Assembly (NCBI RefSeq): GCF_007991655.1
Contig: NZ_BJYT01000001.1
Span: 682,001 to 746,000, forward strand
Direction: 5' to 3'
DNA length: 64,000 bases
Origin: Segetibacter aerophilus
Lineage (GTDB): Bacteria; Bacteroidota; Bacteroidia; Chitinophagales; Chitinophagaceae
In this document: in pieces, positions 1 through 64,000 of the stretch
Position numbering within the stretch: position 1 is the stretch's first letter
How the letters are laid out: every line of letters starts with the position of its first letter
The notes under the pieces: model-generated
Seen by the model: only the letters and a program-made list of their open reading frames with translations
Told to the model about the DNA's origin: nothing
Databases searched by the model: none
Position numbers and translations under genes: made by a program

Positions 1-113
1 GAATGACTAGACAAAATCAGTTGAGAATGCGTGTAAGGATAGTTTACTCCAGGATATAAGTGAAAGGTTTCAAACCTTATCTTTGCCAGCATTTTAAAAA
101 TACTAAACCAACT

Positions 114-1367
114 ATGCCTTATTTATTTACCTCGGAAAGTGTTTCTGAAGGACATCCTGATAAAGTGGCTGACCAGATCAGTGATGCATTAATTGATAAT
201 TTTTTGGCTTTCGATCCGCAAAGTAAAGTTGCTTGTGAAACCTTAGTTACTACTGGCCAGGTCATTCTTGCCGGTGAAGTAAAAAGTAAAGCTTACCTCG
301 ATGTGCAGGAAATTGCACGAGGTGTAATCCGTAAGATAGGCTATACTAAGAGCGAATACATGTTTGAGGCTAATAGCTGCGGCGTTCTATCAGCCATTCA
401 CGAGCAGTCTTCAGATATTAATCAGGGGGTTGACAAGCAGGTAAAAGAGGAGCAAGGGGCTGGTGACCAGGGGATGATGTTTGGCTATGCGACTAATGAG
501 ACCGAGTCTTATATGCCTTTGGCCCTTGATCTAGCTCACAAACTTTTACTCGAATTAGCCGTATTGCGAAGAGAAAATGGCATCATCAGTTATCTTAGAC
601 CCGACGCTAAAAGCCAGGTTACGCTAGAGTACGACGACAATAATCAACCGGTAAGAATCGATGCAATTGTTATTTCCACTCAACATGATGATTTCGGTCC
701 TGAGGAAACAATGCTTGCAAAGATTAAAAGTGATATTATTAATATTCTGATCCCGAGGGTAAAAAGTAAATACCAAAAATATAATCACCTTTTCACCAAC
801 GATATTAAATATCACATTAATCCAACGGGCAAGTTTGTTATTGGCGGACCTCATGGAGATACAGGCTTAACCGGGCGTAAAATTATTGTTGATACTTACG
901 GCGGGAAAGGTGCTCATGGAGGCGGTGCTTTCAGTGGTAAAGATCCTTCTAAAGTTGACCGTAGTGCAGCATATGCAACTCGTCACATTGCTAAAAACCT
1001 TGTTTCTGCCGGCCTTTGTAGTGAAGTGCTGGTTCAGGTGTCTTACGCGATTGGAGTTGCTCAACCAACCAGCATCTATGTAAATACTTATGGCACTGCA
1101 AAAGTTAGTATGACGGATGGTGAAATTGCAAAGCTGGTTGAAGGAATTTTTGACATGCGTCCTTACTTTATTGAGCAGCGTTTAAAACTAAGATCACCTA
1201 TTTATAGTGAAACCGCAGCTTATGGTCATATGGGTCGTGAGCCGGAAGTTAAGACTAAGCAATTTGTAACACCCGCTGGTGAAATAAAAACGATAGAAGT
1301 TGAACTGTTCACATGGGAAAAACTAGATCATGTTGAAAAGGTAAAACAAGCATTTAAGCTATCTTAA
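114..1367 (+). CDS. metK: S-adenosylmethionine synthase
   Basis: Cytoplasmic enzyme making S-adenosylmethionine from methionine and ATP. All hallmark motifs are present: GHPDK near residues 13-17 (substrate-binding His and Asp), GAGDQG at 115-120, the [12 protein letters not shown] stretch, and the glycine-rich [19 protein letters not shown] block. A GTG 54 bases upstream would add 18 residues, but the family N-terminus ([10 protein letters not shown]) starts at this ATG. The resulting 417 residues fit the family length. A strong terminator hairpin follows the stop, so the gene probably forms a single-gene unit. Identity is very secure. Confidence 0.98.
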
Positions 1368-1388
1368 AAAAGCTAATAAAATACTTCA

Positions 1389-1419
1389 AACCTCTGTTCT
1401 AAAAAACAGAGGTTTTTTT
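1389..1419 (+). terminator. Rho-independent terminator after metK
   Basis: A perfect 10-bp stem (AACCTCTGTT / AACAGAGGTT) with a short A-rich loop is followed by a run of seven T. It lies 22 bases after the metK stop. Confidence 0.9.
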
Positions 1420-1445
1420 GTTTCCAGCAGAAGAGCCGCGATTAA

Positions 1446-1592
1446 ACATCGTTGCGACGCTCCGTTCTACATTTATATTACTATTGATCATTTGATGCCA
1501 TTTTTTGCAATACCAAATACTTGATTTTGAGTAGCTAGTTTTCCTGGTTGAACAATGGACAATCAGTTAAAGGGAGTGACACAACGATGCTG
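1446..1592. repeat. Paired inverted copy of the intergenic GTGACACAACGATG repeat
   Basis: The left arm (1446-1466, minus strand) reads AACGGAGCGTCGCAACGATG. The right arm (1571-1592, plus strand) reads GGGAGTGACACAACGATGCTG. The arms face each other across about 105 bp of AT-rich sequence and are near-complementary, so the element could fold back as one hairpin or represent a small non-autonomous mobile element. It occupies most of the 300-bp gap between metK and the methyltransferase gene; I see nothing else in that gap besides the metK terminator and the promoter-like box before the next gene. Confidence 0.75.
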
Positions 1593-1709
1593 ATTTGGGT
1601 TGTAAAGATCACCCAAAAAATCTTTCTTCTTTACTGAAAACGCTTGCTGTTTGGTTCAAACTATCATTGTCTTCCTTTTCTATTTTTCAGGCCATATTTA
1701 ATTTAGTCT

Positions 1710-1717
1710 TTACTTTG
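1710..1717 (+). promoter_or_regulatory. Bacteroidetes-type -7 box just before the TrmH-family gene
   Basis: TTACTTTG ends 5 bases before the ATG and resembles the TAnnTTTG -7 consensus of Bacteroidetes with one mismatch. No good TTG -33 element is visible. If real, the transcript would be leaderless or nearly so. Confidence 0.35.
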
Positions 1718-1722
1718 CCGTT

Positions 1723-2499
1723 ATGAATTTTCGAAACCAGCCCCAGAAGGCAAGACCAAAAAAGAATACATTAATTGTAGGCAGAAGTAAAGTAATTGAA
1801 GCAATACAGCAAGGCAAACAATTGGAAAGAATTTACCTGGTTAGCACTATTCATGGTGAGGTTATAGATGAAATTAAAAGGCTCGCAACCGACAAGCAAA
1901 TTCCCATTAATAAAGTACCTGTTGAAAAGTTAAATGGTTTTAATGTAAGCAATCACGAAGGCTGCATCGCTGTCATTTCGAAAGTGCAATACCAGGATTT
2001 GCAGGAAGTGATTTCTTATATCGTAGATAAAGGTGAAGTGCCGTTGTTTTTAATGCTGGATGGAATTACAGATGTAAGAAACATTGGGGCACTTGCAAGA
2101 ACCGCTTTGTGCTGCGGGGTTCATGCCATCATTATACCCGAGAAAGGAGTGGGCGCTTTGAATGAAGATGCCATAGCAACATCGGCCGGAGCGCTGGAAA
2201 AAGTAGCGATATGCAGGGTAAACAGTTTGATGAAAGCAGTTGACGAATTGCACATGAATGGCATAAAAGTATTCGCCAGTGAAATGACTGCTGAAGAAAA
2301 TCTTTTTGATGTACAATTACAAGAACCTGCAGCAATCGTAATGGGAAGCGAGGATAAGGGAATTTACCCGGCGCTAATGAAAGTTTGTGACGAACAATTC
2401 AAAATACCAATGAAAGGAAATTTTGAGTCATTAAACGTATCAGTTGCTGCGGGAATGATCTTATACGAGGCAATGAAGCAAAGAATGGAAGCTAAGTAA
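1723..2499 (+). CDS. rlmB: TrmH/SpoU family 23S rRNA 2'-O-ribose methyltransferase (RlmB type)
   Basis: SAM-dependent SPOUT methyltransferase predicted to modify a guanosine ribose in 23S rRNA. An N-terminal L30e-like substrate-binding domain (about residues 15-95, containing IVGRSKVIEAIQQGK) precedes the SPOUT domain. All three SPOUT motifs are visible: NIGALARTA, IVMGSEDKGI, and IPMKGNFESLNVSVAAGM, which forms the trefoil knot that binds SAM. Length 258 matches RlmB. Paralogues such as TrmH or RlmH-like SpoU proteins share these motifs, so the exact target nucleotide is inferred. It follows metK in the same direction but behind a terminator. Confidence 0.9.
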   Translation: MNFRNQPQKARPKKNTLIVGRSKVIEAIQQGKQLERIYLVSTIHGEVIDEIKRLATDKQIPINKVPVEKLNGFNVSNHEGCIAVISKVQYQDLQEVISYIVDKGEVPLFLMLDGITDVRNIGALARTALCCGVHAIIIPEKGVGALNEDAIATSAGALEKVAICRVNSLMKAVDELHMNGIKVFASEMTAEENLFDVQLQEPAAIVMGSEDKGIYPALMKVCDEQFKIPMKGNFESLNVSVAAGMILYEAMKQRMEAK

Positions 2500-2525
2500 C
2501 GAGCGGAAGTACAACTAAGTTCTGT

Positions 2526-3557
2526 TTAAAAATGAAGGAGATGAAAAACAAATTTTCCTTTAGAGTTATACTCAAGAGACGGGGCTGGAAACTTAAAGGC
2601 ATTTAGAGCACCTAATGCTAGTTTTAAGAATTTACTTTTTGTCTTGATTTTTGTAAGATCTATATCAGGAGAAATGTAATACTGCCTGTACCTCGCGATG
2701 TCGCGTCGATCGAAAGTTATAGCACCTGTTTTATCACGTGCAACATTACTTAAAGCCCCAAACATTCCATCTGCACCATAGCCAAACGCTACACCTAACC
2801 AGGAAGGTAAGTTTGAAGCACGCATAAAAGATGTAAGATTGGCGCTTAACCAATAAGTTTGTCCGTTGTAATCTTTAATAAACTGCTGACTAAAACCGCT
2901 GCCGTATAAACTGTTAGCCCGCATTTTTAAATCACTTGAGCTATAATCCTTCTTATGGAATGAGAACTTGAATTTAATTCGTTGTTCATTCCACTGTAGC
3001 TCCTGGCCGATTAATAGACCCACTCCAAAAAAATTTGAGCCCATATCGCCCCAACTCCAACCCCATTCTGAACTGAAGCCGTCCATTGTTTCTATAATTG
3101 ATTGGTAGCCTAATGCACTTAAGCCTCCAATCCACGCACTTTTTCTTCTTGACATTCCGGCCCAACGCCACATTTCCATACTTCCGTAACCTTCAATGTA
3201 AGCGCTATACGCATGTCCAACTTTATCAACCTGCTTCCACTCATTGTTGTCGTCGAAAAAATGAAAGCTGGTTTGCGGGTAGTTTTTATACCAGTCAGAA
3301 TACAGTCCGATCATGGTTGCTCCATAGCCTAAGATATTTGCCGCAGCTACCATTTTCACCCGTTTTTTGTTTAAAGTAGGATTTGAAGAATCTGGAGCTA
3401 CATTATATTTTGGGAAAAGTAGTGAGGGCGTAATCTGAGAAATGACAACGCTGCTGTCAGCCGTGAGTTCTTGAGCGAAAGTAGAAAAGGGAAATAAAAA
3501 AATAAGAAAGATATAAGCAGGTAACATTTGTCTTCCTCTTGCCAACCGGGTCTTCAT
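2526..3557 (-). CDS. DUF2279 family exported protein
   Basis: Predicted cell-envelope protein of unknown function. A hydrophobic signal segment near residues 11-29 (LPAYIFLIFLFPF) ends at an FAQ-type cleavage site. The central part (residues about 105-215) has the family pattern KVGHAYSAYIEGYGSMEMWRW and a Gly-rich segment ending WGWSWGDMGSNFFG. A second Met at residue 11 is an equally plausible start (3527). It runs convergently with the upstream methyltransferase gene and divergently from the sugar mutase, so it is probably a lone unit. No catalytic motif is evident. Confidence 0.8.
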   Translation of the reverse strand: MKTRLARGRQMLPAYIFLIFLFPFSTFAQELTADSSVVISQITPSLLFPKYNVAPDSSNPTLNKKRVKMVAAANILGYGATMIGLYSDWYKNYPQTSFHFFDDNNEWKQVDKVGHAYSAYIEGYGSMEMWRWAGMSRRKSAWIGGLSALGYQSIIETMDGFSSEWGWSWGDMGSNFFGVGLLIGQELQWNEQRIKFKFSFHKKDYSSSDLKMRANSLYGSGFSQQFIKDYNGQTYWLSANLTSFMRASNLPSWLGVAFGYGADGMFGALSNVARDKTGAITFDRRDIARYRQYYISPDIDLTKIKTKSKFLKLALGALNAFKFPAPSLEYNSKGKFVFHLLHF

Positions 3558-3738
3558 AACTCAAACGTACGTGATAAAAATATATAAGGCTTTACTTTTG
3601 AACGCTTTAATAAGTAATTTTTTCTTAAACTTGCGCTCTTAATTAATCGGTTATTATTGTACAAACGGGTTTGAATAATTAACCTTGAATCTTTCAAACG
3701 ACGCGTAATCGATTAAATTGTGAACAAGGCGTTGGTGT

Positions 3739-3790
3739 TGAACGGAGCGTCGCAACGATGGCAAATAAAGGCTGTAAAGCTGGTATCATA
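3739..3790 (+). repeat. Intergenic repeat copy (GCGTCGCAACGATG variant)
   Basis: Single arm AACGGAGCGTCGCAACGATG at 3741-3760, followed by the tail AAAGCTGGTATCATAA at 3775-3790 that recurs after two other copies (8951 and 49737). It sits in the divergent region between the DUF2279 gene and the sugar mutase gene, 31 bases before the latter. Confidence 0.75.
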
Positions 3791-3820
3791 ATTATGTACT
3801 TTCATTAAAAGCGTAAAAAT

Positions 3821-5548
3821 ATGGATGCTGCTATTTTAGAAAAAGCAAATGTATGGTTGAACGGAAATTATGACCAGGCGACGAAAGATGAAATCAGGCA
3901 TTTGCAGGAGACTGCTCCTGACGAACTTGCTGAGTCATTTTATCGAAGCCTCGAATTCGGAACGGGAGGGCTGCGGGGAATAATGGGAGTTGGTACGAAC
4001 CGGATGAATAAATATACTGTTGGCATGGCGACGCAGGGATTTGCTAACTACCTGAAAAGTGTGTATGGAACTGCAGAGATAAAAGTTGCAATTGCCCATG
4101 ACTGTCGCAATAACAGCCGTTTTTTTGCTGAAACTACGGCCAATGTTTTTGCAGCAAATGGCATTAAAGTCTATCTTTTTGAGGCACTAAGACCAACACC
4201 GGAATTGTCTTACACCATTCGCCATCTTGGTTGTCAAGCCGGCGTTGTTTTGACTGCATCACATAATCCGAAAGAGTATAATGGATATAAAGCTTATTGG
4301 AACGATGGTGGACAGCTCGTGCCACCACACGATAAGAACGTAATAAAAGAAGTAGACGCCATTACCAGCGTTGATGAAGTGTTGTTTACCGGCGGAGAAG
4401 AAAATATCTCGATACTAGGTAAGGGAATGGATGACGCTTTTATTGATATGGTAAAAAGCCTCAGCATTTATCCTGATGTGATTGAAAAGCAAAAAGACCT
4501 TAAAATCGTTTATACCCCGATACACGGTACCGGCATTACGTTGATGCCACAAGTGCTCGAACGCTTCGGCTTTACCAACGTTACGATCGTTGAAGAACAG
4601 GCAACACCAGATGGCAACTTTCCCACCGTTGTTTATCCAAACCCCGAGGAAAGTGAGGCGATGAGCATTGGGCTCAAAAAAGCGAAGGAGATCGATGCAG
4701 ACATTTTATTAGGCACCGATCCAGATAGCGATCGTGTAGGGATTGCAATAAAAAATACCAAAGGTGAATGGGTTTTAATGAACGGAAACCAAACCGCTGT
4801 GCTCGCCTTTAACTACATGATAGAAGCAAGGAAAGTCAAAGGAATTGCACAACCGAACGATATGGTTATTAAAACCATCGTTACTACAAATTTGATTGAT
4901 GATATCGCTGCTGCAAGTGGCGTAACATGTTATAATGTACTGACCGGTTTCAAATGGATCGCGGAATTGATTACAGAAAAGTTGGGCAAGGAGAATTACA
5001 TAATTGGGGGAGAAGAAAGTTATGGCCTGATGATAGGAGATAAGATCAGGGATAAAGATGCAATTTCTGCCGTCGCCATACTGTGTGAAATGGCAGCTTA
5101 CCAGAAGAACCAGGGACAAAGCCTGTTTGAGAAATTGATTGATCTGTATGTGCAATATGGCTATTATAAGGAGGGACTTATTTCAATAACTAAAAAAGGG
5201 ATGCGTGGAGCTGAAGAGATTGCTGAGATGATGCAAGGTTTTAGAGACAATCCTCCGGCTACCATTAATGGCTCTCCGGTAGTGCAATTGCTGGACTATC
5301 AAACCCAAGTTGGAAAAAATCTGCAAGGTGGAAATGTCTGGGATATAGAATTGCCGAAGAGTAACGTGCTTCAGTTTATTTTAGAAGATGGTTCGAAAAT
5401 ATCTGCTCGCCCCAGCGGCACTGAACCTAAGATCAAATTTTACTTCAGTGTAAAAACAAAGCTCGAAAGTGCTGAGAAGTTTGATGAAACAGAAAAGCAA
5501 ATGGATGATAAAATAAAAGCTATTATAGCCGACATGAAATTGAAATAA
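3821..5548 (+). CDS. Phosphoglucomutase / phosphomannomutase family enzyme
   Basis: Cytoplasmic alpha-D-phosphohexomutase interconverting hexose 1- and 6-phosphates (glucose and/or mannose), feeding glycolysis and cell-wall sugar synthesis. The four family signatures are in order: the phosphoserine loop TASHNPKEYNGYK (Ser147), the metal-binding loop GTDPDSDRVGIA, the sugar-specificity loop GGEESYG, and the phosphate-binding loop RPSGTEPKIKFY near the C-terminus. Length 575 matches the PGM2-like branch common in Bacteroidetes and Firmicutes. Glucose versus mannose preference cannot be read from sequence. A terminator hairpin follows. Confidence 0.95.
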   Translation: MDAAILEKANVWLNGNYDQATKDEIRHLQETAPDELAESFYRSLEFGTGGLRGIMGVGTNRMNKYTVGMATQGFANYLKSVYGTAEIKVAIAHDCRNNSRFFAETTANVFAANGIKVYLFEALRPTPELSYTIRHLGCQAGVVLTASHNPKEYNGYKAYWNDGGQLVPPHDKNVIKEVDAITSVDEVLFTGGEENISILGKGMDDAFIDMVKSLSIYPDVIEKQKDLKIVYTPIHGTGITLMPQVLERFGFTNVTIVEEQATPDGNFPTVVYPNPEESEAMSIGLKKAKEIDADILLGTDPDSDRVGIAIKNTKGEWVLMNGNQTAVLAFNYMIEARKVKGIAQPNDMVIKTIVTTNLIDDIAAASGVTCYNVLTGFKWIAELITEKLGKENYIIGGEESYGLMIGDKIRDKDAISAVAILCEMAAYQKNQGQSLFEKLIDLYVQYGYYKEGLISITKKGMRGAEEIAEMMQGFRDNPPATINGSPVVQLLDYQTQVGKNLQGGNVWDIELPKSNVLQFILEDGSKISARPSGTEPKIKFYFSVKTKLESAEKFDETEKQMDDKIKAIIADMKLK

Positions 5549-5572
5549 ATAAGAATCTGTGTCAAATAGCTT

Positions 5573-5607
5573 CAAAGAAGGCTGTCTAAAAAAGGCAGCC
5601 TTCTTTG
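5573..5607. terminator. Bidirectional terminator hairpin
   Basis: A 12-bp perfect stem (CAAAGAAGGCTG / CAGCCTTCTTTG) lies between two convergent genes. Its core, AAGGCTGTCTAA...GGCAGCCTT, recurs in inverted orientation at 60956-60983. Confidence 0.75.
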
Positions 5608-5643
5608 ATTTTAGCCCGCATGTACCAAATAGGTTTGCATCTG

Positions 5644-5666
5644 AAGGGAGTGACACAACGATGCTG
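5644..5666 (+). repeat. Intergenic repeat copy
   Basis: GGGAGTGACACAACGATGCTG, identical over the core to the right arm at 1572-1592. It sits between convergent genes, about 90 bases beyond the PorP-family stop. No facing arm was found nearby. Confidence 0.75.
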
Positions 5667-5753
5667 CTATGAAAAGCAACCGTTGGAACGGAAATCAAAA
5701 AATCTATTTTAGCTTAAGCTAATCCAGTAGTAAAAACTAAGTTCAGAAAGCTT

Positions 5754-6755
5754 TTAAAATTTTGGACAAGGAAGCCCGTGGGAACCCGGAGTCTTTTTGA
5801 TATAAATAAGAGAAATTTCTATACCGCCTCTAGACTGCGAGGCTGCTTTCAAAGAAGATGTATTCACATCGTAAGTAGCGCCCAAACGAAAATTGCTAAA
5901 CTCGAGACCGATATAAGGAATTAAGGCATCGTTTAATCTTGCCCATCCACCGAAGTAAATACTTGTTGGTTTGTCGCCTTCTGCAAAAGGAACTTCGTAC
6001 GCACCTCCAAACACAGTTTCAGCTGCCCCTGCCTGAATACTATACAATGCACTCAAGTGAATTGTACCATTGTTACCGACCGGAAAATATCCACCGCCAT
6101 GAAACGTAGTGCGTGGATTTAGCAAGAAGAAAGTCCCTGTAAAGTGTTGCTTTGGCCTGGTTATATGGTACATTGAAATGCCTGCGTAGAAATTATTTTT
6201 ATCAGTGGTACTGCCGCTGTAAAGGACTCCGGCATTTAGATCGAAATAATTATTTTTAAGAGTGGAGCTATTAAAAACTTCAGAAGTTGTACCGGTAAAA
6301 CCAAAGGGCGTTAGCTGGTCTTCAAATTTAAGATCCGCAACATTCAGCAGCATATTGCTGTACGTTGCCTGAAAGCCGGCTCCGATTTGAGAAAATCCGT
6401 CCTCATCCAAACCTTTATGAAAGGCTGTTGATACTGACAAGTAATTAAACTTGAGCGCACTGTTAGCACTTTGATCAGAAAAACCCATAATGCCAACTCC
6501 CCATGTGTCTGTGGAAGAAATGCGATTGCGCAAAATGGGCATGTCAGCGGAAACGGTTGTTGTAGTGAATGCGCGATTTATGGTAGGCCATTGGTTTCTG
6601 TAATTTCCCGTGACGCGCAAGTCGCCATCAAACTTTCCTGTGAGGGCAGGGTTCAACGTTAGAGGGGATGCAAAAAACTGGGAGAAGTGAGGGTCCTGAG
6701 CCTCCACCTTGTGCAGCAAGCAAAGAAAAAATAATACTAGAAAAACTTTTGGCAT
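5754..6755 (-). CDS. PorP/SprF family type IX secretion system membrane protein
   Basis: Predicted outer-membrane protein of the PorP/SprF family, which in Bacteroidetes supports type IX secretion or gliding-motility adhesin export. It starts with a signal peptide (cleavage after VEA), then the family opening QDPHFSQFFASPLTLNPALTG with the NPA(L/Y)TG core and the YRNQWP segment. The rest alternates Gly/aromatic beta strands typical of a barrel. Length 333 is typical. Orphan PorP/SprF paralogues are numerous and are often paired with a large secreted partner; none is adjacent here, so its specific cargo is unknown. Confidence 0.9.
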   Translation of the reverse strand: MPKVFLVLFFLCLLHKVEAQDPHFSQFFASPLTLNPALTGKFDGDLRVTGNYRNQWPTINRAFTTTTVSADMPILRNRISSTDTWGVGIMGFSDQSANSALKFNYLSVSTAFHKGLDEDGFSQIGAGFQATYSNMLLNVADLKFEDQLTPFGFTGTTSEVFNSSTLKNNYFDLNAGVLYSGSTTDKNNFYAGISMYHITRPKQHFTGTFFLLNPRTTFHGGGYFPVGNNGTIHLSALYSIQAGAAETVFGGAYEVPFAEGDKPTSIYFGGWARLNDALIPYIGLEFSNFRLGATYDVNTSSLKAASQSRGGIEISLIYIKKTPGSHGLPCPKF

Positions 6756-6828
6756 TAATGGTGGTTAACTGTTTTAATAGACATATCTAATATACAACAT
6801 GTTGCTTTAGCTCGACATTTTCCTGCAA

Positions 6829-7479
6829 CTACATTTGCATTTTTGTACCAAATGCAAGATCGCCCGCATCGCCAAGGCCGGGGACGATATAGCCTTTTGC
6901 GGTTAGTTCGTCGTCTATTTCACCGCACCAGATCGTTGCATCTGGCTCCTCCATTTGTACATATTCAATTCCAACAGTACAGGCAATCGCTGCAACAATA
7001 TGTATTTGTGCAGGGGCGCCGTCGTTTTTCATGAACTGTATGGTCTTAACGAGCGAAGAACCAGTGGCAAGCATAGGGTCGCTGATGATCACAATCCTTC
7101 CTTCCAAAGGCGGGCAACTCATGTACTCGAGGTTAATCTCGTAACTGCCGTCGTGCTTATGCTTACGATAGGCTGAAATAAAAGCGTTGTCAGCACGGTC
7201 AAAATAATTAAGCATACCTGTATGCATAGGTAATCCTGCTCGTAGGATTGTGGCAAGTACCGGTTGTTCTTTTAACCTTTTGCAGTTGGCAATTCCAAGG
7301 GGAGTTTGAATTTCAACTTCTTCCCATTCTAGCTGCTGGCTTATTTCGTATGCAGCTACTTCTGCTATTCTTTCCAGGTTCCGTCTGAAACGCATGCGGT
7401 CAGTTTGGATCTCAGTGCTTCTTAATTCACCTACCCAATTACTGACCAAACTATGCTGTTCGCTTAAATTAATTACCAT
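6829..7479 (-). CDS. upp: Uracil phosphoribosyltransferase
   Basis: Pyrimidine salvage enzyme making UMP from uracil and PRPP. Motifs include ILRAGLPMHTGM, the PRPP-binding loop IISDPMLATGSSL and the uracil-binding C-terminal segment GYIVPGLGDAGDLAFG. The Arg-Lys containing loop SAYRKH matches the family. Length 216 fits. It is divergent from anmK with an 84-bp gap. The de novo gene pyrE lies about 2 kb away, giving a loose pyrimidine neighbourhood. Confidence 0.95.
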   Translation of the reverse strand: MVINLSEQHSLVSNWVGELRSTEIQTDRMRFRRNLERIAEVAAYEISQQLEWEEVEIQTPLGIANCKRLKEQPVLATILRAGLPMHTGMLNYFDRADNAFISAYRKHKHDGSYEINLEYMSCPPLEGRIVIISDPMLATGSSLVKTIQFMKNDGAPAQIHIVAAIACTVGIEYVQMEEPDATIWCGEIDDELTAKGYIVPGLGDAGDLAFGTKMQM

Positions 7480-7563
7480 AATAGAATTGCAGATTTCAAT
7501 TGTAGATTGCGGCGTGGAAATTACAGCAAATCTGTCATTCGCCTGTTAAAATCTTAGATACAA

Positions 7564-8661
7564 ATGTTTTATAGAGTTATCGGAATTATGAGTGGTTCTT
7601 CACTTGATGGGTTAGATATTGCTTTTGTTGAATTCGAAGAAACAGCTAGAAAATGGGGCTACGAAATTAAAGCAGCAAGTTGCCATCCTTACCCCGCAGA
7701 ATGGTTTCATAAACTACAAAATGCTACACAACTTTCAGCATACGATTATCTCTTGTTGCACACTTTGTATGGCAAGTATATTGGTGAACAGGTGAATGCA
7801 TTTATCGATCAGTTTGATCTGCATCACAAAGTTCAGCTGATCGCATCTCATGGTCATACAACGTTTCATTCTCCTGCAAATGGAATGACGGCCCAGTTAG
7901 GGGACGGGGCGGCAATTGCGGCTACAACCCAGATAAATGTAGTAAGCGATTTGCGTGCAATGGATGTGGCTTTTGGTGGACAAGGTGCACCAATAGTTCC
8001 GATTGGCGAGAAGCTCTTACTGGCTGACTATGCTTACTGTTTAAATCTTGGCGGAATTGCAAATTTGTCCTATAAAAGTCCAGACGGCTACATTGCATTT
8101 GACATTTGTGCGGCCAACAGAATACTTAATATGCTGGCAAAAACTGAAGGAAAAGAATTTGATGAAGGTGGGGCAATGGCTGCATCAGGAAAGGTCTATA
8201 CTCCTTTATTAACAAGGCTAAATGCGTTGAATTATTATTCGCTTCCTTATCCCAAATCTCTTGCAAACGCTTTTGGTACCGATGAAGTTTTTCCGCTTGT
8301 AAACGGGTTCGAAATTTCCAATGCCGACAAGTTAAGAACGTATGTGGAGCACGTAGTGATGCAGATCGGTTACGCGATACAAAAGCTAGGCAATGACGCT
8401 GCCGGACCTTCCAATAAACTATTGGTTACAGGTGGAGGTGCTTTTAATACTTTTCTTGTGCAACGTCTTACAAAGACTTTGGAGGCTTTTAATATAGACG
8501 TTGTCGTACCTGGAGCGATGCTGGTTAACTATAAAGAGGCTCTAGTTATGGCGTTAATCGGCGTGTTGAGATGGCGCGAAGAATACAATGTGCTTGATAC
8601 TGTAACCGGCGCTAGCCGTAGCAGCATTGGAGGGGCAGTGTGGATAGGGCAGGAGGCGTAA
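7564..8661 (+). CDS. anmK: Anhydro-N-acetylmuramic acid kinase
   Basis: Cytoplasmic kinase of peptidoglycan recycling: it phosphorylates and hydrolyses 1,6-anhydroMurNAc to MurNAc-6-phosphate. An ASKHA fold is indicated by GIMSGSSLDGLDIAF at residues 7-21 (phosphate loop), SHGHTTFHSP, the metal/base loop GGQGAPIVPIGEKLL, LNLGGIANLS, and the adenosine-site segment LLVTGGGAFNTFL. Length 365 fits the Bacteroidetes branch. No other recycling gene is adjacent. Identification is secure. Confidence 0.93.
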   Translation: MFYRVIGIMSGSSLDGLDIAFVEFEETARKWGYEIKAASCHPYPAEWFHKLQNATQLSAYDYLLLHTLYGKYIGEQVNAFIDQFDLHHKVQLIASHGHTTFHSPANGMTAQLGDGAAIAATTQINVVSDLRAMDVAFGGQGAPIVPIGEKLLLADYAYCLNLGGIANLSYKSPDGYIAFDICAANRILNMLAKTEGKEFDEGGAMAASGKVYTPLLTRLNALNYYSLPYPKSLANAFGTDEVFPLVNGFEISNADKLRTYVEHVVMQIGYAIQKLGNDAAGPSNKLLVTGGGAFNTFLVQRLTKTLEAFNIDVVVPGAMLVNYKEALVMALIGVLRWREEYNVLDTVTGASRSSIGGAVWIGQEA

Positions 8662-8795
8662 GTGAAGGTTCCCGACTACCATTTATTTGTTCGAGCTAGC
8701 TAGTATATGTGTATGTTTTGAACTTGAGCTACCAAGTGTTATTTCGCAAACAAGTCGGTAACCTTTTTTTTGACCGACCTCGTTACTCCGGTTTG

Positions 8796-8966
8796 TCATT
8801 GTTGCGACGCTCCGTTTATCTATTGTACTTCTATTAAACTTTCTTCAGCTGCTTACTTGCCTTACTTGTTAGGATAAGGGTTGTTATTTGAGGAAGCTGA
8901 ATAAAGGAAAAATAGTATAAGAGTGTGACACAACGATGCTAGAAAATAGAGCTAAAGCCGGTATCA
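8796..8966. repeat. Second paired inverted copy of the intergenic repeat
   Basis: The left arm (8796-8816, minus) reads AACGGAGCGTCGCAACAATG; the right arm (8919-8940, plus) reads GAGTGTGACACAACGATGCT. The spacer is about 104 bp, almost the same as at 1446-1592, although its sequence differs. The tail AAAGCCGGTATCAAAAT follows at 8954. The 376-bp convergent gap between anmK and the NUDIX gene holds little else that I can identify. Confidence 0.75.
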
Positions 8967-9037
8967 AAATAACTACTTTGAAGTAAAAAGTGACCTATTT
9001 CGTTTTTTGGTAAAATGCCCGTTTTTAGTTTAAACCT

Positions 9038-9460
9038 CTATCGCTGTTGTTTCTGCTTGTCGTAATACTTTTGCAGAATCTCTTCGATATTTTTAAAACT
9101 ATTGTTCAGATAATTACTGGCGTCTTTTTCAGCAACCCATTTCAATTCAGTAATATCTTCTTCCAGTTGCGGAACCAGTTGCTGACTACCTGAAACTTTC
9201 ATCGCAAACCAATGAGTTTCTTTTTCAATGTCTTTGCCTTTTTCTTTATAGTAATGCGTTGTTACTCCCACCAGTTCTCCTAGCTGAATATTTTTCAAGC
9301 CTGTTTCTTCTTCAACTTCCCGCACCGCACAGTCTTCTATTTTTTCACCTTCTTCCAGTTTGCCTTTTGGTAAATCCCATTTGCCTCTTCTAAGTTGAAA
9401 CAAGACTTCGTTTTTGTCATTGCTTACAATTCCGCCACCGGCTACAATCTTAACTGCCAT
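9038..9460 (-). CDS. NUDIX hydrolase
   Basis: Small cytoplasmic pyrophosphohydrolase acting on nucleoside diphosphate-X substrates. A complete Nudix box spans residues 33-55 (G-x5-E-x7-REVEEETGL), and the preceding WDLPKGK is typical of Ap4A/dNTP-type members. The C-terminus is Lys/Gln rich. It is divergent from pyrE with an 83-bp gap. The substrate cannot be deduced from sequence. Confidence 0.92.
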   Translation of the reverse strand: MAVKIVAGGGIVSNDKNEVLFQLRRGKWDLPKGKLEEGEKIEDCAVREVEEETGLKNIQLGELVGVTTHYYKEKGKDIEKETHWFAMKVSGSQQLVPQLEEDITELKWVAEKDASNYLNNSFKNIEEILQKYYDKQKQQR

Positions 9461-9531
9461 ATCAATTTTTTAAGCAAAGAAACAACAACCTGCTTTATAG
9501 TTAGCCATACTATCTCAATCGGCTTTCGCAC

Positions 9532-9539
9532 TAACTTCG
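9532..9539 (+). promoter_or_regulatory. -7 promoter-like box directly before pyrE
   Basis: TAACTTCG ends 4 bases before the ATG and differs from the Bacteroidetes TAnnTTTG -7 consensus at one base. No clear -33 TTG was found. If used, it predicts a near-leaderless pyrE mRNA. Confidence 0.35.
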
Positions 9540-9543
9540 TGCG

Positions 9544-10176
9544 ATGACTAATAAAAATGGCGTAGCTGAAAAGTTATTACAAACCGGGGCTGTGCAACTG
9601 AGGCCTCATGAACCTTATACCTGGGCAAGCGGTTGGAAAAGCCCGATCTATTGCGACAACCGGAAAATTTTGTCTTTCCCATACATCAGGGAGTATATTA
9701 AAAGTGAGATGTGCAACGTTATATTTGAGAAGTATCCTGACGCTGATTTGATAGCTGGTGTAGCTACCGCCGGAATAGCATGGGGCGCAATGGCTGCAGA
9801 TCAATTAAAATTGCCTTTCATCTATGTGCGACCTAAACCTAAAGAGCATGGCTTGGGTAACCAGATTGAGGGCGCTTTTGAAACAGGTCAAAAAACCGTT
9901 GTCGTTGAGGACTTAATATCAACAGGTAAAAGTAGTTTGCAGGTGGTTGATGTGTTGCGAAATGCAGGCGTAGACATTGTGGGAATGGTTTCAATCTTTT
10001 CGTATGGGTTTGACGCAGCAGACAAAAATTTTAAAGATGCGAAGGTCGAGTACCAGTCTTTGACTGATTACGCTACGCTAATTAACATCGGTTTAGAAAA
10101 GGGTAAAATAGAATCAGGTGCAGAAACTTTATTATTGCAATGGCGGAAAGATCCGGCTAATTGGAAGGGAGTTTAA
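9544..10176 (+). CDS. pyrE: Orotate phosphoribosyltransferase
   Basis: De novo pyrimidine enzyme forming OMP from orotate and PRPP. The PRPP-binding signature VVVEDLISTGKSS spans residues 119-131. Upstream, the orotate-contacting segment WASGWKSPIYCDNRKILSFP and the catalytic-loop Lys/His run RPKPKEHG are present. Length 210 is typical. The next gene downstream is a secreted metal-domain protein and is unlikely to share its function. Confidence 0.96.
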   Translation: MTNKNGVAEKLLQTGAVQLRPHEPYTWASGWKSPIYCDNRKILSFPYIREYIKSEMCNVIFEKYPDADLIAGVATAGIAWGAMAADQLKLPFIYVRPKPKEHGLGNQIEGAFETGQKTVVVEDLISTGKSSLQVVDVLRNAGVDIVGMVSIFSYGFDAADKNFKDAKVEYQSLTDYATLINIGLEKGKIESGAETLLLQWRKDPANWKGV

Positions 10177-10256
10177 TCTTTTGAATTAAATCCAAGTCTT
10201 ACAGCTGGTCACGTCCCTTCATCTGAACTGTCAAACAGAAAAATTAAAAATATAGT

Positions 10257-10658
10257 ATGAAAAAACTCTTCCTTTTAGCCCTGATCCTTGTTGGATTTTG
10301 TGCTGCAACTTTCGCTCAAAACCGCAAGCCGGAATGGGCCACTATCAAAACCCCTAACCTTAGATGTTGGGAGTGTAAAAAAAGATTAGAAGACTATATG
10401 GCCCGCGAAATCGCACAGACCGAAAGCGGCATTATAAAAACACAAATCAATTTATTAAGCGGTACGACGCGTGTGCAATACTGGCCTGACCGGGTTAATC
10501 TCAATTATATTCAGACAGCTTTTGCAAACGCAGGCTTTGATGCAGACGATATTAAAGCAGAACCTGACAGTTATAAAAAACTTCCTCCTGCTTGTAAAAG
10601 AGTAGAAGAAGGTGGCGGACCTCAAAAAGGAAAGCCTTGCCATATGCAACCTATGTAA
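10257..10658 (+). CDS. Exported heavy-metal-associated (HMA-like) domain protein
   Basis: A 133-residue protein with a signal peptide (residues 1-20, cleaving at FAQ) followed by a ferredoxin-like HMA fold. The metal-site equivalent is CWECKKRLE, with Cys37 and Cys40. The pattern of beta strand, helix, GIIKTQINLLSGTTRVQYWP and a final helix NLNYIQTAFANAGFDAD mirrors HMA/CopZ domains. The C-terminus holds two more Cys and a His-Met tail (KPCHMQPM) that could also bind metal. The metal is not known. It is followed by a terminator. Confidence 0.75.
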   Translation: MKKLFLLALILVGFCAATFAQNRKPEWATIKTPNLRCWECKKRLEDYMAREIAQTESGIIKTQINLLSGTTRVQYWPDRVNLNYIQTAFANAGFDADDIKAEPDSYKKLPPACKRVEEGGGPQKGKPCHMQPM

Positions 10659-10684
10659 CGCTAAAAAGCAATTAGCAAGATCTC

Positions 10685-10714
10685 ACCCGGCCATAACAAT
10701 AGCCGGGTTTTTTA
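10685..10714 (+). terminator. Rho-independent terminator
   Basis: 7-bp stem ACCCGGC / GCCGGGT with a 10-base loop and a T run, 27 bases after the HMA-like gene. Confidence 0.85.
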
Positions 10715-10801
10715 TTGAAGGCTAAAAATTTTTAAGATCTACGGATACTTTACCAGCACTTTTTTCGTTCGATAAATACTTTAGGGTAAATCGTGCCAAC
10801 A

Positions 10802-11086
10802 ATGAAAAAGTATTTAATGAATTTCGAATACGCAGGATTTTTGTTTTCAGCAAAAGTCTTTGTGAAACGTGAAAATAGAAAGATGCTTATTTCTACTCAA
10901 ATCGTAGATAACCAATTGACGTATTTACTAGGGCAGGGGAGGTTACTGTTTTTGGAAGACAGAAACGGATTTCAGTTGTTACTTTGTAACCGCGACAGAA
11001 CCTTCGAAATATTAAAGTGGGAAATAGCGCGGGAGTACGTTGATCAAATTGAGCGGGTGGAGGAAGAAGCTTTTAGTCTGTCTTAG
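10802..11086 (+). CDS. Hypothetical 94-residue protein
   Basis: Not recognised. A GTG 9 bases upstream could extend it by three residues, but the ATG giving MKKYLMNFEYAG is the natural start. The protein is soluble-looking with alternating short strands (FLFSAKVFVKRE, KMLISTQIV, LTYLLGQGRLLFLED) and an acidic C-terminal helix. There is no signal peptide. Codon use and coding quality resemble the neighbours. It is bounded by the HMA-gene terminator upstream and a convergent PIG-L gene downstream. Confidence 0.6.
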   Translation: MKKYLMNFEYAGFLFSAKVFVKRENRKMLISTQIVDNQLTYLLGQGRLLFLEDRNGFQLLLCNRDRTFEILKWEIAREYVDQIERVEEEAFSLS

Positions 11087-11181
11087 CTTTTGGGGTATTT
11101 AATCTTCAAACCTTACAGGCCCGAATCGCTTAACTCCTTCTACTTTGCCAGGTAACACTTATATCTGCAACACGCTCAAAC

Positions 11182-12084
11182 CTATAAACTCGCACCCGTA
11201 ACCGCCAACATTGGAAACAGTCTTTTCTTTTCTTCATCGTTAGGTTGCGCGCCATACTCGCAAATTTCAAAAGCCTCGGCATTCTGTATTGTTCCGGCTT
11301 TATCTTTTCCATACCATTTTTCAAGAGACTGTCTTACTGATGGTATAATCTCTACCGCTCTTCTCTTGGCGAGCCAATCTTCCCTTTCTTGTTTTTTTGC
11401 AGGCACTTGGTCAAGAAAATGTCCTATCCATGGAAGCCACTCATACATCTGCGATTCGTGCGCATCCATTGCATGAATTTTTTGAAGATATACAGGAGTT
11501 ATATCTATCGCAATATCAGGTCTGAAAGGATTAGGCTTTTGAAAGCGGTCCTGGAAGTAAAGAAAGACTGGGTTCTTTTTTAATGCCGGTGTTCCCGGTG
11601 CTACATTTGGTACTGCCACCATATACGCTGCGTCCTGCACAAGCACTCCCGTGTATCTATGGTCAGGATGATAGTCGTTTGGGCGCGGAGCAATCACTAT
11701 ATCTGCGTTCCATTCCCTTATCTTCTTTATAATCTGCAGCCGTACTGCCAGCGTTGGCAATAATTCGCCATCATGATTGTTAAGTACATCGTAGGTAACT
11801 CCAAATCGTTTACCTGCTTCCTGTGCTTCTGCAAACCTGCGGGTTGCTAGTGGTACGCCTTTCATTGTTTGGTGACCAGCATCTCCGTTTGTTACAGAAA
11901 CAAATTTTACTGCGTATCCCATTTTTGCAAAAAGAATCGCCGTACCTCCTCCGCCCATGTCGCAGTCATCGGGGTGCGCACCAATCATAATAATTCTTAG
12001 TTTGCTTTTATCCTGTCCAAAAACATTGTAGACATTACAAATTAATAGAAGGCAAAGAGACACATATTGAGTGAAGGTTCTCAT
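11182..12084 (-). CDS. Exported PIG-L family deacetylase
   Basis: Zinc-dependent N-deacetylase of the LmbE/PIG-L family, acting on N-acetylglucosamine-type groups. A signal peptide (MRTFTQYVSLCLLLICNVYN then VFGQ) precedes the zinc motif AHPDD at residues 36-40 followed by DMGGGG. The second zinc-binding segment is PRPNDYHPDHRYTG with its HPDH. The start was moved 24 codons inward because the signal peptide begins there. The export signal and length (300) make the cytoplasmic bacillithiol enzyme BshB unlikely; a periplasmic or extracellular glycan substrate is more probable. Confidence 0.88.
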   Translation of the reverse strand: MRTFTQYVSLCLLLICNVYNVFGQDKSKLRIIMIGAHPDDCDMGGGGTAILFAKMGYAVKFVSVTNGDAGHQTMKGVPLATRRFAEAQEAGKRFGVTYDVLNNHDGELLPTLAVRLQIIKKIREWNADIVIAPRPNDYHPDHRYTGVLVQDAAYMVAVPNVAPGTPALKKNPVFLYFQDRFQKPNPFRPDIAIDITPVYLQKIHAMDAHESQMYEWLPWIGHFLDQVPAKKQEREDWLAKRRAVEIIPSVRQSLEKWYGKDKAGTIQNAEAFEICEYGAQPNDEEKKRLFPMLAVTGASL

Positions 12085-12331
12085 AAACAAGCTTTTGATG
12101 AAGATAAAAAATAAAAGATAGAAAAAAGGCCTTAAACAATCTCGCTTAAAGTCCATAAGAAGGCGCAGAACAATTTCGATTGCAGGAAAGCCTCTTTGGT
12201 TAGCAAGAAAAAGTGATAATAAGATAAGTCAGCCAGTCCTACCAAACATGATTAGGCCCTTTCAAAACATCTGCGATTTGTTTTCCTTTTAAAATCTTGT
12301 AAATTCAAACTAAAGTTTTTATTTTAAAAAC

Positions 12332-14935
12332 ATGATGAAGATTTTTTTAATGTTTGCAGCTAGATTGAAATACGGAGCAATATGGGTTCTTTTTACTTTA
12401 GCATTTGTTGGAGCTCGTGCGCAGATATCAGAAGCAAAAAACGACAGTGTTTTAGTAGCAATTGCACCAGCATACGACCAGGTTGGTAAGTTTCATCGTT
12501 TTTGGTTGGGAGAGAGCTACAGAAAATTATGGGCAGTGCCAGTAAAAATGCGGGTCTTTCATCTGTCGAAAGAAAAAGGAGGACTTACCATACTACAAAG
12601 AGGTGGGGGATTGCAAACTAAATCTCTGCGGCTTAAAGATCCGCGGGGAAGACAATGGGTACTTCGAACCATTCAAAAATATCCTGAAAGAGGTTTGCCC
12701 GAGAAACTAAGAAAAACAGTTGCTAAAGATATTTTGCAGGACCAGGTAGTTACAGGACATCCTTATTCGGCTTTAACGGTGCCGCCTTTTGCCAGCGCAC
12801 TTGGTATACCTCATTCAAACCCTGAGATTATTTACGTAGCCGATGATCCGGGTTTGGGAGAGTATCGTGCCGATTTTGCTAACTCCGTATTGCTGTTTGA
12901 GGAAAGGGAAGCGGTAGATACCATCAGGTCTGATAATTCTGAACGCGCCCAACAGGAACTGCAAGACGATAACGATACAAGAGTTGATCAAAAATTAGTT
13001 CTGAGGGCAAGACTACTAGATATCTTAATGGGTGACTGGGACAGGCATGAAGATCAATGGAGATGGGAGAGAATAAAAGATAAAAATGGCCTTCTATATA
13101 CACCCGTTCCTCGGGATCGCGATAAGGTTTATTACAATACCTCGGGTGTACTTCCGTGGTTTTTGAGTCATCAATGGTTGAAGTCGAATTTGCAGGGATT
13201 TAAAAAGGAGATCAGGGATATTGGCGGATATAATTACAACAACCGGTACTTTGATCGGTACTTTTTAAATAGTCTAAATGAAGAAGATTGGAAAGAACAG
13301 ATCAAATATGTTCAAAGTAAGATCACCGACAGCCTAATAAAAAAATCAATCAGGTTACTACCCGATACCGTGTATGCGCTTTCAGGTGAAAAAATTGTAG
13401 AGACATTAATTGCCCGAAGAAACCTGCTTGAGAAAGAGGCGCTGAAATATTATAAGTTCTTATCTAAGTATGTTGATATTCCGACTTCTGATAAGCATGA
13501 AATTTTCGAATTAGAGAACAAAAGTAATGGCGAGCTTGGTGTAACGATTTACAAAACAAAGAAGGATGGAGCAAAGGAAAAAGTGATTTTTGAAAGAACC
13601 TTCAGTCCAGACGTAACGAAAGAAGTGAGGCTGTATGGTTTTGCCGGAAGGAATACTTTCGCAGTGAAAGGAACAGGTAAATCTCCAATAAAAGTAAGGT
13701 TGCTGGGAGGAGCAGATAAAGACAGCTTTTACGTGAGTAACGAGGTTCGAAACAAAAACAAGGTATTTGTCTATGATGGCATAAACAGTGAGAATGTGTT
13801 GCCAAATAGCCGTGATGCTAAAATTCGTATTTCAGCCGACACCTCTATATACAATTTCGATAAACGAGCTTTTAAGTATGATCAGTTTGGCCCTATCGTC
13901 TCCGCTATGTACAACCTTGACCAGGGAGTGCAACTTAGAGCAGGAATAATTTATGAGAAACACGGGTTTAGGAAAGATCCTTTTGCTGCGCGTCATGAAC
14001 TATTTGCCAATTATTCTACTGGTCGCAAGGCCTTTATGTTTAGTTACTTTGGAGATATTAGGAGGGTTTTTGGTAAAACAGATTTATTGATTAATGTGTT
14101 GTCCAGGGGGCCGCACAACATTAGTAATTTTTATGGAGTTGGTAATGAAACACAATTTATAAAGACTGGTAATAAGGGAATTGCTTTTTATCGCAATCAA
14201 TACGATTATATAAATGCCGACATAAGATTGAAACAAAACATACAACGTCATCTTAGGGTAAGTGTGGGAGTGGCGGGACAGTTTTATAATAGCAATCAGT
14301 TAAAAAATGAAAATCGTTTTTTAGAGACTTACAGCGCTACCCATCCTAACGAAAACGTTTTTAGTAAGCGCTACTATGCCGGACTTGTTGGCGGCGCTAC
14401 GCTTGATACAAGAAACCGTTATATACTTCCTTTTAAAGGCGTCTACTGGTCGTCAGAAATAAGAGGAATGCAGGAGATAAAAGGGGATAAAAAAACTTAT
14501 GGACGCGTTACTACTGACCTCAGCTTTTATATGCCTGTTTTAAGAGATTCTAATTTGGTAATTGTTAATCGACTGGCGGCGGGCTCAACAGTGGGCCAGC
14601 CTGCTTTCTTTCAACAGATGCAGCTAGGAGGTATACAAAATTTAAGAGGCTATCATTTTAACCGGTTTACAGGTCATTCAATGTTTTATCATAGTATACA
14701 GGCGCAGTTAAAGTTGTTTGACTTTACGTCTTACCTCGCGCCCGGAAGCGTTGGTCTTATTGGCTTCAACGACGTGGGAAGGGTATGGGCTCGTGGAGAG
14801 AAATCTAATAAATGGCATGACGGCTACGGCGGAGGATTGTATGTTGTACCGGCAGATCTTGTCTTGATACAAGTAGTAGTCGGGCATTCCATTGAAGGAA
14901 CGCAACCGTACGTAACTGTCGGTATTAACTTTTAA
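12332..14935 (+). CDS. Kinase-like domain fused to a BamA/D15-type outer-membrane barrel
   Basis: An 867-residue exported protein (signal peptide about residues 1-30). The C-terminal third, from about residue 520 onward, has the strand pattern and closing segments of a BamA/TamA-type Omp85 barrel: FKGVYWSSEIRG, LQLGGIQNLRGYHFNRFTG (an L6-like RGY loop) and a final beta strand ending VTVGINF. The N-terminal half resembles an atypical kinase fold (HipA/Fam20/PI4K-like): a Gly-rich segment with Lys and WVLR near 90-112, then LLDILMGDWDRHEDQW at 228-243 and PVPRDRDKVY at 258-267, like catalytic-loop and metal-binding motifs. Kinase activity is inference; the barrel call is solid. Similar arrangements follow metallophosphatase domains in some Bacteroidetes proteins. 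Confidence 0.75.
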   Translation: MMKIFLMFAARLKYGAIWVLFTLAFVGARAQISEAKNDSVLVAIAPAYDQVGKFHRFWLGESYRKLWAVPVKMRVFHLSKEKGGLTILQRGGGLQTKSLRLKDPRGRQWVLRTIQKYPERGLPEKLRKTVAKDILQDQVVTGHPYSALTVPPFASALGIPHSNPEIIYVADDPGLGEYRADFANSVLLFEEREAVDTIRSDNSERAQQELQDDNDTRVDQKLVLRARLLDILMGDWDRHEDQWRWERIKDKNGLLYTPVPRDRDKVYYNTSGVLPWFLSHQWLKSNLQGFKKEIRDIGGYNYNNRYFDRYFLNSLNEEDWKEQIKYVQSKITDSLIKKSIRLLPDTVYALSGEKIVETLIARRNLLEKEALKYYKFLSKYVDIPTSDKHEIFELENKSNGELGVTIYKTKKDGAKEKVIFERTFSPDVTKEVRLYGFAGRNTFAVKGTGKSPIKVRLLGGADKDSFYVSNEVRNKNKVFVYDGINSENVLPNSRDAKIRISADTSIYNFDKRAFKYDQFGPIVSAMYNLDQGVQLRAGIIYEKHGFRKDPFAARHELFANYSTGRKAFMFSYFGDIRRVFGKTDLLINVLSRGPHNISNFYGVGNETQFIKTGNKGIAFYRNQYDYINADIRLKQNIQRHLRVSVGVAGQFYNSNQLKNENRFLETYSATHPNENVFSKRYYAGLVGGATLDTRNRYILPFKGVYWSSEIRGMQEIKGDKKTYGRVTTDLSFYMPVLRDSNLVIVNRLAAGSTVGQPAFFQQMQLGGIQNLRGYHFNRFTGHSMFYHSIQAQLKLFDFTSYLAPGSVGLIGFNDVGRVWARGEKSNKWHDGYGGGLYVVPADLVLIQVVVGHSIEGTQPYVTVGINF

Positions 14936-14992
14936 GAAAAAAGTGCTATTTAAGTTTGATACTACCTAAGAAAAGTCGCAATAGAATTTGGG

Positions 14993-15021
14993 GTACAAGT
15001 GAGTGACACAACACTGTTGAA
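14993..15021 (+). repeat. Intergenic repeat copy, diverged 3' end
   Basis: TACAAGTGAGTGACACAAC followed by ACTGTTG instead of GATG. It lies between two same-strand genes, about 60 bases after the barrel-protein stop. Confidence 0.65.
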
Positions 15022-15103
15022 GTGAAATAATAAGTACGTTAACTTCTGGTTACATTACAATTTGTAGGGAAGAATTAAATTTGGGTGGGAGGAAGTAAAT
15101 GCA

Positions 15104-17422
15104 ATGAAAATTTATAAACAAAAGTCAAGACCGTGGATCACTGAACAACACTTTCAGTTTAATCCTTCTTTCGGGCCGTATGTTCGTTTTCTACAAAAGA
15201 AAATGGATCATTCACAGGATATCAGGGTTAAATTCTATCGATATCTCATAAAAAAATTTAACCAAACGCCTGAGCTCATCGTCCCTTTTACAGATGTAAA
15301 GATGTTGGAGCAACACGAGGAACTTATCCAACTGCTGGTAATGTCTTTGGTGCCGCTTTCTTCAAGTGTGGAGAGCCATCCTTTTGCACTTGCTTTTTTA
15401 CAACCTAGTTGTTTGTTTCATTATTCAGACACCTTCAAAACAACCTTCATTGACGAACACATCGAGTTCAACACACAGGAGGATGAAGAAAGCAACCTGA
15501 GATATTTTGTGAGGCTAATATTGGAACGTTGCTACAATATTAAAACCGATGATAACCATAAGATAATTAAACAGGTTAAAAATAAAGAGGGGGATATCAT
15601 CAAGCATCTCCAGATGACAGTCGAAAGTAGTTTCATTGAGGTGCATGTTAATGGAACCTTACCTCCCTATAATCCTAAGTGGGTCAAGATTATTAACTCT
15701 ACCGGCAATGATTTTTTCGCTGCGTTCAAAAAGTTTCCTTCCGAGAAATTCACGGTTGAAGGTTTTTGCATGATATCGATTGAAGATGTAAGTAAAGAAA
15801 TGGCAATTGCTGAGCTAAAAAATGCCATTATAAATATGCCGATGGTTTCTATTGACGAAACGGTGAACCAGGTAGAAATGGCCATAGGTGAACTGGTAAA
15901 CGACTCGATGATCAGGATAGGTATTACGCCATTTTTTAAGTTAAACGGACGAATTGTTTATGATAGTTTCCTGATAACAAAAGGTGTGGGTATTTCGTCG
16001 ATAGAACGGAGCATAAAAAAAGGAATCGACATAAATGAGACATATTCGAGGCTATCGGAAAATCCGGAACCTTATATATTTTCTAATATAGATAAGGACT
16101 TTGTCATAAGCAGGGCTTCGATAAATGACCTCGGCAAGCAGCAAATTAAAAATTATCTCGTGCTGCCTATTTTCACGAAGAAGGACGGACTGCTCGGTTT
16201 GTTTGAGTTAGAAAAGGAAAACATTTCTACAAAGGTCATCGACATTTTGCAACCTGCTGTTCCGCTAATACGAGATCTCTTGTACTATATGATTGAGACT
16301 TTGGACAATAATATCAATAGAATTGTAAAAGAGAAATATACTCCTTTGCAACCTTCTGTTGAGTGGAAGTTTCATGAGGCCGCATGGAATACCTTACGCA
16401 ATCATGGAGATAACAAAAAAGAAGATGTTGTTGAAGATATTGTCTTCCCTGAAGTTCATCCTCTATATGGCGCTATCGATATCCGCGACTCTTCTGTTGA
16501 AAGAAATATTGCTTTAAAAAACGATTATGTAAACCAGTTGGAAGCTACCGTTCAATTGCTTGACAAAACATCGAAAGACATTTCTTTACCACTGCTGGAT
16601 AGCATCAAATTTAAGTGTGAGCGTTTTATTGATTCGATTGATGATTTTATTACTACCGAAAACGAAATAGAAATCATTGAGTTTTTTGAGAATGAAGTGT
16701 TCGTCTTCTTTCGATACCTGTCGGAGCGAAACCTCGGTTATGAGAAAGAGATCGCAAACTATTTTGCAAAAACTGATAAACGTCATGGTGTTTTTAACTC
16801 CAACCTGAATGCTTATGAAATTAGTATTGAAAAAATCAATAAAAGTATAGTTGAGTACCTCGAGGAGGAAGTAAAGAAACAACAAGCGATTTATAATTTT
16901 TATTTTGAAAAGTATCGCACCGACGGAGTTGAATACAACATTTATATAGGTAAGTCGATTGTTTCAACAAAAACTTTTGATCCTATTTACTTGAAGAATT
17001 TGAAGCTGTGGCAGCTTACTACCATGGCGCATATTGCAAAGCTGAATTACGAGATGCAGGATACCTTGCCACTTTCACTTTTAACTACTCAATTAATTTT
17101 GGTTCAAACGCATCCTATAGACATTTGTTTCCGAAAAGACGAACGTCGTTTTGATGTAGAAGGTTCGAGCAATATCAGGTATGAAGTTCTTAAGAAGAGA
17201 ATAGACAAATCGCGCATAAAGGGAAGTTCGGAGCGGCTTACTCAACCACATACAATTGCAATTATTTACTCAAACTCTTCTGAGGTAACTGTGTATTTGC
17301 AGCACATAAATTATTTACAAAGCAAAAAGCTGCTAACGGAAAAAGTAGAAAAATTTGAGTTGGAAGATTTGCAAGGAGTTAGCGGACTCAAAGCGCTACG
17401 TGTAGGTGTGAAATATGATTAG
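15104..17422 (+). CDS. GAF domain-containing protein
   Basis: A 772-residue soluble protein with no signal peptide or membrane span. Residues about 270-400 look like a GAF-type sensory domain (IGITPFFKLNGRIVYDSFLIT... NYLVLPIFTKKDGLLGLFELE). The remaining regions are long helical segments rich in Lys and Glu. No histidine kinase, GGDEF or other output domain is visible. Related large GAF proteins occur in Chitinophagaceae, but the ligand and role are unknown. The gene stands alone between an intergenic repeat and a bidirectional hairpin. Confidence 0.65.
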   Translation: MKIYKQKSRPWITEQHFQFNPSFGPYVRFLQKKMDHSQDIRVKFYRYLIKKFNQTPELIVPFTDVKMLEQHEELIQLLVMSLVPLSSSVESHPFALAFLQPSCLFHYSDTFKTTFIDEHIEFNTQEDEESNLRYFVRLILERCYNIKTDDNHKIIKQVKNKEGDIIKHLQMTVESSFIEVHVNGTLPPYNPKWVKIINSTGNDFFAAFKKFPSEKFTVEGFCMISIEDVSKEMAIAELKNAIINMPMVSIDETVNQVEMAIGELVNDSMIRIGITPFFKLNGRIVYDSFLITKGVGISSIERSIKKGIDINETYSRLSENPEPYIFSNIDKDFVISRASINDLGKQQIKNYLVLPIFTKKDGLLGLFELEKENISTKVIDILQPAVPLIRDLLYYMIETLDNNINRIVKEKYTPLQPSVEWKFHEAAWNTLRNHGDNKKEDVVEDIVFPEVHPLYGAIDIRDSSVERNIALKNDYVNQLEATVQLLDKTSKDISLPLLDSIKFKCERFIDSIDDFITTENEIEIIEFFENEVFVFFRYLSERNLGYEKEIANYFAKTDKRHGVFNSNLNAYEISIEKINKSIVEYLEEEVKKQQAIYNFYFEKYRTDGVEYNIYIGKSIVSTKTFDPIYLKNLKLWQLTTMAHIAKLNYEMQDTLPLSLLTTQLILVQTHPIDICFRKDERRFDVEGSSNIRYEVLKKRIDKSRIKGSSERLTQPHTIAIIYSNSSEVTVYLQHINYLQSKKLLTEKVEKFELEDLQGVSGLKALRVGVKYD

Positions 17423-17450
17423 TTTTTATTGAATTAGTAGTAAAAATAAA

Positions 17451-17478
17451 AGCCCCAAAAGAATTGAACTTTGGGGCT
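17451..17478. terminator. Bidirectional terminator hairpin between convergent genes
   Basis: A 9-bp stem AGCCCCAAA / TTTGGGGCT with a 10-base loop. Read on the minus strand it is followed by TTTTATTTTTA, so it serves best as the terminator of the flavin oxidase gene. Confidence 0.75.
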
Positions 17479-17542
17479 GGTTGTTTAAAGCGAATTTGAA
17501 TTTCGGCTCTTACCGTAGATTGAATGTTTTTGAATAGTATTT

Positions 17543-18922
17543 TCAGGACGGAAGAATATTATTATTCAACCTGAAAAAGTTGCTTGGGTCGTACTTGCGC
17601 TTAATCTGCCTCAATTTTTCGTAATTAACTCCATAAGCATTTTTGACCCTTTCGTTGTCATCACTGTCGAGGTGGTTAACATATACTCCTTTGCTAAAAG
17701 GCTCAATCTCCTTCCAAAAACTCCGAGTCCAGTTGATGTTTATCTCATCTTCTTCAGCTTCAATCCATTGGCTTATAATGTCTACATCCCATTGATCACC
17801 TCGGTGAACAAAAGCAGTTTCTTCTGCAGGAGTTATTGCTGCGGCACCTCTCATATGAAAAAATAGTACTGGTGAATAAGGTGAAGGGCGTTTCGCTACA
17901 TTCCTGATAAAAATGTCGATAAGCTCATCAGAGATTTCTGTGAAATAACCCGATTTCCAATATCTCCTCATGCCAGTTGGTGTCGCAGAGTCAAAAAGGG
18001 ATTGCAATTGAGTATAAGGAATCTCACTAACAAGGTCAACTATAGGAGTTCCAAACGAACGGAGCCTGGCGAGTTGTTCTTCACCTTCTTCCAATGGCCC
18101 TAACCATGTAGGTAAAATAAAGCATACAGGAAGACCATCGGGTGTAACCAGAAAACCGGTATAAGTAATGATCTCGCTTGATGTGTGACGGATATTATCC
18201 CGGTAGTATTGCAGCATTTCTTTCGCCTGGTCCATGGGGTATAATATCAAACCCGCGAGAATATTCGGACCAACAGAATGCAAACTAAACTCAAACACAG
18301 TGACAATACCGAAGTTGCCACCGCCGCCGCGAATCGCCCAAAACAAATCGGCATTATTGTCTTTATCCACTTTTAAGAGTTCACCTGAAGCAATTACAAT
18401 TTCCGCTGACAAAAGATTATCGCAACTTAGGCCGTGCTTACCCATTAGGTATCCCATGCCTCCACCCAATGTTAGCCCCGCTATGCCCGTATCTGACACG
18501 GTACCACCAGTTGTTGCCAGGCCATATACCTGGGTTGCTTTATCAAGCTCCTGCCACAAAACTCCTCCCTGTGCCCGTATTTTTTTATTTTGCGAATCTA
18601 CCTCGATTTCCTTCATTGCCGACAGGTCGATCATTAGTCCTCCATTGCAAACCGCGTTTCCTGCAACATTATGTCCGCCACATTTTACCGATACAAGCAT
18701 GCCTTGTTTACCTGCAAATTCCACGGCAAGTTTTACGTCATCACTATTTTTACATTCGACAATTATAGCTGGTTTTCTGTCTATCATACCGTTCCATATA
18801 GTACGGGCCATATCGTATTCAACATCTCCTTCAATAAAAATTTTCCCTGCTATAAAAGGCTGTAATTCTTTTCCGACAACTTCTGCAGAGGTGCCTGCAA
18901 GAGCAACATTTTCAAAGCTCAT
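17543..18922 (-). CDS. FAD-linked oxidoreductase, berberine-bridge-enzyme-like
   Basis: Flavoprotein oxidase/dehydrogenase of the VAO/BBE superfamily. The FAD-binding domain carries CGGHNVAGNA with His84, the usual covalent 8-alpha-histidyl attachment residue. GLTLGGGMGYLMGKHGLSCDN and WAIRGGGGNFGIVT follow. The C-terminal BBE motif KYDPSNFFRLNNNI is complete. The Cys used by bicovalent members sits at the position following HGLS (HGLSCDN), so bicovalent FAD is possible. No signal peptide is present. Members oxidise sugars, alcohols or secondary metabolites; the substrate is unknown. An SDR gene lies 67 bp upstream on the same strand and may be co-transcribed. Confidence 0.92.
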   Translation of the reverse strand: MSFENVALAGTSAEVVGKELQPFIAGKIFIEGDVEYDMARTIWNGMIDRKPAIIVECKNSDDVKLAVEFAGKQGMLVSVKCGGHNVAGNAVCNGGLMIDLSAMKEIEVDSQNKKIRAQGGVLWQELDKATQVYGLATTGGTVSDTGIAGLTLGGGMGYLMGKHGLSCDNLLSAEIVIASGELLKVDKDNNADLFWAIRGGGGNFGIVTVFEFSLHSVGPNILAGLILYPMDQAKEMLQYYRDNIRHTSSEIITYTGFLVTPDGLPVCFILPTWLGPLEEGEEQLARLRSFGTPIVDLVSEIPYTQLQSLFDSATPTGMRRYWKSGYFTEISDELIDIFIRNVAKRPSPYSPVLFFHMRGAAAITPAEETAFVHRGDQWDVDIISQWIEAEEDEININWTRSFWKEIEPFSKGVYVNHLDSDDNERVKNAYGVNYEKLRQIKRKYDPSNFFRLNNNILPS

Positions 18923-18989
18923 AAAAGATTGTTTTAGGTTGAATAAATGATTATTTCCAAAATGCTTTGAGCAATATTTGTTGTAACTC

Positions 18990-19883
18990 TTAATTGAACT
19001 GGGGCATCTGGCTATCCTCCATGTATTTTCTTACTTGCAGTCCCATGTTTTGTTCCATAAAGCTTATCCACGTTTCATCGGTTATATCCACTGAACTTAT
19101 CCAGTCTTCATCTGATGCAGACCCTCTCCAAGACAATAAAGGACTGGCATCAGGACCGGCCGGATTTCTAAAACTCTTTGTTTTACCAGCTACTATATCA
19201 TTAATGACATCGGCAACGACTGATGGAGGAACGTGATTTTCGAGAGACGCCGCAAACAAAGACATAAATCTTTTTAGGTTAGGATAAAGCATCTTTTCCG
19301 GGTAAGCATTTGCTTTTCTGAAAATTGGGGTCTCGATAACTCCCGGTTCAACAACAGCGACTTTTACATTGAATGGTTTGGTTTCCTGGGCCAATGATTC
19401 GCTAAAAGCTTCCACTGCAGCTTTTGATGCGCAGTAGGCACCATGAAAATTGGAATACACTTTACCGGCAACTGAGGTTACATTTATGATAGTGCCACTT
19501 CTGCGTTCCCGCATTTTGCGCAAGACGGCTTTGATACAGCGCACTGTTCCAAAGTAATTTGTCTCCATGTCTTTTCTTATGATTTCCATAGATAGTTCTT
19601 CGACTGACCCAAAAGACCCCACTCCAGCGTTATTAATTAGCACATCAATCACGCCTTCATCAGATATCACCTTATTAACCGCAGTTTGAACAGATTCGTC
19701 ATCTAAAACGTCTAATGGCAATATTCTGATTGGTAGTTTTTCTCCATCCGCAAGCTCCTGTATTTGCGGACAGTTTGCTGGTGTGCGCATTGTAGCGTAT
19801 ACAATGTTTCCGTTTCGAGCGAGTGTTTCGGCTGTTGCGAAACCAATGCCCGTACTACATCCCGTAATTAAAATGACTGCCAT
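18990..19883 (-). CDS. Short-chain dehydrogenase/reductase
   Basis: Classical SDR with nucleotide-binding TGCSTGIG at residues 7-14, NNAG at 84-87, catalytic Ser137, and YCASK (Tyr150, Lys154). Length 297 is longer than the 250-residue core because of a C-terminal extension, as in classical 17-beta-hydroxysteroid-dehydrogenase-like SDRs. Cytoplasmic; the substrate is unknown. It is the first gene of a probable two-gene unit with the downstream flavin oxidase. Confidence 0.93.
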   Translation of the reverse strand: MAVILITGCSTGIGFATAETLARNGNIVYATMRTPANCPQIQELADGEKLPIRILPLDVLDDESVQTAVNKVISDEGVIDVLINNAGVGSFGSVEELSMEIIRKDMETNYFGTVRCIKAVLRKMRERRSGTIINVTSVAGKVYSNFHGAYCASKAAVEAFSESLAQETKPFNVKVAVVEPGVIETPIFRKANAYPEKMLYPNLKRFMSLFAASLENHVPPSVVADVINDIVAGKTKSFRNPAGPDASPLLSWRGSASDEDWISSVDITDETWISFMEQNMGLQVRKYMEDSQMPQFN

Positions 19884-20138
19884 TGTTATAGATTTTAAAT
19901 GAATAAGATGATTAACCGCAGCTCTAAAGGATGTATTTCGAGGGTAAGCTTACAATAGGTGGAGAGTAACAGGAATTAAGATAATTTAAATAAATGAAGT
20001 TTCATAACGACGAGCTTCTTTTGCTTGCGTCGCCTGTACTTTAAAACTTCACTTAAATTTTGATAGACTATTGTAAGCGCATGATTCTAATTTTAGGCGT
20101 AGACAAAAACTTTTTTATAGAAATTCTAGATTCTTCTC

Positions 20139-21128
20139 ATGACTAAATGTATCCTGACAACTCTTTTGATTTCATTACTATTAGGAAAAGGTTCAATAAT
20201 GGCTCAAAGTATAAGGCCTAGTGTAAAACGAATCCTTTTTCTTGGTAACAGTATTACATGGGCGGGCAACTACGTGAATGATGTGGAAGCTTACCTGAGG
20301 CTACAATTTCCCGGCAGGCAACTGGAGTTTATGAATGTTGGATTGCCAAGCGAAACAGTGTCTGGGTTGTCGGAGCCGGGACATGCTGGAGGTGCTTTCC
20401 CGAGGCCTGATCTTCATGAAAGACTTGCTCGCGTACTTGAACAGACAAAACCCGACCTGGTGTTTGCTTGTTATGGAATGAACGACGGTATCTCTATGCC
20501 ATTTGATAAGGGCCGCTTTGAAAAGTTTAAGGACGGTATCAACTGGCTACATGATGAGATAGAGAAAACAGGGGCGAAAATTATTCATCTTACTCCGCCT
20601 GTTTATGATGAAGTGAGGGGTAAAAGTATCGGGTACGCTGCCGTGCTTGACCGATACTCTGATTGGCTACTTTCGATGAAGCAACAAAAAAAGTGGGAGG
20701 TTATCGACATTCATTACCCGATGAAAAAGTACCTGGTGGCACATCGACAAGTGGATAGACAATTCGGTTTAGACGGCTTTGCATTAGCACCGGATGGGGT
20801 ACATCCGGGTGAAACAGGGCATTGGATCATGGCGAGAGCAATCTTGTTGTTCCTGGGATATAAGGAGGTCGCTCGTTCGCCTAGCGTAATTGAAAGTTTA
20901 AAACGCATCGAAAATGCATCGCAATATTTAAAACTGGTAGCGGAACGCCAAAACCTGATGCGTGATGCATGGCTTTCAGCAACGAAACATAAACGACCTG
21001 GCTTACCCGTTGGGCTGCCGCTAAACGAAGCGCTAACGAAATCAAACGAGTTACAAGTAAGGATAGATTCAACGGTTCGTGCAAGTGTAGGAGCTTTGAA
21101 AGGTGTACGAGGCACAAGTGCTCAATAA
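20139..21128 (+). CDS. Exported SGNH/GDSL hydrolase
   Basis: Secreted esterase or lipase-like hydrolase. A signal peptide (about residues 1-22, MAQ cleavage) precedes block I ILFLGNSITWAG with the nucleophile at Ser38. The family blocks continue with the Gly of NVGLPSETVSG, the Asn of ACYGMNDG, and the catalytic Asp/His of PDGVHPGETGHW. The C-terminal 80 residues form an extra helical extension ending near LKGVRGTSAQ. It probably deacetylates a glycan, given the surrounding secreted sugar enzymes, but this is inferred. Confidence 0.88.
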   Translation: MTKCILTTLLISLLLGKGSIMAQSIRPSVKRILFLGNSITWAGNYVNDVEAYLRLQFPGRQLEFMNVGLPSETVSGLSEPGHAGGAFPRPDLHERLARVLEQTKPDLVFACYGMNDGISMPFDKGRFEKFKDGINWLHDEIEKTGAKIIHLTPPVYDEVRGKSIGYAAVLDRYSDWLLSMKQQKKWEVIDIHYPMKKYLVAHRQVDRQFGLDGFALAPDGVHPGETGHWIMARAILLFLGYKEVARSPSVIESLKRIENASQYLKLVAERQNLMRDAWLSATKHKRPGLPVGLPLNEALTKSNELQVRIDSTVRASVGALKGVRGTSAQ

Positions 21129-21199
21129 CTTCCTTCTTGTCGGTTTAATTTAGCGTGGGGTCTTACAAATAAAGGCTGAAGCCGATTGAAAATAAACTG

Positions 21200-21228
21200 C
21201 ACAAGGGTGTGACACAACCAAAGATGAA
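21200..21228 (+). repeat. Intergenic repeat copy, degenerate
   Basis: CACAAGGGTGTGACACAACC then AAAGATGAAG; the core is retained but a few bases are inserted before GATG. It sits between two same-strand secreted-enzyme genes. Confidence 0.6.
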
Positions 21229-21352
21229 GCGAGAAAATTTGCTGGCAGCCAAAGAAAATAAAGCCATCCTTCGCCTTGACCATTGTATTTTTACCTCATA
21301 GAAAACAACTTAGAAAATCAAGTAAAATTTAAAAGAAAAGAATCATTCTCTT

Positions 21353-23839
21353 ATGGAAAAAATCGAAAGCGCTAACTATGTTCAAAAGCTTTTCCTCTTT
21401 GTACTAACCATCTTTACAACGGGATTCGTTATTGCGCAGCAAAAGGCTCCTGCTTATCCCCTGATTACTCATGATCCCTATTTTAGTATTTGGTCAGTTA
21501 CCGATACACTCAATGCTTCTGCTACCAGGCATTGGACTGGTACAGAACATTCTCTGCTTGGAATGCTGAAAGTGGATGGAAAAATTTATCGTTTTCTTGG
21601 TAGGGAAGACAAACCGTACAACAACTTAATTGCTACCACTGACATAGCTGACTACACAGTTAAATACACCGAGACTATCTCTGATAGTAGCTGGATGAAT
21701 GTTACCTATGACGACGCTTCGTGGAAGACGGGCGCTGCCCCTTTTGGCAATAGCAACGCGGCGCAAACGAAATGGCGCAGCAAAGATTTATGGATTCGCA
21801 GAACTTTCTCTATAAATGATTTGAAGCTTAACAAGCTGTTTTTGAAAATCAATCATGATGATAATACAGAGGTGTATTTGAACGGCGATAAAATTTATAA
21901 CAAGCGCGGGTGGCTGAATAAGTTTCAGTATTTCCCAATTGATGACAACGTGAAATCGAAGTTGAAAAAAGAGAATAATGTATTGGCAATTCATGTGGCG
22001 AACACAGCAGGAGGACAATGGCTGGACGCAGGTATTGTAGAAGAGCCGGAGTCGAAATCAAGTGACCTGGTACAGGAGGCTGTCCAGAAAAGTGTAGCGC
22101 TGAATGCAACTCAAACTATCTATGAATTTGTTTGTGGTAAAGCCAACCTTACCGTTACGTTTACTTCGCCTTTGTTGATGAGTAACCTTGATCTCCTATC
22201 AAGACCTATTTCTTACATTTCATACAAAGTCAAGTCGAACGATGCGAAGCCGCATGATGTAAAATTGTTTTTTAGCGCATCTACAGATATTGCCACAAAT
22301 CTTCAAAACCAGGAAGTCGTTGCTCAAAACGTAAGTACCAATACTTTGTCTGTTTTAAAAGCAGGCACAGTTGAGCAACCTGTTCTTGCAAAAAAAGGCG
22401 ATGATTTAAGGATCGATTGGGGATACATGTACGTTGCCACTCCTAAGACGGCAAAAGCAATCCAGTACACGTCTTCGGCTATTGCTGCCCTAAATCAACT
22501 CATTGCCAACACAACTGACGTTCCTAATACTGAGCTAACGGGCAAACACTTGTCTCTAAATACCATTATCCCTTTTGGAAAAGTTACTGCTGTCCCTAAA
22601 GAGCAATTTGTGATGTTGGGTTACGACGACATCTATTCGGTACAATATTTCAAACAGAATTTAAGACCGTGGTGGAACCGTGATTCATCAAAAAACATCA
22701 TGGGCGAACTGCAGGCAGCTGCAACCGATTATAATAAGATCATAACCGCGTGCACTACGTTTAATAAGAAAATGTATAGCGATGCTGTGGCTGCAGGTGG
22801 CGACACTTATGCCCGGCTTTGTGAAATTGCTTACCGGCAGGCTATTGCCGCGCATAAACTGGTGAGAAGCCAGGACGGAGAGTTGTTGTTCTTATCAAAA
22901 GAGAACTACAGCAACGGATGCATCAATACTGTTGACGTTACTTATCCGTCTGCGCCTTTGTTTCTGTTATACAATCCTGAATTGTTGAAAGGAATGTTGA
23001 ACGGAATTTTTTACTACACCGAAAGTGGACAGTATGACAAGCCGTATGCAGCCCATGACCTGGGAACTTACCCGCTGGCGAATGGTGTGGTATATGGCGA
23101 ACCTATGCCGGTTGAAGAAGGTGGTAACATGCTTATACTAACTACGGCAATTGCTAAGGCAGAGGGAAATGCAGACTATGCGAAGAAACATTGGGCAACT
23201 TTAACGAGATGGGCCAATTATCTTTTAGAGGCTGGCTTCGATCCTGCTAACCAACTTTGTACCGACGACTTTGCAGGTCACCTTGCAAGGAACACCAACC
23301 TTTCAGTGAAAGCGATTGTAGGCATTGCGGGCTATGCAAACCTTGCGAAACAACTGGGCTATAATGATATTGCGAAAACGATTGGGGATAGTGCAAAATA
23401 CATGGCGAGAAGATGGACCGAGTTAGCCGATGCGGGCGACCATTACAAGCTGACCTTCGATAGTGCTTTTAGCTGGAGCCAGAAGTATAATCTTGTTTGG
23501 GACAAAGTGTTGAACCTGGGAGTATTTCCCTCGGATGTGTACAACAAGGAAGTAAAGTATTACCTCACAAAGCAGAACAATTACGGCTTGCCTCTAGACA
23601 GCAGGAAAACTTATACAAAGTCCGATTGGATCGTATGGACAGCTACTCTCGCAAACAATCAGAACGATTTCAATTCTTTTATAAATCCTGTTTACCAATA
23701 CGCTATAAAGACTGATACCCGGGTGCCTCTAAGCGACTGGCACGAAACAACAAACGGCCGGATGGTTGGTTTCCAGGCGCGGAGCGTGGTGGGAGGATTT
23801 TTTATAAAAATGTTGGATAGGAAATGGCAGAATAAATAG
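21353..23839 (+). CDS. Exported glutaminase-family protein (DUF4964/DUF5127/DUF4965/DUF1793 type)
   Basis: An 828-residue secreted protein (signal peptide about residues 1-29). Its opening PLITHDPYFSIWSVTD and TRHWTGTEHSLLGM are the start of the fungal GtaA-like glutaminase family. The C-terminal half (about 480-828) is an alpha/alpha-barrel with the family segments LSKENYSNGCINTVDVTYPSAPLFLLYNP and NLVWDKVLNLGVFP. Between residues about 95 and 225 there is an inserted jelly-roll, galactose-binding-like domain (DDASWKTGAAPFG, RRTFSI, EVYLNGDKIYN). Glutaminase activity is known for fungal relatives only; Bacteroidetes members may act on glycans or peptides. Confidence 0.85.
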   Translation: MEKIESANYVQKLFLFVLTIFTTGFVIAQQKAPAYPLITHDPYFSIWSVTDTLNASATRHWTGTEHSLLGMLKVDGKIYRFLGREDKPYNNLIATTDIADYTVKYTETISDSSWMNVTYDDASWKTGAAPFGNSNAAQTKWRSKDLWIRRTFSINDLKLNKLFLKINHDDNTEVYLNGDKIYNKRGWLNKFQYFPIDDNVKSKLKKENNVLAIHVANTAGGQWLDAGIVEEPESKSSDLVQEAVQKSVALNATQTIYEFVCGKANLTVTFTSPLLMSNLDLLSRPISYISYKVKSNDAKPHDVKLFFSASTDIATNLQNQEVVAQNVSTNTLSVLKAGTVEQPVLAKKGDDLRIDWGYMYVATPKTAKAIQYTSSAIAALNQLIANTTDVPNTELTGKHLSLNTIIPFGKVTAVPKEQFVMLGYDDIYSVQYFKQNLRPWWNRDSSKNIMGELQAAATDYNKIITACTTFNKKMYSDAVAAGGDTYARLCEIAYRQAIAAHKLVRSQDGELLFLSKENYSNGCINTVDVTYPSAPLFLLYNPELLKGMLNGIFYYTESGQYDKPYAAHDLGTYPLANGVVYGEPMPVEEGGNMLILTTAIAKAEGNADYAKKHWATLTRWANYLLEAGFDPANQLCTDDFAGHLARNTNLSVKAIVGIAGYANLAKQLGYNDIAKTIGDSAKYMARRWTELADAGDHYKLTFDSAFSWSQKYNLVWDKVLNLGVFPSDVYNKEVKYYLTKQNNYGLPLDSRKTYTKSDWIVWTATLANNQNDFNSFINPVYQYAIKTDTRVPLSDWHETTNGRMVGFQARSVVGGFFIKMLDRKWQNK

Positions 23840-23883
23840 AGAGGTAAGTAAGTCGCCAAATAAAAACGATTACAATTTTCTGG

Positions 23884-23913
23884 AAGCCGCCTTAAAAAAA
23901 GGGCGGCTTTTTG
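23884..23913 (+). terminator. Rho-independent terminator
   Basis: 8-bp stem AAGCCGCC / GGCGGCTT with an A-rich loop and a trailing T run, 45 bases after the glutaminase-family stop. Confidence 0.85.
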
Positions 23914-24008
23914 TTTGTACCTGCCGCGTGTTTCTCCAGAAATAAGATAACCTTCGTTAAATTAGGCTCAACTACTTATATAAGGCTTAGAAGCGAGGTA
24001 TGAATGTT

Positions 24009-24998
24009 TTAAAGAGTGATTTTCTCAAACTTAAAACTTAGTGGAGTGTCTTTTAAACTTAATCTGCTAAAGGCTTCTTTGGCTAACGGCACTTCCACTC
24101 TTTTAAAGATGACTTCTGTAGATTCCTTTTTTGTGTAGGGTTGATTTACTTTATCAAGACCAAATTTGAAGCCTGTTACTTCTTCAACAAAGTCTATACG
24201 AACCTGGTAGGGCTCGCCGGTTTTGAAGTTTTGAAAAAAGTCATTAACGGGAATTTCTCGCGCTACAGTAAAGCCTTTGATGTCCTGCTTTTTATCCACT
24301 ACAAAATTGTATTTACGCAGAATGTTTTCCTGGCTCATGATGAAAGCAACCGTTGTGAGGAGATTAGCACGGTTTCTATAGACAACAATTTTAAAGAAAT
24401 GACAAGGAATCTGTAGCGGCTTTCCATCAATCAGATCAATGTAAAATGGATCGCTCGTTAATAGTATCGGACCTGCAAATACAGTCACCTTTCTGCCATC
24501 CTCGCCCTCTTGCTTGGTAAACCCCTTTACAATATAATCCTCCAAACTTTTCCAGGCACCCCTGTTAAGTGTATGATGTTGGGGAAGGCAATTCGAAAAT
24601 TTCATCGTTTCTTCCGCAGCCTTTTTTACTGTTGCCGTATCGCCCCATTGCGGATCCTGGAATTTGGCGATATGGCCTTTATCGAAGTCGTTGGCTGATT
24701 TGCCTTTAAAAAACTCGTACAACTCGTCACCAACCTGGCACTCTTCGTCGATGTTTGTGTCTTTCGCAAAAGTTACCCGTTCTTTAATTTGTGCATTCCA
24801 CTGTGTGCCATCAATATTGGTGGCTGCGTAAAATGCGAACTTCCGGCTCTTGTTCATTACAATACTAAAATGAGTGTACTGCAGTTCGAACTCTTTTGGG
24901 TTGCTTTTTAATGGAGTTCTTAATTTTTTTTGTTGAATTGTTAGAGTTGGTAAACGAAGGTTAATGCCGGAAAGAAAATCTGTTTGATAACCATTCAT
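24009..24998 (-). CDS. DNA/RNA non-specific endonuclease (NUC1 family)
   Basis: Beta-beta-alpha-metal nuclease of the Serratia nuclease type. The catalytic motif is NDFDKGHIAKF with His109 (DKGH replaces the usual DRGH), and the Mg-binding segment is NCLPQHHTLNRGAWKSLE with the conserved Asn and Glu. The family opening YTHFSIVMNKSRKFAFYAATN supports the long start rather than an internal Met. No signal peptide is obvious, which is unusual because many relatives are exported. Its role could be nutrient nuclease, toxin or DNA processing. No immunity or toxin-delivery gene lies next to it. Confidence 0.88.
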   Translation of the reverse strand: MNGYQTDFLSGINLRLPTLTIQQKKLRTPLKSNPKEFELQYTHFSIVMNKSRKFAFYAATNIDGTQWNAQIKERVTFAKDTNIDEECQVGDELYEFFKGKSANDFDKGHIAKFQDPQWGDTATVKKAAEETMKFSNCLPQHHTLNRGAWKSLEDYIVKGFTKQEGEDGRKVTVFAGPILLTSDPFYIDLIDGKPLQIPCHFFKIVVYRNRANLLTTVAFIMSQENILRKYNFVVDKKQDIKGFTVAREIPVNDFFQNFKTGEPYQVRIDFVEEVTGFKFGLDKVNQPYTKKESTEVIFKRVEVPLAKEAFSRLSLKDTPLSFKFEKITL

Positions 24999-25207
24999 AA
25001 GTGGAGGAGTTGTAACGCGTTCATTAACAATGTAAAAAATTAAAAGCAGAAGAAATAGCTTTTGGGAAAATCATTTAAAGTGCCGGCTCAACACATTTAA
25101 TGTTCTACAAAAGGAACAAAGCTTTTTTAGCCATTTTTGGCTAGATGCAATAAAAGAAATAAGCGAAACAGTGGAGGCAAGGAAATAAAAAATACAAGCG
25201 CCTAACC

Positions 25208-27418
25208 TTATAAATTCCACCAGTAGGTCCACTTCAGTACCATCGCACGATTTCTCACAGAGAAAGGAGCAGGCAGGTAGTTATCGGTATAAACAAAGAA
25301 GATGTCAGAGGCAGGTTTGTATCTCCACTGAAAGCGTGTATTAAGGTTGATGTTGTTTTGTTGATTGTTGTACTGAACAAATGTTGTGAAGAATAATTTA
25401 TTCGTCATCGTTACATCTACCCTTGGACCCACTAACCAGAAAGTATGTTGATTCCACGGCTTGGGTAAATCAATATTATTGTAGCTGGTGCTTAACGCAA
25501 GGCTTACGTACGGTTGAAACCTGTAACCTATATCTGCAGTAAGATTTAATCTTGTACCCTTTGCATAATACCCGCCATACCTGCTTGAAAACGCGTAGGT
25601 GAAAACACTTTGCGGCTTCGAGACAAAGCTTGTACCCCATGCATTCCATCGGTGTGTACTTCCACGAGCGAGGGTGTCTTTGGTAAAATTTGTAGGGTCA
25701 AAGGCCTGTAACAATTCTACATAGTCGTAAGATAGAAAAGTGGAAAACGTGCTTTGCTTTCTTGTAGTGAACGAATAATTGATGAAAGCCTCGTCATCTG
25801 TTTTTTTCAATGAAGTATTGAAGTACGAAAGATAAACGAGCTGTGGACCGTGACTTAAAATCTTACCGCCCTTTGGGAAGAAGAAATAACCTGCTGATGG
25901 GTTGATCTTCACGTAGCCTCGCCTCGGCACATAACCAACCTCAGGATTGTAATTTTTTCCTACATACTCATGCTGCCATGAGACCAGCATCTTTCTGCCC
26001 GAGTATTGTATGTTTCCGGCTTGCACAAAGTCACCACCTGAAGTGCCGGGTGTGAAAGATTTTAGAACCAGGGCTTTACCGGTGATCTTGTTATCAGATG
26101 ATGCGAGGTTATATTCTAAACCAATATTGCGGTTGTAGTTCGAATAGGTAGGCTTTGTAGGATCTGCACCGGGGTGATAATTAACAGACTCCTTATTGAT
26201 GAAAATAACACCAATATTAGATCTTGAAAAAACGCGTCGTTGCACAGAAGCTACAGTAAAATTTTGAGCAGGCAACCCTGTGTTATCTACTCCGCCCGTT
26301 TGCATATTCATCGCGCCAATTCTCCAGTTCTTATCAGGCTTGCCGCTTATGCGGGCACCGAAACGAATAGGCACGCCTAACCCAATTCTTCGGGAGAAAA
26401 ACGGGCGAATACTTGCATAACCAAAGTTGGCAAAAAGATCGCCGTTTTCTAAAAAGAACTGCCGTCTTTCGGGAAAGAATAGTTCGAAGCGATCGAGGTT
26501 AGTAACCTGCCTGTCTACTTCTACTTGTGAAAAGTCAGGGTTAACAGTAAGGTCCAAATTCAGTGACGAAGTCAAAGCGATCTTTGCATCAACACCAACA
26601 TCTTTGCGATAGGTTGAAGGAGAATTATTATCATGATTTTTTGTAGTGGCACCAAGCGCATAAGGGATTAGTGAGATGTTAGACCCGGCAGAAGGCGGTG
26701 GTTGGTCCCAAGCCAGAATGCCGGAATAGGCGAGGGAAGCAGTTGGAAATTGTCTCGGAACGGGAGCCCATGAACTTTTTTCCGACGTCTTTAAATCAAG
26801 CCTGCTAAAATTAATTCCCCACTTGCTGATGTCTTTTTTATACCGGATACTCTTGAAGGGGATAGCCAGCTCAAGAACCCATTTGTCTTTATAGTTTTTA
26901 ACCGCAGACTTCCATTTATTATCCCAGTTTAAATCGACGGCGCTGCCGCCATACATCATCCCATCCCACTGCGCACCCGCTGCGTTAGTACCGAAAGCGA
27001 ACCCGTTTGTCTGGTCATCAAAAGGGTCCATAAACATGAGAAAATTATCGTTCTTACCAAAGTTCCAATCATTCCTCAACGACTCTACATAGTTTGGTCC
27101 TGCAACTCCCTGGAAACATTCGGCCAGCAGGTACAAATTGTGTTCATCGTAGGCCATCCGTACCTGTGTAAGTGTTTTAGCAAAACTGGTGTCCATTGGT
27201 TGCACCATAAAAAAGTCCTTCGCGACCGCCGCATCCTGCCATGCCCGGTCATCAATCACTCCGTCAATTTTTATGGCCGAAGTAGCCTTTCGTATATCGT
27301 ATTGGTAAGAGCTGTTTTTTTTCTGCCCGCTCGTGGTTGCATAAATAGTGGAGAGAAAAAGTATTACAAAAGCAGTTTTAATATTGGGCCAGGCATAGCA
27401 GTTTTTCAAAGCAAGCAT
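25208..27418 (-). CDS. DUF5916 family outer-membrane protein with CBM9-like domain
   Basis: Exported protein of about 736 residues. The start is set at an internal ATG because a clear signal peptide (NIKTAFVILFLSTIYATTSGQ) begins there; an upstream extension would run across an intergenic repeat. Residues about 40-220 form a carbohydrate-binding family 9-like sandwich (AIKIDGVIDDRAWQDA, DEHNLYLLAECF). The remainder is a DUF5916 barrel, including VNPDFSQVEVDRQVTNLDRFELFFPERRQFFLENGDLF in the family core. It ends in an aromatic strand (LKWTYWWNL), as expected of an outer-membrane barrel. Substrate unknown. Confidence 0.87.
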   Translation of the reverse strand: MLALKNCYAWPNIKTAFVILFLSTIYATTSGQKKNSSYQYDIRKATSAIKIDGVIDDRAWQDAAVAKDFFMVQPMDTSFAKTLTQVRMAYDEHNLYLLAECFQGVAGPNYVESLRNDWNFGKNDNFLMFMDPFDDQTNGFAFGTNAAGAQWDGMMYGGSAVDLNWDNKWKSAVKNYKDKWVLELAIPFKSIRYKKDISKWGINFSRLDLKTSEKSSWAPVPRQFPTASLAYSGILAWDQPPPSAGSNISLIPYALGATTKNHDNNSPSTYRKDVGVDAKIALTSSLNLDLTVNPDFSQVEVDRQVTNLDRFELFFPERRQFFLENGDLFANFGYASIRPFFSRRIGLGVPIRFGARISGKPDKNWRIGAMNMQTGGVDNTGLPAQNFTVASVQRRVFSRSNIGVIFINKESVNYHPGADPTKPTYSNYNRNIGLEYNLASSDNKITGKALVLKSFTPGTSGGDFVQAGNIQYSGRKMLVSWQHEYVGKNYNPEVGYVPRRGYVKINPSAGYFFFPKGGKILSHGPQLVYLSYFNTSLKKTDDEAFINYSFTTRKQSTFSTFLSYDYVELLQAFDPTNFTKDTLARGSTHRWNAWGTSFVSKPQSVFTYAFSSRYGGYYAKGTRLNLTADIGYRFQPYVSLALSTSYNNIDLPKPWNQHTFWLVGPRVDVTMTNKLFFTTFVQYNNQQNNINLNTRFQWRYKPASDIFFVYTDNYLPAPFSVRNRAMVLKWTYWWNL

Positions 27419-27500
27419 ATTTGATGCAAAGTACTTATTAAGTGTATTACAGGATTTAGAATGCAAAAAGTTTTTGGTGCCCTTGCGTCGAATGTTTTTG

Positions 27501-27526
27501 CAACATCGTTGTGTCACTCACTTGTA
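27501..27526 (-). repeat. Intergenic repeat copy
   Basis: Minus-strand GTACAAGTGAGTGACACAAC followed by GATGTTG, one of the two best-conserved copies. It lies between the divergent DUF5916 and CFA-like methyltransferase genes. Confidence 0.8.
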
Positions 27527-27673
27527 CTAATTGTTTTTTACTCAACCTGATAGACTATATCAAGTTCCATCAATCAACAAATTGTAGAGCTACAATATGT
27601 TGCAAAAGTAGTAGTCGCTTATTAACTTTAAAACGGTCGAAATCACTTCTTATAACAATAACTGCTTACGCAA

Positions 27674-28846
27674 ATGCTAACTGCAAACGGAACAGACAAA
27701 ATGCCGAAGAAATTTTCGAGGTTGGTAAGCCTCGTTGAAAAGCAATATCAATCTATTACACCCGGAACTGGTAACATACCTTTTGGCCTAAGGATGAATG
27801 GAAGCCTGCACACGTTTGGAGACAAAGCGCCAGCCTTTACAATAAAATTAAACGATGAACAGGCAGTGGCCGCCCTTAGCACTTTGGATCAAAACACCAT
27901 CGCAGAAGCTTACCTCGAAGGTAAGATAGACCTGGAAGGTGACATCATGAGAGTGCTGGCACTACGCGAGCTTTTTAATGATAAAAGAGGAATGCAATTT
28001 CTCTGGCGCTTTGTTCAGCCGATGCTCTTTGGCCAGGTTAAAAGTGACAAAAAATGGATCTCGAACCATTACGATACTGAAGAAGATTTCTTTCTTCTTT
28101 TTCTTGATAAACGACATCGGGCATATTCACAGGCAGTTTTCTTAAAGGACGAAGAGCAGCTGGAAGATGCAGTAACCCGGAAGCTTGACTTTGCTTTGGA
28201 AGCAGTAAATGCTAAACCCGGAGACAGGATACTTGACATCGGAAGCGGGTGGGGAGCTTTCGTAGAATATGCAGGCAAAAAGGGAATTAAGGTCACGTCG
28301 CTCACCATCTCGAAACGGTCCAAAGTGTATGTGCAGAAAATAATAGATCAACACAACTTGCCGTGCGAGGTTTTGCTGGAGCATTTTCTTGAACACAACC
28401 CCGGTGAACAATACGACGCCATTGTAAATTGTGGCGTTACAGAACATTTGCCTGATTATGCTTCATCGCTAAAACACTATCAAAAACTATTAAAGCCCGG
28501 AGGCCGCCTGTATTTAGATGCAAGTGCCGATAGGGTAAAACACGGGCAGGGAACGTTTATGTCAAAATATGTTTTTGAAGGAAACGCTTCACTACTTTGC
28601 CTGCACGAATATCTTTGTGAAGTTGCCAAGAGCAATTTTGAAGTTACAGGCGTATGGAACGATCGCCATAACTATTACCTCACCACAAAAGCATGGGCAG
28701 AAAGGTTAGACAGCCATCGCGAAGAAATCGAACGTCGATGGGGAAAGAAGCTCTATCGAATTTTCCAGCTTTATTTATGGGGCAGTGCCGAAGGCTTTCA
28801 CTCTGGAATGATTGATGCGTACCGGGTTGTTCTTACCTTAATTTAA
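27674..28846 (+). CDS. Cyclopropane-fatty-acid-synthase-like SAM methyltransferase
   Basis: SAM-dependent methyltransferase of the CFA synthase/mycolic acid family, acting on unsaturated acyl chains of lipids. An N-terminal lipid-binding-like domain (residues about 20-110, with the CFA-type EAYLEGKIDLEGD segment) precedes the Rossmann domain, whose motif I is RILDIGSGWGAF. Further motifs are YDAIVNCGVTEHL and LLKPGGRLYLDA. An alternative start lies at 27701. Catalytic C-terminal Tyr/Glu features look compatible with CFA synthase, but other lipid methylations are possible. It converges with the next gene. Confidence 0.85.
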   Translation: MLTANGTDKMPKKFSRLVSLVEKQYQSITPGTGNIPFGLRMNGSLHTFGDKAPAFTIKLNDEQAVAALSTLDQNTIAEAYLEGKIDLEGDIMRVLALRELFNDKRGMQFLWRFVQPMLFGQVKSDKKWISNHYDTEEDFFLLFLDKRHRAYSQAVFLKDEEQLEDAVTRKLDFALEAVNAKPGDRILDIGSGWGAFVEYAGKKGIKVTSLTISKRSKVYVQKIIDQHNLPCEVLLEHFLEHNPGEQYDAIVNCGVTEHLPDYASSLKHYQKLLKPGGRLYLDASADRVKHGQGTFMSKYVFEGNASLLCLHEYLCEVAKSNFEVTGVWNDRHNYYLTTKAWAERLDSHREEIERRWGKKLYRIFQLYLWGSAEGFHSGMIDAYRVVLTLI

Positions 28847-28907
28847 GTTGCAAAGCATGTAGTTTGAAATGAATTCTTTGTGGCTAATCATCTTTCTTGC
28901 GTTGCTA

Positions 28908-30173
28908 CTACTTAGCCTTCAGACTGTATTTTTTCATCACCTTTTTACTGTTGAAATACTGGTTCAACTCTTCCTCGCTAAGGTCGTTTGTAATTTCTAT
29001 TGGCACATCTATCAGCTGCATCTGGCTTTGCTTTAATTCTTCTTTAATTTTCGCTGACTTCTGCGCAAGGTTTGGATCTTTTTCTCCCACTAATGCGTTG
29101 TCTTGCAAAATGTATTCAAGCCGTTTGATCGAAGATCGCAGCAACGTTGCCTGGTTTTGCTCAGCAGGTCTGTTAGGTGCCGTAGCTTCTTTTATCGGTG
29201 ACAGAACCACTCCAATGCTCGGCATAATAAGACCGGTGCGTTTTGTTTGATCATCTTTAGAGGTAGCCAAAACAGTTCCGGTAAGAGCGGCAGATGCGGC
29301 AGTAAGGTCGAAACCTGTTCGCGTACCCTTTGTTTTTTTGATTGTTTTATCCAATTGTAAAAATGTGAATTTCAACTTAAGAATGTATGAGTTCATATCG
29401 TGCACCAACATGTGGTACTGTTCTAATGCCAGTGGGTAGTTCAGTCCATTTTTCACAATGATCTTTAGTTGTGCTGTATCCTTCAGCTTAAACTTTGTCG
29501 TACCAATAAATGATACAATTACGGATTTTATTTTGCCTGTGTCAGTTTCTTTTACAAAATCATATGACGGTCCCCACTTAAATTCATCGTTGCAGTTGAA
29601 GATGGGATTAAATTCCCCTATAGGTATACTAGTTTGAGTAAGTATACTTTCAATAGGAAAATTTCCTGTCTCGCATAAGACTTTAAAACGAAGGGTATCG
29701 CCTTCATCTATCCAGATTGTTCCACTTACTGTCGGTTTTAATTTCGAAGGGATAATATCGGTATTATAAAAGACGATGGTAAAAGTAGAGTCTATTCTTT
29801 CCTTCGGATTTAAGAGGTTCTGAACGCCAAGTGTCAGCTTGTAGTTAAAATCGTATTTAAGCCTTCCGGAAAGGAAATAAGACTTATCGGCTTTGAAATA
29901 TAAAATGCCGTTGTCCTTATTAATACGAACTCCGATAGGTGCGTTTCTTAAGAACCAGAAGTAGTTCGAGGGAGTTTTATTAATCTGGAACTGGTAACTC
30001 AATGTAGAGTCTACATGAATAGAAAATACAGGGTTTAAGTTGATGATGCGCAGAGAAGTATCCGGAGTTGCCAGTTCCAATGAATCTAAATTGCCGAATC
30101 GAGTAGTATCTGTTTGCCCAGAGGAAGAAAACCACGTAAATAAAAACAATAAACTAAAGCAGAAGTTTTTCAT
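28908..30173 (-). CDS. Exported hypothetical protein
   Basis: Function not recognised. A signal peptide (about residues 1-19, SSSGQ) is followed by an extracytoplasmic region with beta-sandwich-like stretches (about 40-250), including a segment resembling a putative Ig-like fold (FWFLRNAPIGVRINKDNGILYF). Residues about 265-300 are Thr/Ala rich. The last 100 residues are helical and charged (coiled-coil-like KSAKIKEELKQSQMQLIDV). No catalytic motif is apparent. The response regulator gene is divergent from it across a 234-bp gap in which I see no clear element. Confidence 0.6.
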   Translation of the reverse strand: MKNFCFSLLFLFTWFSSSGQTDTTRFGNLDSLELATPDTSLRIINLNPVFSIHVDSTLSYQFQINKTPSNYFWFLRNAPIGVRINKDNGILYFKADKSYFLSGRLKYDFNYKLTLGVQNLLNPKERIDSTFTIVFYNTDIIPSKLKPTVSGTIWIDEGDTLRFKVLCETGNFPIESILTQTSIPIGEFNPIFNCNDEFKWGPSYDFVKETDTGKIKSVIVSFIGTTKFKLKDTAQLKIIVKNGLNYPLALEQYHMLVHDMNSYILKLKFTFLQLDKTIKKTKGTRTGFDLTAASAALTGTVLATSKDDQTKRTGLIMPSIGVVLSPIKEATAPNRPAEQNQATLLRSSIKRLEYILQDNALVGEKDPNLAQKSAKIKEELKQSQMQLIDVPIEITNDLSEEELNQYFNSKKVMKKYSLKAK

Positions 30174-30407
30174 ATTAACCTAATAAAAGCTGCAATGTTA
30201 AACAATAAAACAGCATCGCAACCAGCAAATCAAAATGGAAAACATGATGGGCAAAAAATTGTAAAAGGGATATAAAAGGTTTAAACTAACGCAGCCATTC
30301 ATGGGCCTTTCGGACCGTCTATCTATTTTGGAACGATTTTTTAACCAGATGAGAATAAACTAAAGAGAACTAAAAATCGTTAATAGATAAAACCGATAAA
30401 CTTAAGT

Positions 30408-30788
30408 ATGGATACAACATTCAAAAATACAAAGACAAAAAAGGCATTGATTATAGAAGATGAAAGCGATATGTGTTTGCTTCTAAATATTATGCTGAGT
30501 GCAGATGAAGTTGAACTTGATCATGTAAAGAATCTTTCCTCGGCGCGGGAATATCTTAAAAGTGAAAATCCTTCCGTGGTTATACTTGATAATAAATTAC
30601 CCGATGGTTTTGGAGTTGATTTTATCAGCTTTATTAAAAATAATTATCCGGCTATAAAGATTATTATGATTTCCGGGTATGATCCATCGGCAGAAGATGT
30701 TGCTCTTGACAATGGTGCTGATGTATTTCTACAAAAACCTTTTACAAAAGATCAATTGTATAAATCAATGATGGGCTTAATGAACTAA
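30408..30788 (+). CDS. Single-domain response regulator
   Basis: CheY-like receiver with no output domain, 126 residues. The acidic pair Glu17/Asp18, phospho-acceptor Asp61 (VVILDNKLPDG), Ser89 and the conserved Lys110 in FLQKPF are all present, so it should be phosphorylatable. No histidine kinase is adjacent, making it an orphan. A strong hairpin follows the gene. Confidence 0.92.
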   Translation: MDTTFKNTKTKKALIIEDESDMCLLLNIMLSADEVELDHVKNLSSAREYLKSENPSVVILDNKLPDGFGVDFISFIKNNYPAIKIIMISGYDPSAEDVALDNGADVFLQKPFTKDQLYKSMMGLMN

Positions 30789-30828
30789 GCATCGAAGAGC
30801 GAGCTTTTTATTAAGTCCTAAATTTTGA

Positions 30829-30859
30829 AGAGCCCAACTGTTTTTAGCAGTTGGGCTCT
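30829..30859. terminator. Strong terminator hairpin
   Basis: Perfect 12-bp stem AGAGCCCAACTG / CAGTTGGGCTCT with a 7-base loop, followed by TATATTTTATTT. It lies between convergent genes. Confidence 0.85.
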
Positions 30860-30873
30860 TATATTTTATTTAA

Positions 30874-30981
30874 AACTTGCGATTACCGACTTGCGACTAG
30901 AGTCTATCCCCTTACAAATTTCGCATCTCTACTTGCGACTTATAACTTAAAACTTACGACTTACCACCACACTTACGAGCT
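30874..30981. repeat. Degenerate short direct repeats
   Basis: Five loosely spaced copies of ACTTGCGACTT / ACTTACGACTT-like words (about 30875, 30889, 30931, 30952 and 30971) run up to and into the 3' end of the SelO gene. Spacing is irregular, so this is a decayed tandem array or low-complexity spread rather than a clean satellite. Confidence 0.5.
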
Positions 30982-32529
30982 GCAACTCAACATCGAACAT
31001 CCCGCTTTTTGAGTTGCCCATTCTGGTCGTTTGGCAAAAAACTCATCAAAACGTTTAGAGTAAGGATCTTTCATTGCTTCCTGAAGTTTGACAAATAAGG
31101 TGTCATCTCCTCCTTCTAATTGTTCGATGGATTGGTGAAGCAAATAGTTTCTTAGTATAAAACGCGGGTTGTTTTTCCTCATTCTTTCAAGAGCCTCGTT
31201 CTGGGTTATGGTATTGGTTTTAATCCTTTCGACGTAAGTTTTCATAGTTGACATAAACTCATCCATTTCGTTTTGCTTTAACTCTTTATAGAAGCTTTCT
31301 TTGAAATGACCTAAATAGTCGTCGTTATCAGGATTCTCGAAAAGATCGATTAGCAATTGAAAAAAGATGGTCATATCAGGTTTGACTGTTTTTAGCATCT
31401 TTTCAAAATCCTGGATAAAAGTTGTGTCTGCCGGTCTTACTTCATCGAGCCCCATTTTATTCGCCATTATTTGGAAATACTTATTCCAGTAAAAACTATC
31501 ATAGCTTTCAAGGGCTTCACGTAGTTTTTCTTCATCTTCAATCAGCGGAGCAATTGCTCCTGCGAGACATGCAAGGTTCCACTTTGCCACTGCTGCCTGT
31601 TTCCCAAAAGCATATCTTCTTCCCGGCAGGTCGGTAGTGTTAGGTGTAAAGTTTGGATCGTAATCATCCACAAAAGAATAAGGACCGTAGTCGATCGTAA
31701 GGCCAAGAATTGACATGTTATCTGTATTCATTACTCCATGCACAAACCCGACACGCAGCCATTCAACAATCATTGCCGCGGTTCTTTCGACAACTTCTTT
31801 ATACCAAGTCATCACCCTGTCTTCACCTTGTATGTGTGGAAAATGACGATCAATCGTCCAGTCAACAAGTTTTGTAAGGTTGTCTACTTCTTGCCGGGCG
31901 GTTAAGATTTCGTAATTGCCAAAACGTAAAAAAGTTGGAGCAACCCGCATTACAATTGCGCCCGGTTCGTACTCTGCATTTCCATCATAAAACATATCAC
32001 GCATTACCCTTTCGCCGGTAGATACAAGGCTTAACGCTCTTGTTGTAGGTACGCCCAGGTAATACATTGCCTCGCTCATCAGGTATTCTCGAACTGACGA
32101 CCTCAGAACTGCTCTTCCGTCAGCCCTTCTACTATAAGGAGTAAGGCCAGGGCCCTTCAGTTGAAGCTCCCATGTCTTACCTGATGAAATTTGTCGCTCG
32201 CCTAAAGTAATAGCACGACCGTCACCTAACTGGCCGGCCCAATTACCAAATTGATGGCCGGCATAACAGGCGGCATAAGGTTGCATTGAAGGCGTTACAA
32301 GATTGCCTCCCAGGATATCTATGTCATGTTGATCAACTGGTCTTTCTATCTCCAGCTCTTTCGCCAAATCATCGCTCCACGCAAGAAGGGTTACTTTTTT
32401 AACCGGAGTAGGTTCGGCTTTACCATAGAACTTCCCCGGCGTTTGCCTGGGCCGTTTATCACCACTCTGATCTCCTTCAAAATTGTTTACAAATTCGTTC
32501 TTGAATTGTATTTCGCTTAAGTTCTGCAT
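30973..32529 (-). CDS. selO: SelO/YdiU family protein adenylyltransferase
   Basis: Pseudokinase-fold enzyme that transfers AMP to protein side chains (AMPylation), known in E. coli YdiU and mitochondrial SelO as part of redox stress responses. Signatures include YAGHQFGNWAGQLGDGRA, GPGLTPYSRRADGRAVLRSSVREYLMSEA and HGVMNTDNMSILGLTIDYGPYSF with the metal-binding Asn/Asp. The C-terminus ends LSCSS, so Cys occupies the place of the selenocysteine in animal SelO. Length 518 fits. The gene stands between a repeat-rich 3' flank and the efflux operon. Confidence 0.95.
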   Translation of the reverse strand: MQNLSEIQFKNEFVNNFEGDQSGDKRPRQTPGKFYGKAEPTPVKKVTLLAWSDDLAKELEIERPVDQHDIDILGGNLVTPSMQPYAACYAGHQFGNWAGQLGDGRAITLGERQISSGKTWELQLKGPGLTPYSRRADGRAVLRSSVREYLMSEAMYYLGVPTTRALSLVSTGERVMRDMFYDGNAEYEPGAIVMRVAPTFLRFGNYEILTARQEVDNLTKLVDWTIDRHFPHIQGEDRVMTWYKEVVERTAAMIVEWLRVGFVHGVMNTDNMSILGLTIDYGPYSFVDDYDPNFTPNTTDLPGRRYAFGKQAAVAKWNLACLAGAIAPLIEDEEKLREALESYDSFYWNKYFQIMANKMGLDEVRPADTTFIQDFEKMLKTVKPDMTIFFQLLIDLFENPDNDDYLGHFKESFYKELKQNEMDEFMSTMKTYVERIKTNTITQNEALERMRKNNPRFILRNYLLHQSIEQLEGGDDTLFVKLQEAMKDPYSKRFDEFFAKRPEWATQKAGCSMLSCSS

Positions 32530-32672
32530 ACGCTCGTTTTTAATTTCTATTGGCCATGGTCAATACCCGTTTAGTGCCTCAGAGGAAAAAGAGCCAAAAA
32601 CTAAGCCATGGTAATCTATGTTTGAAATGGCAGCAAGCTTGTTATTTAAGGAAGGAGAATAAAAGGCAAAAA

Positions 32673-32699
32673 GTACAAGTGAGTGACACAACGATGCTG
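32673..32699 (+). repeat. Intergenic repeat copy
   Basis: GTACAAGTGAGTGACACAAC followed by GATGCTG, a best-conserved copy with the same 5' extension as the site at 27501. It lies in the 246-bp gap between the adaptor gene stop and the SelO start. Confidence 0.8.
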
Positions 32700-32775
32700 A
32701 ATGGAACCAAAATGCCCAAAAACTAAAATACCGGGAAAGAAAAAAAGCAGCTGAAAAGATTGAAACTGCTTCTGG

Positions 32776-33918
32776 TTAGCCTGCTTGTTTTACGTTCTTT
32801 ATCTCTGATCCATCTCTGATCTCATCCGTAGCGGTTTTGATGATTTGATCGCCTTCTTTCAGATCGCCATAAACTTCTACTTTGTCGTTTGCTTCGCGAC
32901 CTTTTTTTACATCAACCCACTCGGCTTTTTGATTAGCAACCCGAACCACAAAAATCTTTTCAGCCGAAGAAACAAGCGCAGTTTTGGGTATTACAAACGT
33001 GCTGTCTTTTGCAGGGAGAGGAATATTTACCTCGGCGTACATGCCGGGTAAAAGACTTTTATCATTGTTCTCGACATCCATTTCGAGCCGTTCAGACCTG
33101 AGCTTATCGTCAAGTGCACCCGCCATACGTTTTACTTTGGCCGTAAACTTTCTTGACGGTAGCGATTTAACTGTGAAGGTTACTACATCCTGTTGGTTAA
33201 GAAGCCCGGTATAAATTTCGGGAACCGAGATAACCAACCTCAATTTTCTTTGTTGCTGCAAAACAAATAGCGGCATTTCAGAACCTTTACCGGATGGGCC
33301 CACATAGGCGCCGGGATTAACGTTACGCGCTGAAATAACACCTCCAAAAGGTGCCCTGATATCGAGGTAGCCACGAGTAGCGGCAACGGCACGAATAGCA
33401 GCTTGCGCCCCTTCCAAACGGGCCTTTTCGGAATTGACGCGGGCAAGTGCCTGGTCAAGATCGTTGGGGGAAATGGTGCCGGGGGTTTTACTTGTTTCCA
33501 ACAGCCTGTTGTATGTTGCCTTGCTCGAAATATAAATTGCCTGCAGCGATTTTAGATTAGATTGAGCCTCTGACATCCGCGAATTAATTTCAGGTGCTTC
33601 CATGCTAACCAGCAATTGTCCTTGTTTTACCTCTGAACCAACATCTACATAAATCTTTTTTACAAAGCTGTTTTCTTTTGCGTAAATCTCCACTTGCTGA
33701 AATGGTATAAGTTCACCAGGTACTTGAATCGATGATGAGAGCTTGCCTTTTTGGGCGGCAACTACTTCAATAGCAGCGGCTGCAACTTCTTTTTTCTCCT
33801 CAATAGTTGTTTCCGTTTTCTCTTCTGAGGATTTACATGAAGGCATGGCAGCCACTAGCAAAGTGGCTATCAGAACAGGAAGGATATGATAAAAATTATT
33901 TCTATTGATGTGGGGCAT
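32776..33918 (-). CDS. RND efflux periplasmic adaptor (membrane fusion protein)
   Basis: Links the inner-membrane RND pump to the outer-membrane channel. An N-terminal signal ends in MPSC, a probable lipobox, giving a lipoprotein anchor. Then come a lipoyl half-motif (IEVVAAQKGKLSSSIQVPGELIPFQQVEIYAKENSFV), a helical hairpin (SRMSEAQSNLKSLQ...), the second lipoyl half (GYLDIRAPFGGVISARNVNPGAYV) and beta-barrel domains. Length 380 is typical. Its 5' end overlaps the 3' end of the pump gene by 17 bases, so the two are co-translated. Export substrate unknown. Confidence 0.93.
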   Translation of the reverse strand: MPHINRNNFYHILPVLIATLLVAAMPSCKSSEEKTETTIEEKKEVAAAAIEVVAAQKGKLSSSIQVPGELIPFQQVEIYAKENSFVKKIYVDVGSEVKQGQLLVSMEAPEINSRMSEAQSNLKSLQAIYISSKATYNRLLETSKTPGTISPNDLDQALARVNSEKARLEGAQAAIRAVAATRGYLDIRAPFGGVISARNVNPGAYVGPSGKGSEMPLFVLQQQRKLRLVISVPEIYTGLLNQQDVVTFTVKSLPSRKFTAKVKRMAGALDDKLRSERLEMDVENNDKSLLPGMYAEVNIPLPAKDSTFVIPKTALVSSAEKIFVVRVANQKAEWVDVKKGREANDKVEVYGDLKEGDQIIKTATDEIRDGSEIKNVKQAG

Positions 33919-36900
33919 ATAAGGTAGGAATATAATGAATACTTTCTTTGTCTTCAGGATCTAACGAAACCGATTTGGTCGAAGCTTTTCCCTGAACCCA
34001 GGTGAATACAAGTGGCAGAATTATAATGGTTACAATAGTTGATGCGATCAATCCGCCAATAACTGCCCGGCCTAAGGGTGAAGCCTGGTCGCCACCTTCG
34101 CCTAAACCCAATGCCATCGGAACCATTCCAACGACCATCGCTACGCTGGTCATCAATATTGGTCGCAGCCGCAGTGCGGCAGCCTCTCTCGCTGACTCTA
34201 TTGCATTGCCATTGTGCATCCGTAATTGTTCGGCATTCGTGATTAACAGGACTGAATTGGAGATAGAAACACCTACCGACATAATCATACCCATATACGA
34301 TTGCAGGTTTAGCGTTGAGTTGGTCAGCAGCAGCAGTATCAACGATCCGCCAATAACGGCGGGCACGGTTGACAATACTACCAACGATACTTTAAAGGAT
34401 TGGAAGTTGGCCGCCAACATCAGAAAGATAACAATGATGGCAACGATCAGTCCGTTTTGCAACCTGTCTAATGTTTCTGTCAGGGTTTGACTTAATCCTT
34501 TGGTTTCGATGGTCAGTCCCCTGGGAAGTTCACCTAAAGATTTGATAGCTTTCTCCACATCTGCAGTGGCGGTACCCAGGTCTTTGTCGTTTAAATTGGC
34601 TGTCACTGATAACAAAGGAAGTGAACCGAGTAAATCATTTTCGCCATAAGTTGTATCGGGAGTTATGGTAGCTACGTCGCGCAATACAGGGCGTGGAGAA
34701 TTGCTTAAGACAGGTATTTCTCCAACATCATTTATACTTGACATTTTAAACTCCGGAACCTGCACCTGCACTGAAATTCCCTGGCTGGCCTTCTCATCGA
34801 GCCAGACATTCTTCTCTGTATAACGAGACGAGGAAGTGGAAGCCGTGAGCGAACGCGAGATATCAGAAACGCTTACTCCCAATTGTGACGCCCTGATACG
34901 ATCGATGTTGATATTGATGGCAGGATACTTTGTTGACTGCGCGATTTGTGCGTCTCTCAAGTAGGGGATCCTTTTAAGCTTTTCAAGCACTTTATTCGCA
35001 AACTCCTCATTGAGCTTTTTATTTTTCCCTATCACGCGGACTTCAACAGGGGTAGGCGATCCCTGGCTGAGGATCTTATCAGTTAGTTCGATTGGTTCGA
35101 ATGACACGGCCACATTGGGCAGATCCTGTTTCATCTTATTTCTGAACTTTTCTTTCAGCTCATCGAGGTTCACTTTGTAGTCTTCTGCAAGGTTTACCTG
35201 CAGCACACCTTCCTGCGAACCACTCATGAAAAGGTAGATCGGGCTCGTAGAAAACTGGCCCGGGTGGGCCCCAACAAATGCAGAAGTGACGGAAATATTT
35301 TTCTTGCCAATAAGGTCCTCAAGCAGATGCAAGGTCTTTATCATATTAAGTTCGGTGCGCTCCAACCGCGTTCCATCAGATTGTCTCAATCGTACCTGGA
35401 ACTGCCGTCCATTTACTTTAGGTAAGACATCCCGACCTATGGAAAATAATAAAAATCCAGCTAGACCTATAGCCAGTACGACGTAGGTTATTACAATGGG
35501 TTTATGCAGGGGTAATATCCTGTTTAGGAAAATGAGAAATTGGTCTCTAAATCGATCAAACCTTGTGACTTTTTTATTTGAGCCATGATTCTCGATGAGT
35601 AGTTTTTTCTGGTCCCATGTATTTCTTTCAGACTCTACAGATAAATGAGATGCTACAAATTCTTCCTCATCCGTCAAGTTCCGTTGTGCTCCTGATTTGT
35701 CTGTAACCTTATGAGGTTTCTGATGCGGCTTCATTATCCAGTTCGCCATAATCGGGACAAAGGTTTGCGAAAGCAGGTAGGAGGCAATCATTGAAAAGCC
35801 AATCGCCATTGCCAGCGGTAGAAACAGGGCTCCTGGAATTCCTTTCATTGTAAATGCTGGCGCAAACACCGCAAGAATACAAAACAGGATAAGGAGTTTG
35901 GGGAAAGCAATCTCTTTACACGCGTCCCAAATAGCAAGCGCTTTGGGTTTGCCCATGTCGAAATGCTGATGAATATTTTCAATAGTGACCGTCGACTCAT
36001 CAACTAAAATACCTATCGCTAAAGACAAACCACTTAGCGTCATAATGTTGATGGTCTGGTGAAACAGGTATAGGAATAAGATTCCGGTGATGATAGAAGT
36101 AGGAATGGTAAGAATAACAATTAATGCCCCGCGTTTGTCACCCAAAAACAGCAGCACCATCACGCCTGTTAAAATCGCTCCGATGGCACCCTCGGTGATC
36201 AAACTCTTTACTGAGTTAATTACATACACAGACTGATCGAACTCGTAAGAAAGCTTTACATCATCTGGCAACACATTTTGAAAACGGGGAATAGCCTTTT
36301 TTAGGTTTTGCACGACTTCCCATGTAGAAGCGTCAGCAGATTTCGTAATAGGCATGTAGATAGACCTTCTGCCGTTTACCAAAGCATAGCTCACTGTAAT
36401 ATCAGCTCCGTCTTCAACCGTTGCTACGTCATGTAAAAACAAATTCTGCACGCCCCCTTTGAACAGTGGAATGTCTTCAAAGTCTTTTACTTTTTTGATA
36501 GAAGTGTTGCTTGGCGTCATATAATTATAGTCGCCAATTCTCACGTTGCCTGAAGGAGTCGCCTGGTTGTTTTCCCTGATTGCCTGAACGATTTGGTCCG
36601 GAGTAAGATTATGAGCCCTCAGCAATTCAGGGTCAACTTTTATTACCACCGTTCTTACGTTACCGCCAAACGGTGCAGGGGAAATCAAACCAGGAATTGA
36701 AGTGAATGAAGACCGGACGTACACGTTCGCCATGTCCAGTAATTCATTGTTATTTCGTATCGGGCTGCTTAATACAAGTTGACCGACGGGTAGGGTAGAT
36801 GCATCGAAACGGATGATAAACGGCGGCTGACTCCCGGGCGGAAAAATGGCTTGCGCCCTATTAGTGAAAGTGGAAACTTCCGCGGCAGCCTGTGCCATGT

Positions 36901-37198
36901 TCGTGCCTTCATAAAAAGTTAGCTTCATCAGGGTAAGCCCCTGTATATTCTTAGTTTCAATGCTTTTTACCCCGGAAACGTATAACAGCAAATTCACGTA
37001 TCCCTTACCGAAATAACTTTCCATCTGGTTAGGAGTAAAGCCACCATAAGGATGTGAAATGTAGATTACAGGCAGGTTAAGATCAGGGAAAATGTCTATT
37101 TTAATATTGCGGACCGCATTGATACCAAAGAAGAATACTCCAGCTACGATTACCAGTATTGTAATAGGTTTTCTAAGCGCACTTTTAATTAATCCCAT
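33902..37198 (-). CDS. RND efflux transporter permease
   Basis: Proton-driven inner-membrane pump of the RND superfamily, 1098 residues. The usual two-fold repeat is visible: an N-terminal TM helix, a large periplasmic porter domain, six TM helices, then the second half. TM4 carries ILVDESTVTIENI, with the proton-relay Asp but Glu in place of the second Asp of HAE1 pumps. The loop between halves (about residues 495-560) is longer and more charged than in AcrB. Bacteroidetes contain many such pumps; metal versus drug specificity is not decidable from sequence. Confidence 0.94.
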   Translation of the reverse strand: MGLIKSALRKPITILVIVAGVFFFGINAVRNIKIDIFPDLNLPVIYISHPYGGFTPNQMESYFGKGYVNLLLYVSGVKSIETKNIQGLTLMKLTFYEGTNMAQAAAEVSTFTNRAQAIFPPGSQPPFIIRFDASTLPVGQLVLSSPIRNNNELLDMANVYVRSSFTSIPGLISPAPFGGNVRTVVIKVDPELLRAHNLTPDQIVQAIRENNQATPSGNVRIGDYNYMTPSNTSIKKVKDFEDIPLFKGGVQNLFLHDVATVEDGADITVSYALVNGRRSIYMPITKSADASTWEVVQNLKKAIPRFQNVLPDDVKLSYEFDQSVYVINSVKSLITEGAIGAILTGVMVLLFLGDKRGALIVILTIPTSIITGILFLYLFHQTINIMTLSGLSLAIGILVDESTVTIENIHQHFDMGKPKALAIWDACKEIAFPKLLILFCILAVFAPAFTMKGIPGALFLPLAMAIGFSMIASYLLSQTFVPIMANWIMKPHQKPHKVTDKSGAQRNLTDEEEFVASHLSVESERNTWDQKKLLIENHGSNKKVTRFDRFRDQFLIFLNRILPLHKPIVITYVVLAIGLAGFLLFSIGRDVLPKVNGRQFQVRLRQSDGTRLERTELNMIKTLHLLEDLIGKKNISVTSAFVGAHPGQFSTSPIYLFMSGSQEGVLQVNLAEDYKVNLDELKEKFRNKMKQDLPNVAVSFEPIELTDKILSQGSPTPVEVRVIGKNKKLNEEFANKVLEKLKRIPYLRDAQIAQSTKYPAININIDRIRASQLGVSVSDISRSLTASTSSSRYTEKNVWLDEKASQGISVQVQVPEFKMSSINDVGEIPVLSNSPRPVLRDVATITPDTTYGENDLLGSLPLLSVTANLNDKDLGTATADVEKAIKSLGELPRGLTIETKGLSQTLTETLDRLQNGLIVAIIVIFLMLAANFQSFKVSLVVLSTVPAVIGGSLILLLLTNSTLNLQSYMGMIMSVGVSISNSVLLITNAEQLRMHNGNAIESAREAAALRLRPILMTSVAMVVGMVPMALGLGEGGDQASPLGRAVIGGLIASTIVTIIILPLVFTWVQGKASTKSVSLDPEDKESIHYIPTLYAPHQ

Positions 37199-37235
37199 TT
37201 GTGTAAAGCCTCAGTGATCTTTTGAATGAAAAGTA

Positions 37236-38639
37236 TTAAAATTCGTTGATAAAGATTCTAAAGTCTCCGCTTGCAGCTGCCCTAAACAACAAGGCTTGCC
37301 ACACATTGTTAAAGGCAATGTCACGATCCGTCTCTGCCCGATTTAGAGAATATAAAGCTTGCGTAACATCAATAATATTTGACAGACCGTTTTTGTACAA
37401 CACACTCTTCTGCAGAAAAGCTGCAGAAGCTGCATTCACTTCTATTGGTGCTTCGCGATAGTTTTCAAGAGCGTTTTGTATTTTTTGTGCTGCGAGAGTC
37501 ATCTGGTTCTTCAGGCGCTGGTCCACTTCCTGGTATTCGTTTTTTAAACTCTCTGTAGTATACTTCTGTGCCAGTAACTGCTGCGCTACCCGCGAAAAGT
37601 TTGTCAGGTTCCAGGTGACGCCGACACCAAGCAAGTAGTTTGCGCGGGTTGGTCTTACCCCTTGAAAATAATCTCTTGTAAAGGCATCTTTATTAGTAGC
37701 GTTATAGTTGTAATTAAAACCAGAACCCCGGCCCTGGATGATACCAAACGTTGAAAAGGTAGGATACTTAAAGGTGTTGAAATATTTGACGCGTGCATTG
37801 CTTAAGTCAACACGGCTTAAATAATATTTCAACAGGGGGTGCTCTTCTTCCTTGAATTGACTTGCTGTATCTATCGAAGCAGGGATACGCGTAAGAAAAA
37901 CAGTATCTAGTAAGAAGTCTTGCGTAGAGGTGCCAATTAAAGTGGCCAGTTCGTTAGCTTGTTCTTGCTCGTTGTCTTTTGCTCTAAGCAGTAATATTTT
38001 TGCATTTGAGACTTCAGCAATGGCGAGAGAAGAATCTACCCCAGGGTTTAAGCCATTTTTTGCGCGTGCAATAACTACGGTTGTTAGTGACTGAGCTCTT
38101 TCCAAATTTTTCTGTTGCGATAACGTCAGCCTTTGTGCTGCAAGGAGATTTAGATAAGCTGCAGAAACTCTTATTTCATGTTGAAAAAATTCTTGTTGAA
38201 AATCAGCTTCGTCTTGCGCCACTGCTGCCTTTGCCACATTTACCTTCTCGCGTGCTTTGCCAAACGAAAAAAAGTCCCAGTTGATGTTGGTCAAATACAG
38301 CGCTCCGAAGGCGGAGTTCCAGCTTTGCCGCTCTTGGGCAGGACCAGCGGGCGAGGCAGCCAATCCTCTCAATCCGTACAACACCCCGTTTTGACCATTT
38401 ATAGTACCATAATCCTGTTGCGCTGAAAGGTTTAAATCCGGCAGGTTTTCTTTCCTCGCCTGTTCAACCGCTGCCAATGATGCTTTTACGTAGTTTGATT
38501 TTGCTTTTAATGTACCGTAGTTTTTGGTTGCAATATTTATAGCATCTTTTAAAGACAATCTTTGCTGGCTGTGAACTTTGAAGCTGAGGAGAGCTGTTAA
38601 TGCAAGTAACAAATAACGAATTCGAATACTTCTTGCCAT
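37236..38639 (-). CDS. TolC family outer-membrane efflux channel
   Basis: Outer-membrane channel component, first gene of the tripartite efflux operon (37 bp upstream of the pump gene). The start was moved 10 codons inward, where MARSIRIRYLLLALTALLSFKVHSQ forms a clean signal peptide. Two OEP-type repeats follow, with LSLKDAINIATKNYGTLKAKSNYVKASLAAVEQARKENLPDLNLSA opening the first alpha-barrel helices. A segment near the C-terminus (LYKNGLSNIIDVTQALYSLNRAETD) is the second-repeat counterpart. Length 467 is typical. Confidence 0.93.
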   Translation of the reverse strand: MARSIRIRYLLLALTALLSFKVHSQQRLSLKDAINIATKNYGTLKAKSNYVKASLAAVEQARKENLPDLNLSAQQDYGTINGQNGVLYGLRGLAASPAGPAQERQSWNSAFGALYLTNINWDFFSFGKAREKVNVAKAAVAQDEADFQQEFFQHEIRVSAAYLNLLAAQRLTLSQQKNLERAQSLTTVVIARAKNGLNPGVDSSLAIAEVSNAKILLLRAKDNEQEQANELATLIGTSTQDFLLDTVFLTRIPASIDTASQFKEEEHPLLKYYLSRVDLSNARVKYFNTFKYPTFSTFGIIQGRGSGFNYNYNATNKDAFTRDYFQGVRPTRANYLLGVGVTWNLTNFSRVAQQLLAQKYTTESLKNEYQEVDQRLKNQMTLAAQKIQNALENYREAPIEVNAASAAFLQKSVLYKNGLSNIIDVTQALYSLNRAETDRDIAFNNVWQALLFRAAASGDFRIFINEF

Positions 38640-38716
38640 GAAATAAAATAAAGCATGAGTGAAGACCACAAATTTACAGGCTGGGTGACAACGAGAAAAA
38701 TGATTTATTAACCAGC

Positions 38717-38990
38717 CTAATAAAACACTGGTAGTCTTCTTTTACTAATATGGCCAACACCCAAAAGAAAAAAAGGACCACTTAAGCTAGCGGTCTCGCA
38801 GCACAACGAGTCGCAAACCAACAACAGTTCTTGCATAGGGACATCAGCCGGTTGGGTTCCAAGCGAAGCGAAGGAATTCAAAAACATGCGAAGCAGTTTT
38901 TGAAACAAGCGGGTGGAGTCCCGTTGCAAGAACGAAGCCCAGCGGCTTGAGCGCCGAACATGTATTAAAGCTGGTTTTAAAAAATATTGA
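38717..38990 (-). other. Structured GC-richer intergenic element, possible decayed GIY-YIG locus
   Basis: A composition-distinct stretch holding several strong inverted repeats. A long-range stem pairs 38827-38842 with 38918-38933 (GTTCTTGCA/TGCAAGAAC plus GGGAC/GTCCC). Inside it, TTCAAAAAC/GTTTTTGAA (38877-38904) forms a 9-bp hairpin, and AAGCC-CAGC-GGCTT lies at 38935-38948. On the minus strand an open frame reads LLLVCDSLCCETASLSGPFF before running off. This recalls leader sequences I associate with small GIY-YIG endonuclease loci of Bacteroidetes; that is memory-based and unverified. The nuclease body itself is absent. Confidence 0.4.
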
Positions 38991-39026
38991 AGGGACTGTT
39001 CACAACAGTTATATCTACTCACCTTT

Positions 39027-39034
39027 TACCTTCG
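39027..39034 (+). promoter_or_regulatory. -7 promoter-like box directly before the helicase gene
   Basis: TACCTTCG ends 4 bases before the ATG and differs from TAnnTTTG at one base. No good -33 element was found. Confidence 0.3.
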
Positions 39035-39038
39035 CAGA

Positions 39039-40943
39039 ATGGATTATTTTAAGAGCCTTTCCGCATTATTACAAATCGAGAAGGAAGAAGACCGCAGATC
39101 ATACAAGGAACTGACAGAAAAAATGCCGGTAGCAGAGCGAAGGGCAAACGGAATGACGTGGTACCCGGTGGCAATAAAAGATACAGAGATTGGACGCGGG
39201 GATTACCTCACGGTAGAAGTAGAGCGTACTACTCACCAAGACATTATTCACCAGCTTCGTTTCGGAATGTCAGCCGCTCTTTTTTCAAATCACGATGCAA
39301 AAAATGATAGGGTAGAAGGTACCATTACTTATATCAGTGCAAACAAACTCAAGATCTCTTTACGCACTGACGAGTTGCCCGAATGGTCCCGGAACGGAAA
39401 GCTGGGCATCGATGCTGTTTTCGACCAGAATAGTTACGACGAGATGGAGTATGCGCTCAAAATAGCGCCAGTGGTGGCAGAAAGAAAAGATGAAGGAAAT
39501 CTTATAAAAATACTTACCGGGGAAAAGAAGCCTACTTCTCAAACCCTAAGCGCGCCTTTTGTCAGCACTAAGTTGAATGCTACACAAAACGCCGCTGTAA
39601 TAAAAATTTTAGAGGCCAACGAACTTGCTATCGTTCATGGTCCGCCGGGTACAGGTAAAACTACCACGTTAGTACAGGCTATTAAGGCCCTAATTGATCA
39701 AGACAACAAGCAGGTTTTAGTGGTTGCACCTAGCAATGCAGCAGTCGATCTGCTTAGCGAAAAACTGTCTGATGAAGGAATGAACGTCGTGCGGGTAGGA
39801 AATCCTGCCCGGGTAAATGAACGCATGATGTCGCTTACGCTGGACAACAAAATGTCGGCACATACCAGCATTAAGGAAATCAAGCGCCTTAAAAAACAGG
39901 CGCGTGAGTTTAGAGATATGGCGCACAAATACAAGCGCAGCTTTGGATATGCAGAAAGGGAGCAACGGAAAGCCTTGTTCAACGAAGTCCGCAATATTAA
40001 TAAAGAAGTAGAGCGACTCGAGCAGTATATGATAGATGATGTTATCTCTAAAGCAGAAGTTATTACGGCCACTATGGTTGGAGCAAATTATTATACCGTT
40101 CGCCAGTTAAGATACCAGACGGTCGTGATAGACGAAGCGGGGCAGGCCTTGGAACCGGCTTGTTGGATACCCATTTTGAAAGCTCAAAAAGTCGTGATGG
40201 CAGGAGACCATTGCCAGCTACCACCAACGATTAAGTCAGATGAAGCGGCAAGAAAGGGGCTGAATATTACATTGATGGAAAAGTCTGTAGACCTTCATCC
40301 GGAAGCCGTTGTACTACTAGAGGCGCAATACCGGATGCATGAAACCATTATGGGTTTTTCATCCCGTGAGTTTTATGGAGACAGGCTGAAGGCCCATCCA
40401 TCAGTTGCCAACCACGTGTTGTTTCCCGGTAATCAACCGCTTGCATTTATTGATACTGCCGGTTGTGGTTTCGAGGAAAAGCTGCAGGGCACAAGCATTA
40501 GCAATCCGGAGGAAGCAAGCTTTCTGCTAAAACACCTTAATTCGTTGGTCGGCCAGTTGAAAACAATTTATAACGAAATTGATTTTCCTTCAATAGGAGT
40601 CATCTCCCCGTACAAGCACCAGGTAGAAGTGCTGAAGGAGTTGTTGCTTTCTTCAACTAAACTCCTTCAAATTGGCTCGGCACTCACCGTTAATACCATC
40701 GACAGCTTCCAGGGACAGGAGCGTGACATAATTTATATCAGCATGACGCGGAGTAATTCAGAGAGTGTCATTGGCTTTCTTTCAGATATCAGGCGGATGA
40801 ATGTTGCCATGACTCGTGCACGAAAGAAACTGGTAGTCGTTGGCGATAGTGCAACTCTTTCACAACTTGATTTCTATACTGACTTTATTACATACGCGCA
40901 GGAAAAAAACTGTTACCAAAGTGCCTGGGAGTTTATGGATTAG
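39039..40943 (+). CDS. DNA2/NAM7 (SMUBP-2/IGHMBP2-like) superfamily 1 helicase
   Basis: ATP-dependent SF1B (Upf1-like) helicase of 634 residues. A beta-barrel domain (about residues 45-130) precedes the motor. Motor motifs are Walker A GPPGTGKTT at 201-209, Ia (VVAPSNAAVDLL), Walker B VVIDEAGQALEP, motif III (VMAGDHCQLPPTI), motif IV region (LEAQYRMHETIMGFS), motif V (VNTIDSFQGQERDIIYIS) and motif VI (RRMNVAMTRARKKLVVVGD). Substrate may be DNA or RNA; the bacterial role is poorly defined. A helical insertion lies between Ia and II. Confidence 0.95.
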   Translation: MDYFKSLSALLQIEKEEDRRSYKELTEKMPVAERRANGMTWYPVAIKDTEIGRGDYLTVEVERTTHQDIIHQLRFGMSAALFSNHDAKNDRVEGTITYISANKLKISLRTDELPEWSRNGKLGIDAVFDQNSYDEMEYALKIAPVVAERKDEGNLIKILTGEKKPTSQTLSAPFVSTKLNATQNAAVIKILEANELAIVHGPPGTGKTTTLVQAIKALIDQDNKQVLVVAPSNAAVDLLSEKLSDEGMNVVRVGNPARVNERMMSLTLDNKMSAHTSIKEIKRLKKQAREFRDMAHKYKRSFGYAEREQRKALFNEVRNINKEVERLEQYMIDDVISKAEVITATMVGANYYTVRQLRYQTVVIDEAGQALEPACWIPILKAQKVVMAGDHCQLPPTIKSDEAARKGLNITLMEKSVDLHPEAVVLLEAQYRMHETIMGFSSREFYGDRLKAHPSVANHVLFPGNQPLAFIDTAGCGFEEKLQGTSISNPEEASFLLKHLNSLVGQLKTIYNEIDFPSIGVISPYKHQVEVLKELLLSSTKLLQIGSALTVNTIDSFQGQERDIIYISMTRSNSESVIGFLSDIRRMNVAMTRARKKLVVVGDSATLSQLDFYTDFITYAQEKNCYQSAWEFMD

Positions 40944-41011
40944 ATCAAGCAGATGCTTTTTGTTTGAGTATTTTTTGCCCTCTTTTGCTAAAACGACTAA
41001 ATTGGTTCCAT

Positions 41012-42211
41012 ATGAAAAAAGTAATAATAGCGTTTGCTTTAATTGCGCTGACGAATGGCTTGCATGCACAAGGTCCAAACGAAGCGAACTACGACGAAGC
41101 AAAAGTTCCAAAATATGTCTTACCTGAAGTATTGAGAACTACTTCTAATATCGAAGTTAAAAACAAGACAACATGGGAGAGTGTAAGACGCCCTGAACTG
41201 ATTAAGCTTTTCGAGGATAACATCTATGGGCAGATGCCTAAGAAATATAGCAACATCAAGTATACTGTTTCTAATAGAGACGCTAATGCAATGAATGGCA
41301 AGGCCGAACTCAAGCAGGTACTAATCGAGGTCTTCAACAACAATACATCGGTTAAGATCAACCTGGTTTTATTTGTTCCAAATGCTGCGAAAAAACCCGT
41401 CCCCGTATTTCTATTAATCAACAACCGGGGAAAGGAGAATACCGATCCTACAAGAGCTACAAAAAGCGAGTTCTGGCCCGCGGAGATGTTAATCGATAGC
41501 GGTTACGCTATCGCAGCCATTCATGTCACCGATCTTGCTCCCGACGACAAAGAGAAATATGTAAATGGCGTGCTACAATTATATCCAGACCAGTTAACTG
41601 CAGATAATGGAATGAAAGCGATTGGCGCATGGGCATGGGGAGCAAGCCGGGTAATGGACTATTTCGAAACTGATAAAGAGATCGATGCAACAAAGGTGGC
41701 GGTTGTAGGACACTCACGTGGTGGTAAAGCCTCTCTGTTTGCTGCCGCTGAGGACCAGAGGTTTGCTATGTGCATTACAAACTGCTCCGGCAATACGGGT
41801 GCGGCCTTAGCACGCAGACAGTTTGGCGAAAGAATCAACCGGATCAATGCTTCTTTTCCTCATTGGTTCAATACCAATTATAAAAAATATAATAACAATG
41901 AGAACGCGTTGCCTGTCGATCAGCATATGCTTATTGCACTTGTTGCTCCGCGTCCTCTCTACGCCACAAATGCTTCCAAAGATTTATGGGCCGATCCAAC
42001 CGGCACTTTTTTGTCTTTAAAAAATGCCGAAAAGGTGTATGCCTTGTACGGGAAAAAGTCTAATCTTCCTGCCACGCCTCCCGGTATCAATCAACCCATT
42101 ATTCAATCTCCATTGGCTTATCACAACAGGGAAGGTGATCATAATCTTACAGCATACGACTGGAGCAACTTCATCAGGTTTGCAAACTTTCATTACAAAA
42201 AAGGAAAATAA
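41012..42211 (+). CDS. Exported CE15-like glucuronoyl esterase family hydrolase
   Basis: Alpha/beta hydrolase of about 399 residues. The start was moved 16 codons inward to MKKVIIAFALIALTNGLHAQ, a signal peptide. The nucleophile elbow is VVGHSRGGKASLFAAAEDQRF, matching the GxSRxGK pattern of CE15 esterases, which cleave lignin-glucuronoxylan esters. Other family features are ITNCSGNTGAALARRQFGE, SFPHWFNTNYKKY, LPVDQHMLIALVAPRPLY and the C-terminal His in NREGDHNLTAYDW. It stands just before a cluster of sugar-oxidising genes. Natural substrate not proven. Confidence 0.85.
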   Translation: MKKVIIAFALIALTNGLHAQGPNEANYDEAKVPKYVLPEVLRTTSNIEVKNKTTWESVRRPELIKLFEDNIYGQMPKKYSNIKYTVSNRDANAMNGKAELKQVLIEVFNNNTSVKINLVLFVPNAAKKPVPVFLLINNRGKENTDPTRATKSEFWPAEMLIDSGYAIAAIHVTDLAPDDKEKYVNGVLQLYPDQLTADNGMKAIGAWAWGASRVMDYFETDKEIDATKVAVVGHSRGGKASLFAAAEDQRFAMCITNCSGNTGAALARRQFGERINRINASFPHWFNTNYKKYNNNENALPVDQHMLIALVAPRPLYATNASKDLWADPTGTFLSLKNAEKVYALYGKKSNLPATPPGINQPIIQSPLAYHNREGDHNLTAYDWSNFIRFANFHYKKGK

Positions 42212-42251
42212 AGGAAAGGTTTTGGGGACCAGACAGTAAAGCTTCCTCTGG

Positions 42252-42276
42252 CTTTTGTTGCGTCGCACACTTGTAC
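42252..42276 (-). repeat. Intergenic repeat copy (GCGACGCAAC variant)
   Basis: Minus-strand GTACAAGTGTGCGACGCAAC followed by AAAAG instead of GATG. It lies 40 bases after the CE15-like gene. Confidence 0.7.
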
Positions 42277-42692
42277 AGAATCAACTTATGCAGCAATTCC
42301 TCCGTCTAAACCATTAGCCATTATCAAACTGCTTTAGCCCCAAACTGCAGGAGCTTTACTTCAACAGACTTTATTACTTCTTTAAATCTGTCAAATACTT
42401 ATTGTTCGTAATTTGCCAATTATTATCAATAACAGCGATTGCATGAAAAATACTATTCCCCTCTTTTGCCCTGCTAGAACGATGACTAGTTTTACTTCTA
42501 CCTATTGCCAGTAAGTATTCAGCGAAAAAATAAGTGGCAAAACCAGGGATGAGTTTACTTTAATCTTTACAAATTATTCTGACTGCTAAAAGAACTAAAG
42601 TCGAAGGGGTTGGTTTAGTAACATTCTAACAGCTTATTATAGTAGACGGTAAACGGACTTAATACAGAAATTCTTTTAATTTTTACAACCAT
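42277..42692. other. Gene-free interval
   Basis: About 415 bp of AT-rich sequence between the repeat at 42252 and the start of the PVC-type dehydrogenase gene. I see no open frame of substance, no hairpin of note and no clear promoter match. It may contain the control region of the downstream dehydrogenase. Confidence 0.5.
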
Positions 42693-45056
42693 ATGAGGCA
42701 AATTGAACAACTTTCTTTAGAACTTCTCAACAAAACAAAACAGGTTTATTTAATCAGGAATGTTCTGTACTTTCTCCCTGCACTTGTGTTAATTGCCGGG
42801 TTTACGCTTTTAGCAAAAAACCACCAAAATCATTCAAAGAACGCTTTGGTAATAGACGGACCAAAAAAGCCTACTTCATCCCCTGTTTTATCTCCTGAGG
42901 AAGGCATCAAGAAAATGCATGTCGAAGACGGTTTCATGGTAAAGTTAGTCGCTTCAGAACCTCTGACTACGGCACCCGTAGCTTTGAACTTTGATGAAAA
43001 AGGCCGCATTTGGGTAGTGGAAATGGAAGATTATATGCCAGATACTATAGGTACAGGCGAAGATCAACCGCTTGGTAAAGTCGCCATCCTAAGCGATAAG
43101 AACGGCGATGGTGTAATGGACGATCGAAAAGTTGTTATTGACTCTCTTGTCTTGCCACGGGCCATTTGTTTAATTGAGAACGGAATCCTCGTAGCTGAAC
43201 CTCCTTACCTATGGTATTATGATTTAAAAGACGACAAGGCCATAAACAAAACGCTGGTCGATGCAAAGTATGCTGACGGCGGTAACGTAGAGCACCAACC
43301 CAACGGGTTATTTCGCGCTCTTGACAACTGGATCTACAGCGCCAAATCTGCTAAAAGGTATAGAAAGAAAGGCAGCAAGTGGTTGGTCGAAAAGACTCAC
43401 TTTCGTGGTCAGTGGGGCATTACCCAAGACGACCAGGGAAGGTTGTTTTATAACACCAATTCGGAAAACTTGTTGGGCGATTACTTCAGTCCCGGCCTTG
43501 GTGCTACCAACGAACACCAACGTGCAGTATCAGGATATGTAAAGAAAATAGTAGCAGACAACCGCGTTTATCCGGTAAGACCAACTCCTGGAGTGAACCG
43601 CGGGTACCTGGAAGGAGTGCTTGATGACAGCCTTCGCCTAGTAAATTTCACGGCGGCTTGTGGTCCTGTTATTTATAACGCCGATTTGTTCGACAAAGAA
43701 TATTACGGTAACGCCTTTGTTGCAGAACCGTCAGCAAACCTCATCAAACGAAATCTTTTACAGGAAGATGGTTACAGGATAGACGGGCGCGAAGCGTATG
43801 TAAAAAAGGAATTCCTTGCCAGTGAAGACGAGCGGTTCAGACCCGTAAGTTTATACGTTGGTCCTGATGGAGCAATGTATGTTGTAGACCTGTATCGGGG
43901 AATTATTCAGCACAAAACTTATTTGACTCCTTATCTTAAAAATGAGATTAAGGAAAGAAATCTTACGCAGCCCCTGTCTTGTGGTAGGATTTACAAAGTT
44001 GTTCCTGTAAATAAGAGTGGAGAGGCGGTCAAATTTTCAAAAGATGCGAACCAGTTAGTATCGCTGCTACAAAGCCCCAACGGTTGGGTACGAAACAAAG
44101 CACAACAGTTATTATTGGATGGTAAATACAAGACGGTAGCTCCTGCTTTGCGTAAAAACCTTGTTGCTGGCAACAACCCCTTAGCCCTCACTCATTCTAT
44201 GTGGACGTTGGAAGGGCTTGGCCTTTTGCAACCTTCAGATGTGTTGCCGCTGCTTAAACAAACTGATCCAAAAATTCGCACGCAGGCTTTGACTGTTTTA
44301 CCATCTGTTTTAAATAAAACGAATTATGTACAGTTTATGCCCGTCCTGCAAAAGATGATCAACCAGGATGATTCATTGGCTGCTCCATACATTGCTTTTC
44401 TTGCACACCACATTCAGCCATTGAGCGCCTCGGCCTCAAAGCAATTGTTATTAACGTTATCGAAAAAGTATGCTTCAAACCAATACGTCGCTGATGCAAT
44501 CATTAGCAACCTACAGGATAAGGAAACTGCTTTTTACCAGGAGGCACTTCGGGTTAATCCTGATTCAAGTCTTGCTATTTTTAAGCAACTAAAAAGAGTT
44601 ATGACAGACGTTGCGTGGTCGAAAAACAATAGCAACGCAGTTGATATTGCGAAACTGTATCCTAAAGGCGCTGCTTTATTTGGAACCATTTGTCAAACTT
44701 GTCATGGTAAAGATGGTAACGGCGTGCCGTCACTTGCACCACCTTTAAATAATTCGGAGTGGGTCACCGGGGACAAGAATAAATTGCTTTCGATTATATT
44801 GTACGGATTAACGGGTCCTGTAAAAGTAGCCGGTAAAGTGTACAAAGCACCTGAGATTAACGGCGATATGCCGAGCATTGGAGCAAGTAAGGAGTTTACT
44901 GATGCAGATATTGCGCAAGTTGCAAATTTTATCAGAAGCTCTTGGCTTAATAAGGCTACCGACAAGGTTACCGCGGCCGACGTAACTAATACCCGCAAAC
45001 GATTTAAGAACAGGGAGAAAACTTTCACGATGGAGGAACTAGCTAAACTTCCTTAA
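42693..45056 (+). CDS. PVC-type dehydrogenase with C-terminal cytochrome c
   Basis: A 787-residue envelope protein. A hydrophobic segment near residues 22-42 (LYFLPALVLIAGFTLLA) is an anchor or uncleaved signal. Residues about 70-430 form a beta-propeller of the membrane-bound dehydrogenase family (NFDEKGRIWVVEMEDYMPDT, LSDKNGDGVMDDRKVVID, YVGPDGAMYVVDLYRGIIQH). HEAT-like helical repeats follow (about 440-610). A class I cytochrome c closes the protein, with CQTCH at 667-671 and an axial-Met candidate in GDMPSIG. It probably oxidises a sugar or alcohol in the periplasm and passes electrons to its own haem. Confidence 0.88.
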   Translation: MRQIEQLSLELLNKTKQVYLIRNVLYFLPALVLIAGFTLLAKNHQNHSKNALVIDGPKKPTSSPVLSPEEGIKKMHVEDGFMVKLVASEPLTTAPVALNFDEKGRIWVVEMEDYMPDTIGTGEDQPLGKVAILSDKNGDGVMDDRKVVIDSLVLPRAICLIENGILVAEPPYLWYYDLKDDKAINKTLVDAKYADGGNVEHQPNGLFRALDNWIYSAKSAKRYRKKGSKWLVEKTHFRGQWGITQDDQGRLFYNTNSENLLGDYFSPGLGATNEHQRAVSGYVKKIVADNRVYPVRPTPGVNRGYLEGVLDDSLRLVNFTAACGPVIYNADLFDKEYYGNAFVAEPSANLIKRNLLQEDGYRIDGREAYVKKEFLASEDERFRPVSLYVGPDGAMYVVDLYRGIIQHKTYLTPYLKNEIKERNLTQPLSCGRIYKVVPVNKSGEAVKFSKDANQLVSLLQSPNGWVRNKAQQLLLDGKYKTVAPALRKNLVAGNNPLALTHSMWTLEGLGLLQPSDVLPLLKQTDPKIRTQALTVLPSVLNKTNYVQFMPVLQKMINQDDSLAAPYIAFLAHHIQPLSASASKQLLLTLSKKYASNQYVADAIISNLQDKETAFYQEALRVNPDSSLAIFKQLKRVMTDVAWSKNNSNAVDIAKLYPKGAALFGTICQTCHGKDGNGVPSLAPPLNNSEWVTGDKNKLLSIILYGLTGPVKVAGKVYKAPEINGDMPSIGASKEFTDADIAQVANFIRSSWLNKATDKVTAADVTNTRKRFKNREKTFTMEELAKLP

Positions 45057-45083
45057 AAGCTAGTTGAATAATATTTTTTATAG

Positions 45084-45114
45084 GGCCGCGCTTAAAAGTG
45101 CGGCCTTTCTTTTT
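45084..45114 (+). terminator. Rho-independent terminator
   Basis: Stem GGCCGC / GCGGCC extended by G-T and C-G pairs, with loop CTTAAAAG and a T-rich tail TTTCTTTTT. It lies 28 bases after the dehydrogenase stop and before a convergent gene. Confidence 0.8.
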
Positions 45115-45139
45115 GCCAGCTTTGCCTACCCTTTGATCC

Positions 45140-46009
45140 CTATAAATTCAAAAATTCCTTTTTATACTCAAGTGGCGTTTTGGACATGATCTCTTTAAAC
45201 TGGTTGTTGAAATTTGAGAGGGTATTGAAGCCGCAGTCGTAGCAAATGTTGGAGATAGAAAGGTTCGTTTCCACCAACATTTTACACGCGTGTTTAATTC
45301 TTATCTCAGAAAGAAACCTGGAAAAGGGCTTGTTGTTGATCGCTGAAAAATAGCGGCTAAAAGAAGTCGGAGTCATGGGAAGTAACAAGGCAACATCTTC
45401 GAGAGTTACTTTTGTCCGGTAATTCTTTAGCACATATTCGTACACTAGATTTATCCTGTCGGTCTCCGACTTTTTTAATGGATTTTGATAGGTCACGGGC
45501 GATATATAATGATAATCTTTACAACCTGCCAACTGCGTAAGAATTTGTAGCAGTTGAATGATACTTTCAACTCCCTGCAGATGCAGTAGTTCCTTCATCA
45601 GCTGAACCACCCTTTCTTTCTTGTCCCCGTAGAATTCCAGCCCTTGGATCGATTTTGCAAACAGTTTCTTCAGCTGTATAAATTCGTCTTTTGCCAGTAT
45701 GTCTTCGCCTAAAAAATGTTCGTTCAAATAGATTACTATACCTCTTGTCTGTAAAGTACTGCTTCGCTCAAAATACGCCTCTTCACTTCGCCAAAGATGC
45801 GGTAAGTGGGGACCTGTAAAAACCAATTCTCCCGCATTGAACAACTTTATACTGTCTCCAATGAAACGGGTTCCGGTTCCCTCGCCAACGTAGAAGAGTT
45901 GGTACTCTGAGTGAGAATGCCACGTAGGATCAAAATGTTTCTCAGCCAGTTCTTTGATAACAAAAATCTTTGTGTCAGGAATCGCTGACTTATGTAAAGC
46001 AAACTTCAT
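45140..46009 (-). CDS. AraC family transcriptional regulator with N-terminal cupin
   Basis: DNA-binding regulator of about 289 residues. The start was moved 24 codons inward to MKFALHKSAIP. An N-terminal cupin sensing domain carries HFDPTWHSHSEYQLFYVGEGTG. The C-terminal AraC domain has both HTH units: VTLEDVALLLPMTPTSFSRYFSAINNKPFSRFL and SISNICYDCGFNTLSNFNNQFKEIMSKTPLEYKK. It lies divergent to the ThuA-dehydrogenase gene and convergent to the cytochrome-c dehydrogenase, so it likely controls this sugar-oxidation cluster in response to a sugar ligand. The ligand is not known. Confidence 0.93.
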   Translation of the reverse strand: MKFALHKSAIPDTKIFVIKELAEKHFDPTWHSHSEYQLFYVGEGTGTRFIGDSIKLFNAGELVFTGPHLPHLWRSEEAYFERSSTLQTRGIVIYLNEHFLGEDILAKDEFIQLKKLFAKSIQGLEFYGDKKERVVQLMKELLHLQGVESIIQLLQILTQLAGCKDYHYISPVTYQNPLKKSETDRINLVYEYVLKNYRTKVTLEDVALLLPMTPTSFSRYFSAINNKPFSRFLSEIRIKHACKMLVETNLSISNICYDCGFNTLSNFNNQFKEIMSKTPLEYKKEFLNL

Positions 46010-46138
46010 GTTTTCTCTAATTCTTCTGTTTTTATTATTTATAGGAAAAGATACAGTCAGAATTTGACATAATGCGCGCATCTTTTATTAAACAATCTGA
46101 CGATATTCGCTCTATTATTCTAACGAACTACAATTGTC

Positions 46139-49100
46139 ATGAGCCCCAAAAAAAATCTCCTTCTTGTCATTTGCTGTATTATATCTATTTGTTTTATAGC
46201 AGCCACCAATAAAGCTGCTGATCCTGCCAGGCGCCTTGAGATCTTGTTTTTAGGGCATAAAAGCAAGCACCATGATTCTCAGAAATTGGCAGACATTTTA
46301 AACAAAGAATATTTTAAAGATGGCATCAACATTACTTATGCGAACGATCCAAATGAACTGAATGAAGTTAACCTGAAGAACTTCGATGGTCTGGTGTTGT
46401 ACGCCAATTATGACGAAATAACAAAAGACCAGGAAAAAGCTTTGTTGGGTTTTGTGAAAGGTGGAAAGGGCTTCATTCCTCTTCATTGTGCCTCGTACTG
46501 CTTTAGAAATTCTCCCGAAGTGGTTGAGATGATTGGCGGTCAGTTTTCGACTCACAAAGTCGACTCTTTTCCTGCCGTCATTACAAAACCTGAACACGCC
46601 GTAATGAAAGGTATCAATGCTTTTTACACAAAAGATGAAACTTACGTACATACTAAAATCAGTAAAAACATCGAGGTCTTATCTGAGAGGGTTGAGGGCG
46701 AGCATCACGAACCATATACTTGGGTAAGATCTTTTGGCGACGGAAGAGTTTTTTACACTGCTTACGGTCATGATGATATAACTTTTAATAATCCTGGCTT
46801 CCTTAATTTGGTAAAGAACGGGATAATGTGGGCGGTAGGTGATAAAGCAAAGGCAAGCCTTGCTGCTTATCAAATTGCAAAGCCAACTTATACCGACGCG
46901 GTCATTCCTAATTACGAAAATCGGAATCCAGCCCCAAAGCTTCAGGCGCCTTTAAGTCCTGCGGAGTCAATGTCTTTAATGCAGGTTCCGCCGGGTTTCG
47001 AACTTCAATTGTTTGCTGCAGAGCCTGATGTGATCAACCCGATTTTTATGAATTGGGATGAGAAGGGAAGGTTGTGGGTTATAGAGACAGTGGATTATCC
47101 AAACGAAGTGAAAGAAGGTGATATAGGTGACGACCGCATAAAAATATTAGAAGATACGAATGGTGATGGCAAGGCTGACAAGTCCACGATATTTGCCGAT
47201 AAATTAAACATTCCAACCAGCTTTGCATTTGCAAATGGTGGTATTATTGTCAGCAGCGCACCAAGCTTCCTGTTTTTGAAAGATACAGATGGCGATGGAA
47301 AGGCAGATGTAAGGACACCCATATTAACAGGTTGGGGTAAAGACGATACGCACGCCCAGGCTTCCAACCTGAGATATGGTTTAGATAACAAAATTTGGGG
47401 TGTTGTAGGCTACTCAGGCTTTAATGGTAAGGTAGGAGACACCGCAATGAAATTCAGTTCCGGCGTATATCGGTTTACACCTGATGGTAAAAAATTGGAG
47501 TACCTGTCAACGACGAGTAACAATACCTGGGGGCTGGGCTTCTCGGAAGATTTCGATGTGTTTATTTCAACAGCAAACAATACCCATTCTGGCTTTTATG
47601 GCATAGATAAGAAATACCTGGCAATGGGTAAGATAGATGAATCCGGAGTTGAGAAGTTGGATGCGCATTATGAGATGCACGTGGCAACAAAAAATCTAAG
47701 ACAGGTAGATGTGCAGGGAGGTTTTACAGCTGCAGCAGGCCACAGTCTTTATACGGCGAGAAACTTTCCTAAAGAATATTGGAACAGGATTGCTTTTGTA
47801 AACGAGCCTACGGGACGCGTAATTCATAAGGCAATCATGAAGCAAAGTGGGGCTGGTTTTAAAGAAGACGGCGACGGATGGAACTTGTTGACAAGTGCCG
47901 ACGAATGGGCCGGACCGATACAGGCAGAAGTAGGTCCTGATGGTGCGGTGTGGGTAGTTGATTGGTATGATTTCATTATTCAACACAACCCAACTCCTTC
48001 TCCCGACCGTGGCGGTTACCAGGCTAAAAACGGTAAAGGCAATGCTTACATAAATCCACTAAGAGATCATGAAAGAGGTCGTATTTATCGTATTGTAAAT
48101 AAGAGTAACAGCCAACTCAATACTTTCAGTTTAAACAAAAGTGACTCTAAAAGTCTCATAGCTGCACTTTCAAACAACAACATGTTTTGGCGCACAACTG
48201 CTCAACGTCTGTTGGTTGAAAATGGAGATAAGAGCGTGCTACCGGCTTTATATAAATTAGTTAGAAATGAAAAAGCAGATGAAATAGGCATAAACCCTTC
48301 AGCCATTCACGCATTGTGGACTATGCATGGTTTAAAGGCTTTCGACGGTACAAACAAAGAAGCGCTTGATGTAGCTGTAAAAGCACTGTCTCATCCTGTT
48401 GCTGGTGTTCGACGCGCCGCTATACAAGTATTACCAAAAACACCAGCTACGTTAATGGCTCTGCAAAAAGCACGTGTTTTAGATGATGCAGACGGAAGAG
48501 TAAAGTTAGCCGCCGTGTTAGCGCTGGCAGATATGAAGCCTTCTGCTGATGTCGGTGCTGCGCTTGTAGATGTTGCCTTGAAGCCCGAAAATGAAAAAGA
48601 CAATTGGTTAAAGTGGGCAATTACTGCTGCAGCTGCAAATAATCAAACTTACTTCGCGGCAGCTTTCAACAAAAAGGGAGCTGTTGCTACCACAACGAAT
48701 ATTGGCGAAGCATCTCTTGCTCAACGGCTGGCCATGTTGAACCGCATCACGTCTATCCCGTTGTTTGCACGTAGACCCGCAGGCTCTCCTCCTTTGGAAG
48801 CGCCGGATGTGACAAACAAGGAAATAAATATTTCGGGTGACTTACAAAAAAATGGACCTTTCCCTTACCAGGGTTTAATCGTAGCACACGGTAATCTTTT
48901 AAATGGTTACGGCGTGTTTTTAAAGGAGAATAAATTGTATTTCCAGGTTAACCAGGATAGTAAATCGTACTCTATTAATAGTGAGCCTTTACCTCCAGTC
49001 GGCAAATTTAATTTCAGGGTAACATTGCTTAAAGATGGAGCAATGGGAATTGCCATTAACAATAAACAAGTAGCAAATACACTTGCTTCAGGCTTGTTTA

Positions 49101-49651
49101 CTACACCTCTTCAAACTGGTCTTAGGGTTGGTGTGGAAGATAAACTAGGCAGCGATAAAGTAGCAGAATATCCGGACACCTTTAGAATTCGTGGGGCGCT
49201 AACCGCTGCCAGGCTTGAGGTTTTCAGTCCCGGTTCTCCGAAAAGCGTTGCATCAACCGGAAAGCAAACAGCTTCGAAAGTTATCGTTATTAATGTGGTT
49301 AAGGATGTAATGAAATTTGATAAAACCCTGATCACTGCTAAAGCGGGCTCGGTCGTTCAAATCGTTTTCAAAAATCCTGACCACATGCAACACAACTGGG
49401 TGTTGATTAAACCTAAAACGACTGAAAAAGTAGGCGCTGCAGCTGACAAATTAGCGATGGATCCAAATGGTACAAAACTAAATTACGTTCCAAGGATACC
49501 AGAGGTATTACAAGCTACGCCATTGATAAATCCTGGATCAGAGTTCACCATCACCTTCACTGTTCCTGATGCTGCCGGAGACTATCCGTTCGTGTGTACT
49601 TTCCCCGGGCATTGGAGAATTATGAAAGGAGTTATGCGGGTAACGAAATAA
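46139..49651 (+). CDS. ThuA - PVC-type dehydrogenase - azurin-like cupredoxin fusion
   Basis: A 1170-residue exported multidomain protein. After a signal segment (LLLVICCIISICFIAATNKA), residues about 35-235 form a ThuA-like glutamine-amidotransferase fold (DGLVLYANYDEITKDQEKALLGFV, GFIPLHCASYCF, FSTHKV). Residues about 275-660 are a dehydrogenase beta-propeller (NWDEKGRLWVIETVDYPNE, EVGPDGAVWVVDWYDFIIQHNP). HEAT repeats (about 680-850) and a jelly-roll segment (about 895-1010) follow. The C-terminus is a type 1 copper domain with His in DHMQHNW and Cys1153, His1158, Met1162 in CTFPGHWRIM. No CxxCH occurs, so copper replaces the haem of the neighbouring paralogue. Substrate inferred to be a sugar. 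Confidence 0.88.
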   Translation: MSPKKNLLLVICCIISICFIAATNKAADPARRLEILFLGHKSKHHDSQKLADILNKEYFKDGINITYANDPNELNEVNLKNFDGLVLYANYDEITKDQEKALLGFVKGGKGFIPLHCASYCFRNSPEVVEMIGGQFSTHKVDSFPAVITKPEHAVMKGINAFYTKDETYVHTKISKNIEVLSERVEGEHHEPYTWVRSFGDGRVFYTAYGHDDITFNNPGFLNLVKNGIMWAVGDKAKASLAAYQIAKPTYTDAVIPNYENRNPAPKLQAPLSPAESMSLMQVPPGFELQLFAAEPDVINPIFMNWDEKGRLWVIETVDYPNEVKEGDIGDDRIKILEDTNGDGKADKSTIFADKLNIPTSFAFANGGIIVSSAPSFLFLKDTDGDGKADVRTPILTGWGKDDTHAQASNLRYGLDNKIWGVVGYSGFNGKVGDTAMKFSSGVYRFTPDGKKLEYLSTTSNNTWGLGFSEDFDVFISTANNTHSGFYGIDKKYLAMGKIDESGVEKLDAHYEMHVATKNLRQVDVQGGFTAAAGHSLYTARNFPKEYWNRIAFVNEPTGRVIHKAIMKQSGAGFKEDGDGWNLLTSADEWAGPIQAEVGPDGAVWVVDWYDFIIQHNPTPSPDRGGYQAKNGKGNAYINPLRDHERGRIYRIVNKSNSQLNTFSLNKSDSKSLIAALSNNNMFWRTTAQRLLVENGDKSVLPALYKLVRNEKADEIGINPSAIHALWTMHGLKAFDGTNKEALDVAVKALSHPVAGVRRAAIQVLPKTPATLMALQKARVLDDADGRVKLAAVLALADMKPSADVGAALVDVALKPENEKDNWLKWAITAAAANNQTYFAAAFNKKGAVATTTNIGEASLAQRLAMLNRITSIPLFARRPAGSPPLEAPDVTNKEINISGDLQKNGPFPYQGLIVAHGNLLNGYGVFLKENKLYFQVNQDSKSYSINSEPLPPVGKFNFRVTLLKDGAMGIAINNKQVANTLASGLFTTPLQTGLRVGVEDKLGSDKVAEYPDTFRIRGALTAARLEVFSPGSPKSVASTGKQTASKVIVINVVKDVMKFDKTLITAKAGSVVQIVFKNPDHMQHNWVLIKPKTTEKVGAAADKLAMDPNGTKLNYVPRIPEVLQATPLINPGSEFTITFTVPDAAGDYPFVCTFPGHWRIMKGVMRVTK

Positions 49652-49698
49652 TTAGTTATAGAGTCTTTCGGAGTGTAACGTGTCGATTTGTAGTTGCA

Positions 49699-49755
49699 GT
49701 ACAAGAGTGCGACGCAACAATGTTACATGGAAATCCAGAGGCTGGTATCATACAT
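49699..49755 (+). repeat. Intergenic repeat copy (GCGACGCAAC variant) with conserved tail
   Basis: GTACAAGAGTGCGACGCAAC then AATGTTAC, followed at 49737 by GAGGCTGGTATCATAC, the same tail seen after the copies at 3741 and 8931. It sits in the 144-bp gap between the ThuA fusion gene and the epimerase gene. Confidence 0.75.
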
Positions 49756-49795
49756 GTGCGTTCGGGAATAAAGTTTATCAAAAACAAAAAACATT

Positions 49796-50656
49796 ATGGC
49801 ATTACAGGTAAAATACGGGGTAACGACGTGGCTATGGACTTCTCCTTTTTCCACCGAAACTATTCATCCCGTCTTTTCTAAAATAAAAGGGATGGGCTTC
49901 GACGCAGTTGAAATTGCGGTCGAATATCCTGAGCTCATCGATGCCGAAGCGGTAAAGCAGGCTTTGAGCGAGTACAATTTGATCCCTGTCGTTTGTGCCG
50001 CTTTTGGCCCATCACGCGATCTTACGAGCGAGGATCCTGCTATCCACCAAAACTGTTTCAACTATATCAATGCGTGCTTCGATTTGTGCAATCATTTGGG
50101 AAGCTCTTTCCTCGCAGGCCCAATGTATTCTGCCGTGGGCAAGGCAAGAATGATACCCGAAACCCAGAGAAAACAGGAGTGGGAGCTGGCGGTAAAAAAC
50201 CTCCATAAAGTATGTGAGATGGCGGGGGAGCGAAATCTGCAGATAGCATTAGAGCCGCTGAATCGTTTTGAGTCTGACCTTGTAAATACTGCGGCCGATG
50301 TCATTCGGCTTGTCAACGACATTGCTCATCCTGCCGCTAAAATAATGCTCGACGGATTTCACATGAACATTGAAGAACGTGATGTCGAACAAGCTATTAT
50401 TAGTACCGGTGATAACCTGATCCATTTCCAGGTTTCAGAAAATTATAGGGGTACACCTGGAACCGGGCAGACGCGCTGGGATGCGTACCGAAAAGGATTA
50501 GAAGCGATTAATTATAAGGGGGTAGTTTCCATAGAAAGTTTTACGCCTGAAAATAAAGAACTCGCCGGCGCAGTATGCTTCTGGCACCCCATGGCCGAAA
50601 GCCAGGACAAGTTTGCTTCCGAAGGTTTGCACTTTTTGAAGGGGTTATTTGCTTAA
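49796..50656 (+). CDS. Sugar phosphate isomerase/epimerase (xylose isomerase-like TIM barrel)
   Basis: TIM-barrel enzyme of 286 residues related to D-tagatose/D-psicose 3-epimerases. Metal-site motifs occur in order: Glu in LQIALEPLNRFESDLVNT, Asp/His in IMLDGFHMNIEE, His in LIHFQVSENYRGTPGTG, and Glu in GVVSIESFTPE. No signal peptide, so it acts in the cytoplasm. It is followed by a Gfo/Idh/MocA oxidoreductase and a sugar porter on the same strand, suggesting a path that converts an imported keto-sugar. The exact sugar is unknown. Confidence 0.9.
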   Translation: MALQVKYGVTTWLWTSPFSTETIHPVFSKIKGMGFDAVEIAVEYPELIDAEAVKQALSEYNLIPVVCAAFGPSRDLTSEDPAIHQNCFNYINACFDLCNHLGSSFLAGPMYSAVGKARMIPETQRKQEWELAVKNLHKVCEMAGERNLQIALEPLNRFESDLVNTAADVIRLVNDIAHPAAKIMLDGFHMNIEERDVEQAIISTGDNLIHFQVSENYRGTPGTGQTRWDAYRKGLEAINYKGVVSIESFTPENKELAGAVCFWHPMAESQDKFASEGLHFLKGLFA

Positions 50657-50694
50657 GTCAATATTATTTGTGCAAGCTAGCAACCGCTATTATA

Positions 50695-50718
50695 CATCGT
50701 TGCGTCGCACACTTGTAC
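50695..50718 (-). repeat. Intergenic repeat copy (GCGACGCAAC variant)
   Basis: Minus-strand GTACAAGTGTGCGACGCAAC followed by GATG, the full-length form of the GCGACGC variant. It lies between the epimerase gene and the Gfo/Idh/MocA gene. Confidence 0.8.
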
Positions 50719-50817
50719 GATAGCTTACCATTCATCCTGAGCCTGGCTTATAGCTAATCTTACACTCAATACTTTGTGCCTTTTTGATACCGAAAACATA
50801 AAACCAAAAATAATAGT

Positions 50818-51936
50818 ATGGAAAATAACAAGTTCAATGTAGCCATTGTGGGCCTCGGCTTTGGGGCAGAATTTATTCCCATTTACCAGCGTCATCCTTA
50901 TGCTAACATGTACGCCATTTGTCAAAGAAATATGGAGAAACTGAACGAAGTCGGCGATGCATTTGGCATTGAGAAAAGATACAGTGACTATAACGATTTG
51001 TTGAACGATCCTAACGTTGACATTATTCATATCAACACGCCTATTCAGAGCCACGCCGAACAATCCATTGCTGCACTAAGAGCGGGTAAGCATGTAGCAT
51101 GTACGGTACCAATGGCAACAACTGTAGAAGAATGCAGGCAGATAGTTGAAGCCGTGAAAGAAACGGGGCTAACCTACATGATGATGGAAACGGTGGTGTA
51201 CAGCCGTGAATTTTTGTTTGTAAAAGAAATGTATGAAAAAGGTGAAATGGGTAAACTTCAATTCCTTCGCGCATCTCATCAACAGGAAATGGCGGGGTGG
51301 CCGGGCTATTGGGAAGGATTACCTCCCATGCACTATGCGACCCATTGTGTCGGACCTGTTGTGGCCCTTGCAAAAGCCGATGCAGAACACGTTTCTTGCT
51401 ATGGTTCGGGAAGAATTGATGAGAATTTAATTAGTAAGTACGGCTCACCTTTCGCCATCGAAAGTTGCCATATTAAATTTAAAGACTCAGACCTTGCTGC
51501 AGAAGTTACCCGTTCATTATTTAATACTGCCCGCCAATACCGCGAGAGCTTTGATGTGTACGGATCTAAAAAATCTTTCGAATGGACTCTTGTTGAACAC
51601 GAAGAGTCTGTTATACATACAGGTGAAACTCCCGAGAAAGTGAAGATCCCAGACTATGCACACTTGCTACCTGAAGAGATACAATCTTTTACAACAGGAG
51701 GAGTATACGATGCCGACAGCAAGCAGCATTTGTCTTTTATTCAAGGTTCTGGCCATGGCGGATCTCATCCTCACCTTGTAAACGAATTTCTTTCCGCTCT
51801 TCATGACAAACGAGAGCCTTTTCCAAACGCAAGACAATCAGCCAATATTACTTGTGTAGGTATTCTTGCACACGAGTCTGCCATGCAGGGAGGTAAGCAG
51901 CTTTTCTTGCCAGAATTTACATTGAGCAACACGTAA
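50818..51936 (+). CDS. Gfo/Idh/MocA family oxidoreductase
   Basis: NAD(P)-dependent sugar oxidoreductase of 372 residues. The Rossmann domain opens with FNVAIVGLGFGAEFIPIYQRHP, and the family dinucleotide/catalytic segment is AGKHVACTVPMATTVEECRQIV. The C-terminal alpha/beta domain carries the His-containing HYATHCVGPVVAL. The usual EKP motif is replaced here by TVPM, so the catalytic Lys of the classic family is missing, a feature of some subfamilies. It probably acts on a 3-keto or related sugar made by the periplasmic dehydrogenases; substrate unproven. Confidence 0.9.
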   Translation: MENNKFNVAIVGLGFGAEFIPIYQRHPYANMYAICQRNMEKLNEVGDAFGIEKRYSDYNDLLNDPNVDIIHINTPIQSHAEQSIAALRAGKHVACTVPMATTVEECRQIVEAVKETGLTYMMMETVVYSREFLFVKEMYEKGEMGKLQFLRASHQQEMAGWPGYWEGLPPMHYATHCVGPVVALAKADAEHVSCYGSGRIDENLISKYGSPFAIESCHIKFKDSDLAAEVTRSLFNTARQYRESFDVYGSKKSFEWTLVEHEESVIHTGETPEKVKIPDYAHLLPEEIQSFTTGGVYDADSKQHLSFIQGSGHGGSHPHLVNEFLSALHDKREPFPNARQSANITCVGILAHESAMQGGKQLFLPEFTLSNT

Positions 51937-51987
51937 TCTTGCGGTCACAGTAACGAGATAAACGGAAATGAAATCGTCTATAAATAT

Positions 51988-52022
51988 AAGAGGCGGATAC
52001 ACCCATAGTGTGCCTGCCTCTT
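51988..52022 (+). terminator. Terminator-like hairpin
   Basis: AAGAGGC / GCCTCTT outer stem with an inner ACAC / GTGT stem and a short TTGTTT tail, about 50 bases after the oxidoreductase stop. Confidence 0.55.
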
Positions 52023-52087
52023 GTTTGGCGATTTTACTTTAAATTGTCGTTGAAACGTTTCCGCCACTACTAACTCAACCATCCAAC

Positions 52088-53485
52088 ATGCAACTTGCTT
52101 CCAATGAAATTACTTCCAATGTCGCAGTTAAAGGTTCTGGAAATCTCTTCGGAATTTCCTTAATAGCAGCTCTCGCCGGTTTTATTTTTGGCTTTGACAC
52201 GGTAGTGATATCTGGTGCCAATCTTCCTATAAAAGAGCTTTGGCATACTTCCCCCTGGTTTCATGGATTTTTTATTATGTCCATGGCTTTATGGGGAACG
52301 GTAGTAGGAGCATTGTTCGGCGGCATTCCTACAGAAAAGTTCGGACGAAAAAAGGTGCTGTTATGGATTGGAGTACTGTTTAGTGTTTCGGCGATAGGTT
52401 CTGCGTTGGCTCCCGGCCCGTATTCTTTTTCATTCTTTCGATTTATCGGTGGTCTTGGTATCGGTGTGTCTTCAGTTGCCGCTCCGACATACATATCAGA
52501 AATTTCAACACCGGCTACAAGAGGTCGCTTGGGCGCGATGTACCAGTTTAATATCGTTTTCGGAATATTGATCGCTTTTCTTTCAAATTATTTTTTTGCA
52601 GGCGTTGGAGGAGAAGATTCTTGGAGGTGGATGCTAGGGGTAATGGCAGTTCCTTCATTAATCTATACCGTCATGGTAATAAGTATTCCTGAAAGTCCAC
52701 GCTGGTTGATTGCTAAGAAAAATGACCTCGTAGCCGCGGCGACCGTATTAGCAAGATTAGGAGTTTCGAATGTTGAGGAGGTTATCTCATCCGTAACTGA
52801 TAGTATCAAACACGAAACTTCTACGGGACATTCGTCAGGTTTTTTTAGCTCTAAATACCGTGCAATTGTTTGGCTCGCCTTTATGGTTGCTTTCTTTAAC
52901 CAGGTCTCGGGCATAAATTTTATTCTTTATTATGCTCCTGAAATTCTTGAAAGAGCTGGCCTTGCTGCAAAGGAGTCTTTATTAAACTCTATAGCCATCG
53001 GTGGAACCAATCTTATTTTTACGTTTGTCGGTTTATATCTAATAGACAAAGCAGGTCGAAAAACATTGCTAACGATAGGCTCATTTGGATATATCCTAAG
53101 TCTCTCAATGGTTGCCTGGGCATTTTATTCACATGCAAGTCCTACTTTTTTATTGGTGTTTCTCTTGCTATTTGTTGCATCGCATGCTGTTGGACAAGGT
53201 GCCGTCATTTGGGTTTTTATATCAGAAATTTTTCCTAACAAGGTTAGAGCAACGGGACAGTCATTTGGAGCGAGCGTGCATTGGGTCTTTGCGGCAATCA
53301 TCACCCTGATTAGTCCAGTTTTTCTGGACTCGGAGAATGGAATTTTTAAAGACAACCCGTGGCCAATATTTGCCTTCTTTGCACTAATGATGATTTTGCA
53401 ACTGATTTGGGTATTTACAAAAGTTCCTGAAACCAAAGGTGTTTCTCTAGAGCAGCTCGAAAGGAAATTAGTAAAGGATGAATAG
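52088..53485 (+). CDS. MFS sugar porter
   Basis: Twelve-helix inner-membrane monosaccharide transporter (465 residues). Signatures are FGFDTVVISGANLPI in TM1, the TM2-3 loop GGIPTEKFGRKKVLL, RFIGGLGIGVSSVAAPTYISEISTPATRGRLGAMYQ in TM4-5, PESPRWLI in the central loop, NQVSGINFILYYAPEI in TM7, and PETKGVSLEQLE at the C-terminus. These match the proton-sugar symporter subfamily (XylE/GLUT type). It ends the run of sugar genes and is followed by a very strong terminator. Confidence 0.95.
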   Translation: MQLASNEITSNVAVKGSGNLFGISLIAALAGFIFGFDTVVISGANLPIKELWHTSPWFHGFFIMSMALWGTVVGALFGGIPTEKFGRKKVLLWIGVLFSVSAIGSALAPGPYSFSFFRFIGGLGIGVSSVAAPTYISEISTPATRGRLGAMYQFNIVFGILIAFLSNYFFAGVGGEDSWRWMLGVMAVPSLIYTVMVISIPESPRWLIAKKNDLVAAATVLARLGVSNVEEVISSVTDSIKHETSTGHSSGFFSSKYRAIVWLAFMVAFFNQVSGINFILYYAPEILERAGLAAKESLLNSIAIGGTNLIFTFVGLYLIDKAGRKTLLTIGSFGYILSLSMVAWAFYSHASPTFLLVFLLLFVASHAVGQGAVIWVFISEIFPNKVRATGQSFGASVHWVFAAIITLISPVFLDSENGIFKDNPWPIFAFFALMMILQLIWVFTKVPETKGVSLEQLERKLVKDE

Positions 53486-53507
53486 TTATAAAACGAATAC
53501 TCCTACA

Positions 53508-53547
53508 AAACAAAAAACCCTTCCTTTTACAGAAGGGTTTTTTGTTT
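53508..53547. terminator. Strong bidirectional terminator
   Basis: A perfect 16-bp stem (AAACAAAAAACCCTTC / GAAGGGTTTTTTGTTT) with an 8-base loop. Both sides carry A/T tracts, so it can terminate either strand between the convergent porter and TPR genes. Confidence 0.92.
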
Positions 53548-53659
53548 CCAAGAATTTGCCCCCAATTTCTCGTGTAACAAAGGTGTTGTTATTATTAGAA
53601 CAACCCAATCACATATTCATGTGATATTTTGAACACGAGCCCTATGGGTAAAAATACGT

Positions 53660-54913
53660 CTACACATTGCTCTGCCTTATTCTGATAAAATTTGAAATCC
53701 ATTGGAAGGCTACAAAGCCTACAAGAAAAAGTATCGAGAAGATATTCAGTGGGTCGGATGTAATAAAGGCCTGTATAATTCCTAGAACACCCAAAAGAAA
53801 CATAACGGCCGAATAAATGACAAGCTTGTTTTTATTCGCCGATTCCGAGAACATAGAGCCGAGAGGAACCATCATTGCAAAACCAAATGCAGCAACCAGC
53901 AACCAGTTGGGGTTGGAGAGGGTTAGGTAGAGAATTACACCGATCAAACAAACCGCTAAACTTACACCTACGAAATCTGAACTCAGCCTTTCCCGTTTAT
54001 CTAACAGGTATTTGCCGTACGGATTGAACCGAAGAAATAAATTACTTATGGGAGTAATTACCCACGTTGAAAACGCAAACAGCGCAATCAGGATCATGAA
54101 AGGAATAAGGATCGGTTGAAGACCTTCATACCTTTTAGCAAGTACATTTAATAGCCTTGTTGTAAGATAGAAACCAATAATAGCGGCCCATTGATTTTTC
54201 TTGGCCAGGTTACCCATAAAGAAAGCATACTTTAAAAAAAGACGATAAAACAAGTACTTAGCTTTCAACGCCTGCGCCATGCCTGATTGTGCATGCTGAA
54301 GGTTTGGATCATTTTTAAGTGCTTCCCTGAAATGTTCTAAAGCCTTTTTATGGTCGCCTTTTTCAAGCAGGCCCCACCCATAATTTGAGTGCGTATAAGC
54401 ATTGTTTGGATCCTGGGCTAGTGCACCTTCAATAGTGCTAAAGGAGTCTTCCTTCCTATTTAATTTCAGCAATGCAGTGCTTCTGATGTTAAGCCCCAAA
54501 ATATTTTCCGGGTCACGCTCAAGGGCTTCATCTGCCAGTTCTAAAGATTTTGCGTATTGTTTTCTGGTAAGCTTTATAGAAGCCCAAAGTGCAAAGTAGT
54601 CTGCTTCGTTAGGGTCGAGGCCTACCGCTGTTTGCAGATTGGCTTCTGCTTCGTTATAATTGTTCTTGCGGATCGCAACACTTGCCTTAACATAAAACAA
54701 ATAAGCAGAGTCGGGGCTAAGGCCGATGGCACTATCGATCAACTCTTCCGCCTCTTTTAAGTCTTCCAGCTGCAGCTTAACCTGAGACAGCATTGCCAGT
54801 ACAAACACGTTGTTAGGATCCTGGCTAAGAATGTTTCTTAGTAAAGTTCCCGCCTCGTCGTACCTGTTTTGCTGCAGCAGTATTTGTGCCCTTTGAATTA
54901 GGTTGTCAGCCAT
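53660..54913 (-). CDS. TPR protein with C-terminal membrane segments
   Basis: A 417-residue protein. Residues 1-220 hold about six TPR units (IQRAQILLQQNRYDEAGTLLRNILSQDPNN, EEALIDSAIGL-like, NPYN-spaced). The C-terminal half carries four to five hydrophobic helices (FMILIALFAFSTWVI, LAVCLIGVILYLTL, WLLVAAFGFAMMVPL, LVIYSAVMFLLGVLGIIQAFI, FSILFLVGFVAFQWI). No enzyme motif is seen. It begins 2 bp after the stop of the upstream TPR-AAA ATPase gene, so the two are surely co-transcribed and probably form a membrane-docked chaperone-like system. Confidence 0.85.
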   Translation of the reverse strand: MADNLIQRAQILLQQNRYDEAGTLLRNILSQDPNNVFVLAMLSQVKLQLEDLKEAEELIDSAIGLSPDSAYLFYVKASVAIRKNNYNEAEANLQTAVGLDPNEADYFALWASIKLTRKQYAKSLELADEALERDPENILGLNIRSTALLKLNRKEDSFSTIEGALAQDPNNAYTHSNYGWGLLEKGDHKKALEHFREALKNDPNLQHAQSGMAQALKAKYLFYRLFLKYAFFMGNLAKKNQWAAIIGFYLTTRLLNVLAKRYEGLQPILIPFMILIALFAFSTWVITPISNLFLRFNPYGKYLLDKRERLSSDFVGVSLAVCLIGVILYLTLSNPNWLLVAAFGFAMMVPLGSMFSESANKNKLVIYSAVMFLLGVLGIIQAFITSDPLNIFSILFLVGFVAFQWISNFIRIRQSNV

Positions 54914-54915
54914 TA

Positions 54916-56232
54916 CTATTTTTTAATTTTCATATGCGTTAAGATGTCGTCGTATAGCCCGGAGTCATTTGCAAATAAGGCAAAGTTTTTTGCCGTGGCG
55001 AACCATTCCGTTGTACTTGCCTTATGCTTTTTTATCGCATTTAGGATATCCTTTGTCGAAAGGGGTTTCGGAATGCCATCGTTGAAAGATGCTTCGAGCT
55101 TTTCCTCAATAGCAATATCAATAATAGCCTCGATGTCGGCCCCAGAATAATTTTCTATTTTAGAAGCGAGGCCTTTATAATCTATTGCTTCAATTGGCTT
55201 ATTCTTTAGTTTTAGTTTCAAAATAGACTCCCGCGCTTCTGCATCTGGAGGGGGAATGAAAATGATTCGATCAAACCTGCCTGGTCTTCTAAATGCAGAG
55301 TCGAGATGCCAGGGAGTATTTGTAGCGCCAAGGATAAGAACACCATCGTTGTCGCCATCTATACCGTCCAACTCCTGCAGAAACTGGTTGATCAAATGTC
55401 TGCCGCTTGATTGTTTCATGTCGCTCCTGCTGGCTCCAAGGGCATCTATCTCGTCGAAGAATAATACACATGGTGTATTCTGCCTTGCAATCTCGAAAAT
55501 GTTGTGTAGGTTCTTTTCACTATTTCCCACCCACATGTCGAGGATATCGCTAAGGCCCACACTAATAAAACGAGCATTTACCTGTCCTGCTGTTGCCTTA
55601 GCAATGTAAGTTTTGCCGCAGCCCGGAGGGCCATACAAAAGAATTCCTCCGCCGGTTTTTTTCCCGTAAGCTTTATATAGTTCCGGGTGCTGAAGTGGTC
55701 GAATAATTTTTAGCTCGATCTCTTTTTTGATTCCATTCATTCCACCGACATCATCAAAATTAATATCGGCTTTTTGAATGAAAGGTGACTCGAATTCTTC
55801 ATCATCTTCATCTTCATCATCTTCCATCATTGATGCGTTCAAACGTAGTTCTTTGTCAAGTTCATCATCCCGGAAGGAAGGATTTATTGCAAGTGCCCGC
55901 TTATAAATTTCTGTTGCCTTAGAGATAGCATGTTCTTTTAAAAGTGCCTTGGCATGAAGGATAAGTACATCGAAATCGCCAGAACCGGTATGAATAAGTT
56001 CTTCCAGTATAACGTTGCACTGGGAATATTGCGCCTTAAGGAAGAACAATTTAGCCAGTCCTATTTTCGATTGATTAGTGTCAGCCATCGCCATTATTTC
56101 TTTATACTCTTTTTCAGCTTCATCAAGTTGAGAAGCTTTTAATAAAGTATCAGCAAGATGTTGTTTTAGCGGAATATTTCCGGGTGAAAATTTCAGCGCT
56201 TCTCTCAAGCTGTTTATTGTATTGTCATCCAT
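54916..56232 (-). CDS. TPR plus AAA+ ATPase (CDC48/SpoVK-like)
   Basis: A 438-residue ATPase. Two or three N-terminal TPR units (about residues 10-120) are followed by an acidic linker (MMEDDEDEDDEEFESP). The AAA+ module has Walker A GPPGCGKT at 201-208, Walker B VLFFDEIDAL, sensor-1 Asn in LGATNTP, and arginine fingers in FRRPGRFDR. Only one AAA module and no protease domain is present. It probably remodels or disassembles protein complexes bound through the TPR domains, with the adjacent membrane TPR protein as anchor. The pair is not one I can name. Confidence 0.9.
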   Translation of the reverse strand: MDDNTINSLREALKFSPGNIPLKQHLADTLLKASQLDEAEKEYKEIMAMADTNQSKIGLAKLFFLKAQYSQCNVILEELIHTGSGDFDVLILHAKALLKEHAISKATEIYKRALAINPSFRDDELDKELRLNASMMEDDEDEDDEEFESPFIQKADINFDDVGGMNGIKKEIELKIIRPLQHPELYKAYGKKTGGGILLYGPPGCGKTYIAKATAGQVNARFISVGLSDILDMWVGNSEKNLHNIFEIARQNTPCVLFFDEIDALGASRSDMKQSSGRHLINQFLQELDGIDGDNDGVLILGATNTPWHLDSAFRRPGRFDRIIFIPPPDAEARESILKLKLKNKPIEAIDYKGLASKIENYSGADIEAIIDIAIEEKLEASFNDGIPKPLSTKDILNAIKKHKASTTEWFATAKNFALFANDSGLYDDILTHMKIKK

Positions 56233-56370
56233 ATTTAGTAGGATTGATTTTCGTTTGAATTGGTTGTAGCATTTAAAAGCGCAATATTAGGGCTTTAAAA
56301 CAGGTTACGTTTTATTTAACTAACAAAAAAGTTATTTGCAAGAGGACCGCGGCGGGGGTCAATTTAAGCT

Positions 56371-56399
56371 TTGCGCATTTCAACAATCCCTTATTTTTG
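56371..56399 (+). promoter_or_regulatory. Bacteroidetes-type promoter of prfB
   Basis: TTG at 56371-56373 and TATTTTTG at 56392-56399 are separated by 18 bases, the classic Bacteroidetes -33/-7 arrangement. The -7 box ends 5 bases before the ATG, so the transcript should begin at or within a few bases of the start codon. Confidence 0.6.
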
Positions 56400-56404
56400 C
56401 AGCT

Positions 56405-57503
56405 ATGACACAAGAACAAATTAAGGAAATGAGAGACCGGGTTTTGGTCTTAAGGAGGTTTCTTTGACGTCGATAATAGACAGGCCAAAATAGATCACGA
56501 CAAGCAACTTTCACTTTCTCCCGGCTTTTGGGATGATAACGCCCGTGCTACAGGGATTTTAAAAGAAATAAAACTAAGCGAGTTCTGGACAAAGCTTTAC
56601 CATGCCGTAGAAACGGCAGTAGAGGATTTTGCCGTGCTCTTTGAATTTTGGAAGGCTGGCGAGGCAAGTGAGGAAGAAGCTAAAGAAGCTTATACACAAG
56701 CAATCGCGGCTATAGAAGAAGCAGAATTTAAAAGCACACTGAACGAGCCGGAAGATGAATTGACTGCCATCATGCAAATCAACCCTGGGGCTGGTGGTAC
56801 CGAAAGCCAGGACTGGGCAGAAATGCTGATGAGGATGTATCGAATGTACGGCCAAAAGCAGGGCTGGAACGTGACAGAGCTTGACTTGCAGGAGGGTGAT
56901 GGAGCCGGCATTAAAAGTGCTACCCTTCAATTTGAAGGAGCTTTTGCCTATGGCTTTCTGAAAGCCGAAAGTGGAGTACATCGCCTTGTGAGAATTTCTC
57001 CGTTTGATAGTAATGCGCGCCGACATACGTCTTTTGCAAGCGTTTATGTTTACCCTCTTATTGATGACACCATTGAGATTGAAGTCAACCCCAGTGATGT
57101 AGAATGGGCTTTTTTTAGAAGTGGGGGCGCAGGCGGACAAAACGTAAATAAGGTTGAAACTGCAGTACGTTTGACGCACAAACCTTCAGGCATTATAGTG
57201 GAATGCCAGCAGGCGCGTACGCAAGGCGAAAACCGTGAGAAGGCAATGAAGATGCTGAAGAGCCGGTTGCATGAAGAAGAAATGCGCAAGCGTGAAGCGA
57301 TAAAAAATGCCAGCAACGCCAGTAAGAAAAAGATAGAGTGGGGTAGCCAGATCCGCTCCTATGTTTTCCATCCTTACAAAATGATTAAGGACCACAGAAC
57401 CGATTACGAAGTAGGTAATGTTGGCCCCGTGATGGATGGTGACTTAGATGGATTTATTAAAGCTTACCTAATGATGCAAAAGGAAGAAGAAGCGGCAACG
57501 TAA
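56405..57503 (+). CDS. prfB: Peptide chain release factor 2, with programmed +1 frameshift
   Basis: RF2 recognises UGA and UAA and triggers peptide release. The frame from the ATG runs 20 codons to an in-frame TGA at 56465-56467; a +1 slip on CTT (56462-56464), skipping T56465, continues at GAC 56466 to the stop at 57503. The slippery CTT-TGA-C is preceded by AGGAGG at 56453-56458, a Shine-Dalgarno-like stimulator, as in E. coli. The joined product has 365 residues. The SPF anticodon tripeptide ([11 protein letters not shown]) and catalytic GGQ ([21 protein letters not shown]) are intact. The frameshift makes synthesis self-limiting when RF2 is abundant. Confidence 0.97.
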
Positions 57504-57607
57504 CTCCTAATCCCAGGGACTTGAAGTACTTATAAAATTTGTAAAATAAACTTTCCTACAACATATAAGTTTATAACTCCGGCCTAAAGTTATTATACTC
57601 TTGCAAG

Positions 57608-57622
57608 TCCCCCTTCGGGGGA
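57608..57622. terminator. Short GC hairpin after the class II-like cyclase gene
   Basis: TCCCCC-TTC-GGGGGA, a 6-bp stem one base beyond the stop of the minus-strand gene. It lacks a clear T tract on either side, so termination is uncertain; it may be a small repeat. Confidence 0.45.
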
Positions 57623-57623
57623 T

Positions 57624-58787
57624 TTAGGGAGTTCTGGTTTTATTCTTTTCAACCAAGTACTCCAGCCACAACGTCTTATTATATGCAGGACAGTAGAAGT
57701 AGTAGTTTATATAGCTCCAGTGAAGAAAGATTTGTTTAAAGGGAGTTGGGTATGAAAAGGCTGGTCTCGCCTGGAAGAAAAGGTACTTTTGCTGGTTGCT
57801 TTTCTCAAATTCTTCTATTGAATTCAAATCAAGTGCCGGAGCGTCGGTTTGTAGTCTAAGCAAAGACGTCCTTAAAATAATTTGATCCATAATGTTCGTA
57901 CTTTGCTCTAATTCTTTCCTGATATCTGCTATCAGTTGTGGCTTGTAAACTTCAAGTTGAGGTATTTTAAAGGCACCCATCAGGCGACACAAATGATACA
58001 ATAAAACTGGCGTCTTTACATAATATGGTGAGATATAAACCGGTCTCTTTTTATAGTACCTGTTTTTAACCATCTCCGTTATATAATCAATTGTAGCTGT
58101 GTCTTGGCTAACCCACCGCAAACCTTTCTCGAGCATAAAATACATAATATTACATTGAACAGAGAAGTCGAAATCGGGCGTCATTTTTAAGCCCATCCAT
58201 GTGCTGTAAGCAGGTAGGTCTCTGTACCTCCTGAAAGTAGAAATTATCCTTCTGCGGCTTAGGTTGCTCACGCCAACCATCCTTTTCTTGGCAATCGCGT
58301 TTACACTGTCGTTATTGTCTGAAGTCATTAAGATCATTACCGTATCATCGGCATCTTCGCCCTGTCCAAAAACGACCTTTAAATATTTAAAGTAATAGGT
58401 GTGCGGCATGATAGGCGCATATGTTGGCCAGAAGTTATAAAACGGGTAACCGAACCTGTTCCTAAAATTTGGATAAGTTGAAGAGGCCTTCAAAACAATG
58501 TTCTTCGCAACGGCTTTAGTTTGATCATTGAGATGGGGAAGCATGTTTTTAAAGGCAAATGCGGTAATAGCCGTAAAAAAAATATTATTATCGGGTTGAA
58601 GATTATGAGGAACTCCGCCACATTCTCTCGTGCCGTAAAACATTCCCGCATAAAATTCACCATCATCTTGTTTTACCTGCATCGCAGCGATATTCCTGAC
58701 TAAAGCGTCGATGAGGGTTGAGTCATTATTGGCAAAAGCGTAAAATGAAAAAGATGAAAAGAGTATGACGAAAAGTGTTTTTCTCAT
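57624..58787 (-). CDS. Exported alpha-toroid protein with class II terpene cyclase-type DxDDT motif
   Basis: A 387-residue protein with a clear signal peptide (about residues 1-20, YAFAN). The rest is helical and Trp/Tyr rich. At 145-149 it carries DADDT, flanked by GQGE and VMILM, which is the acid motif of class II terpene cyclases (DxDD, as in squalene-hopene and copalyl-type cyclases). A second toroid-like block DFDFSVQCNIMYFMLEKG lies at 205-222. It is much shorter than squalene-hopene cyclase and is secreted, so catalysis is not assured; it could be a degenerate alpha/alpha-barrel. It lies 59 bp downstream of a class I isoprenoid-like gene on the same strand. Confidence 0.65.
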   Translation of the reverse strand: MRKTLFVILFSSFSFYAFANNDSTLIDALVRNIAAMQVKQDDGEFYAGMFYGTRECGGVPHNLQPDNNIFFTAITAFAFKNMLPHLNDQTKAVAKNIVLKASSTYPNFRNRFGYPFYNFWPTYAPIMPHTYYFKYLKVVFGQGEDADDTVMILMTSDNNDSVNAIAKKRMVGVSNLSRRRIISTFRRYRDLPAYSTWMGLKMTPDFDFSVQCNIMYFMLEKGLRWVSQDTATIDYITEMVKNRYYKKRPVYISPYYVKTPVLLYHLCRLMGAFKIPQLEVYKPQLIADIRKELEQSTNIMDQIILRTSLLRLQTDAPALDLNSIEEFEKSNQQKYLFFQARPAFSYPTPFKQIFLHWSYINYYFYCPAYNKTLWLEYLVEKNKTRTP

Positions 58788-58846
58788 ATTGAATTTATTG
58801 TCACAAAAAGTCTCAAACTAGCAATCTATATAATTTACAAAAAGGC

Positions 58847-59839
58847 TTAGGTAAGCTTTGGAAGTTTATAAGAATAATACAGCCACCTCATCATGTTTTT
58901 CGGTTTTTCCATATCGCACACCAATTGCTTTCGGGTGAGTGTTGCATAGTTTAGTGGTTTACCTAACTGCTGCTCTAACTGAATCATTTTGTCAATTACA
59001 ACCATGCTCCTGCTGATGATAAGATGCATGGCGACAGCAAATTCTTCCTTCTTATGTTGTTTATAAGGAAGAGCATAAATGAGCCTGTTACATTCTTTAA
59101 CTCTGTCCAGAAAAATCTCCTTCAGCTTCTTATAATCAGTACATCTATCCGGAAGGGTAGTGATGCCATCGCGAAGGTCTTTGGCCATATCGAAAAGGTC
59201 GTTGCCAAATTGCATTAAACTTCCCACATAAAACAAAACTTGCCACATTTCCTTGCTAGCGGGCTTCGCCATAATTTGGTGATAGATGATCACAGAATAG
59301 CCTCCTTTGGCATAGGTTATTCGTGTAAGTTCTTTATCGTCTATTGCGGGATCAGTTTGTTTAATAGTCTCAAGTTGTACTTCAAATACGTCTTTTGCAG
59401 CGTCCAGGTATTCGTTTCGATGCGGCACATCTGTAAGCATAAAAGATTGTATCTCCCTGGCAATATGTGCTGAAAAAGTTTTAGCATCGTAGCTTTCAGG
59501 CCGATAGGTAATTGCATTGATTGCTGCTACATCAAGCTTGTCTATATCAAATAAGTCATCTCCAACCGGCGTTAAAATTCCAAATAAGGTTGCTCTTTTT
59601 CTTTCAGCCTCTGTATAGTTTTCATGATATAAATTCTTATAGCTCGAGCAGAGAATAGTAGGAATAAACAAGCCATAATACTGACGTATTTTCTTCAATT
59701 GCTCATCCTCAAATTTGCCTGAATACTTTCTTTCTAATTCGCCGAGATAAGGGTTTAGAAAAGTACGAATGTAATCCTGTTGCTTTTTCAATTCTTTCCT
59801 GAACCTGGTAATGGTTTTTATATATGAGAGGATTATCAT
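58847..59839 (-). CDS. Class I isoprenoid/terpene synthase-like protein
   Basis: A 330-residue all-helical, cytoplasmic-looking protein with no signal peptide. The first Asp-rich motif is GDDLFDID at 93-100 (DDLFD fits DDxxD), and the second is QFGNDLFDMAKDLRDGITTLPD at 210-231, resembling the second metal site of phytoene/squalene synthases (QxxNxxxDxxxDxxxGxxxLP). The spacing of about 115 residues is consistent with a class I terpenoid fold. The substrate may be a prenyl diphosphate. It is the first gene of the two-gene unit with the DxDDT protein. The leader holds two small inverted repeats (59883-59899; 59941-59970). Confidence 0.7.
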   Translation of the reverse strand: MIILSYIKTITRFRKELKKQQDYIRTFLNPYLGELERKYSGKFEDEQLKKIRQYYGLFIPTILCSSYKNLYHENYTEAERKRATLFGILTPVGDDLFDIDKLDVAAINAITYRPESYDAKTFSAHIAREIQSFMLTDVPHRNEYLDAAKDVFEVQLETIKQTDPAIDDKELTRITYAKGGYSVIIYHQIMAKPASKEMWQVLFYVGSLMQFGNDLFDMAKDLRDGITTLPDRCTDYKKLKEIFLDRVKECNRLIYALPYKQHKKEEFAVAMHLIISRSMVVIDKMIQLEQQLGKPLNYATLTRKQLVCDMEKPKNMMRWLYYSYKLPKLT

Positions 59840-59882
59840 TAACGCATTGTGTTTCTGGAAGGTGGTAAAGATATTGGATTCG

Positions 59883-59970
59883 CACCATTCAAGATGGTGA
59901 GCACCGGATGCAAGTAACGCCGTTTATTATTCACCTTACTGATCACTTACCTCTTCGCTCCCTGGTGATC
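59883..59970. other. Two inverted repeats in a divergent leader region
   Basis: CACCAT-TCAAG-ATGGTG (59883-59899) and GATCAC...GTGATC (59941-59946 with 59965-59970) lie between the class I synthase-like gene and the Rieske gene. They could be regulator-binding palindromes or leader hairpins; no known riboswitch consensus is seen. Confidence 0.4.
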
Positions 59971-60028
59971 GCGCCTACAGCTACACTTTAGCAGGTAAGC
60001 TTTTTGCTGCAAGATTTGTAAAACGCTT

Positions 60029-60814
60029 ATGAGAAGTAAAGCTCACATCAAAAGTCATCCAATACATCCCATATTGGTTTGTTTTCCGCTTGCATTTTAT
60101 ATAGGCACTTTATTGTTCGACTCTCTACGTATTATTAAAGATGACATTGCTTTCGGATTGACCGGACAGTACCTCCATTCAGCCGGAATAATTGCGGCTC
60201 TGTGCGCTGCAATTCCCGGTATCATTGATTACACCTATACGGTTCCCCCTAAAAGTTCCGCTAAGAAACGCGCAGCAACACATGGCTTTGTAAATACTTC
60301 AGTGCTCCTGATTTTTTGCATTGCTTTATACTGCAAGCATATTGATAATTTTCCACCTTACATCGTTCTGGCCATGGAGTTTATTGGAGTCGTACTAACT
60401 GGTTATGCCGGTTGGCTTGGAGGAACATTGGTTCACCGAAACCAAATTGGAATTGATGTGAGATACGCAGGAGCGGGCAAATGGCAAGAACAATATTTCG
60501 AAGAATCTACAGGTCGGTTAGAAGTGTGTGCGAGTGACGAACTGCAGGTTGACCAGATGAAACTGATCCATGCCAAAGACAAGCGAATTGTAGTTGCCCG
60601 GACGGGACACGGTTTTGTTGCTTTCGACGATCGCTGTTCTCACAAGGGTGGATCTCTTGCGGGTGGCGCCATGATTTGCGGTACCGTTCAATGTCCATGG
60701 CACGGGACACAATTTGACGTAAAGACGGGCGAGGTTAAAGCAGGGCCCGCAACAGAAAAAATTAAAACATACGAGGTTACCGAAGGCCAGGGGAAAGTGT
60801 ACCTGGTTTTGTAA
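60029..60814 (+). CDS. DUF2231 membrane domain fused to a Rieske [2Fe-2S] domain
   Basis: A 261-residue protein. Residues about 8-140 are a DUF2231 four-helix membrane domain (HPIHPILVCFPLAFYIGTLLFDSL). The C-terminal soluble Rieske domain has CSHKGG (Cys203, His205) and CPWHG (Cys222, His225), the full cluster-ligand set. It resembles ferredoxin-type Rieske proteins that carry electrons to oxygenases or respiratory chains. No oxygenase is adjacent. A hairpin lies downstream. Confidence 0.9.
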   Translation: MRSKAHIKSHPIHPILVCFPLAFYIGTLLFDSLRIIKDDIAFGLTGQYLHSAGIIAALCAAIPGIIDYTYTVPPKSSAKKRAATHGFVNTSVLLIFCIALYCKHIDNFPPYIVLAMEFIGVVLTGYAGWLGGTLVHRNQIGIDVRYAGAGKWQEQYFEESTGRLEVCASDELQVDQMKLIHAKDKRIVVARTGHGFVAFDDRCSHKGGSLAGGAMICGTVQCPWHGTQFDVKTGEVKAGPATEKIKTYEVTEGQGKVYLVL

Positions 60815-60955
60815 AACTGAAAATGATAGACCGTTCATCTGCTTCAGCAATTATTACCTCAAATAATTGTTTCCAAAATTTCTTTGTGAAGATGCTTTCG
60901 CAAGGCACTGCGGTTTTAATTAAAGTCGAGCCAAGGTCGATTCTTCTTCAATAGC

Positions 60956-60983
60956 TAAAGGCTGCCTTCTTAGACAGCCTTTA
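60956..60983. terminator. Hairpin between convergent genes
   Basis: 9-bp stem TAAAGGCTG / CAGCCTTTA. Its reverse complement shares the core AAGGCTGTCTAA-GGCAGCCTT with the terminator at 5573-5607. Confidence 0.7.
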
Positions 60984-61025
60984 ATAACAACCTAAATCTT
61001 CTTTCAAAAACTTTCTCCCACCCGC

Positions 61026-61628
61026 TCACTTCGCTGAGGCTAATGTAGCCGGAGCAATTGGTGCCGGAACAATATTATTTATTGGCTTGGTCGATTTCAG
61101 AAAACTAAAAATAGCTTTCAAATCATCATCAGAAGCCTTGGAGAAATTAGGCCAGGGCATTGGAGGAAGTAGTGGCCTTGTGTTATCCATTCCTTTATAT
61201 TTTCCTTCACGCAGGGCTTTTATAAACTGCAATTCTGACCACGTACCGATTCCGCTATTGTCTGATGTTAAGTTGGCGGCATATGAAACGCCCCATGGAC
61301 CAACAAAAGCTGTGAGAGTTGGGTTGAACAACATCCACGACTTAAGGTCACTCTGCCTGAAGTTTGCTAATGGCATATTTGCAGGGTGACCCGAGAGCCT
61401 TCTATCCATATCAGGCTCGGGACCATTGGGACCAAACTTCTTTGGTGAATGACAGTCATCACAGCCCATGATGGTAACAAGATATTGCCCTCGCTTTATC
61501 ATGCTGTCCTTTGAAATGCTGTTACTGACGGGAACCGTTTTTGTGTCGTTTTGGCTATTGCATGAAATAATGGTTATCACACTTACGAAAAGCATAAGAG
61601 CGAAAAGGAAGACTGTTAACTTTTTCAT
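61026..61628 (-). CDS. Lipoprotein monohaem cytochrome c
   Basis: A 200-residue periplasmic electron carrier. The start was moved 31 codons inward to MKKLTVFLFALMLFVSVITIISC, where the signal ends in a lipobox with Cys23. One haem-binding CDDCH lies at residues 56-60 followed by SPKKFGPNGPEPDMDRR. A second CxxCH is absent, so it is monohaem. Axial-Met candidates lie in the segment PPMPWPNFSKASDDDLKAIFSFLKS. It may accept electrons from periplasmic dehydrogenases, but none is adjacent. Confidence 0.88.
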   Translation of the reverse strand: MKKLTVFLFALMLFVSVITIISCNSQNDTKTVPVSNSISKDSMIKRGQYLVTIMGCDDCHSPKKFGPNGPEPDMDRRLSGHPANMPLANFRQSDLKSWMLFNPTLTAFVGPWGVSYAANLTSDNSGIGTWSELQFIKALREGKYKGMDNTRPLLPPMPWPNFSKASDDDLKAIFSFLKSTKPINNIVPAPIAPATLASAK

Positions 61629-62127
61629 GGTAATTAGTTTTTGGTTAATCCTGGTTGCACCTATGGTGACATTTTTTAGTGCAATACAAAAGAATAAATT
61701 AATAGAGCTTATTGCAATCACACAACTATGTGATTATAAGGAGCTGTCGAACAGGCGGTTGAAACAAGATTTTTTAAGACTAAGTTCCTTTTTGTTGATT
61801 CGAAAATAAAGCTTCAAAAAGTTGAATAGTACCGAGGAGGTAAAAGTGAGTGACACAACGATGTTCAATAAAGAAGAAATGTTTGTCCATAAGAAAACAG
61901 AAACAAAATTTGTTGCGTGGAAACAACTTATACTTCAGTCTTAAAGCTAAAGGCTTAGCAACACTTGGATAGAGATTTTGTAGAAAGGACCTTTACAGCA
62001 GTTATTTTAAATATTGGAAAGATATTGAACTAGTTGTTCAAGCTACTTTTTACATTCGTTTTCTTACTAGCATTATAATCGTTTTTTGCTTATTTTGCTT
62101 GATACTACTTAAACAATTACTACTTAT
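61629..62127. other. Gene-free interval with one repeat copy
   Basis: About 500 bp between the cytochrome and ssb genes. It holds one intergenic repeat copy (61841-61866), an AGGAGG immediately before that copy, and an AT-rich approach to ssb. I see no convincing gene or RNA. Confidence 0.5.
61841..61866 (+). repeat. Intergenic repeat copy
   Basis: TAAAAGTGAGTGACACAACG then ATGTTC; the 5' extension ACAAGTGAG is slightly changed (TAAAAGTGAG). It sits between the divergent cytochrome and ssb genes. Confidence 0.75.
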
Positions 62128-62589
62128 ATGATCAAGCTACAAGTTATCGGGAACCTCGGAAAGGATGGCGTTGTTAATAACGTGAATGGTAAAAATGTTA
62201 TCAATTTCAGCGTGGCGCACACTGAAAAATTTAAAGATGCACAGGGCGTTCAGAAAGATAAAACGATTTGGGTTGAGTGTGCCTACTGGACTGATCGCAC
62301 AGGGATTGCCCCTTATTTAAAGAAGGGAACACAGGTGTATGCTGAGGGGCAGCCTGATATTCGTAATTATACAACCAAAGATGGTACGCAAGGCACTTCG
62401 TTGAGTTTGCGCGTTAGTTCTGTTCAGCTATTAGGAGGCAGAAACGATAACCAGGGCGGCGACGGATCGGGAGGAAACTCTTACCAAAACCAGCAGCCTT
62501 CTTATAGTCAGCCTTCATACAATCAGTCGTCGCCGGCTACTGCATCTGCAAACGAAATTACAGAACCGATGGACGATCTTCCGTTCTAG
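62128..62589 (+). CDS. ssb: Single-stranded DNA-binding protein
   Basis: Binds ssDNA during replication and repair. Residues 1-105 form the OB fold (IKLQVIGNLGKDGVVNNVNGKNVINFSVAHTEKF, TIWVECAYW, GTQVYAEGQPDIRNYTTKDG). A Gly/Gln/Ser-rich linker follows. The acidic tip MDDLPF recruits partner proteins. Length 153 is typical. Bacteroidetes genomes often carry more than one ssb, so this may not be the main copy. A terminator hairpin follows. Confidence 0.95.
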   Translation: MIKLQVIGNLGKDGVVNNVNGKNVINFSVAHTEKFKDAQGVQKDKTIWVECAYWTDRTGIAPYLKKGTQVYAEGQPDIRNYTTKDGTQGTSLSLRVSSVQLLGGRNDNQGGDGSGGNSYQNQQPSYSQPSYNQSSPATASANEITEPMDDLPF

Positions 62590-62616
62590 AAGCTACTACT
62601 AAATAACCCGATTTTG

Positions 62617-62652
62617 AAGAGGATGGCGCTTTATTGAGCCATCCTCTTTTAA
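62617..62652 (+). terminator. Rho-independent terminator after ssb
   Basis: 11-bp stem AAGAGGATGGC / GCCATCCTCTT with a 10-base loop and a T-rich tail, 28 bases after the ssb stop. Confidence 0.88.
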
Positions 62653-62676
62653 TTTGCACTACGTTAATAGTTATTC

Positions 62677-64000
62677 ATGAAAAAAACGCTCTTGGTTTTT
62701 GGTGCTTTGTCGTTAATTGTTTTGGTGGGATTTGGTCAGAGGGTAGTAGATTTTGTTAATCCTTTTATTGGCACCGGTGGACATGGTCATACCTATCCTG
62801 CCGCCACTCTGCCTTTTGGTATGGTTCAGGTTGGACCTGACAACGGATCACAAGGGTGGGATTGGAGCAGTGGCTATCATTATTCAGATACTGTCATTGC
62901 CGGTTTTAGTCATACACATTTGAGTGGTACCGGCGTTGGTGATCTTTGCGACATTTCAGTTTTGCCAATGGTAGGTACACCTGATACGGGAAGAGTAACA
63001 AGTAATTTTTCACATAAAGAAGAAAGAGCAAGCCCTGGTTTTTACGGAGTTAAACTGCGGAAGTTTAACGTGTACGCAGAGATGACCGCATCGCTCCGTG
63101 CTGCCATGCATCGTTATGCTTTCCCTGCCTCAACCAATGCTTCTATAAGATTTGATTTAGGTTTTGGCATCAATACTGATAGAACAACTGAAAGCTATTG
63201 GCGAAAGGTTGACGACAGCACTTTTGTGGGTTATAGGTTTTCTACAGGCTGGGCCAGAATTCAAAAAGTATATTTTGCCGTAAGGTTAAGTAAACCTGTA
63301 AAAAGCACGACAGTGTTTGTTGATAAAAAGCGACAGGAGACAACTGAAGCCACGGGAAAAGATATTATTGCCTTTTTAAATTTTGATACAAAATCGGGTG
63401 AAGCTATCACGATGAAAGTGGGGATCAGCTACGCAGATGTGGAAGGTGCGGTAGAAAGTATGAATGAAATACGCACCTGGGATTTTAACCTGGCAAAAAG
63501 AGGTGCTTCTGATTTATGGGAAAGAGAGCTCAGAAAGGTGCAGATTAACACGGATGATAAAAAGGTTAAGCAAATCTTTTATACTGCTTTGTACCACACA
63601 TATCTTGCTCCGACCATATTTAGCGATCGTTTCGGAAATTACAAAGGCGTAAAAGGCGAGGTGTACAATGGGAAAATGGTTCTTACTACCAACTCCCTTT
63701 GGGATACATTTCGTGCAGAAAACCCATTGCTTACCATTACACAAACTGAGATGGTTCCCTCCATCGTAAACAGCTTTCTCGCGTTTTACGACCAGTACGG
63801 CTACTTGCCTGTGTGGGATTTACATTTTAATGAAACCAACACGATGACGGGCTACCACGCAGTGCCGGTGGTAGCAGATGCGATACTAAAGAACATTCGT
63901 GGATTTGATTATGAGCGGGCTTATAAAGCAATGCGGAAAAGCGTGATGCAAAACATCAGGGGAACAGAGATGTACCGGAATTTTGGATTTATACCTGCAG
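62677..64000 (+). CDS. GH92 family alpha-mannosidase, 5' part (cut by window end)
   Basis: Secreted glycoside hydrolase family 92 enzyme (exo-alpha-mannosidase acting on N-glycans or mannans). An ATG at 62677 opens a frame with a signal peptide (MKKTLLVFGALSLIVLVGFG) and continues without a stop to the window end, giving 441 codons. Family hallmarks are VDFVNPFIGTGGHGHTYPAATLPFGM, VQVGPDNGS, SGYHYSDTVIAGFSHTHLSGTG and, near the end, NSLWDTFRAENPLLT and DLHFNETNTMTGYHAVPVV. Full GH92 proteins are about 750 residues, so roughly the C-terminal 40 percent lies beyond the window. Start context is clear after the ssb terminator. Confidence 0.93.
   Translation, partial: MKKTLLVFGALSLIVLVGFGQRVVDFVNPFIGTGGHGHTYPAATLPFGMVQVGPDNGSQGWDWSSGYHYSDTVIAGFSHTHLSGTGVGDLCDISVLPMVGTPDTGRVTSNFSHKEERASPGFYGVKLRKFNVYAEMTASLRAAMHRYAFPASTNASIRFDLGFGINTDRTTESYWRKVDDSTFVGYRFSTGWARIQKVYFAVRLSKPVKSTTVFVDKKRQETTEATGKDIIAFLNFDTKSGEAITMKVGISYADVEGAVESMNEIRTWDFNLAKRGASDLWERELRKVQINTDDKKVKQIFYTALYHTYLAPTIFSDRFGNYKGVKGEVYNGKMVLTTNSLWDTFRAENPLLTITQTEMVPSIVNSFLAFYDQYGYLPVWDLHFNETNTMTGYHAVPVVADAILKNIRGFDYERAYKAMRKSVMQNIRGTEMYRNFGFIPA

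Follow-up and report, generated by a model that had tools for sequence, protein, structure and literature searches.

A gene pair in Segetibacter aerophilus joining a class I isoprenoid synthase-like protein to a predicted exported homologue of class II terpene cyclases

We found two adjacent genes in Segetibacter aerophilus, referred to here as A and B, that probably form a two-gene terpenoid unit in which A makes a lipophilic isoprenoid inside the cell and B cyclizes it outside the cytoplasm. We assign this reading, in which the enzymatic activities and the order of the two steps are inferred, a probability of about 0.6. The computed folds of both proteins, the conservation of their catalytic residues, the homology of B to the drimane synthases AsDMS and AstC, the adjacency and co-occurrence of the two genes, and the export signal on B are each supported by computation.

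The pair lies in the window, the 64,000-nucleotide stretch of S. aerophilus DNA that was analysed (Table 1). In the open reading frame list A is upstream of B, head to tail on the same strand, and the two presumably constitute a single transcription unit. The flanking genes, prfB (assigned by eye) on one side and a DUF2231/Rieske gene on the other, lie on the plus strand. Scans for promoters and terminators gave no more matches than shuffled sequence. When the window genes were compared with those of Segetibacter sp. RYN_277 (locus L068), dN was 0.13 and dS 1.89 for A, and dN was 0.08 for B, for which dS was not computable and was taken as saturated; these values fit purifying selection on both genes. 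Neither protein reached the cut-off of any Pfam or NCBIfam model, so domain searches with these collections would miss the unit.

Table 1. Positions of the A-B pair and its main features in the window
Feature	Position	Strand	Basis
Gene A, encoding a 330-aa protein with the class I isoprenoid synthase fold	58847-59839	minus	ORF, AlphaFold, PDB folds, motifs
DDLFD, first Asp-rich motif of A, residues 94-98	59546-59560	minus	sequence and conservation
QxxNDxxDxxxD, second metal motif of A, residues 210-221	59177-59212	minus	sequence and conservation
A-B intergenic gap, 59 nt	58788-58846	minus	ORF coordinates
Gene B, encoding a 387-aa homologue of class II terpene cyclases (TC-beta) that stands alone and is predicted to be exported	57624-58787	minus	ORF, AlphaFold, folds, profile
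Signal peptide of B, approximately residues 1-19, predicted cleavage after AFA	58731-58787	minus	sequence
Acid motif DADDT in B (residues 145-149), with D147 as predicted general acid	58341-58355	minus	conservation and AsDMS alignment
B residue N213, matching AstC N324	58149-58151	minus	62/64 conserved and profile register
B residue Y256, matching AsDMS Y427 and AstC Y361	58020-58022	minus	64/64 conserved and profile register

Relationship of B to TC-beta cyclases and its export signal

Searches of Pfam and NCBIfam and a single-sequence search of the PDB returned chance-level matches only for window B, and PADLOC gave a weak match only (best E 0.0013). The squalene-hopene cyclase (SHC) family PF13243 matched neither window B (E up to 10) nor nine members of its family (E up to 1). 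In the AlphaFold model of B (pLDDT 82.7, pTM 0.85), local confidence was lower at residues 51-70 (pLDDT 63-69), at residues 331-360 (60-74), and around the acid motif (residues 111-150, 62-76). The best fold match was the C-terminal part (TC-beta) of the drimenol synthase AsDMS (Foldseek E 4.2e-8), which VIA aligned with a Z of 27.3 over 299 residues (rmsd 4.1). Further VIA matches were MstE (Z 22.9, 293 aligned, rmsd 3.2), 6ij1 (22.8), the small SHC-like structures 8paj (22.5) and 8pak (22.0), and the SHC 2sqc (21.6). Glycosidases, epimerases, and complement proteins were also among the fold matches of B. Some of these other toroids came close, namely cellobiose epimerases, with Z up to 18.1, and an unsaturated glucuronyl hydrolase (Foldseek E 1.2e-4), and some true class II enzymes scored no better than the epimerases (6vpt, Z 18.0; human OSC, 16.5-18.5).

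Sequence profiles pointed to the same group of enzymes. Profile A6, built from 15 rows of which 14 share 16-62% identity with window B, found AsDMS in the PDB at E 1.3e-8 and fungal AstC at E 1.2e-4 by sequence alone. Profile A1, restricted to B proteins of the window's family, matched none of the class II cyclases in the PDB, and among single distant B members searched there, one reached AsDMS at E 0.3 and another found nothing. In the A6 alignment, the DADDT of B falls on DLDTT of AsDMS (D331 and D333; entry 9mhs) and Y255-Y256 on Y426-Y427, while the AstC row has an N-Y spacing of 37 residues that matches N324/Y361. According to the published reports, mutants of D331, D333, and Y427 (e.g., Y427F) lost all activity in AsDMS (PMC12365925), and N324A and Y361F abolished activity in AstC (PMC13244436).

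The acid motif of B reads GEDADDTVM in context (D145-x-D147-D148-T149). Conservation was scored in 64 non-redundant homologues, drawn from 120 hits after those shorter than 300 residues were dropped and with near-copies such as L087 and L088 kept. D145, D147, and Y256 were present in 64/64, N213 in 62/64, and D148 in 59/64; the conserved positions are the D, D, and Y that are essential in AsDMS and the N and Y that are essential in AstC. Computation thus supports B as a homologue of the TC-beta domain of the HAD-TC-beta drimane synthases, with which it shares the TC-beta fold, sequence homology, and the D-x-D/N/Y acid network. The first-pass annotation had described B as a class II cyclase-like toroid with a DxDDT motif, which the AsDMS match and the invariant residues bear out; the relationship to TC-beta goes beyond it.

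B differs from AsDMS and AstC in several respects. It lacks a HAD domain (no Pfam HAD match), its toroid following directly after the signal peptide; the positions that anchor the diphosphate are not basic in B; and it has a signal peptide and a class I partner. As a single-domain alpha/alpha toroid it resembles the monodomain class II cyclases MstE and 8paj/8pak (VIA Z 22.0-22.9), none of which was matched by sequence in single-sequence or profile searches of the PDB. MstE and 8paj/8pak are not known to be exported. The AsDMS authors describe merosterolic acid synthase as a monodomain class II cyclase and propose that the HAD fusion arose from the TC-beta domain.

The N-terminus of B, MRKTLFVILFSSFSFYAFA with NN after the predicted cleavage site, was recognized as a Sec-type signal peptide by inspection and a simple rule. 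A signal peptide was seen in 53/53 B copies from Chitinophagaceae and close relatives, 49 of them by the rule and 4 by eye (L043, L053, L055, and L107, missed by the rule through start choice or threshold), and in 0/11 copies from families f29, f32, and f48. Four of the 53 (L070, L076, L077, and L086) come from Bacteroidetes records that are close relatives of Chitinophagaceae. The N-termini of these 53 copies combine a basic n-region with a hydrophobic stretch, and many then show a junction of the A-x-A|Q type. Among the copies examined, the signal peptide, already noticed at first pass, is confined to Chitinophagaceae and close relatives. Given 53/53 against 0/11, export is plausibly a relocation in the Chitinophagaceae lineage, the direction of change being assumed. 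One B copy from outside Chitinophagaceae (L116) contains an in-frame TGA.

The same copies were compared at the positions that hold the substrate diphosphate in AsDMS and AstC. B position 203, the counterpart of AsDMS R378 and AstC K314, is P, T, V, H, A, or Q in 50/53 exported copies (Thr in the window) and Arg in 3/11 unexported copies, those of f48. Position 368, likely the counterpart of AsDMS R513 if the C-terminal register holds, is A, T, V, G, or S in 53/53 exported copies. As judged from these alignments, the diphosphate anchors of AsDMS and AstC are not kept in B. A Lys or Arg at position 201, near the phosphate site, is found in 45/53 exported copies and might stand in for the anchor, in which case a charged substrate head group would be possible.

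Fold and metal motifs of A

Window A carries GDDLFD at residues 93-98 and QFGNDLFDMAKD at residues 210-221, and has no visible signal peptide. Its Pfam and NCBIfam matches were at chance level, a single-sequence search of the PDB gave no credible match, and the polyprenyl synthase family PF00348 did not match it at E up to 10. When 19 A homologues were searched against Pfam at E up to 1, three matched Terpene_synth_C weakly (best E 0.0031) and one matched polyprenyl_synt weakly (E 0.021). PADLOC likewise gave a weak match only (best E 0.0019).

The AlphaFold model of A is all-helical (pLDDT 90.4, pTM 0.88). Almost all of the 50 PDB matches listed by Foldseek were class I isoprenoid synthases with a probability of about 1.00, at modest E-values (best 4.3e-3, none below 1e-3 among the matches listed), and they span several class I branches, including squalene synthase and CrtM. 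All 50 matches listed by VIA-align were class I isoprenoid synthases or prenyltransferases (Z 14.1-15.6). The class IB structures 5yo8 and 6loo came top (Z 15.6, 274 residues aligned with an rmsd of 4.0) and shared that place with MoeN5, Sat1646, BjKS, and polyprenyl synthases; these Z values barely exceed 14, the level that the tool gives helical models without clear matches. On the predicted structure, then, it is fairly clear that A has the class I isoprenoid synthase fold, as proposed at first pass, but not to which branch it belongs.

Both metal motifs named in the first-pass annotation are present and well conserved. Across 46 non-redundant homologues (from 93 hits, with stretches shorter than 240 residues dropped), the second motif retains D214, D217, and D221 in 46/46 and Q210 in 45/46, with N213 in 41/46 and D at that position in four. 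The first motif retains D94 in 45/46, D95 in 41/46, and D98 in 44/46. Some distant copies (L144, L146) have degenerate metal motifs.

A had also been likened to head-to-head prenyl synthases, and this part was not supported. A shares the class I fold with the squalene/phytoene synthases, and CrtM and squalene synthase are among its Foldseek matches, but SQS_PSY (PF00494) matched neither window A (E up to 10) nor any of 19 members (E up to 1), the fold matches mix class I branches, and the genome carries an SQS_PSY gene distinct from A. We dropped head-to-head synthesis as a reading of A for lack of support.

Linkage of A and B across genomes

A pattern-based scan of genome contigs with a B alignment yielded 22 named loci. 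In 21 of these A lies directly upstream of B on the same strand, and the remaining contig stops at the edge of B. The gap between the genes in the 21 loci ranges from -40 to 209 nt and is below 80 nt in 18/21, with start codons as called. Parafilimonas terrae DSM 28286, Limnovirga soli KCS-6, and Ilyomonas limi 17mud1-8 are cultured strains with the pair.

The two genes also co-occur. Among 244 genomes of the window's family, 47 had both genes, 9 had B only, 36 had A only, and 152 had neither (p 9e-19, kinship ignored), with A present in 47/56 genomes that carry B. A phylum set of 395 genomes gave 7 with both, 9 with B only, 3 with A only, and 376 with neither (p 4.6e-9, kinship again ignored); in this wider sampling f29 and f48 have B without A, and f32 has both in the genome at separate sites. 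Within the 244 family genomes, 22/74 B copies lie beside A (less than 2000 nt away on one contig) and 52/74 lie apart, a count of adjacency that is understated because of fragmented assemblies. The 74 copies leave out G214 and G217, fragments of copies already counted. Of the 22 adjacent pairs, 18 have A followed by B on the same strand and four are convergent. On a tree of A, the B-linked label needs four changes, three of them forced by well-supported branches, so the linkage does not go back to a single chance event passed on by descent; deep placements in this tree are uncertain owing to several long branches. The first-pass annotation had asked whether the pair is conserved, which these loci and genomes answer in its favour, and had named missing folds, variable Asp motifs, and a lack of co-occurrence as outcomes that would speak against it; none of the three was found.

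Proposed pathway, alternatives and genomic setting

We propose the following sequence of steps. A, a cytoplasmic class I terpene synthase-like enzyme, would ionize a prenyl diphosphate with the help of metal ions and release into the inner membrane a lipophilic product, which could be a hydrocarbon, an alcohol, or a first-ring compound. Exported B would then use D147, helped by D145, N213, and Y256, to protonate the terminal alkene of the membrane-borne isoprenoid, and would drive ring closure on the periplasmic side. We infer that both enzymes are active, that the product of A is the substrate of B, and that this substrate carries no diphosphate. Prenyl diphosphates should be available, since the window genome has two polyprenyl synthases besides its SQS_PSY gene and an SQS/PSY enzyme was found in 13 of 15 genomes checked, these being 15 of the 22 with adjacent genes. 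None of the 15 had an SHC above cut-off, with one sub-threshold match.

The idea that Chitinophagaceae have relocated a class II cyclase, so that A delivers an isoprenoid to the membrane and B, once exported, builds rings on the periplasmic or outer-membrane side, is tentative, and we put it at just short of even odds. It would raise the question of whether membrane lipids can undergo acid-initiated terpene cyclization outside the cytoplasm. As far as we know, no earlier case of extracytoplasmic terpene cyclization has been described, and the pair would give bacteria that lack a squalene-hopene cyclase a new way of making polycyclic envelope lipids. If active, A and B would add two enzyme families to terpenoid biosynthesis, and B-type proteins would be stand-alone relatives of the TC-beta domain.

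The class I then class II logic has a precedent in the Bacillus sesquarterpene route, where the class IB terpene synthase YtpB is followed by the class II cyclase SqhC, which is not known to be exported. Class IB enzymes are among the tied top folds of A, but A matches no such Pfam family and the 15 pair-bearing genomes checked lack an SHC above cut-off. Among the papers retrieved by searches of the open-access literature, no title or abstract opening described an exported terpene cyclase or an A-B pair. Non-canonical class I synthases of other kinds are reported from actinomycetes (PMC11234867), and a term search of the main text of that report found no Chitinophag, Bacteroid, or Flavobacter.

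Both proteins could instead be active but not in sequence, with A making a cytoplasmic terpene of its own and B modifying another periplasm-facing isoprenoid, for which the undecaprenyl carrier, the menaquinone tail, or a carotenoid would be candidates. The B copies that lie apart from A (52/74) and the B genomes without detectable A (9/56) fit such a separation. The Lys or Arg at position 201 could bind a phosphate head, and the SQS/PSY enzymes of pair-bearing genomes make other isoprenoid lipids likely. Set against this are the strong co-occurrence and the repeated adjacency, convergent pairs included, and the divergence of B at the positions that anchor diphosphate in AsDMS and AstC. On balance we regard independent action as unlikely, though worth keeping in view.

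B could also be a non-catalytic or differently catalytic alpha/alpha-toroid, for instance one that binds or senses lipids, with its acid motif retained by descent. Export is unusual for class II cyclases, and toroids have many functions, as the glycosidases, epimerases, and complement proteins among the fold matches of B illustrate. The top-scoring folds are nevertheless class II cyclases, and the near-invariant D145, D147, Y256, and N213 correspond to residues on which the activity of AsDMS and AstC depends, which leaves this explanation with a small chance of being correct.

It is similarly improbable that A is a chain-elongating prenyltransferase giving a polyprenyl diphosphate and that the pair serves a polyprenol-lipid rather than a terpene pathway. 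An A profile matched octaprenyl-diphosphate synthase in the PDB weakly, at E 0.039 with both motifs in register, and the second motif of f32 members reads FQ(x)xDDxxD, resembling polyprenyl synthases. The match fell to E 0.38 with a wider profile, and A is for that reason placed in class I on fold and motifs and not on a sequence match. The GGKR and RR motifs with which chain-elongating synthases bind IPP are not visible in the A alignments, which favours a terpene synthase-like reaction over elongation, and the two polyprenyl synthases already in the genome also weigh against an elongating role.

Returning to the proposed two-gene terpenoid unit, we surveyed its genomic surroundings. No terpene-pathway family was found among 30 neighbour proteins scanned, including the one encoded at window positions 60029-60814, and solo A copies had no common partner among four loci examined. 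Besides A and B, 10 neighbour groups recur in 3 to 7 of 23 loci, prfB (by eye) in 7. Second B copies have recurrent neighbours that we read as synteny: an acyl-CoA dehydrogenase gene adjoins B in 8/20 loci and an Ala_racemase_N gene in 6/20.

prfB beside the pair

The gene for the class II terpene cyclase homologue (B) adjoins, in the window, a gene recognized by eye as prfB. It seems to have retained the +1 programmed frameshift classic for prfB, to judge by an AGGAGG followed by TTTCTTTGAC at 56453-56468, with an in-frame TGA; the ORF-caller start at 56634 is therefore too late. At the prfB site of a same-genus genome (L147, G004), prfB is 92% identical to that of the window, while the adjoining solo A-type gene (class I isoprenoid synthase fold) shares only 23% identity with window A, and B was not found beside it. 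This combination suggests gene exchange at the site. The two TPR-encoding genes near the pair, both assigned by eye, also lie near the pair in Segetibacter sp. RYN_277 (L068).

Features near the pair and at compared loci
Feature	Position	Strand	Remark
TPR-plus-AAA-ATPase-like gene, then TPR membrane-protein-like gene	window 53660-56232	minus	by eye
prfB	window 56405-57503		by eye; neighbour of B
Solo A-type gene and prfB	L147 (G004) 4707-6819		B absent
A-A-B: two A-type genes, then one B	G087:C1:4708650-4711821 (L052)		

Variant A and B copies

In two genomes of another family (f32), the first Asp motif of the A homologue is degenerate (L146 and L144; EGFFR and ADSWFD). Both share a neighbourhood with locus L142, in which the flanking genes resemble lepA and tyrS. 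L146 and L144 are perhaps inactive or repurposed copies.

Second, unlinked B copies (L092, L093, L094, L096-L100) are repeatedly adjoined by an acyl-CoA dehydrogenase gene, and often also by an Ala_racemase_N (YggS-like) gene. On two contigs, G152:C92 and G267:C76, B genes form tandem pairs, both members of a pair sharing one strand; these may be duplications whose copies have diverged in function.
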